From a virus: a DNA stretch of 25,634 bases. The translations under genes were made by a program, and so were the position numbers. The notes under the pieces are model-generated. The model saw only the letters and a list, made by a program, of their open reading frames with translations. It was not told where the DNA came from and did no database searches. The stretch covers positions 1-25,634 of IMG/VR virus record IMGVR_UViG_3300047557_001287. One strand, written 5' to 3'. This document shows, piece by piece, positions 1 through 25,634 of this stretch; the first letter of the stretch is position 1; each line of letters begins with the position of its first letter.

Positions 1-1
1 G

Positions 2-1474
2 TATTGGGGGAGAGCATCTGGTATTGCCAAGACCGGCCCTGCTGCGTTCCTGCGGCCCATGCTCCCTACAGGTATGGGGTTGTTTAATGCTGTTGCTGGT
101 GGATATGCCTTCAAGGAGTTGGTTGCCACTGGCCGTGAAATGATGGCAATGGAGAACATGCTTAAAGCAATCTCCGGCGATACACAGACATTCAATAGTA
201 ATTTGAAGTTTGTAAAACAGACAGCAGATGAACTTGGTATTTCCATACTGGATATGGGACAAAGCTATGCCAAGATGTTTATGTCCGGTAAAGCTCAGTT
301 TGGAACAGACGTTCTTCAGAAGAGTTTCAAAGGTGCTCAAAGTTATTTCCGTTTGTTGGGAATGAGTGCTGAAAAGATTAACCTTGCCAACAAAGCAATT
401 GAACAGATGTTCAACAAGCAAAAAGTTAGCTCTGAAGAATTGAAGGGACAGTTGGGTGACCATGCTGCTGGTGTGATGCAATATTTCGCACAAGCCGCAG
501 GAACAGACGTCCAAGGTCTGTTCAAGATGATGGAGAACGGGCAAGTTGGCACTGACGTTGTTGTTAAGGCAATGGTAGCGATGGGTGTTTTTGCTCACTC
601 CCCCCCTGAGTTCCAGAAACAACTGAAAATGTCTGCTGCTGCACAAGAACGATTCAACAATAAAATGCGAGAGTTTTCCAAAGTAATGATGGAAAGCGGC
701 TTGGATGAATTGTTGACTGAGATGTTCGGACTGTTGAGTAAACTGATTACAGTGTTGACACCGTTGTTCAAAGGCGTGCTACTTGTAGTGAAGGGATTGA
801 AACTCCTTGGTGAAGTTATTGCCCAGAACAAAGAGGACATTAAAGGATTCTTAACAGGGTTCTTTGGGGCTGGCGGCTTGCTTGCTGCTTTTGTTCTTCT
901 CCGTACACAGGGGTTGCTTGGCGCTATCAGTTCGTTAAACCAGTTCACCAAGCTGTTATGGGGAGCTATCCCGCCCGCAATTAGACTAGCAGGATTGCTA
1001 GGCACTCTTGTATATGCAGCACAGTCAATCGCTGACTACATGAACGGTGAAGATAATTGGGTACATGGGTGGGCGCTTGACATCGAATATGCAATGATGC
1101 TTTGGGATGAGTTTGTGTTGAGGGTGCTGATTGGGTGGGAAGAGATGAAACGAGGAATGAATCCTTTCTTCAATAAAAGCTCTTTCCACTACACAGCGCC
1201 GTCTGTTCAGAAGAAAGCACTTGATAAGTTGAAGGACGATTACACGCCTAGCGGAAAAAGTAGGGAAGATGTTGATGAGATGTTCAGACGATTCCAAGAG
1301 AACAATACACCTAAAACACCCGCACTTGAAAAACCGGCTACAATGAACTTTGACATTAGCTTCAATGAACTTCCAACCTCTGCTAAAGAAGCATTACAGC
1401 GTGGGGACATGAGAGAACTTGGTGTAGGCATTGGTCAAGGATTAAGACTTGGTGGGCTAGGTGTATTTGGATAA
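2..1474 (+). CDS. Tape measure protein, 3' part (5' end outside window)
   Basis: The reading frame is open from the first bases of the window, so the true start lies upstream and the ATG at 59 is internal. The visible ~490 residues carry the tape-measure N-terminal-type domain: a helical stretch with the pattern LGISILDMGQSYAKM, then SSEELKGQLGDHAAGVMQ, typical of the TIGR02675 tape-measure family. Two hydrophobic segments follow (roughly residues 225-255 and 265-320 counted from the ATG at 59), with a polar C-terminal tail. In the family this protein sets tail length and lies inside the tail tube before DNA ejection. Its place just before the Dit-like and hub genes fits the usual tail-gene order. 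The protein is short after this domain compared with long tape measures, which suggests a short tail, but the missing 5' part prevents a firm statement. Confidence 0.85.
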   Translation, partial: YWGRASGIAKTGPAAFLRPMLPTGMGLFNAVAGGYAFKELVATGREMMAMENMLKAISGDTQTFNSNLKFVKQTADELGISILDMGQSYAKMFMSGKAQFGTDVLQKSFKGAQSYFRLLGMSAEKINLANKAIEQMFNKQKVSSEELKGQLGDHAAGVMQYFAQAAGTDVQGLFKMMENGQVGTDVVVKAMVAMGVFAHSPPEFQKQLKMSAAAQERFNNKMREFSKVMMESGLDELLTEMFGLLSKLITVLTPLFKGVLLVVKGLKLLGEVIAQNKEDIKGFLTGFFGAGGLLAAFVLLRTQGLLGAISSLNQFTKLLWGAIPPAIRLAGLLGTLVYAAQSIADYMNGEDNWVHGWALDIEYAMMLWDEFVLRVLIGWEEMKRGMNPFFNKSSFHYTAPSVQKKALDKLKDDYTPSGKSREDVDEMFRRFQENNTPKTPALEKPATMNFDISFNELPTSAKEALQRGDMRELGVGIGQGLRLGGLGVFG

Positions 1475-1502
1475 CAAGGACTGACAGGAGAATAAACACA
1501 AC

Positions 1503-2333
1503 ATGATTTACGTCATAAAAACACAAAACAATGATGTTATCCTGTTTGATAGCATCCTGTCCTTTTCTGAATCCTATCAAGGAAGTGTAACAAGTCATCC
1601 TGTAGAGGATGGAAGCAAGATTAGTGACAACATTATTACCGAGAACCTGAAGATTCGGATTCAAGGGGTTGTCACTGATTATAACTTCTGGAATCCATTG
1701 AAAGATGCGGCCAATGTTGCTGTTCCCGGTTATGATTATAATAGAACAAGCAGTATGGGAAGGGTGGGTATAGATGGGAGTCCTGCACTCTCCAATGAGC
1801 CAGTACCGAGTGACTACGCTGGCAAAGATAACGATACCAACACCTCTGTAAAAGCATCAATGGATGTTGTGCGAAAGCGACTGATTGCCATTCAACGTGG
1901 AAAGGAAGTTGTAACAGTTCTTGCGTACATTGTCAGAGAGAAAGACCCACTGATCGAAAGATATGAAAACTGCGTTATTACAGATTTGTCTTTTGATACA
2001 TCCCCGGATGGTGGGTATGCAATCTACCCCAATATCTCTATTGAGCAAGTGAACGTTGTAAAAGTCAAGGTGACACAAGCTGAGGCTGACACAATTATAA
2101 ACAGCAAACTTGCTAATCAGGCAGCGGCAACAGACGGGAAGGGTGTTGGTAATTCTATGAAGGGAACAGCATCAACGGATGCCGCAAAACCTGAGACCAA
2201 TCAAGAAGCACACCAGCCACAAATTGATAGAAATAACGCTAAAGAGGAAACTGTACGTTCCCTCACTGATCGTTATTATAAGCTAACACAGAAGCCATAC
2301 AATAGTGGTATTCCCGGTACAATACGGGACTAA
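1503..2333 (+). CDS. Dit-like baseplate/tail protein
   Basis: This 276-residue protein has an N-terminal half (about residues 1-190) resembling the Dit-like phage tail domain. It shows a beta-rich start, the SHPVEDGSKISDNI segment at about 39-52, and a following LKIRIQGVV strand, which is characteristic of this family in myophages with simple baseplates. Dit-like proteins form the ring linking tube or hub to the baseplate. The C-terminal ~80 residues are Ala/Thr/Gln-rich, low in hydrophobic residues and probably flexible. The ATG at 1503 follows an aGGAG at 1486-1490, a rather long 12-base spacing. It sits between the tape measure and the plug gene, as expected. Confidence 0.75.
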   Translation: MIYVIKTQNNDVILFDSILSFSESYQGSVTSHPVEDGSKISDNIITENLKIRIQGVVTDYNFWNPLKDAANVAVPGYDYNRTSSMGRVGIDGSPALSNEPVPSDYAGKDNDTNTSVKASMDVVRKRLIAIQRGKEVVTVLAYIVREKDPLIERYENCVITDLSFDTSPDGGYAIYPNISIEQVNVVKVKVTQAEADTIINSKLANQAAATDGKGVGNSMKGTASTDAAKPETNQEAHQPQIDRNNAKEETVRSLTDRYYKLTQKPYNSGIPGTIRD

Positions 2334-2345
2334 CAGGAGAGTAAC

Positions 2346-2669
2346 ATGACAACGGATGTAGCACTTCTCCCTATTTATAACCAACCGTCTTTCCAATATT
2401 TTGTCACACTCAACAATGTTGGATGTACATTGTTATTCAATTACAACACACGTTCTGGATACTATCACCTCACTGTCACACTGACGGATGGTACGGTGGT
2501 AATGGAAGGAAGAAAGGTTGTTCCGAGGTTTGAAATCTTCACAAGCGATATGTATGAGAAAGGCCCGAAGGGAAGTTTTTATCTTACGCCGAAAGAAGAC
2601 AGTATTGTTGAGTCGGTGGAGACAGTCATGTTCTGGGCTGACAACTACTTGTTGAGTTTTGCAAGTTAA
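2346..2669 (+). CDS. Baseplate plug protein, cyanophage Pam3 gp18-like
   Basis: The product is 107 residues and beta-rich, with a YFVTLNNVGCTLLFNYNTRS segment near residue 19 and WADNYLLSFAS at the C-terminus. This matches the small phage family typified by the Pam3 gp18 plug of simple myophage baseplates. By analogy it closes the hub or tube channel. An AGGAG sequence lies just before the ATG (aacaggagagtaacATG), and the gene follows the Dit-like gene by 12 bases. The family assignment is by pattern recognition rather than a search. Confidence 0.7.
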   Translation: MTTDVALLPIYNQPSFQYFVTLNNVGCTLLFNYNTRSGYYHLTVTLTDGTVVMEGRKVVPRFEIFTSDMYEKGPKGSFYLTPKEDSIVESVETVMFWADNYLLSFAS

Positions 2670-2682
2670 ACGGAGTAATTAA

Positions 2683-3675
2683 ATGGCTGTGCAGTATGAA
2701 AATGTTCAGTGGGACAGGGATTACTTGCTCACATTTAAGAACCCGGAAGATGGCACCATCATTCAAGTTGATTCCCTTCGTATCCAGTTTGACATTGAAA
2801 TGTATGTGGACAACAAGGAAAAGACAAACAAGGGAACAGTTTCCATCTCCAACCTGTCAGACGATACATTGAAGAAGATCAACACTCGCTACGGGACACT
2901 GACACTGACAGCCGGGTATAAAGGCAATATCAAGAATATTGTGACAGGGGATGTCATCAATATCAGAACAACGAAACAGGGTGCTGATAGAATAACAACG
3001 TTTGAATTAGCCCCCAACTTCACAAACCTTGCAATCAAGAAAGTGAATTACTCATTTCCTGTTGATATTTACCTTGAGAATGTGGTGGCAGAGATTGCCA
3101 AGCAACTTGACCTAGCCTTTTCTAAATCAAATAAAGGGGAATGGCGAAAGCTGAAGTGTCAGTTTGGTTATCCTGCCTATGGTACAGGTAAGCAGGTGCT
3201 GGATGAGATTGCATCTACGTACGCTATTGAATGGAAGATCATTGACAACGAGTTGATTGTCACAGACCGCTATAGCTTGAATGGTGGAGAGCAAGAAAAA
3301 GCTATTGTTCTATCCAAGGATAGTGGATTACTCGACATCCCCTACATTGATAGTGAGGAAGTGAGCAAGGCTACAGGGCAAGCCCTAGACAAAGAGAATG
3401 AACAGTTTCTTCCGCCTACGAAAGTGTTGAAGCCAAAGAAGGATGGAACACCACGCAAGGTAAGCCGTTTTAAGGCTAGGCGATACGGAATCCGGGTGAA
3501 GGCATTACTCAATCCTGAAATACGCCCTAATGGGCTGTTTAAGGTGGTTACGGACGATGATATGTTCAACTCCTTCTACCGTGTTCGCTCTGTTACATTC
3601 AAGGGTGACAGCAGAGGTGGTGAGTGGTGTATGGAGTTGTGGGGTGATAGTGTTAATGCTGATGAACTTGAATAA
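2683..3675 (+). CDS. Baseplate hub protein (gp27/gpD-type)
   Basis: This 330-residue protein begins with a beta-rich domain (residues ~1-110) whose pattern NKGTVSISNLSDDTLKKI and LTAGYKG is typical of hub proteins of the T4 gp27 / P2 gpD / Mu gp44 type. A middle domain (about 120-200, IYLENVVAEIAKQLDLAFS) is followed by a C-terminal beta domain ending near RSVTFKGDSRGGEWCMELWG. In the family a hub trimer connects the tube to the central spike. It lies immediately upstream of the spike gene, which is the expected partner. The start has a GGAG eight bases upstream. Confidence 0.75.
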   Translation: MAVQYENVQWDRDYLLTFKNPEDGTIIQVDSLRIQFDIEMYVDNKEKTNKGTVSISNLSDDTLKKINTRYGTLTLTAGYKGNIKNIVTGDVINIRTTKQGADRITTFELAPNFTNLAIKKVNYSFPVDIYLENVVAEIAKQLDLAFSKSNKGEWRKLKCQFGYPAYGTGKQVLDEIASTYAIEWKIIDNELIVTDRYSLNGGEQEKAIVLSKDSGLLDIPYIDSEEVSKATGQALDKENEQFLPPTKVLKPKKDGTPRKVSRFKARRYGIRVKALLNPEIRPNGLFKVVTDDDMFNSFYRVRSVTFKGDSRGGEWCMELWGDSVNADELE

Positions 3676-3686
3676 GGAAAGTATCC

Positions 3687-4361
3687 ATGACAGATATGAC
3701 GTTTGAGAGTGCTACGAAGGCTTTGTTTGAATACCAAATGCGGAATATCTTCACAGCTATCCCTGCAAAAGTAATGATGGTAGAAAATGCCGGTGAACAA
3801 AGAGTGTCTGTGAAACCTTTGGTTAATGCCGTATTCCCTGATTGGGATGATAGTGAAGAGTTCCCAACAATACTATCTGTTCCGTTGATGTATCCGTCAT
3901 CTTCAAGTTCCGCTGTTGTGTTCCCTGTTCATGCGGGCGATACAGTTTTGATAGTGTTTGCCCAGTCGTGTATGGACGTATTTAAGGGTGGTGATGGCTC
4001 TGCTCAACCACCATCCGATTATCGCAGATTTGATAAGAGAGATGCAATAGCCATTCCCGGCTTGTTCCCGTTTGGCTCTGCAATCAACCAAGTGTCTAAG
4101 CACACACTGCCACATTCAACAGATGATTTGGTTGTGTTCCATAACTTAGGCACATCGGCTGAATGTGAACTACGGATGAAACAAACAGGGAAAATAGAGA
4201 TCAATGGTAACCAGATTGACATCTCCTCGTCCACACAAATTGATGGCAATCTTATCAATACAGGAAGTGTTACTGTTGGTGTAGGTGCTACTGGCAGTTT
4301 CACCACCCCATTAGGCCAGATTGTAACTGTAACAGACGGCATTATTACCAACATTATTTAA
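3687..4361 (+). CDS. Baseplate central spike (Gp138 N-terminal-type)
   Basis: The 224-residue protein shows an N-terminal OB-fold-like domain (about residues 10-120) with VSVKPLVNAVFPDW, HAGDTVLIVFAQSCMD and the FDKRDAIAIPGLFP segment, as in the Gp138/gpV family of membrane-piercing spikes. The C-terminal ~70 residues are repetitive and beta-prone (KIEINGNQIDISSSTQIDGN, then GSVTVGVGATGSF), consistent with a narrow beta-helix spike. In the family a trimer punctures the outer membrane at contraction. A GGAA-type ribosome site lies before ATG 3687, and the gene follows its hub partner directly. Confidence 0.8.
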   Translation: MTDMTFESATKALFEYQMRNIFTAIPAKVMMVENAGEQRVSVKPLVNAVFPDWDDSEEFPTILSVPLMYPSSSSSAVVFPVHAGDTVLIVFAQSCMDVFKGGDGSAQPPSDYRRFDKRDAIAIPGLFPFGSAINQVSKHTLPHSTDDLVVFHNLGTSAECELRMKQTGKIEINGNQIDISSSTQIDGNLINTGSVTVGVGATGSFTTPLGQIVTVTDGIITNII

Positions 4362-4372
4362 GAGAAGTAAAC

Positions 4373-4759
4373 ATGAATCCACAAGGCTCCGGTGTCATTA
4401 ACCTAGATCAGTATGAAAAACTTGGTAACGACATTGATAAGGTTGGTAGTTGTGCGGAACTACAGGAAACAGCAGAACGTATCCTCACCTCTCTGTACGC
4501 TGAAAATACAGCTATCCAAGACCAGCTTGATAAGCTTGCACCAATTGCAGCTTTACTTGAAGCCCCTGCATCTATTGATGATGTATTGGACTGGATTACC
4601 GGCTTGATAGATGGAGTATTGACACCCTTGTATGCTCCAGCCCTTGCTTACCCAACACAGCTTGCTGCAAGGACTGTAGCAATCACTACCTTGATTGACA
4701 AAATTAATGATAAGGCCAACCAGTTCCAATCTTGCAGCCTAACCCTTCCAACCCCTTAA
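4373..4759 (+). CDS. Hypothetical baseplate-region protein
   Basis: I do not recognise this 128-residue protein. It is mostly helical and acidic, with a Leu/Ala-rich middle (about residues 50-90) and no clear membrane segment or enzymatic motif. It follows the spike gene by 11 bases and precedes the gp25-like wedge gene, so a structural, chaperone or spike-tip role in baseplate assembly is plausible by position only. The ATG is preceded by AGAGAAG. It is the last gene before a 122-base gap that may hold a promoter. Confidence 0.65.
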   Translation: MNPQGSGVINLDQYEKLGNDIDKVGSCAELQETAERILTSLYAENTAIQDQLDKLAPIAALLEAPASIDDVLDWITGLIDGVLTPLYAPALAYPTQLAARTVAITTLIDKINDKANQFQSCSLTLPTP

Positions 4760-4881
4760 CCCTGTATAGGGAAATAATAGTTGTATGATAAGGGGTAGGG
4801 TAGTATAGGTAGATGATCGTTTATCAATTTGCAATGCAAGGGCTATATAAGATAATGAGAACAAGAGGGGTGTAGACACAC
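4760..4881 (+). promoter_or_regulatory. Intergenic gap with candidate sigma70-type promoter
   Basis: This is the only sizeable gap inside the baseplate gene series. It contains TTGCAA at 4829-4834 and ATAATG at 4852-4857, 17 bases apart, which resembles a host-type promoter ahead of the gp25-like gene. A short imperfect inverted repeat (CCCTgtatAGGG) lies at the start of the gap. No coding sequence is supported. The promoter call rests on the match to consensus and the unusual gap length. Confidence 0.35.
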
Positions 4882-5250
4882 ATGGACATTAAACTAGATG
4901 AAGATGGGGACATTTCTCTTGTCAACGGAGATGCACAAACCACCGGCATCGGTGCTGAAGACTTATCACAACGTTTGCGTATCCGGTTGAACACATTCCA
5001 AGGGGAATGGTTTATGGATAACACGTTGGGCATTGACTGGTGGAATCGAGTGATGGGGAAGAACAGAAGCAAAATGGCAGTGGATGCCCTTATTCAAGAT
5101 TCCATCCTCAAAGAGCCAGATGCGTTACAGATTGTTTCCTACACATCTTCCATTTCCACTGATCGTAAGTTCAGTTGCTCATTCCGTGTCAGGACTGAAG
5201 ATGGGGCTATATCTTCTGCTATTACATTTGTGCTTACGCCAACCAACTAA
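4882..5250 (+). CDS. Baseplate wedge protein, gp25/gpW-like
   Basis: The product is 122 residues. It starts with MDIKLDEDGDISLVNGDAQ and continues with a conserved helical core LSQRLRIRLNTFQGEWF and DNTLGIDWWNRVMG, typical of the GPW/gp25 (Mu gp46) lysozyme-like wedge family, which lacks catalytic residues. In the family it starts sheath polymerisation on the baseplate. It precedes the baseplate J gene, the usual order. The ATG has GAGGGG upstream at a long spacing. Confidence 0.8.
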   Translation: MDIKLDEDGDISLVNGDAQTTGIGAEDLSQRLRIRLNTFQGEWFMDNTLGIDWWNRVMGKNRSKMAVDALIQDSILKEPDALQIVSYTSSISTDRKFSCSFRVRTEDGAISSAITFVLTPTN

Positions 5251-5261
5251 GGAGAACATAA

Positions 5262-6716
5262 GTGGCTGGACTTTCTGATACAGGCTTCACGGTAAAACGC
5301 CTGAATGATATTATTGCTGAACTGAAGGCCAAAGCAGAAAGTGAGTTTGCTTCTCTGGTTGAGCCGGGTGATATTGTAAACACATCCGATACATCTGTCC
5401 TTGGCAGGTTTATCAAGTTATTCTCAGCGCCGCTTGCGGATTTGTGGGAAGCGGCACAAGATGTATATTCTGCTTATGATATTAATCAAGCATCTGGTAA
5501 TGCCCTTGAGAATATCACACTAACTGGTGGTGTGGCCAGACTTAGTGCTACGGCTTCTACAGCAGAATTGGTTTGCTATGGGGATTATGGGACAGTGGTT
5601 CCGGTGGATAGCAATGTTCGCTCTACATCCACAGGTAAGATATTCAGCACAGACAGTGAGATTACACTAGATGAAGGGTTGTGTGTTGCTGTGCAGATTT
5701 CTCCAGCCGCTGTTGCCAATTCTACGGCTTACAGTTTTACCTATCAGATTTCTGGTATCAATGCTGTTCCTGTCACTGTTACTATTACTTCTGATTCTTC
5801 TGCTACTGAATCAGAGATTGTCAACGCTATAATCACGGAAGTTAATACCAACCACGACACCTATATCACAGCCACATTGGTTGGAAGTGAAGCACTTATT
5901 CAAGAGGTTAATCAAGGGTACACTTGTACGTTTGATGTAGGTACAGATTGGGATATAAGCAAGGTTAAGAAGAGTGTAAGTGCTACGTGTACAGAGACTG
6001 GCCCCAATGCACAATCTGCTAATACGATTCAGAGCATTCAATCTCCTGTTATTGGGTGGGACACTGTTACCAATCCTTCTGCTGCTGTTGAAGGGACTAA
6101 CATTGAAACAGATAGTGAATTGCGTACACGCTATGCTCTGGCTAAGTTCCAAGACAGTGTGAACACTTACGAAGCTATCTATGCAGCTATTCTCAAGATT
6201 GATGGAGTGGAACAAATCATCATTTATGAGAATGAAACGGATACGGCTCTGATTTCCCCGCCAGTCCCTGCCCACTCTTTCTACCCGATCGTATTGGGCG
6301 GTAGTAGCATTGATATTGCCAAGGCAATCTGGGACAACAAACCGGCAGGTATCTTGAGTTATGGAACAGTGGTGGAAAGTGTCACAGACAGTCAAGGCGT
6401 AATCCACACCATTTCGTTTGATAGACCAACTGACCTCCCTATCTATGTTGAGGTGGATGTTACAACAGATTCCGCATATCCTGTGAATGGTGATGATCAA
6501 ATCAAGCAAGCTATCTATGATTATATCAATGGCTTGAAGATTGGTGAAGATGTTATTTATAGCCGCCTGTACACACCGATCAACACAGTGGCTGGACATT
6601 ATGTCACTGCCCTGAAAGTGGATGATGTTGATCCCCCTGTCGCTACAACCAACGTGGCTGTTGATTATTACAAGCGTGCAACAATCACGTTAGATGATAT
6701 TGTCGTGAACAGTTAA
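5262..6716 (+). CDS. Baseplate J-like protein (Mu gp47 / P2 gpJ)
   Basis: This 484-residue protein has the Baseplate_J pattern: an N-terminal helical part with DLWEAAQDVYSAYDINQASG, then TASTAELVCYGDYGTVVPVD and the central domain with ETDSELRTRYALAKFQDSVN at about residue 285. A C-terminal beta/alpha part follows (LPIYVEVDVTTDSAYPVNG). In the family it forms wedge heterodimers that transmit the contraction signal. The start is GTG at 5262 with AAGGAG at 5249-5254, an eight-base spacing that decides the start. It lies downstream of its usual gp25-like neighbour. Confidence 0.85.
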   Translation: MAGLSDTGFTVKRLNDIIAELKAKAESEFASLVEPGDIVNTSDTSVLGRFIKLFSAPLADLWEAAQDVYSAYDINQASGNALENITLTGGVARLSATASTAELVCYGDYGTVVPVDSNVRSTSTGKIFSTDSEITLDEGLCVAVQISPAAVANSTAYSFTYQISGINAVPVTVTITSDSSATESEIVNAIITEVNTNHDTYITATLVGSEALIQEVNQGYTCTFDVGTDWDISKVKKSVSATCTETGPNAQSANTIQSIQSPVIGWDTVTNPSAAVEGTNIETDSELRTRYALAKFQDSVNTYEAIYAAILKIDGVEQIIIYENETDTALISPPVPAHSFYPIVLGGSSIDIAKAIWDNKPAGILSYGTVVESVTDSQGVIHTISFDRPTDLPIYVEVDVTTDSAYPVNGDDQIKQAIYDYINGLKIGEDVIYSRLYTPINTVAGHYVTALKVDDVDPPVATTNVAVDYYKRATITLDDIVVNS

Positions 6717-6735
6717 TCTCAAAAGGAGAAGCACA

Positions 6736-7503
6736 ATGACAACAAATGCTTTTACCGAGATTGATTATCTGGCAGAAGGAAGAGGGAGAGTTACTGAGCA
6801 ATTCAAGAACAAGCCAGTATTTGATGCGTTCTTGAAGCTGGTGATGGATTATTTGAATGAGTTGCAAACAGTTTATAAAGACTTGATGCAACTCCGCAGT
6901 ATCAACACAGCCACAGGTGCTCAGCTTGATTTGATTGGTAATATTGTTGGACAACCACGTACGTTAGTAAACTACAATGCTTTCCCTTATTTTGGATTTG
7001 ATGGGGCAACGGCTGCTGAACCTTTCGGTACATTAAGTGATTCTACAGTGGGTGGTGTGTTTCGTAGCAGGCTGCAAGAGGAAGGCAGTAGTGCTACAGT
7101 GGATGATGAAACTTACAGGTTTATCATCAAGGCACGTATTATTGCCAACTCTACGAGAGCTACCCCTCAAGCGATTATTGATGGACTCAATTTCATCACT
7201 GGTAATACAACAAGCGGGTTGGTTGAACAACCTAATGCCCACGTTACACTTGAAATACAAAACACCCTTACTGACTTTCAACGCTACTTCCTCACTGGAT
7301 TGAGTATTCAAGGCAGTATTGTCCCTGTTCCGATTAGTGTAACTGTTGAATATGTGTTCTTTGAGGAATCGTATTTTGGAATGTATGAAGACCCTACAGC
7401 ACAGCCATTGGCAGGATATTCAACGGGGTATGGGTTGGCTTACGGGGAAGCGTACGGCAAGTCAACAATTGAAGGCGGTGGATACATCGCAGAACTTATT
7501 TGA
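6736..7503 (+). CDS. DUF2612 tail protein (Mu gp48-position)
   Basis: The 255-residue protein carries the DUF2612 signature near residues 35-75 (FLKLVMDYLNELQTVYKDL, INTATGAQLDLIGNIVGQPR). It is followed by a GGVFRSRLQEE region and the TRATPQAIIDGL helix. In simple myophages this protein sits at the wedge periphery and connects the baseplate to the tail fibres, which matches its position as the last wedge gene before the fibre cassette. The C-terminus is Gly/Tyr-rich (about residues 215-255). A perfect AAGGAG lies upstream of ATG 6736. Confidence 0.75.
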   Translation: MTTNAFTEIDYLAEGRGRVTEQFKNKPVFDAFLKLVMDYLNELQTVYKDLMQLRSINTATGAQLDLIGNIVGQPRTLVNYNAFPYFGFDGATAAEPFGTLSDSTVGGVFRSRLQEEGSSATVDDETYRFIIKARIIANSTRATPQAIIDGLNFITGNTTSGLVEQPNAHVTLEIQNTLTDFQRYFLTGLSIQGSIVPVPISVTVEYVFFEESYFGMYEDPTAQPLAGYSTGYGLAYGEAYGKSTIEGGGYIAELI

Positions 7504-7513
7504 GGAATAAACA

Positions 7514-8167
7514 ATGACTGCATCTACTGGCCCCTCTCTTGGATTGAAATATGCTTGGGCTTATGGGGAAGATAACTGGAATACGGAAAACGATGCCAAC
7601 CTGTTAATGGTGGATAGTTTGTTGAACGGATATGTTCTTTCAGCATCCACCACCGCCCCTCCGGGTAGTCCCACTGCCGGGGACAAATATGTTGTTCCTT
7701 CAGGAGCATCTGGGGCTTGGTCTGGACAAACTAATAAGATTGCATTATACGTTAACGCTGGATGGACGTTCTACACCCCTAAAGCCGGATGGAAGGTGTA
7801 TGACAATGGCAGGAAAGGAACGTTGCTGTATGATGGTTCTGCGTGGGTCTATGAGGCTACTTACGTTGTCAATGCTCAAACAGGTACAACCTACACACTT
7901 ACAGCTACGGATTGGACACCTTCTGGCAGGAAGATTGTCACTTGCACCAATGGATCATCTATTACAGTCACTTGTAACACCCCCACCAGTCTCGGTGTAG
8001 GTGTCGGTGAGTCGGTAACGATTGTTCAGGGTGGTGCAGGTGTCGTTACATTATCTGCTGGCAGTGGAGCCACATTAACTGGCACTGCTGTATTCACAAC
8101 ACAGAATGAAGCTAAAACCCTCGTTGCCGTATCCACGACAGAGATGCGTGTTATCGGAGCGCAATAA
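7514..8167 (+). CDS. DUF2793 tail-fibre-associated protein
   Basis: The 217-residue product matches the DUF2793 family in its first ~115 residues (GENDWN-like GEDNWNTENDANL, PPGSPTAGDKYVVPSGASGA, KAGWKVYDNGRKGTLLYDGS). This module is common at phage tail tips. The C-terminal ~90 residues (about 125-217) are a Thr/Val/Gly-rich beta domain often found as a trimerising or receptor-side module. It follows DUF2612 by 10 bases and overlaps the next start by one base (TAATG). A role in host recognition is inferred from context. Confidence 0.7.
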   Translation: MTASTGPSLGLKYAWAYGEDNWNTENDANLLMVDSLLNGYVLSASTTAPPGSPTAGDKYVVPSGASGAWSGQTNKIALYVNAGWTFYTPKAGWKVYDNGRKGTLLYDGSAWVYEATYVVNAQTGTTYTLTATDWTPSGRKIVTCTNGSSITVTCNTPTSLGVGVGESVTIVQGGAGVVTLSAGSGATLTGTAVFTTQNEAKTLVAVSTTEMRVIGAQ

Positions 8168-8781
8168 TGTTCCCACTAGGTATTGTTAATCAAGGGGGGA
8201 CTCCAGCCCCTTCATGGAATAAAGTGCTTGAGATGGAGTTCAATAGTAACTTCAATGACAGTACAGGAAGGCACTCGCCTGTCAGCTACGGCGCGATAAC
8301 GACTGGCGGGAGGTTGTACGCCAATCAGGATGGAAGGGTCTTTACCGATGATTATAACGGTGAGTCAGCCGATTTCGACTTCACGACAAAAGATTTCCGT
8401 ATTTCGTGCGATATACAGCCAATATCAATTGGGAATGATTATGTCTGGATGAAATCATCAGGCGGAAACTTCGGAATCTGCTTAAAGCTTGGAATGTCTG
8501 GCTCAGACGTTATTGCTTACATGCGAGGAATTGGGAATGTTGACTTGTCACTAGGTGTAATTGTCCCCAATGCGACATCAACAACGAATACGATACTTGT
8601 TGAGCGCATCGGAGGCGTTTGGACGTTATACCTGAACGGGGTTGCATCTGATACAGTCACATGGACAGAAGGAGACCAATCAACGGGAGGGACAGGTTAC
8701 AAAGGATTTCAAATCTTTGGAGCCATGAATGATAACAGATATTCTGGATACCTTGATAATTTCATTGTCTACACTAAATAA
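8167..8781 (+). CDS. LamG/concanavalin A-like tail protein
   Basis: This 204-residue protein shows the order of strands typical of LamG-type jelly rolls: LEMEFNSNFNDSTGRHSPV near residue 19, FTTKDFRISCDI near 73, ILVERIGGVWTLYLNGVASD near 138, and GYLDNFIVYTK at the C-terminus. Such domains bind polysaccharide in phage adsorption proteins. The start overlaps the stop of the DUF2793 gene by one base, so translation is probably coupled. No catalytic motif was seen, so a binding role is more likely than an enzymatic one. Confidence 0.65.
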   Translation: MFPLGIVNQGGTPAPSWNKVLEMEFNSNFNDSTGRHSPVSYGAITTGGRLYANQDGRVFTDDYNGESADFDFTTKDFRISCDIQPISIGNDYVWMKSSGGNFGICLKLGMSGSDVIAYMRGIGNVDLSLGVIVPNATSTTNTILVERIGGVWTLYLNGVASDTVTWTEGDQSTGGTGYKGFQIFGAMNDNRYSGYLDNFIVYTK

Positions 8782-8792
8782 GGGGAAACACT

Positions 8793-9239
8793 ATGTCTAA
8801 AGAGACACGCCCGGATTATACATACAAATGGGGCAGCACAGGAACAGTGTCCACCCCTACCAATGGTAAGATTCAACAAGGATGGGTGGTTGAAAAGCCA
8901 ACATTCGCCTATTGGAACTTCATTGAGAATCGTCAAGACCAAGCCATTTCCTACCTCATGCAACAAGGTATTCCTGAGTGGGTGGCAACGATTGAATACC
9001 AAAGTGGCAGCAGCTTCATTACATACAACGGTAACATCTACGTTTCCATTCAAACCGGCACTAACAAGAATCCAGCCTCTGAAACAGCATATTGGAAACT
9101 GTACGGGAAACGCTTCGTTGCTGCCCCTGCTTCTGCTGGTGCTTCTGGAACAAGTGGGGATTGGGCTGTAGATAGCGATTATATTTATGTCTGTACAGCT
9201 ACGAATACATGGAAACGCGCTGCTCTTAGCACTTGGTAA
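8793..9239 (+). CDS. Short tail-fibre protein sharing N-terminal domain with the 11154 gene
   Basis: The 148-residue product has an N-terminal ~105-residue domain clearly homologous to the start of the fibre gene at 11154 (KWGSTGTVSTPTNGK; VVEKPTFAYWNFIENRQD; GIPEWVATIEYQ; QTGTNKNPASETAYW). Part of it is identical at the DNA level over 33 bases. The last ~40 residues form a separate small module (DWAVDSDYIYVCTATNTWKR) common at phage fibre C-termini. The conserved N-terminus probably docks to the baseplate or another fibre subunit. The 3' end including its stop is duplicated in tandem. An AGGGGA sequence precedes ATG 8793. Confidence 0.7.
   Translation: MSKETRPDYTYKWGSTGTVSTPTNGKIQQGWVVEKPTFAYWNFIENRQDQAISYLMQQGIPEWVATIEYQSGSSFITYNGNIYVSIQTGTNKNPASETAYWKLYGKRFVAAPASAGASGTSGDWAVDSDYIYVCTATNTWKRAALSTW
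9051..9083 (+). repeat. 33-bp direct repeat, copy 1
   Basis: These 33 bases are identical to 11421-11453 and encode the QTGTNKNPASE segment shared by two fibre proteins. The flanking bases diverge at once on both sides. Confidence 0.95.
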
Positions 9240-9258
9240 TGCTCTTAGCATTTGGTAA
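9221..9258 (+). repeat. Tandem 19-bp duplication over a gene's 3' end
   Basis: Unit 1 (9221-9239) ends the preceding gene with its TAA. Unit 2 (9240-9258) is the same 19 bases with a single C/T difference. As 19 is not a multiple of three, the second copy is not read as a continuation of the gene and lies in the leader of the next one. Confidence 0.95.
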
Positions 9259-9278
9259 TAACATCAGGAGAATACAAC

Positions 9279-9626
9279 ATGGCAATGTTGAACACGATTA
9301 ACTCATCCACTTCCACAATCGGTGCAGCTATTGAGGTGGCAATTGATAAAGATAACAACGGCGGTGCAGATGTTGGGTACGCTACTAATTTTAATTGTGC
9401 TGTGGTAGCTACAGGAACAGGGAAGGCGGGGACAGTTACGATTGAAGTGAAAGCGTATGGTGGAGAGTATGAGCCTCTGCTTGATGACGCTTCTGCTCCG
9501 ATTGCTGTTGACATCACTGCTCCAGTGGCAGTTATTGTAAACGATGTTGCAGCTACACATTTTCGTTTCACACCTGTTGGTTTTAGCAACGTGGATTCAT
9601 ACACTGCTACAGTATGTGGCTGGTAA
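9279..9626 (+). CDS. Small beta-rich tail-cassette protein
   Basis: The protein has 115 residues from the ATG at 9279, which is preceded by AGGAG at 9266-9270. A TTG at 9252 in the same frame has no ribosome site and lies inside the tandem repeat, so it is not the start. The sequence is Ala/Val/Thr-rich and strand-prone (AAIEVAIDKDNNGGADVGYA, GTVTIEVKAYGGEYEPLLDD), with no signal peptide or membrane segment. I do not recognise a family. Its setting between fibre components and before an esterase suggests a head-fibre-like or tail-decoration subunit. That is inference from location and composition. Confidence 0.7.
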   Translation: MAMLNTINSSTSTIGAAIEVAIDKDNNGGADVGYATNFNCAVVATGTGKAGTVTIEVKAYGGEYEPLLDDASAPIAVDITAPVAVIVNDVAATHFRFTPVGFSNVDSYTATVCGW

Positions 9627-9644
9627 TAAACAGGAGAATACAAG

Positions 9645-11150
9645 ATGGCTCTTGGTAGATATATTACCGGCTTCGCCCCTTCCCTTGTAGATAGTGGAAC
9701 AGTGGTGGATTTGTTTGTTAGTGCTGGTCAAAGTAATGCTGAAGGGAGAGGGAGTAGTGCTTCTTCCCCTATTGTAACAAACGGTGTATTCCTTTCCTCT
9801 GCTGGTAGCTTCACTTCCCCTATGGCTGACCCTGTTGGCGGGGCAACTACTGGAAGTATGTGGCCATCGTTCAGCAATGAGTGGTTTGCCCTCACTGGAC
9901 GGAATAGTGTTTTTATTGATTGTGCTACAGGTGGTACTGAACTTGTAGATAATGGTAATAATCCTGACTGGTCTGCAACCGGAACATTGCGTGATGCTGC
10001 TGTTACATCTATTCTTTCCGCTATTGCATCCATTCGTTTGTCAGCTTCTTACAAGCTTGGTAATGTCTACATTATGTGGTGTCAAGGGGAAAGTGATGCT
10101 CAAGCTACGGACACTAGCGTTGTAAATCGCACCACTTACAAGAATGCTTTGATTGAACTGGCCGAATATTTCAAATCCCATATTGCTAACATGAAAGGTA
10201 TGTATGTTATCCGTACAGGAAGGCAAGGTGGCGGAAGTGCTAACGAACAACAATGGCAAGACATTCGTCAGGCTCAAGAAGATGCCTGTGCTGAAAGCGA
10301 TCTACTGACCATGGTTTATCGGGGTACAGGTAGTTGGCCAGCATTGAGTTATATGGCTGATGAATTGCATTACAATCAGACAGCCTTGAACATTACAGGC
10401 AAGTGTGCCGCTCGTGGGGTGTACTCACCTGCTGCTGAAACCCTTGCTCCTGTATACCTGTCAGGTGTTGATTATCCTGTATCTACTACAACAGCAGTTA
10501 GCACTCGTACAGTTAGTCATACGACAACGGCATCTACAACATTCCTTGTTGTTGCTGTCAGCAGTGCAAGATTGACAACCAATACAACATACACGATTTC
10601 CTCTCTGACGTTCAACGGAGTGGCAATGAAAGAGGCGCAGGAAGTTAATGCTGGTAATGGCACTAACGCTTGTCGCTGTAATGTGGCGATATACTACATT
10701 GATGAAGCCACCTACGGTGGTAGTTTGTCTAATGTCACGGCTAATCTTATATTGACAACCAGTAACACTGGCAACGTGTCTGATATGTGTGCCATTAATT
10801 GTTCCGGTGATGGATATATAGACTCCTCTGCGTCGGCAACCATTACAGGGGGTGCTACGGGGACGGTAGTGTCTCCCTCCATAACCACAAATGGAACCAC
10901 CACTATTGTTGTCAGTGCTGTCATGGGGGTGGGTGCAAGTGCTGCTGCAATACCAGCAACCGTATCTGGAGCTACAGAGGTAATGGATCATGGTTTGAGT
11001 AACGGTACTCGCTCTGGAAACTTTGTTGTTAGTGTTAAAGAGAATACGTCGCCTATCACAACATCCGCAATAAGCACGACATTCAACAGCACGATGTATG
11101 CTGTAGCCAACAGCTGCGTAGCATTCCGTGGAAAGATCAGTGGAGAATAA
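9645..11150 (+). CDS. SASA/SGNH-type carbohydrate esterase, tail-associated
   Basis: This 501-residue protein has an N-terminal hydrolase domain (about 20-255) of the sialate O-acetylesterase/acetylxylan esterase (SASA) type. It contains GQSNAEG with the nucleophile Ser30, WCQGESD at 145-151, and DELHYN with the catalytic pair Asp239 and His242. The C-terminal half (about 270-501) is a Thr/Ser/Val-rich beta domain (TTFLVVAVSSARLTTNTTYT; VVSPSITTNGTTTIVVSAV) like those used for trimerisation or carbohydrate binding in phage tails. It probably removes acetyl groups from host surface polysaccharide during adsorption. The gene lies in the fibre cassette with AGGAG upstream of its ATG, which supports a virion location. 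No signal peptide is present. Confidence 0.8.
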   Translation: MALGRYITGFAPSLVDSGTVVDLFVSAGQSNAEGRGSSASSPIVTNGVFLSSAGSFTSPMADPVGGATTGSMWPSFSNEWFALTGRNSVFIDCATGGTELVDNGNNPDWSATGTLRDAAVTSILSAIASIRLSASYKLGNVYIMWCQGESDAQATDTSVVNRTTYKNALIELAEYFKSHIANMKGMYVIRTGRQGGGSANEQQWQDIRQAQEDACAESDLLTMVYRGTGSWPALSYMADELHYNQTALNITGKCAARGVYSPAAETLAPVYLSGVDYPVSTTTAVSTRTVSHTTTASTTFLVVAVSSARLTTNTTYTISSLTFNGVAMKEAQEVNAGNGTNACRCNVAIYYIDEATYGGSLSNVTANLILTTSNTGNVSDMCAINCSGDGYIDSSASATITGGATGTVVSPSITTNGTTTIVVSAVMGVGASAAAIPATVSGATEVMDHGLSNGTRSGNFVVSVKENTSPITTSAISTTFNSTMYAVANSCVAFRGKISGE

Positions 11151-11153
11151 TTG

Positions 11154-12254
11154 ATGTCCAAGATTACAAAACCAGATGTTAGTATCCAGTGGGCCTCTGC
11201 CGGGACTATCAATACTCCATCTGATGTTAAGAAGCAGACAGGGTGGGTATCTGAAAAACCCGCCTATGAATACATGAACTGGCTTCAGAATCGCCAAGAC
11301 ACTTCCTTGGCGTATCTGTTTCAGATGGGTATTCCTGAGTGGGACAGTGCTACAGAATACCAGTATAGCAGCAGCTATGCCACATTCATCCAATATAATG
11401 GTGTTGTGTATAAGGCATTGCAAACCGGCACTAACAAGAATCCAGCCTCTGAAGCGGCTTATTGGGTTAAAGCGTTTGATGATTTCGGCAGTGCTTCCAC
11501 TGTTAATTCTGCACTGACAACTCACATTACCAATTATGGAACGCTGGCAGCCCTTAGCAATGTCACTACAGCACGAAGCAATCTGTCTGTATATTCTATT
11601 GCTCAATGTGATGTGACGTTCGCCCCTATTGCTGGCAATAGCGCCCAGACGTTCCTTGTCGGTTCTGCTTCCAGTGCCAATCACGCTGTTCGTAAGAGTC
11701 AGTTTGATGCCAAGACTGGACAGGCCACAGAATCTACGGCAGGGATTGCAGAGATTGCAACCAACGCTGAAACTCTGGCTGGAACTAGCGATACAGTTGT
11801 AATCACTCCGCTCAAGCTGCAATACATGATTGATAATAAGGGGGCTACAACGTCAGCTAAGGGGACGGTGGAACTGGCAACCAATGCTGAAACAATCACT
11901 GGTACTGATACTGAACGTGCTATTACACCTAGCAACATTGCTGGTTTGTTTAGTGGCACTGGAAGGCAATCTCTTGGCACTTCGGGCTATCAGAAACTAC
12001 CCGGTGGGTTGATTATTCAATGGGGGAGTGGGTTGTTGACAACAGGCAGTACGGTTAGTTTCCCTATTGCATTCCCTACAGCGTGCCTCAATGTACAGGT
12101 GACACCCGACAGTAGTACAACTTTAGATATTGAGATAGCGGCCGTCCGCTTGCTTACCACCACTACTTTTACATTTGATGGTGTGGTGATGTCTGCTGGC
12201 GGCGGTGGTGCAGCATCCAACCTGACAGCATATTGGTTTGCTATTGGTTACTAA
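11154..12254 (+). CDS. Tail fibre with gp53-like C-terminus
   Basis: The protein has 366 residues from ATG 11154; a TTG directly before it (11151) could also serve, but the GGAG at 11142-11145 fits the ATG. The N-terminal ~105 residues duplicate the domain of the 8793 gene. The middle holds two phage fibre repeats (STAGIAEIATNAETLAGTSD; SAKGTVELATNAETITGTDT, about 195-260). The end has GYQKLPGGLIIQWGSG and a strand-rich tip ending AYWFAIGY, typical of the gp53-like C-terminal fibre domain that contacts the receptor. It is the last structural gene before lysis. Confidence 0.85.
   Translation: MSKITKPDVSIQWASAGTINTPSDVKKQTGWVSEKPAYEYMNWLQNRQDTSLAYLFQMGIPEWDSATEYQYSSSYATFIQYNGVVYKALQTGTNKNPASEAAYWVKAFDDFGSASTVNSALTTHITNYGTLAALSNVTTARSNLSVYSIAQCDVTFAPIAGNSAQTFLVGSASSANHAVRKSQFDAKTGQATESTAGIAEIATNAETLAGTSDTVVITPLKLQYMIDNKGATTSAKGTVELATNAETITGTDTERAITPSNIAGLFSGTGRQSLGTSGYQKLPGGLIIQWGSGLLTTGSTVSFPIAFPTACLNVQVTPDSSTTLDIEIAAVRLLTTTTFTFDGVVMSAGGGGAASNLTAYWFAIGY
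11421..11453 (+). repeat. 33-bp direct repeat, copy 2
   Basis: This copy is identical to 9051-9083. It encodes the same QTGTNKNPASE segment in the second fibre protein. Confidence 0.95.
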
Positions 12255-12269
12255 GATATGGAGCGTATT

Positions 12270-12890
12270 ATGAATATAACAGAACAACAAATGCGCTCTG
12301 TCTTCCCGAAATGCAAAGACGTAAAGGAATACGTCAATGCTTTCTCATCTCTCCTCACCAAGTATGAAATCAATGCGTCACCAGCACGTCTAGCTGCCTT
12401 TCTGGGGCAGTTTGGACACGAGACAATGGGATGGACTAGATTGGTTGAAAACACCAACTACACGTCCCCTGAGCGGTTGATGAAAGTGTTTCCAAGTAAG
12501 TTCCCTTCACTGACACTGGCCAAGATGTATGCTGGTAAGCCTGTCAATATTGCTAATCGTGTCTATGCCAACAGGTATGGGAATGGGGATGAGAAGAGCG
12601 GGGATGGGTGGAGATATAGAGGGAGAGGGGGATGTCATTTGACATTCAAGGATAATTACATTGCTTTCTATAAAGCAACAGGTGTGGATGTGGTTCAGCA
12701 TCCCGAGTTTCTGGAAGAACCTTGGTATGCTGTGTTAGCCGCTGCTTGGTATTGGGATAGCAGGAAGATTAATGCTCTGGTCGATAAGCAGCAATGGCTG
12801 GAAGTGACTAAAGCTATTAATGGCCCTGCTGCGCTTGGACATGCTGAACGAGAAGCCATCAGGAAGCAGATTTCCGTATTGCTGGCTTAA
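12270..12890 (+). CDS. GH19-type endolysin
   Basis: The 206-residue protein has the glycoside hydrolase 19 fold pattern: AFLGQFGHETMGWTRLVEN with the probable catalytic acid Glu51, NYTSPERLMKVFPSKFP, and WRYRGRGGCHLTFKDNY, the equivalent of the family's RYRGRGxIQLTGRxNY. It cleaves peptidoglycan glycan strands. The start is chosen at 12270 because GGAG (12260-12263) lies six bases upstream; the ATG at 12258 has no ribosome site. There is no signal sequence, so it probably needs the neighbouring holin-like protein for release. Confidence 0.85.
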   Translation: MNITEQQMRSVFPKCKDVKEYVNAFSSLLTKYEINASPARLAAFLGQFGHETMGWTRLVENTNYTSPERLMKVFPSKFPSLTLAKMYAGKPVNIANRVYANRYGNGDEKSGDGWRYRGRGGCHLTFKDNYIAFYKATGVDVVQHPEFLEEPWYAVLAAAWYWDSRKINALVDKQQWLEVTKAINGPAALGHAEREAIRKQISVLLA

Positions 12891-12944
12891 TAGCTAATAC
12901 ATATATCAGAGGGGGGTAGTACCTTTGTATAGGGAGGGAGGTGT

Positions 12945-13226
12945 ATGTCAAATTGGATAGCGTTTTTACAAAGCGCAATGTCAGACAGCAAGACACAACA
13001 ACCAAGCACTAAACGGCTTGGATACATTACAGGTGTTGCCATTGCTTCCATTGTTTCATTAGTCATGTTAGGTGTTATTGTTGGCCTTAGTCTTGGTGTT
13101 AGTGCTCTACAGTATGAGTTTGTATATTCTACGCTGAACACTTCTATTTTGTGGATTATTGGGATGCTGGTTGGTGCTTCAGCTAGTGCTTATACGCTAA
13201 CTAAGAGAACTGAGAATAACAAATGA
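12945..13226 (+). CDS. Holin-like two-helix membrane protein
   Basis: The 93-residue product has two predicted transmembrane helices, at about residues 27-50 (ITGVAIASIVSLVMLGVIVG) and 66-85 (ILWIIGMLVGASASAYTL), a short charged tail, and a hydrophilic N-terminus. This size and topology fit a class II-type holin. It lies directly after the endolysin and overlaps the next gene by four bases (ATGA). A GGGAGGGAGG tract lies upstream of ATG 12945. No family was identified by sequence, so function rests on topology and position. Confidence 0.7.
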   Translation: MSNWIAFLQSAMSDSKTQQPSTKRLGYITGVAIASIVSLVMLGVIVGLSLGVSALQYEFVYSTLNTSILWIIGMLVGASASAYTLTKRTENNK

Positions 13227-13609
13227 TCAGCCATGAAGCACAAGAGGAGAGGTTTGGTAACTTAGAGAAAGACGTAGCCGTTATTGTAATCAAGCAAGAC
13301 ACACAAATGGAAATTCTTACGGAAATGAGAGCAACGCTGAATCAGCAAACTCAAATCCTACAAAGTTTTTTAGTGCTTGAACAGAAACATGCCACATTGG
13401 CTAGTGACTTCTCTGATTTGAAAAAAGACTACTCCACCACAAAAAGTGAAGTCATTAAAGCTGTTTCTATGATGAGGGGAATTGTTCTTGCTGGGGCTAT
13501 TTTCGTATCTGTAATAGTTGGTTTGGGGCTATATATTTACGATGATAAGGTAAATATGCTTAACAGGCACGAGGACGTGTTGCGTGGAATTATCAGTGCT
13601 GTAAAATAA
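13223..13609 (+). CDS. Coiled-coil single-TM protein of lysis module
   Basis: This 128-residue protein has a long helical coiled-coil-like N-terminal region (about 10-85, with KQDTQMEILTEMRATLNQQ), then a transmembrane helix at about 87-107 (GIVLAGAIFVSVIVGLGLYI) and a short tail. It overlaps the holin-like gene by ATGA and ends the + strand operon. It could be a holin partner or antiholin or a spanin-like factor. Spanins usually have their TM at the N-terminus, so the C-terminal TM here argues against a typical i-spanin. Function is unresolved. Confidence 0.7.
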   Translation: MISHEAQEERFGNLEKDVAVIVIKQDTQMEILTEMRATLNQQTQILQSFLVLEQKHATLASDFSDLKKDYSTTKSEVIKAVSMMRGIVLAGAIFVSVIVGLGLYIYDDKVNMLNRHEDVLRGIISAVK

Positions 13610-13615
13610 ACCAGC

Positions 13616-13669
13616 GCCGATATAGAACAACAATAACTACATCGGCTCTTGTTGTTTCCTCCAAGAGCC
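13616..13669. other. Two overlapping inverted repeats at the convergent junction
   Basis: The first repeat pairs GCCGAT (13616-13621) with ATCGGC (13641-13646), extended by TAG/CTA after one mismatch. The second pairs GGCTCTTG (13644-13651) with CAAGAGCC (13662-13669), a perfect 8-bp stem. They share GGC, so they are mutually exclusive as RNA. Neither is followed by a strong U run on the - strand. The second may support termination of the + operon. Confidence 0.6.
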
Positions 13670-13673
13670 TTAT

Positions 13674-13693
13674 AGACAAGGATGTCTTTTTTT
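13674..13693 (+). terminator. Intrinsic terminator of the structural/lysis operon
   Basis: The stem AGACA (13674-13678) pairs with TGTCT (13683-13687) around an AGGA loop and runs straight into a seven-T tract (13687-13693). It lies 65 bases after the last + strand stop codon, with a stronger 8-bp hairpin just before it. Confidence 0.7.
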
Positions 13694-13773
13694 CAGATAC
13701 CATGCAGTGGATCATACCATTCGCCGCTGTCGATAAGCTCTTGTGAAGGTAATTCTTTTGCAGTAGCGCCCAC
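13693..13773 (-). CDS. 26-residue micro-ORF, GTG start
   Basis: Read on the - strand, GTG at 13773 is preceded by AAGGAG eight bases upstream and by an in-frame TAA just before that, which fixes the start. The peptide is MGATAKELPSQELIDSGEWY followed by DPLHGI. It is hydrophilic and acidic, with no known family. It is the last gene of the - strand run and its TGA lies in the T tract of the opposing terminator. The excellent ribosome site is the main support. Confidence 0.5.
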   Translation of the reverse strand: MGATAKELPSQELIDSGEWYDPLHGI

Positions 13774-13801
13774 TGTTCGCTCTCCTTATAGTAAATTAGA
13801 A

Positions 13802-13927
13802 TCAAGCCATGCCACCACCATTCCCGCCCCCGCCACGGTCGTTAAAGAACAACCACACCATCAGGCCAAATACAACAATCGTAGCACTGAATGCTACAGA
13901 GTTCCTAATAATCTCCTCGCTGAACAT
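13802..13927 (-). CDS. Small single-TM protein, 41 residues
   Basis: ATG at 13927 starts a 41-residue peptide: MFSEEIIRNSVAF, then a hydrophobic helix (about 13-27, TIVVFGLMVWLFF), then a glycine-rich tail NDRGGGGNGGGMA. It overlaps the 3' end of the upstream gene by 23 bases in another frame. The preceding purine-rich tract (GGGGAGGGG) could serve as ribosome site. A small inner-membrane protein is likely. The role is unknown, although neighbouring small membrane proteins suggest a host-envelope function. Confidence 0.6.
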   Translation of the reverse strand: MFSEEIIRNSVAFSATIVVFGLMVWLFFNDRGGGGNGGGMA

Positions 13928-14147
13928 CTCCCTTCCCCTCCCCGTAAGTTTGATTGCCTTTGTTAACACTACCTGTTTCCATCTCCCCCGCTTCAATAAT
14001 CCCTCTGCACAACACACCAATAACAATCCCCGCCAAAATTGCAAGCAACATTCCTTTTCGCTTGTCGGGGATATTGTACACAATCTCTGTACCAATTCCA
14101 ATAGCTACAATCAACCCCATTACGACGACAAACATTGTCTCAAACAT
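13905..14147 (-). CDS. Two-helix small membrane protein
   Basis: The 80-residue product has two hydrophobic helices (about residues 5-24, MFVVVMGLIVAIGIGTEIVY, and 32-50, GMLLAILAGIVIGVLCRGII) separated by a basic loop NIPDKRKG, and a hydrophilic C-terminus. AGGAG stands six bases before ATG 14147. No family was recognised. It is one of three consecutive short membrane or peptide genes at the distal end of the - strand operon, downstream of nrdB. A holin-like or superinfection-exclusion role is possible but unproven. Confidence 0.7.
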   Translation of the reverse strand: MFETMFVVVMGLIVAIGIGTEIVYNIPDKRKGMLLAILAGIVIGVLCRGIIEAGEMETGSVNKGNQTYGEGKGDVQRGDY

Positions 14148-14156
14148 TGTGTTCTC

Positions 14157-14450
14157 CTATTTAATTACTACGCCATCAATACACACACTATCATCCTCTC
14201 TCAGATGAATCCCCATCAAATTGCTCTTAGCAATCCTGTCAAACTTGTAGAAGAACTGCGTATCTTCTGGCATGTCTATATTCTCCTTTCGTATCTCCAC
14301 CATACTCTTCCCGTAGAACCGTATAATGTATTTAACCAGAATTGGCAAGCCGTGTCTAGTGGTGGATGGAATAAACGTGAAAAAGTTCCCATGCTTAGTT
14401 TCTTCCCATCCGTGGGAAGCAAGGAATGATTTAAGCTGATCTTTGGTCAT
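14157..14450 (-). CDS. Hypothetical protein, 97 residues
   Basis: I do not recognise this protein. It begins MTKDQLKSFLASHGWEETKH, resembles a compact alpha/beta domain, and has no TM segment. The aromatic-rich middle (FFTFIPSTTRHG, YIIRFYGKSMVEIRKE) suggests a small soluble fold. The ATG is preceded by GGGAG. It lies 64 bases after nrdB and nine before the next membrane-protein gene. Confidence 0.65.
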   Translation of the reverse strand: MTKDQLKSFLASHGWEETKHGNFFTFIPSTTRHGLPILVKYIIRFYGKSMVEIRKENIDMPEDTQFFYKFDRIAKSNLMGIHLREDDSVCIDGVVIK

Positions 14451-14490
14451 ACTCCCACACGTCAGTTGTCTTGATGAGTTGAATGTTAAA

Positions 14491-14504
14491 GCACATCCTT
14501 GTGC
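14491..14504 (-). other. Short hairpin after nrdB
   Basis: GCACA/TGTGC form a 5-bp stem around AGGA when read on the - strand, 11 bases beyond the nrdB stop. The following TTTAAC is too weak a U run for a confident terminator. Its ACAAGGATGT core is identical to that of the hairpin at 13674. Confidence 0.35.
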
Positions 14505-14514
14505 GTGTCAACGA

Positions 14515-15510
14515 CTATTCCCGGTACTTTGAGTAATCAACTCCCCCTTCAAGACGCTTGTGTGAGTAGTCAGTCACACGCTTCTCAAAGAAAGCATCAT
14601 GCCGCGAAGCCGACAGCATCCAGTCCATCCATTCAAGCGGGTTGGTAGGAACTTCTTCAAGAGAAATTAAACCCAACTGGAACAGCCTAAGTTGTCCAAG
14701 GTAGGTGATGTATTTCTTGACATCCCCTATGTCCAAGTCTTGTTGACTGCCGATAGCATACAACAAATCCAGAAAGCGATGTTCAGCCTGTTCATAGTTT
14801 TTTACTACCTTGATAATCAAGTCATCAATAGCCCAGTTCTCAGCTTCCGTAAGGTCTTTACGCATCTCGTTCAGGAACTTGATATTACCTGTCACATGCT
14901 CTTGTTCGTCGAGCAAGCTCCACTGATTGACATCGTTAAACCCCATCAACTTCCCTTGCCGCTTGAAATTAAGCAATACAGCAAATGCACCGAACAAACC
15001 AATCCCCTCACCAAGTAAGATAGTAGCGAGAATGGCCGCGGCCTTATACTCATCTCTGCCAATCAAATTACGGGGGGCAGTCATGGCATCTAGTTTATCC
15101 CGCATCTCAGCATATTCACTGAAACGTGACCAGTCCTTATCTGTGAAGCCAAACGTTTCAGCAAGAATAGCATATCCACGCTGATGGACAGTTTCACGTT
15201 GAGCAACGGTGAGGAACCATGTCCGTGCTTCGTTGTTCTTGATGTACGGTAGCAGTTGTGTATATCCACCTGCGACAGTTTTATCCATCTCCGTAAACAC
15301 ACAGAGCAACTGGTCAATGATGTACTTGTTTGTTTCGTGAGAAACATCCTTAGTTTTCAACCCATCTTTACTGTTGTACTGTCGCAAATCATCTTGCAGT
15401 TCAATCTGGTGAACATCCCAGAACATCTCGATAGCATGTTTCTTTGACATCTCTACCGCCCAAGGATAGATAAATGGACGATAGGAGGTGCTTTCCTTAA
15501 ATACTGACAA
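14515..15510 (-). CDS. nrdB: Class I ribonucleotide reductase, small subunit
   Basis: This 331-residue R2 protein supplies the tyrosyl radical for reduction of ribonucleoside diphosphates. Expected ligands are visible: Glu106 and His109 with the radical Tyr113 in QRETVHQRGY, Glu168 in LLGEGIG, and Glu202 with His205 in DEQEHVTG. The first carboxylate is Asp76 or Glu74 in FTEMDKTVAGGY, where the spacing to the LLPYI strand is one residue shorter than in E. coli R2. The start is TTG at 15510, fixed by GGAG seven bases upstream and by the FKESTSYRPFIYPWA N-terminus usual in phage R2 proteins. An ATG-TAA pair lies directly before it. It follows nrdA by 17 bases. Confidence 0.9.
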   Translation of the reverse strand: MSVFKESTSYRPFIYPWAVEMSKKHAIEMFWDVHQIELQDDLRQYNSKDGLKTKDVSHETNKYIIDQLLCVFTEMDKTVAGGYTQLLPYIKNNEARTWFLTVAQRETVHQRGYAILAETFGFTDKDWSRFSEYAEMRDKLDAMTAPRNLIGRDEYKAAAILATILLGEGIGLFGAFAVLLNFKRQGKLMGFNDVNQWSLLDEQEHVTGNIKFLNEMRKDLTEAENWAIDDLIIKVVKNYEQAEHRFLDLLYAIGSQQDLDIGDVKKYITYLGQLRLFQLGLISLEEVPTNPLEWMDWMLSASRHDAFFEKRVTDYSHKRLEGGVDYSKYRE

Positions 15511-15527
15511 TTACATTCTCCACTTTA

Positions 15528-17620
15528 TCAACCTTCGCAAGACAGGCACTCACCGGCCCACTCAATCTTCTGCCGCACTTGAATACTGTTCAATGGCGTA
15601 TCACCACCTGTCCCAACACTCACCTTGCCAGCGGCTTTAGCACGACAATAGTATAGAGACTTCAGTCCCTTCTTCCAAGCAGCAATGTGAACATCTGCCA
15701 TTTCTTGCATTGTAATATCTTCAGGGACAAAGATATTGATGCTCTGGCTTTGACATACATATTGTTGGCGCAAGGAAGCAAGTTCAATAATCCACATCGG
15801 ATTAATCTCTCGTGCTGTCTTGAACACTTTCTTTGTATGATCATCCAGTTCAGCAATGTGCTGACAACTCCCTTCATTGGCAATAATACTATCCCAAACT
15901 TCTTTGGTGTTCAGTCCAATTTTATCCAACTCTTTCTCAAGATACTTGTTCTTGATAAGGAAGCTCCCTGCCCGTCCTTGGTTATTGAAAGCATTGCCAG
16001 CCCAAGGTTCAACGCTAGGTGAAGCACCAACGATGTCGGCAGATGAGGCATTTGGGGCAATTGCCAATAGATGGGCATTGCGGAAGCCACTGCCAGTACA
16101 GTCTGGAGCCTCACCACGAGTTACAGCAAGTTCCTTACTGGCTTCTTCTGCTTCACTCTTAATCTTGGAATACAAGATACTTGTGTGTTGTGCAGCACTA
16201 CCAAACCCGCCGCTTTCAAAAGGAATCATATTCTTTTGCAAGTAGCTGTGCCAACCAAGTGTCCCAATTCCAATACTACGTTCCATACTTGCCGAATATA
16301 CCGCCTTTGACAAGACAGGGGGTGCAAGACGGATGAAGTATTCCAGTACGTTATCAAGCAACCGTACAAGGTCTTTCACCAATCCACTGTCTTTCCATTC
16401 ATCGTACTTCTCAAGATTAAGAGAAGACAGGCAACAAACGGCTGTACGTTTGTCGGAAGTCATCAGTGTGATTTCGCTCTTTGTGTTCAGAAGAGATCGC
16501 TACTTCCCTTCCCGCTTTATTCAAGCTGCTGCATGTTCCCGTGCAGAACAGACTATATCTTAACTCTCGTCAGAGTTCTCCCCGTTTCGCTTCGCTTGAA
16601 GCTACGCCTTTCGGCTAGTCGTTACACACGCCCGGAATACAGTGTATTCCTGCTTGGTTCGGTATTGTCCGTTCTGGAGTTCCACCGAGTTAGAGGAGTT
16701 TTACTTGCGCTAGTATGTCAACACAAGTTGCTTTGTTCTACTTTGTACAACGGATTGGTAATCTGCTTCGGCTTGCAGCGATTACTTGTATCCACAAAAT
16801 GCAGATACGGCTCACCTGTTTCAAAACGCATTTCCAGCACCTCTTCAAACACCTTAGCAGCATTCAGCTTACGACCTGTAGGGCCATGCTTGGGGTCAAC
16901 AAGTTCGTAATCTTGCTCGTTGATAACCGCTTCCATAAAACTGTCAGGAAGGTTGACAGCGTTGTTCAAGTTAAAGCATTTCTTATTTGCGTCCCCACCT
17001 ACAGGGTTACGCATCTGAATGAATGACTGAATCTCGGGGTGCGTAATATCTGCATAAGCAGCAATACTTCCTCGTCGGCTTGCTGTCTGTCGGTAAGACA
17101 AGGTGTCAGCGTCATACCCACGGAGATGGGACATCACGCCTGTACTCTTTTCATCAGGTGAGCGGTTGGCGGCATATACACCCACTCCGCCCCCCATCAT
17201 TGACAACCAAGCTGTTTCAGTCCGTGCTTCAACAATCCCTTTCTTGTTGTCTGGAATCTTCACCAAGAAGCAAGAGATTGGCATTCCATCGGGTTCCACA
17301 TTCCTTTGAAGCCAACTAGCTGCATCAAGCCATTCATCTTCAGTGAACGTAGGCCATTCCACATCAACAGCGTTGCTCAAGACAGGGGATGCAAACGTAA
17401 ACCAGTGCTTGCTTGCTGCGTCATAAATACGTTGTGCAAACTCATAGTCCCCAAAGCAGTAGCAGGTCGCTGCCCGTGCAAAAGATTGTTGTGGAGAGTC
17501 TTCATTGTCTTTCTTGTAAAATCCCTTTGCTGTGAGCATTGCCAATCCTTTCTCTGGCAGCAGTTTGTCACGGCTATAGTCAATCACAATTCCATTATAA
17601 ACACTTACAGGTTGTTCCAT
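15528..17620 (-). CDS. nrdA: Class I ribonucleotide reductase, large subunit, intron-split
   Basis: NrdA is encoded by exon 1 (17620-16721, 300 codons) and exon 2 (16478-15528, 316 codons plus stop), giving 616 residues after splicing. Key residues are present: Cys117 (PISCFL) and Cys315 (AVCCLSS) as the redox pair, Asn298-Leu-Cys300-Ser-Glu302 as the active-site motif created at the exon junction, Tyr576-Tyr577 for radical transfer, and a C-terminal CLSC. There is no N-terminal ATP cone, so overall activity allostery is probably lacking. ATG 17620 overlaps the preceding stop by one base (TGATG); GTG 17623 is an alternative. It lies between an unknown gene and nrdB in a nucleotide-synthesis operon. 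Confidence 0.92.
16479..16720 (-). ncRNA. Group I self-splicing intron in nrdA, 242 nt, no ORF
   Basis: Exon 1 ends ACTTGTGT and pairs over 8 bp with GCGCAAGT (16710-16703) to form P1, with the expected U-G wobble at the splice site. Other core helices: P6 GGAATAC/GTATTCC (16650-16634), P7 GACTA (16620-16616) with TAGTC (16555-16551), a GCC-GAAA-GGC hairpin, GCTTC/GAAGC, P8 AACTCT/AGAGTT (16577-16562), and P9 CTGCA/TGCAG (16546-16529). The conserved AAGATATAGTC element is at 16561-16551. The intron ends in G at 16479. Splicing joins TGT to AGC and restores NLCSEI. It carries no endonuclease gene. Its first codon in the nrdA frame is TGA. Confidence 0.93.
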
Positions 17621-17985
17621 CACTCATCCCCGCCATGATTCTTTTCACCAGTATTCTTCTTAAACACTCGTTCACCAATCCCTTGCCGACTCATCTTAAT
17701 CAAGTCTGGTGCAATATCTGGCTTACTGGCATAAAGGGCTTCAATGCTTGCATGTCCTGATTGAATGTAAGCGCGGTCGGTACGTTCTCTCCCCATATAG
17801 TATTCACAAGTCACCACTTGGTTCTGCATGTTGCGATGAGTGATCACTTCAACTTCTACAGGGTGTCGTGTGTCTACACCAAGTTGAAACAACAACTCCT
17901 TAATCTTCTCATCTGTTCCATCAAAACCGGGGCAGCGGATTAAGTCGGAAATGCTGATGTTTTTATAGCTTACAAGTTGTGTCAT
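17620..17985 (-). CDS. Unknown protein between thyX and nrdA
   Basis: The 121-residue product is not recognised. It is soluble, with an N-terminal MTQLVSYKNISISDLIRCPG, a strand-rich middle (HPVEVEVITHRNMQNQVVTC), a YMGRERTDRAYIQSGHASIE segment, and a charged tail KKNTGEKNHGGDE. It overlaps ThyX by ATGA upstream and NrdA by one base downstream, so its translation is coupled to both. The position suggests an accessory role in dNTP synthesis. That is inference from operon structure only. Confidence 0.75.
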   Translation of the reverse strand: MTQLVSYKNISISDLIRCPGFDGTDEKIKELLFQLGVDTRHPVEVEVITHRNMQNQVVTCEYYMGRERTDRAYIQSGHASIEALYASKPDIAPDLIKMSRQGIGERVFKKNTGEKNHGGDE

Positions 17986-18677
17986 GTGTTTTCTTCCATA
18001 TTAAGTAGTGCCTTGTAACTGTGTGGAAACAATTGTTCAATAACCGCAGCAACCTTGCTAGCCACGATACGGGTTTCGTACTGGGTGTGTGGATCAATCC
18101 GCAAACGAATCATATCACACCAAGCACCAAGAGTACCACTCCACACCCATTCGGTCATTGTATTTTGTGGCAGGAACATCCTTGCTTGTTCGGCACACAT
18201 CCCTCGTTCGAGAGCCTGTGTATATAAGCAAAGGGAGTACTCTTGTGTGTCATTAACCATTTGTTGAAGGCTTTGAGGCCCGCCATACCCACATGTCCAC
18301 ATCTCATTCACATTAAGAGGTTCGTCACTACTACCTTGTTTCACGTTGTCAGCGGCTTTACGGAATAATGTGGGCATGTAAAACTCAGGCTCGTCATCTA
18401 CATATCGCCGACTCACTTCATTCCAAGGCATGAACTTGTGTTTGACAAGTTGTCGTGCAACAAAGATTGGAGCCTTTACACGCATTGTGATGAAAGCATG
18501 ATTAAACGGGGACGTGTGTTTATGCTTCGCCAAGTAGTTAATCAGTTTTACATCCTTCTCCGCAATTGTAGCATCCTTAGCTACTTCTTTATGAAAGCTG
18601 ACACGCGCTGCATTCACAACAGACAAATCACTTCCACAACTGTCTAACAATGTCACTTCGATTGGTACGCATTTCAT
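17982..18677 (-). CDS. thyX: Flavin-dependent thymidylate synthase
   Basis: ThyX makes dTMP from dUMP with FAD, NADPH and methylenetetrahydrofolate. The 231-residue protein has the family start VTLLDSCGSDLSVVNAARVSF, the HTSPFNH segment (54-60), the signature region RQLVKHKFMPWNEVSRRYV, and the C-terminal IRLRIDPHTQYETR helix. The usual RHRx7S signature reads Lys79-His80-Lys81-x7-Ser89 here. ATG 18677 is chosen because it overlaps the upstream stop (TAATG) and has GGGGAAG before it; a longer in-frame version from 18707 lacks support. It begins the ThyX-unknown-NrdA-NrdB set, which is coupled by overlaps. Confidence 0.92.
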   Translation of the reverse strand: MKCVPIEVTLLDSCGSDLSVVNAARVSFHKEVAKDATIAEKDVKLINYLAKHKHTSPFNHAFITMRVKAPIFVARQLVKHKFMPWNEVSRRYVDDEPEFYMPTLFRKAADNVKQGSSDEPLNVNEMWTCGYGGPQSLQQMVNDTQEYSLCLYTQALERGMCAEQARMFLPQNTMTEWVWSGTLGAWCDMIRLRIDPHTQYETRIVASKVAAVIEQLFPHSYKALLNMEENT

Positions 18678-19081
18678 TATTTCTTCCCCTTCACCCGTTT
18701 TTGCCATTCATTATAATGTTCCTCACAGAGAACATTAACCCACCCTTCCTTGTACAATGTCCCTTTTTCGCCACACACCATGCACGTTCGTTGACACACC
18801 CAATCAGCAATGTCAATCAAGCAGTCAATCTGTTCACACTTGTCATGGAACGTCTCATCTTCCAAATCATTCCATTCTTCAGGCCAGCCCCAATATACAC
18901 GCAACCCGCCGAACTTCTCCTTGATTTGATTTATCTTCACTCCTTCAGCAAGCAATACAGCTTCCACTTTCCTTGCTGTCTCTTGCCATCCTTCGGGACA
19001 CTCCTCGTAGGCTCCACATTGTTGCCAAATGTGATCAGGGATGTCTGACAATATATCACTCGTCATTGTCTGATTGTTCAT
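18677..19081 (-). CDS. Hypothetical protein with C-terminal zinc-binding-like motif
   Basis: The protein has about 134 residues from ATG 19081; a GTG at 19102 and an ATG at 19066 are alternatives and no candidate has a strong ribosome site. The N-terminal half has PDHIWQQCGAYEECPEGWQE and a helix VEAVLLAEGVKINQIKEKFG, followed by GLRVYWGWPEEW. The C-terminus has CQRTCMVCG and LCEEHYNEW, a likely CxxC...CxxH zinc site. Its stop overlaps the thyX start (TAATG) and its start overlaps the preceding small gene. Function is unknown. Confidence 0.7.
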   Translation of the reverse strand: MNNQTMTSDILSDIPDHIWQQCGAYEECPEGWQETARKVEAVLLAEGVKINQIKEKFGGLRVYWGWPEEWNDLEDETFHDKCEQIDCLIDIADWVCQRTCMVCGEKGTLYKEGWVNVLCEEHYNEWQKRVKGKK

Positions 19082-19205
19082 ACTTCTGCTTCCGTTTATC
19101 ACGCTGCTCTTTCACAGCACGTTTACGTTGTTTGGCTTGTTGCTTTGCTTCTTTCTCGTTAAGTGTTTCACTGTCACAATCAGAAGCGCGGTATGTTTTA
19201 CCCAT
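19056..19205 (-). CDS. Small lysine-rich helical protein, 49 residues
   Basis: ATG 19205 shares bases with the stop of the upstream gene (TAATG), giving a coupled 49-residue product. After MGKTYRASDCDSETL, the rest is a strongly charged helix (KEAKQQAKQRKRAVKEQRDK) with an acidic end. It could bind nucleic acid or be a coiled-coil partner. The coupling at both ends and absence of any other gene here support it as real. Confidence 0.6.
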   Translation of the reverse strand: MGKTYRASDCDSETLNEKEAKQQAKQRKRAVKEQRDKRKQKYEQSDNDE

Positions 19206-19378
19206 TATTGTTCCAGTTTCTCCACATTACACGCATAATCATAATACGTGCGGCCATTAACTTCAAGACGTAATTCATATTCGCTACACCATTGTTTCCA
19301 GACAACCAGAGAGACGATACAAGTTAGTCCGTGCCACTTCACCTTTTCACCCTCTCTGATTGTTTGAGGCTTCTGCAT
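19205..19378 (-). CDS. Small SH3/KOW-like protein, 57 residues
   Basis: ATG 19378 opens a 57-residue frame ending TAATG with the next gene. The N-terminus TIREGEKVKWHGLTCIVSLV resembles the SH3/KOW-like start found in several neighbours, followed by strands YELRLEVNGRTYYDY. It overlaps the 3' end of the upstream gene by 32 bases. The role is unknown. The fold assignment is tentative. Confidence 0.6.
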   Translation of the reverse strand: MQKPQTIREGEKVKWHGLTCIVSLVVWKQWCSEYELRLEVNGRTYYDYACNVEKLEQ

Positions 19379-19562
19379 ACGTCCGTCCGTATAAAATCAT
19401 TGAAAACTTATCCAACACTTCACGCAATTCTACAATACTTTGTTTCATGTGTGATGGGGATTCTTTGAACCAGACATTTTCTACGACACCTGCTGTAGAA
19501 CAAAGCTGGCAAGCGGAGGCGTACAACTCTCCAACAAGTTCGCTGTCAATCTGTTGTTTCAT
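19347..19562 (-). CDS. Hypothetical helical protein, 71 residues
   Basis: The product starts MKQQIDSELVGELYASACQL and is predicted helical and soluble. A motif SHMKQSIVELREVLDKFSMI fills the C-terminal half. The start overlaps the MazG-like gene's stop by ATGA. I do not recognise the family. Coupling to a MazG-like enzyme may hint at a shared role. Confidence 0.65.
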   Translation of the reverse strand: MKQQIDSELVGELYASACQLCSTAGVVENVWFKESPSHMKQSIVELREVLDKFSMILYGRTYAEASNNQRG

Positions 19563-20218
19563 TTCCGCAGTTCCTCAACATTCAGTTCTACTTTAGGAAA
19601 TCCGGGCCACTTGCGAATCTTCCCATTAAGGTCTTTAAGGTAGTAGTATTTCTTTCCACCACTATCAGAGGATTCACCGTAGATGTCAGGTGGGGACGCC
19701 ACAACCCATTGTTCAAGCAACTTGACATCATCCGTATATTTCAGACGATTGTTCTCCATCACCAATTGCGCTGCCTTCATCAAATCATAACGTTTTCCAA
19801 GCAACGAAAGCAAGCGGAGTGATGTGACAAGAATGTCCTGAACACCATCTACCATTTCTTGCTCGTCCCGATCTTCACAGGCTTTCAGCAATTCCTTAGC
19901 TTCTTCCAAAATCACCTTAGCTTGTGGCAAGACAGTGGAACAAGTCTCAGTAAGAGACATTTCGGGCGTACAGTCCACATTCCCACAACGCTCGTTGAAC
20001 TTACGAATGTCTTTCTCAAACTTCTTAAGGGAGTAGTTGTCAGGAGCCAACTCAAAACGGAAAGCATATGCTACAACCTTATCCGTGTACAATAGTCCGT
20101 CTGCATCCACACCCTCTACAATATAAACCCTCCCTTTCTGGAGGGAATTGACCAACACCTCATCATCGGGTTGGCTATCTTTCACCTTTACTTTGTCACC
20201 TTTCTTAAATACAGCCAT
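19559..20218 (-). CDS. MazG-like NTP pyrophosphohydrolase with SH3-like N-terminus
   Basis: The 219-residue protein has two recognisable parts. Residues 1-58 form an SH3/KOW-like domain (FKKGDKVKVK, LQKGRVYIVEGVD). Residues ~64-165 form an all-alpha NTP-PPase domain with the motif Glu106-x2-Glu109-x11-Glu121-x2-Asp124 and Asp128, matching the MazG pattern ExxE...ExxD. The AAQLVMENNRLKY helix follows. The C-terminal ~50 residues (GGKKYYYLKDLNGKIRKWPG) form a small extra domain. Such enzymes hydrolyse NTPs or dNTPs and in phages may tune nucleotide pools or lower ppGpp. The gene lies upstream of thyX and nrdAB. Confidence 0.7.
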   Translation of the reverse strand: MAVFKKGDKVKVKDSQPDDEVLVNSLQKGRVYIVEGVDADGLLYTDKVVAYAFRFELAPDNYSLKKFEKDIRKFNERCGNVDCTPEMSLTETCSTVLPQAKVILEEAKELLKACEDRDEQEMVDGVQDILVTSLRLLSLLGKRYDLMKAAQLVMENNRLKYTDDVKLLEQWVVASPPDIYGESSDSGGKKYYYLKDLNGKIRKWPGFPKVELNVEELRK

Positions 20219-20262
20219 CTTTCATTTCCTCAGTTTTATCAAGCCAGACAATAAGCATAACA

Positions 20263-20517
20263 TTATTTATGCTTGTATTCAATACACACTTCAACATTCT
20301 CAGTAATCATGCGCTGGTTAGGGACAAGACCTACCAATGTTTTCTTACTGACAGCAGTGGTATTTGTACAAACCCATTCATCTGCATTCAGCGTGACCAT
20401 AGCTGGACTATTTGCCGGAAGATTTACACGCACGCCCCATACACGTGAAACAAACAATGTGCAAAGGATAAGAGTTATTACTGTAGGGTATGGGGATTTA
20501 ACTAAATCTTTAATCAT
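20263..20517 (-). CDS. Small membrane-anchored or secreted protein
   Basis: The 84-residue product has a basic start MIKDLVKSPYP and a hydrophobic helix at about 11-27 (TVITLILCTLFVSRVWG), then an exported-looking domain with two Cys residues (EWVCTNTT and VEVCIEYKHK) that could form a disulphide. It may be anchored in the inner membrane facing the periplasm. No family was recognised. The 44-base gap after it holds no gene. Confidence 0.65.
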   Translation of the reverse strand: MIKDLVKSPYPTVITLILCTLFVSRVWGVRVNLPANSPAMVTLNADEWVCTNTTAVSKKTLVGLVPNQRMITENVEVCIEYKHK

Positions 20518-20520
20518 TTT

Positions 20521-20787
20521 TCACCCCCTCCCTTGTTCATACGGAATGCTTTGGTCTTCATAACAACCAGCAGCTTTAAACAACCGCTTAGAATACCAAC
20601 TTCCCCCATCAACACTTACACTGCCACAGCTACAAGTAGCAAAGTCATGTCGGTTGTCGGATGTAATCACATCCCCACAAAGCAAACATTTAGCTTGGTT
20701 CAGGAAGATGTCACCAATGTTATATTTACGCCTGACAGTTTCTGGTGTTCCTTGTGGGCAAAGGTCGCGATATGTGCGTTCAGTCAT
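20521..20787 (-). CDS. Small zinc-ribbon-like phage protein
   Basis: The 88-residue protein contains CLLCG at about 34-38 and CSCGSVSVDGGSWYSKR at about 52-68, a likely CxxC...CxC metal site of a type common in small phage proteins of unknown role. It overlaps the upstream DUF3310 gene by four bases (ATGA). No enzymatic motif is visible. Confidence 0.7.
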   Translation of the reverse strand: MTERTYRDLCPQGTPETVRRKYNIGDIFLNQAKCLLCGDVITSDNRHDFATCSCGSVSVDGGSWYSKRLFKAAGCYEDQSIPYEQGRG

Positions 20788-21212
20788 GCCGTTTCACCAA
20801 TAAGTTTATCCAAATACCAACGGGCTTTCTCAAGAGATTGCTTCCCACCTTTCTGCTGATAACGCCACAAGTATTTTACAACATTGCCGCGCAGATAGCC
20901 ACGGTATTCTTCATCAGACATCTGAGCCTTGATAGCTTCAATACATTCAATACCTGAAGCAGACTGGTAGTGTGCCGGGGAGTTTACGAGATCGGTTACA
21001 GAACCTCCTTGTTGCATATTTTCCGTTACTTTCTGTTTTATGTGATCAAATCTCGATGCAGCCCATCCGTAGTTATTACGAATCCCGTTCACAGCAACGT
21101 CAGTGTTTTCGTGAACAAACGTAACCGTGTAATACACACCTTTATCCAACCACATCTCAACGCCAGTGTTGTCGATACACTCAACCCTGTCACCGACTTT
21201 GAAGTTACTCAT
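20784..21212 (-). CDS. DUF3310 protein with SH3-like N-terminus
   Basis: The protein has 142 residues from ATG 21212, preceded by GGAG; a longer frame from 21257 would overlap the upstream gene widely and lacks a site. Residues 1-58 are SH3-like (FKVGDRVECIDN, LDKGVYYTVTFVH). Residues ~72-140 match DUF3310: SPAHYQSASGIECIEAIKAQ, RGNVVKYLWRYQQKGGKQ, LEKARWYLDKLI. T7 gp1.7 nucleotide kinase has been linked to this family, so a nucleotide-related role is possible but not certain. It is coupled to the zinc-ribbon gene. Confidence 0.75.
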   Translation of the reverse strand: MSNFKVGDRVECIDNTGVEMWLDKGVYYTVTFVHENTDVAVNGIRNNYGWAASRFDHIKQKVTENMQQGGSVTDLVNSPAHYQSASGIECIEAIKAQMSDEEYRGYLRGNVVKYLWRYQQKGGKQSLEKARWYLDKLIGETA

Positions 21213-21474
21213 TTTCTTTCTTCTCCACCCCACGTTTGTATTTACCCAACTTATCACGTTTATTCAGCTTGTTCAACAAAAAGCTAATCTCTTCCATTTC
21301 ACCAGCGTAATACACACTACCTCCCGCACGTTCTCGTGTTTCAATATCAAACACCCATTCATCTTCCATGTGGTCTAGGTAGATTTCACCGATTGTACAG
21401 CATCCATTACTACTGCACACTTCATAGCGTTCGTTCAAGTAAACCCACTCAGTACCTTTTGGTTCTAGTTTCAT
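21205..21474 (-). CDS. Hypothetical protein, 89 residues
   Basis: The sequence starts MKLEPKGTEWVYLNERYEVC and has a beta-rich core (TIGEIYLDHMEDEWVFDIE; RAGGSVYYAGEMEEI) and a basic-acidic tail. It may be a small SH3-like or barrel domain. Its start overlaps the upstream gene's stop (ATGA) and its end overlaps the DUF3310 gene by eight bases. Not recognised. Confidence 0.65.
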   Translation of the reverse strand: MKLEPKGTEWVYLNERYEVCSSNGCCTIGEIYLDHMEDEWVFDIETRERAGGSVYYAGEMEEISFLLNKLNKRDKLGKYKRGVEKKENE

Positions 21475-21650
21475 TTTGCCATATCTCCTTCAATCTTATC
21501 AGCCAGCTTCCGCAAGTAAGCAACCTCAATCAGTTCTTCTAAGCAATCCTCTCCAATCTCACTAACATCTTCGCAGTACGTCTCTAGCGCCCTTGCTCTA
21601 CGTCGAAGAAGGCTTGAAAGAAAGGCGTATTCTTCTTGACTAAGTACCAT
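21471..21650 (-). CDS. Small helical protein, 59 residues
   Basis: ATG 21650 is preceded by GAGGAG at eight bases, a very good site. The 59-residue product is helical and charged: VLSQEEYAFLSSLLRRRARA, then IGEDCLEELIEVAYLRKLAD. It overlaps the next start by ATGA. This small gene fills what would otherwise be a gap. Function is unknown. Confidence 0.7.
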   Translation of the reverse strand: MVLSQEEYAFLSSLLRRRARALETYCEDVSEIGEDCLEELIEVAYLRKLADKIEGDMAK

Positions 21651-21684
21651 AATAGTTTCTCCTCAAACAAAATACTGACAAGGG

Positions 21685-21903
21685 TCAGACAAAATATTGA
21701 CAATCTGGATGTTGCTTAGTACGCCACAGCTTCGCCTGTTGGTCATACCATTGTGCCACAAGTTCACAAGCTTCCTCAAGCGTTACGCCACCCGTACAGC
21801 CATCATTTCTCCGACAGACATGAGGATCAATTGTAACGCCAGCAATCCCGTAGATTACATCAAAGCCTGTCATTTTGCACATCTCGTGTATTCCTGTAGT
21901 CAT
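21685..21903 (-). CDS. Hypothetical protein, 72 residues
   Basis: The product has FDVIYGIAGVTIDPHVCRRN and a helix EEACELVAQWYDQQAKLWRT, with an overall compact alpha/beta appearance. ATG 21903 follows an AAGGTG-like site; it overlaps the upstream gene by 44 bases. ATGs at 21882 and 21873 are possible alternatives. No family was recognised. Confidence 0.6.
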   Translation of the reverse strand: MTTGIHEMCKMTGFDVIYGIAGVTIDPHVCRRNDGCTGGVTLEEACELVAQWYDQQAKLWRTKQHPDCQYFV

Positions 21904-22099
21904 GCACCACCTTCACCTTCTCACCCATCTCTTGTTCAAGGATGTGGATGAGTCCGTCTATTACCGAATTATACACACCAAGGTTGTGTCCGTCCATAGA
22001 CATTTCAACCTTTTCATTCAGGTATGGTGTGTTGTTCACAATATCCCAGTGGATAATATGCTTGAAGCGTATGTTGACTGGTGCAGTAAGTTCCGTCAT
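21860..22099 (-). CDS. Hypothetical protein, 79 residues
   Basis: It starts MTELTAPVNIRFKHIIHWDI and continues with beta strands and a helix VYNSVIDGLIHILEQEMGEK. The start overlaps the upstream stop by ATGA. It is soluble and unrecognised. Translational coupling is the main evidence for it being expressed. Confidence 0.65.
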   Translation of the reverse strand: MTELTAPVNIRFKHIIHWDIVNNTPYLNEKVEMSMDGHNLGVYNSVIDGLIHILEQEMGEKVKVVHDYRNTRDVQNDRL

Positions 22100-22740
22100 T
22101 CTTCGATTTCCATCTGGAGGTCATTGGGACGATAGAGGTTTGTAATTACCCCATCAATCCCGCCAGTGTCGTAACTGCCACACACAACACCGCTATTCAT
22201 TTGTACCCACTCAATCAGTTCTGTATCCCCATAAAACACTTTAGCATCTTTCAATTCAGGATTGAAAGGGATGCGCTTGGCTGTGACAGGGATTTCCAGC
22301 CAAAAAGATTCACCAGAACCAAACGCAGGGGCTGTACCGGATCGGGTCAAGTACGCATAACAGAACCGAGAATCTGCTTCGGGAAAACATGCAAACCCTA
22401 GCACTTCCCCGCCAGAGGGGATGTAGATGATCTTGGCAACATCCTTCCACTTCTCCCACAGTTTGTGTGTAAAATGAATACGCTTTGTCTTTTGCTGTGT
22501 TTGTTTATTCATAACATCCTCGTTCGCTTCTTTGTAAAGTTCAAAATGTTCAAAATGTGTAGGCTCATCATCCACGTTTGTAAATACCCGGTAACTTTCG
22601 ATCCCCGTGACAATAGCATATTTCACAGAAAGAAAGTTCTTAAATACAACAGGGAAAGTGTTCAATACATTAGCCTTAACCCTCACTTTATCCCCAACCT
22701 TGAACGGGTTCTTGTCAAATCCACTCATATTTACACTCAT
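22096..22740 (-). CDS. SH3-like N-terminal fusion protein of unknown function
   Basis: The protein has 214 residues from ATG 22740, which has GGAG eight bases upstream and overlaps the preceding stop (TGATG); a longer frame from 22803 is an extension into that gene. Residues ~8-67 form an SH3-like module (NPFKVGDKVRVKANV, FEHFELYKE). Residues ~75-214 form a second domain with HFTHKLWEKWKDVAKIIYIP and a strand-rich end GGIDGVITNLYRPNDLQ. I do not recognise the second domain. Confidence 0.7.
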   Translation of the reverse strand: MSVNMSGFDKNPFKVGDKVRVKANVLNTFPVVFKNFLSVKYAIVTGIESYRVFTNVDDEPTHFEHFELYKEANEDVMNKQTQQKTKRIHFTHKLWEKWKDVAKIIYIPSGGEVLGFACFPEADSRFCYAYLTRSGTAPAFGSGESFWLEIPVTAKRIPFNPELKDAKVFYGDTELIEWVQMNSGVVCGSYDTGGIDGVITNLYRPNDLQMEIEE

Positions 22741-23105
22741 CACTCTTCTCCAATTGTCCAATTCAAGCTCGCACATTGTTCCAGCATATCCCCGAGCAAC
22801 CATTCAAGATCGCTTTCTGATTGTGGGATTGTTGAAGTCATTGTAACCGTATTTCCTTGCCAAAGCAACACATCTTTCTCCCCGTAACAACCACCAATGT
22901 AATAACTGTCTCGATGATTGGCAAAGCGATGAAACGCCATTGATTGCCAGATATTCATTTCCAGCGGCAGTGTCATATTGCGCCAAGACATTCCCGGTTC
23001 GGAGAATGTTTCACGCATGACGTTAGCCATTGCTTCGGGGAATGTTGCTGTGAATGTTATTGTGTACATAGAATTGTCCACTTGCTCGTTGTCTTGATGC
23101 CTCAT
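22740..23105 (-). CDS. Hypothetical protein, about 121 residues
   Basis: The product from ATG 23105 begins MRHQDNEQVDNSMYTITFTA and contains PLEMNIWQSMAFHRFANHRD, YYIGGCYGEKDVLLW and a C-terminal acidic helix SESDLEWLLGDMLEQCASLN. Other ATGs at 23120 and 23069 are possible; 23105 has GAGAAG at a suitable distance, whereas AGGAA touches 23120. It is the first gene after the terminator at 23152-23190, so it needs read-through or its own promoter, and I found no clear one. Confidence 0.6.
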   Translation of the reverse strand: MRHQDNEQVDNSMYTITFTATFPEAMANVMRETFSEPGMSWRNMTLPLEMNIWQSMAFHRFANHRDSYYIGGCYGEKDVLLWQGNTVTMTSTIPQSESDLEWLLGDMLEQCASLNWTIGEE

Positions 23106-23151
23106 CTTACTTCTCTTCATTTCCTGTGTCAACAACATTTTCACACAATAC

Positions 23152-23190
23152 AAAAAGAAAAAGCCCTGACAACCGTTAAGTTGCCAGAGC
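23152..23190 (-). terminator. Strong intrinsic terminator after the HNH gene
   Basis: On the - strand GCTCTGGCAAC (23190-23180) pairs with GTTGTCAGGGC (23173-23163) around a 6-base loop, an 11-bp stem with two G-U pairs. It is followed by TTTTTCTTTTT (23162-23152). It lies 17 bases after the homing-endonuclease stop. Confidence 0.85.
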
Positions 23191-23206
23191 GTTATAATGT
23201 AACGTT

Positions 23207-23806
23207 TTATCTTGGTGTATTCTTGGCATACGGAGGAAAGAAGTCCAATCCTTTATCGAAGTTATTCTTACCCATACAATAGAATCTATACCCTTTGTGA
23301 CTTTTTGAATCATCTTTTAAGCATCGACCAACGGCTCTTAAATCAAATCCAACTGTTGTAACGCACAACCTTGTCGGAAAATAGTAGCCAAATGAGGGGT
23401 CATCCACAGAAACTGCTTGCAAGTGCTTCGCACCGGGAAATTTGTGAACCCCTTTCTCTTTGTTTCTCGGGACAGAATGCCTAGAGTTTTCGCAAGGAGT
23501 AACCCATTCTAGGTTCTCAACTGAGTTGTCATTCCTTACGAAGTTTTTATGATTCACAAACGGTTTGTTTTCTGGGTTGGGTATAAACGCCTCCGCTACC
23601 AGCCTGTGAACTTTTTTCATACACTGATTACCCTCCTTACACAAGGTAATCATATTGTACCCAATATAGAGCGCACCTACCATTATTCGGGGAGTGGTTG
23701 AAAGACCAACACCGTTTCTTGAACGAAACGACCTCACCTTGCCCTTATTGCTCACTTGATATACCCCGCCATATCCTTCTATGTCTTTCCAAATCTCTTC
23801 GTTCAT
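23207..23806 (-). CDS. NUMOD4/HNH free-standing homing endonuclease
   Basis: The 199-residue protein opens with a NUMOD4 domain (EIWKDIEGYGGVYQVSNKGK, residues 4-23). An HNH_3-type nuclease follows at about 65-110: HRLVAEAFIPNP, then NHKNFVRNDNSVENLEWVTP with the catalytic His. The C-terminal ~80 residues resemble a NUMOD1-like DNA-recognition tail (LRAVGRCLKDDSKSHKGYRF). Such enzymes promote their own spread by cutting alleles that lack them. It overlaps the phosphoesterase gene by ATGA and has its own terminator, which fits an inserted cassette. Confidence 0.85.
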   Translation of the reverse strand: MNEEIWKDIEGYGGVYQVSNKGKVRSFRSRNGVGLSTTPRIMVGALYIGYNMITLCKEGNQCMKKVHRLVAEAFIPNPENKPFVNHKNFVRNDNSVENLEWVTPCENSRHSVPRNKEKGVHKFPGAKHLQAVSVDDPSFGYYFPTRLCVTTVGFDLRAVGRCLKDDSKSHKGYRFYCMGKNNFDKGLDFFPPYAKNTPR

Positions 23807-24660
23807 AAAGGCATTGCCTCCAAAATAGGAACACCATCAACAATCACACCACAGCCAATAATCGGTCGCTTCAGGTTCACATTGTTATATGCGAATGCTA
23901 GACTATCATCATCAATCAAACAACCAACTTGCATTGCCCAATACAACCCAAGCGGGTTGGCCCAATAATCAATCTTGAACTTCTCATGGAAATGCCCTTG
24001 AACACAACTCATCCCCATTGTCTGACTAAGGCGCAAGCCATCACTACTCTTTCCGTGATGGAAATAAACAGGAGAACCATTCGGCAATGTGACTGTCAAA
24101 TCAAAATGCCATTTCCAGCCACTATCTACACCAAGAACATCGTTGTACGACTTCAAGTATTGCTTGGGAATACCATGTGTCTTAGCCTTCCGGTAGATTA
24201 GAGAACCGTGATTGCTTTCAAGAATGTCCATCGCTGGAAACATCTCGTGCAACTTCTTGATGACAACCAAGCTCTCTGACAGTTCATCACCAGCACTTTT
24301 CAGGTTGGGGTCTGAATCGTGGTAAGACAGTGCGTGCTTATCAAGCTCGTCACCAATACAAATGACACGAGTAGGCTTGTATTTGTCTTTCAGCGATTGA
24401 AGCCAATCAAGTGCCTTTGGGTGGTGGTAAGGAATGTGCATATCACTGATAATCAGAACAACAGAATTGTCCTCTACTGTCTTGCTGCCACTCTTCTCAA
24501 CGTGGTTGTATTGCTCAACACGAATCAACGCATCATAAACCGTAGCACGAGCAATTCCAAGGATTGCACACGCTTGCCGCTGGCTAAGGCCAGATGCAAC
24601 CAGTTCTTTATATTTGTCAAGCCATTCAGGTGTAGTTAGCTGCATCGTAGATGCCATCAT
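23803..24660 (-). CDS. Metallophosphoesterase with N-terminal helix-turn-helix
   Basis: The 285-residue protein joins an N-terminal helix-turn-helix (about 13-48, SGLSQRQACAILGIARATVY) to a calcineurin-like phosphoesterase domain. Metal motifs are Asp73-x-His75 (ISDMHIP), Gly-Asp104-Glu-Leu-Asp107, Asn-His in LESNHGS, His-His-Gly in YFHHGKS, and GHFH near residue 220. This is a complete binuclear metal site. Substrate is unknown; nucleic acid or cyclic nucleotide hydrolysis are options. ATG 24660 and ATG 24657 both fit the GGAG site; the stop of the upstream gene overlaps. Confidence 0.8.
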   Translation of the reverse strand: MMASTMQLTTPEWLDKYKELVASGLSQRQACAILGIARATVYDALIRVEQYNHVEKSGSKTVEDNSVVLIISDMHIPYHHPKALDWLQSLKDKYKPTRVICIGDELDKHALSYHDSDPNLKSAGDELSESLVVIKKLHEMFPAMDILESNHGSLIYRKAKTHGIPKQYLKSYNDVLGVDSGWKWHFDLTVTLPNGSPVYFHHGKSSDGLRLSQTMGMSCVQGHFHEKFKIDYWANPLGLYWAMQVGCLIDDDSLAFAYNNVNLKRPIIGCGVIVDGVPILEAMPL

Positions 24661-24875
24661 CCCTTCTCCATTTCATCATTCTTTCGGTAAACCTCTACAA
24701 CCACCTTCCCTTGCCCAGCCAGTGCATAATAGTACAGAGACAAGTTTGTAGGGAGGGGGTTGGAGAAGCCAGCAATGTTCAGGGCTTTATCGGTGAACAG
24801 TTTATCACCTAGTAACAACCCATATTTGTTACGGAACAGCTTATCATCAAATGTCTGTTTGAAGATCAGGTTCAT
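24657..24875 (-). CDS. Hypothetical protein, about 72 residues
   Basis: It starts MNLIFKQTFDDKLFRNKYGL and contains TDKALNIAGFSNPLPTNLSL and a strand GKVVVEVYRK. A GTG at 24884 is an alternative start, but its GGAG is too close, whereas ATG 24875 is ten bases away. It overlaps the HNH gene upstream and the phosphoesterase gene downstream. Not recognised. Confidence 0.6.
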   Translation of the reverse strand: MNLIFKQTFDDKLFRNKYGLLLGDKLFTDKALNIAGFSNPLPTNLSLYYYALAGQGKVVVEVYRKNDEMEKG

Positions 24876-25470
24876 TCTTATCACGCTCCGCTTTCAAGTA
24901 TTCACGATATGCGTCCCTGCGCTTTTCCTTGGTACTGTAATCTTCCGGGGCGACACTTGTGTCTAGCCCAATCTCCATAAACTTAGCAGATTGTTCAGCC
25001 GCTGGCAACTTACCAAAGGCAACACATTGCTTTTCGATAATAGCATCTTCCATTGACATTCCCATGCGTTCTGCGTACGATTTTTGCATATGGCACTTAT
25101 CGGCACAAAGAAGCTGCATATTATCCATCGGGGCAAGCAACCTATAAAGGAATACAGCAGCATCATCGTAGTTCTTGAAAGAACCCACAGGGGATACATG
25201 GTCAACTTGGAGGTTGTTTCCAGTAAACCAGTCCTTACAATAATTGCACTGTGCTACTTTCTTCACTCTTGGGTTGGTAATACCGCTCCCCTCAAAGTTT
25301 GGAATCATTTGCATAGCTTTGAACTTATTCTTCGTAGGGAAATCCTTCCAAATACGGCGGAATTGACCGCGCAGGTATTTCCAATACTCGGACTCTGTTC
25401 GCCACACTTCAGGCATTTCCAGCCACACTTTTACGGGATATTTCTTTTGGTATTCTTCTTTTTTAGTCAT
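24847..25470 (-). CDS. HNH endonuclease
   Basis: The 207-residue protein carries an HNH nuclease core in its middle (about 72-130): CNYCKDWF, LQVDHVSPVGSFKN, DNMQLLCADKCHMQKSYAER. It shows a CxxC...CxxxH-type zinc site with the catalytic His in VDH. The N-terminal ~70 residues are basic and aromatic (EYWKYLRGQFRRIWKDFP) and probably bind DNA. The charged C-terminal ~65 residues are helical. It could be a homing enzyme, a DNA-repair/recombination nuclease, or one used in host DNA degradation. The start ATG 25470 is next to the upstream stop (TGAATG). Confidence 0.75.
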   Translation of the reverse strand: MTKKEEYQKKYPVKVWLEMPEVWRTESEYWKYLRGQFRRIWKDFPTKNKFKAMQMIPNFEGSGITNPRVKKVAQCNYCKDWFTGNNLQVDHVSPVGSFKNYDDAAVFLYRLLAPMDNMQLLCADKCHMQKSYAERMGMSMEDAIIEKQCVAFGKLPAAEQSAKFMEIGLDTSVAPEDYSTKEKRRDAYREYLKAERDKNEPDLQTDI

Positions 25471-25634
25471 TCACTTGCCTTTCCCTTCAATAAAGATTGT
25501 CTTATAATCCTGCTCTGACAACTCAACAGCAGCATCGCGTTGTTGTGCCAGTTCTAGCATTTTGATTAGGCGCTGTAGTCGTCGCAGTCGAAACCAAGCA
25601 AACAGTCCAACAACTTTCAGGGCGAGATGAGTTG
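25471..25634 (-). CDS. Small protein with hydrophobic N-terminus, 5' end outside window
   Basis: The frame ends with TGA at 25473-25471 and is open to the window edge. It encodes a hydrophobic stretch (HLALKVVGLFAWFRL), then a basic helix (RRLQRLIK), and a polar helix MLELAQQRDAAVELSEQDYK. It may be a small membrane-anchored coiled-coil protein. An ATG at 25560 could start a shorter 29-residue product, but the upstream open frame makes a longer protein more likely. Confidence 0.5.
   Translation of the reverse strand, partial: THLALKVVGLFAWFRLRRLQRLIKMLELAQQRDAAVELSEQDYKTIFIEGKGK

Follow-up and report, generated by a model that had tools for sequence, protein, structure and literature searches.

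Background

A class I ribonucleotide reductase gene that is broken in two at its catalytic cysteine raises a simple question: is the intervening DNA an element that removes itself from the message or the protein, or has the gene been lost? The case examined here comes from a 25,634-base IMG/VR virus fragment derived from a tailed phage (“the window”, meaning the whole stretch analyzed). Its plus strand carries tape measure, baseplate, and tail fibre genes, and its minus strand carries nrdB, nrdA, and thyX, as is also the case in the Rheinheimera Barba phages. The initial annotation of this DNA read positions 16479-16720 as a compact group I intron at the catalytic cysteine codon of nrdA. Our analysis leads to much the same answer: the 242-nt insert is almost certainly a self-splicing group IA (IA2-like) intron in class I nrdA, placed after the catalytic-cysteine codon, with splicing itself inferred from the sequence.

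Results

Boundaries and reading frame

The insertion point lies between the catalytic-cysteine codon TGT and the next codon, AGC. The last codons of exon 1 are AAC TTG TGT (ending at 16721), and exon 2 opens with AGC GAA ATC (from 16478). If the RNA is read without splicing, the codon after TGT is TGA; stops occur in all frames of the insert, and 242 is not a multiple of three. A search for an endonuclease open reading frame within the intron found none, all frames being stopped, in agreement with the ORF-free 242 nt first described. Joining the exons in silico yields a complete NrdA of 617 stop-free codons with the motif QSNLC/SEITL restored, so that the TGT-AGC junction re-forms Asn-Leu-Cys-Ser-Glu as had been proposed. 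Both exons are full-length and retain the conserved residues, including the terminal CLSCEG; NrdA is thus apparently under selection as a single piece. In relatives without the insertion, the SNLCSE motif is unbroken at the very point of the window’s junction, and the nearest of them (locus L002), 80% identical over NrdA, has an empty site. Megablast of the window nrdA region against named phages gave no near match.

The terminal G and the frame restored on joining are both as expected for a group I intron. Because the Rfam alignment, which begins at 16812, is wrong for P1, we set the boundaries by P1, by the two features just named, and by the intronless relatives.

Also on the minus strand of the window are two free-standing HNH endonuclease genes (23207-23806 and 24847-25470), one of them NUMOD4/HNH_3. 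An intronless nrdA is a conceivable target for either one, but nothing ties them to nrdA.

RNA structure and subgroup

The intron has P1 and P3-P9 in canonical order (Table 1), with the P3-P8 core and P3/P7 pseudoknot characteristic of group I, and P1 comprises 8 bp with a U.G pair at the 5′ splice site. The elements pointed out in the initial annotation (this P1, P6, P7, P8, P9, and AAGATATAGTC) are thus all in place. P6 is short, and P10, between the guide region and exon 2, amounts to ~2 bp at most, judged by eye. Two hairpins between P7 and the 3′ strand of P3 are a mark of subgroup IA in the Michel-Westhof scheme. Since P7.1 and P7.2 occupy exactly this interval, we assign the intron to subgroup IA; calling it IA2-like, rather than IA1 or IA3, is a judgement from the same hairpins.

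Table 1. Features of the interrupted nrdA gene and its intron (window coordinates; RNA letters for helices)
Feature	Positions	Strand	Details
nrdA exon 1	16721..17623	minus	301 codons, GTG start, C-terminal ...SNLC; all-alpha and barrel RNR domains (Pfam); alignments with relatives run through the junction
P1 5′ strand, exon 1	16721..16728	minus	ACUUGUGU; U.G at splice site
Group I intron	16479..16720	minus	242 nt, no ORF, starts with in-frame stop UGA, terminal G; Rfam, leave-out covariance model, restored frame
P1 3′ strand / internal guide sequence	16703..16710	minus	GCGCAAGU
P3 5′ strand	16693..16698	minus	CUCCUC; partner 16583-16578; co-varies across seven same-site introns
P4-P5	16659..16688	minus	UCGGU/ACCGA, UCC/GGA
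P6a hairpin	16634..16650	minus	GGAAUAC/GUAUUCC
P7 5′ strand	16616..16620	minus	GACUA
P7.1 and P7.2 hairpins	16589..16615	minus	MFE fold; subgroup IA hallmark
P3 3′ strand	16578..16583	minus	GGGGAG
P8	16563..16576	minus	ACUCU/AGAGU
J8/7 and P7 3′ strand	16551..16561	minus	AAGAUAUAGUC (listed also as AAGATATAGTC); Rfam alignment and coordinates
P9	16529..16546	minus	CUGCA/UGCAG
P9.1 and P9.2 hairpins	16490..16526	minus	fold; L127 has an endonuclease gene at the P9.1 position
nrdA exon 2	15528..16478	minus	316 aa, SEITL... to terminal CLSCEG; Pfam RNR barrel domain

Covariance and statistical support

The covariance search with the Rfam group I model (RF00028), suggested together with the initial annotation, matched the intron at 54.2 bits (E 2.2e-11), only modestly above the cut-off of 50. 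A leave-out covariance model, for which eight other phage introns were used and the window excluded, scored it at 129.9 bits (E ~1e-30), about the score of the KIL1 phage terminase intron, and found no second site in the window. This places it among the best of 21 matches, which include the known Twort and SPbeta introns; the same model gave no match in the empty nrdA loci L002 and L003 or in the intein-bearing Barba locus L082. The intron also folds well compared with shuffled sequence (z = -3.46, 0/200 shuffles). The leave-out model also matched Pseudomonas phage KIL1 a second time: downstream of its terminase gene lies an unannotated sequence resembling a group I intron (115.5 bits; L205, 1847-2032).

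Six further introns occupy the same bond (see below), and in all seven the helix strands follow in the order P1, P3, P4, P5, P4′, P7, P3′, P8, P7′, P9. Two-sided changes that keep pairing occur in most pairs of the seven for P3, P4, and P8, and in some for P5 and P9; P1 and P7 are too invariant for such a test. When 3′ strands are permuted among the introns they pair much worse (98% versus 75% for P3, 97% versus 56% for P8), for helix strands that were picked by hand, which favours pairing.

Proposed splicing and alternative readings of the insert

In the pre-mRNA, exon 1 would pair through its final 8 nt with the internal guide sequence to give P1, and a guanosine bound at P7 would attack the bond that follows the U in this helix’s U.G pair. 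In the second step, the 3′ OH of the released exon would attack at the other end of the intron, just past its final G (16479); TGT would thereby be joined to AGC and an active NrdA restored. The in-frame UGA, as the first intron codon, should halt ribosomes on unspliced RNA, which would then yield only a 301-aa fragment lacking the active site’s second half.

Could the insert instead be a degenerate group I intron that has lost splicing and left nrdA broken, as a pseudogene or as two half proteins? Its compact size and lack of an endonuclease would be compatible with decay, but all core helices are intact, the covariance score ranks near the top of the 21 matches, and the full-length exons keep their conserved residues down to the terminal CLSCEG, which makes this reading very improbable. 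More improbable still, to the point of being scarcely credible, is an insertion at the protein level, such as the remnant of an intein, the kind of explanation proposed by Dwivedi et al. (2013) for the gap in the nrdA of Listeria phage A511. True inteins are indeed present one codon upstream in the Barba phages and SPbeta. The present insert, however, opens with a stop, is stopped in all frames, and has a length not divisible by three, so that the reading frame rules out its being an intein; moreover, it matches group I RNA models, as does the A511 gap.

The same bond in other phages

Insertion sites of other introns were to be compared according to the initial annotation, and the comparison shows that the bond is occupied repeatedly. 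Group I introns interrupt the same exon bond in the nrdA of Listeria phage A511 (Herelleviridae; ~329 nt) and in at least five IMG/VR phages: L005 (299 nt), L124 (264 nt), L127 (763 nt), L170 (245 nt), and L217 (230 nt). The host genes can be distant, the NrdA of L127 and L170 being only ~22-39% identical to that of the window; the former is related to Pseudomonas siphoviruses and the latter to T5-like Vibrio phages. In the Pseudomonas phages nearest to L127 in NrdA exon 1, the gene is uninterrupted in both annotated records. The pattern TTGTGTT...GCNCAAGTAAA matched 102 stretches in IMG/VR; among the 80 of these listed, nearly all were chance matches, and the real intron loci were L124, L127, and L158, the last being the same contig as L005. 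A generalised pattern matched 103 stretches in 84,980 cellular genomes, with the nrdA site in none of those tested.

All seven same-site introns begin with an in-frame stop codon (TAA or TGA), although the unbiased count is five out of five, as L170 and L217 were found with patterns requiring a stop. Stops at intron starts are thought to aid splicing via ribosome stalling (review, PMC3984707). The L127 intron carries a 154-codon GIY-YIG endonuclease gene in its P9.1 region; at that position the window intron forms a short hairpin. The latter is therefore most readily seen as an endonuclease-free mini-intron, by probable loss or by never having had such a gene; most likely it has lost one, or it may spread with the help of one encoded elsewhere. 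Vibrio phage 1.161.O, which has a GIY-YIG gene in common with L127, was set aside as a further case: there the gene is located in a primase-like gene.

The A511 gap had been published as intein traces (Dwivedi et al. 2013, PMC3653736). Judging by its sequence, the gap between the nrdA halves (gp123/gp124; L197 3589-3917, DQ003638) is a group I intron and not an intein trace: it lies in the same gene and at the identical bond (SNLC/QEIAQN), opens with TAA in frame, and fits the leave-out model at 63.8 bits, while remaining below the Rfam cut-off. It differs from the window intron in its length as bounded here, its P2, and its short 4-bp P1, and by its core it belongs with introns of Staphylococcus and Bacillus phages, not with the window.

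Other phage introns resemble the window intron in other respects. Introns 1 and 2 of Twort nrdE and the SPbeta bnrdE intron also lie in RNR large-subunit genes and fit the same covariance model. Their sites, mapped here from sequence, are different ones: Twort has an uninterrupted NLC, and the intron of SPbeta is close to the QRQGSG motif. The closest cores (63-72% identity) belong to DNA polymerase introns of T7-like and other phages (Klebsiella RCIP0099 and RCIP0053, Erwinia VL73), which share the window intron’s architecture but differ in host gene and guide sequence. As a separate observation, four successive group I introns with very short exons between them lie within ~1.2 kb of a Staphylococcus phage virion gene (L325, 188-1341).

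Origin of the same-site introns

In a tree of intron cores (20 introns, 178 columns, with paired sites treated as independent), the seven same-site introns form no clade. Polymerase introns from Klebsiella and Erwinia phages form the sister group of the L127 core, which is 88% identical to a Klebsiella phage DNA polymerase intron; the L005 core groups with terminase and thyX introns. A single clade of all seven is rejected by the AU test (p 0.00035); a single clade of the four introns in window-like nrdA genes is rejected marginally (p 0.047). On these sequences the polyphyly would imply repeated invasion or core exchange, which would look alike.

A different history, bearing on the origin of the element and not on its identity, would have all introns at this bond belong to one homing lineage that entered once and co-evolved with nrdA through vertical descent and homing. 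The shared bond, the guide sequence GCRYAAGUAAAAC common to six of the seven, and the fact that one lineage per site is normal under site-specific homing speak for it. The guide sequence, however, is dictated by the exon, and neither the AU result for seven introns nor, only just, that for four accords with a single lineage; the same is true of the kinship between the L127 core and the Klebsiella polymerase intron. We regard a single lineage as unlikely.

Inteins one codon upstream

In the NrdA of the Rheinheimera Barba phages, an apparent LAGLIDADG intein lies between SNL and C (L082, 3889-4881; Pfam Intein_splicing below its own cut-off, LAGLIDADG_3 above), its last residue being Gln and not the usual Asn. 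The Barba genome paper lists the 951-aa RNR without comment and mentions no intein. SPbeta bnrdE has an annotated intein at the same SNL/C bond. Like the window intron as read here, these are self-splicing elements at the same cysteine; unlike it, they splice as protein and sit before the cysteine codon, 3 nt upstream of the intron bond. The initial annotation is supported in nearly every detail, and to it the relatives’ intein one codon upstream is new. The coincidence of introns and inteins was named by Derbyshire and Belfort (1998), as cited in PMC3653736; a partial literature search found no description of the nrdA cysteine as a place where introns and inteins alternate at bonds separated by 3 nt.

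Discussion

The window intron is ordinary in kind; on its own it adds little, phage RNR genes being the classic home of such introns. The comparison is somewhat unusual. On balance, we lean toward the view that the bond after the nrdA cysteine is a convergent hot spot, which unrelated group IA introns, some without an endonuclease of their own, would have entered on several occasions, across four or more phage groups (Barba-like, T5-like, Pseudomonas-siphovirus-like, and Herelleviridae), with inteins 3 nt upstream. Since occupancy by one element would block the homing of the others, introns and inteins would compete for a single target. Related nrdA genes in empty, intron-bearing, and intein-bearing states within 3 nt of one another form a natural series, in which one may ask whether the choice of target follows from the specificity of the endonuclease, from how well this stretch of codons is conserved, or from reverse splicing, and whether introns and inteins are mutually exclusive.
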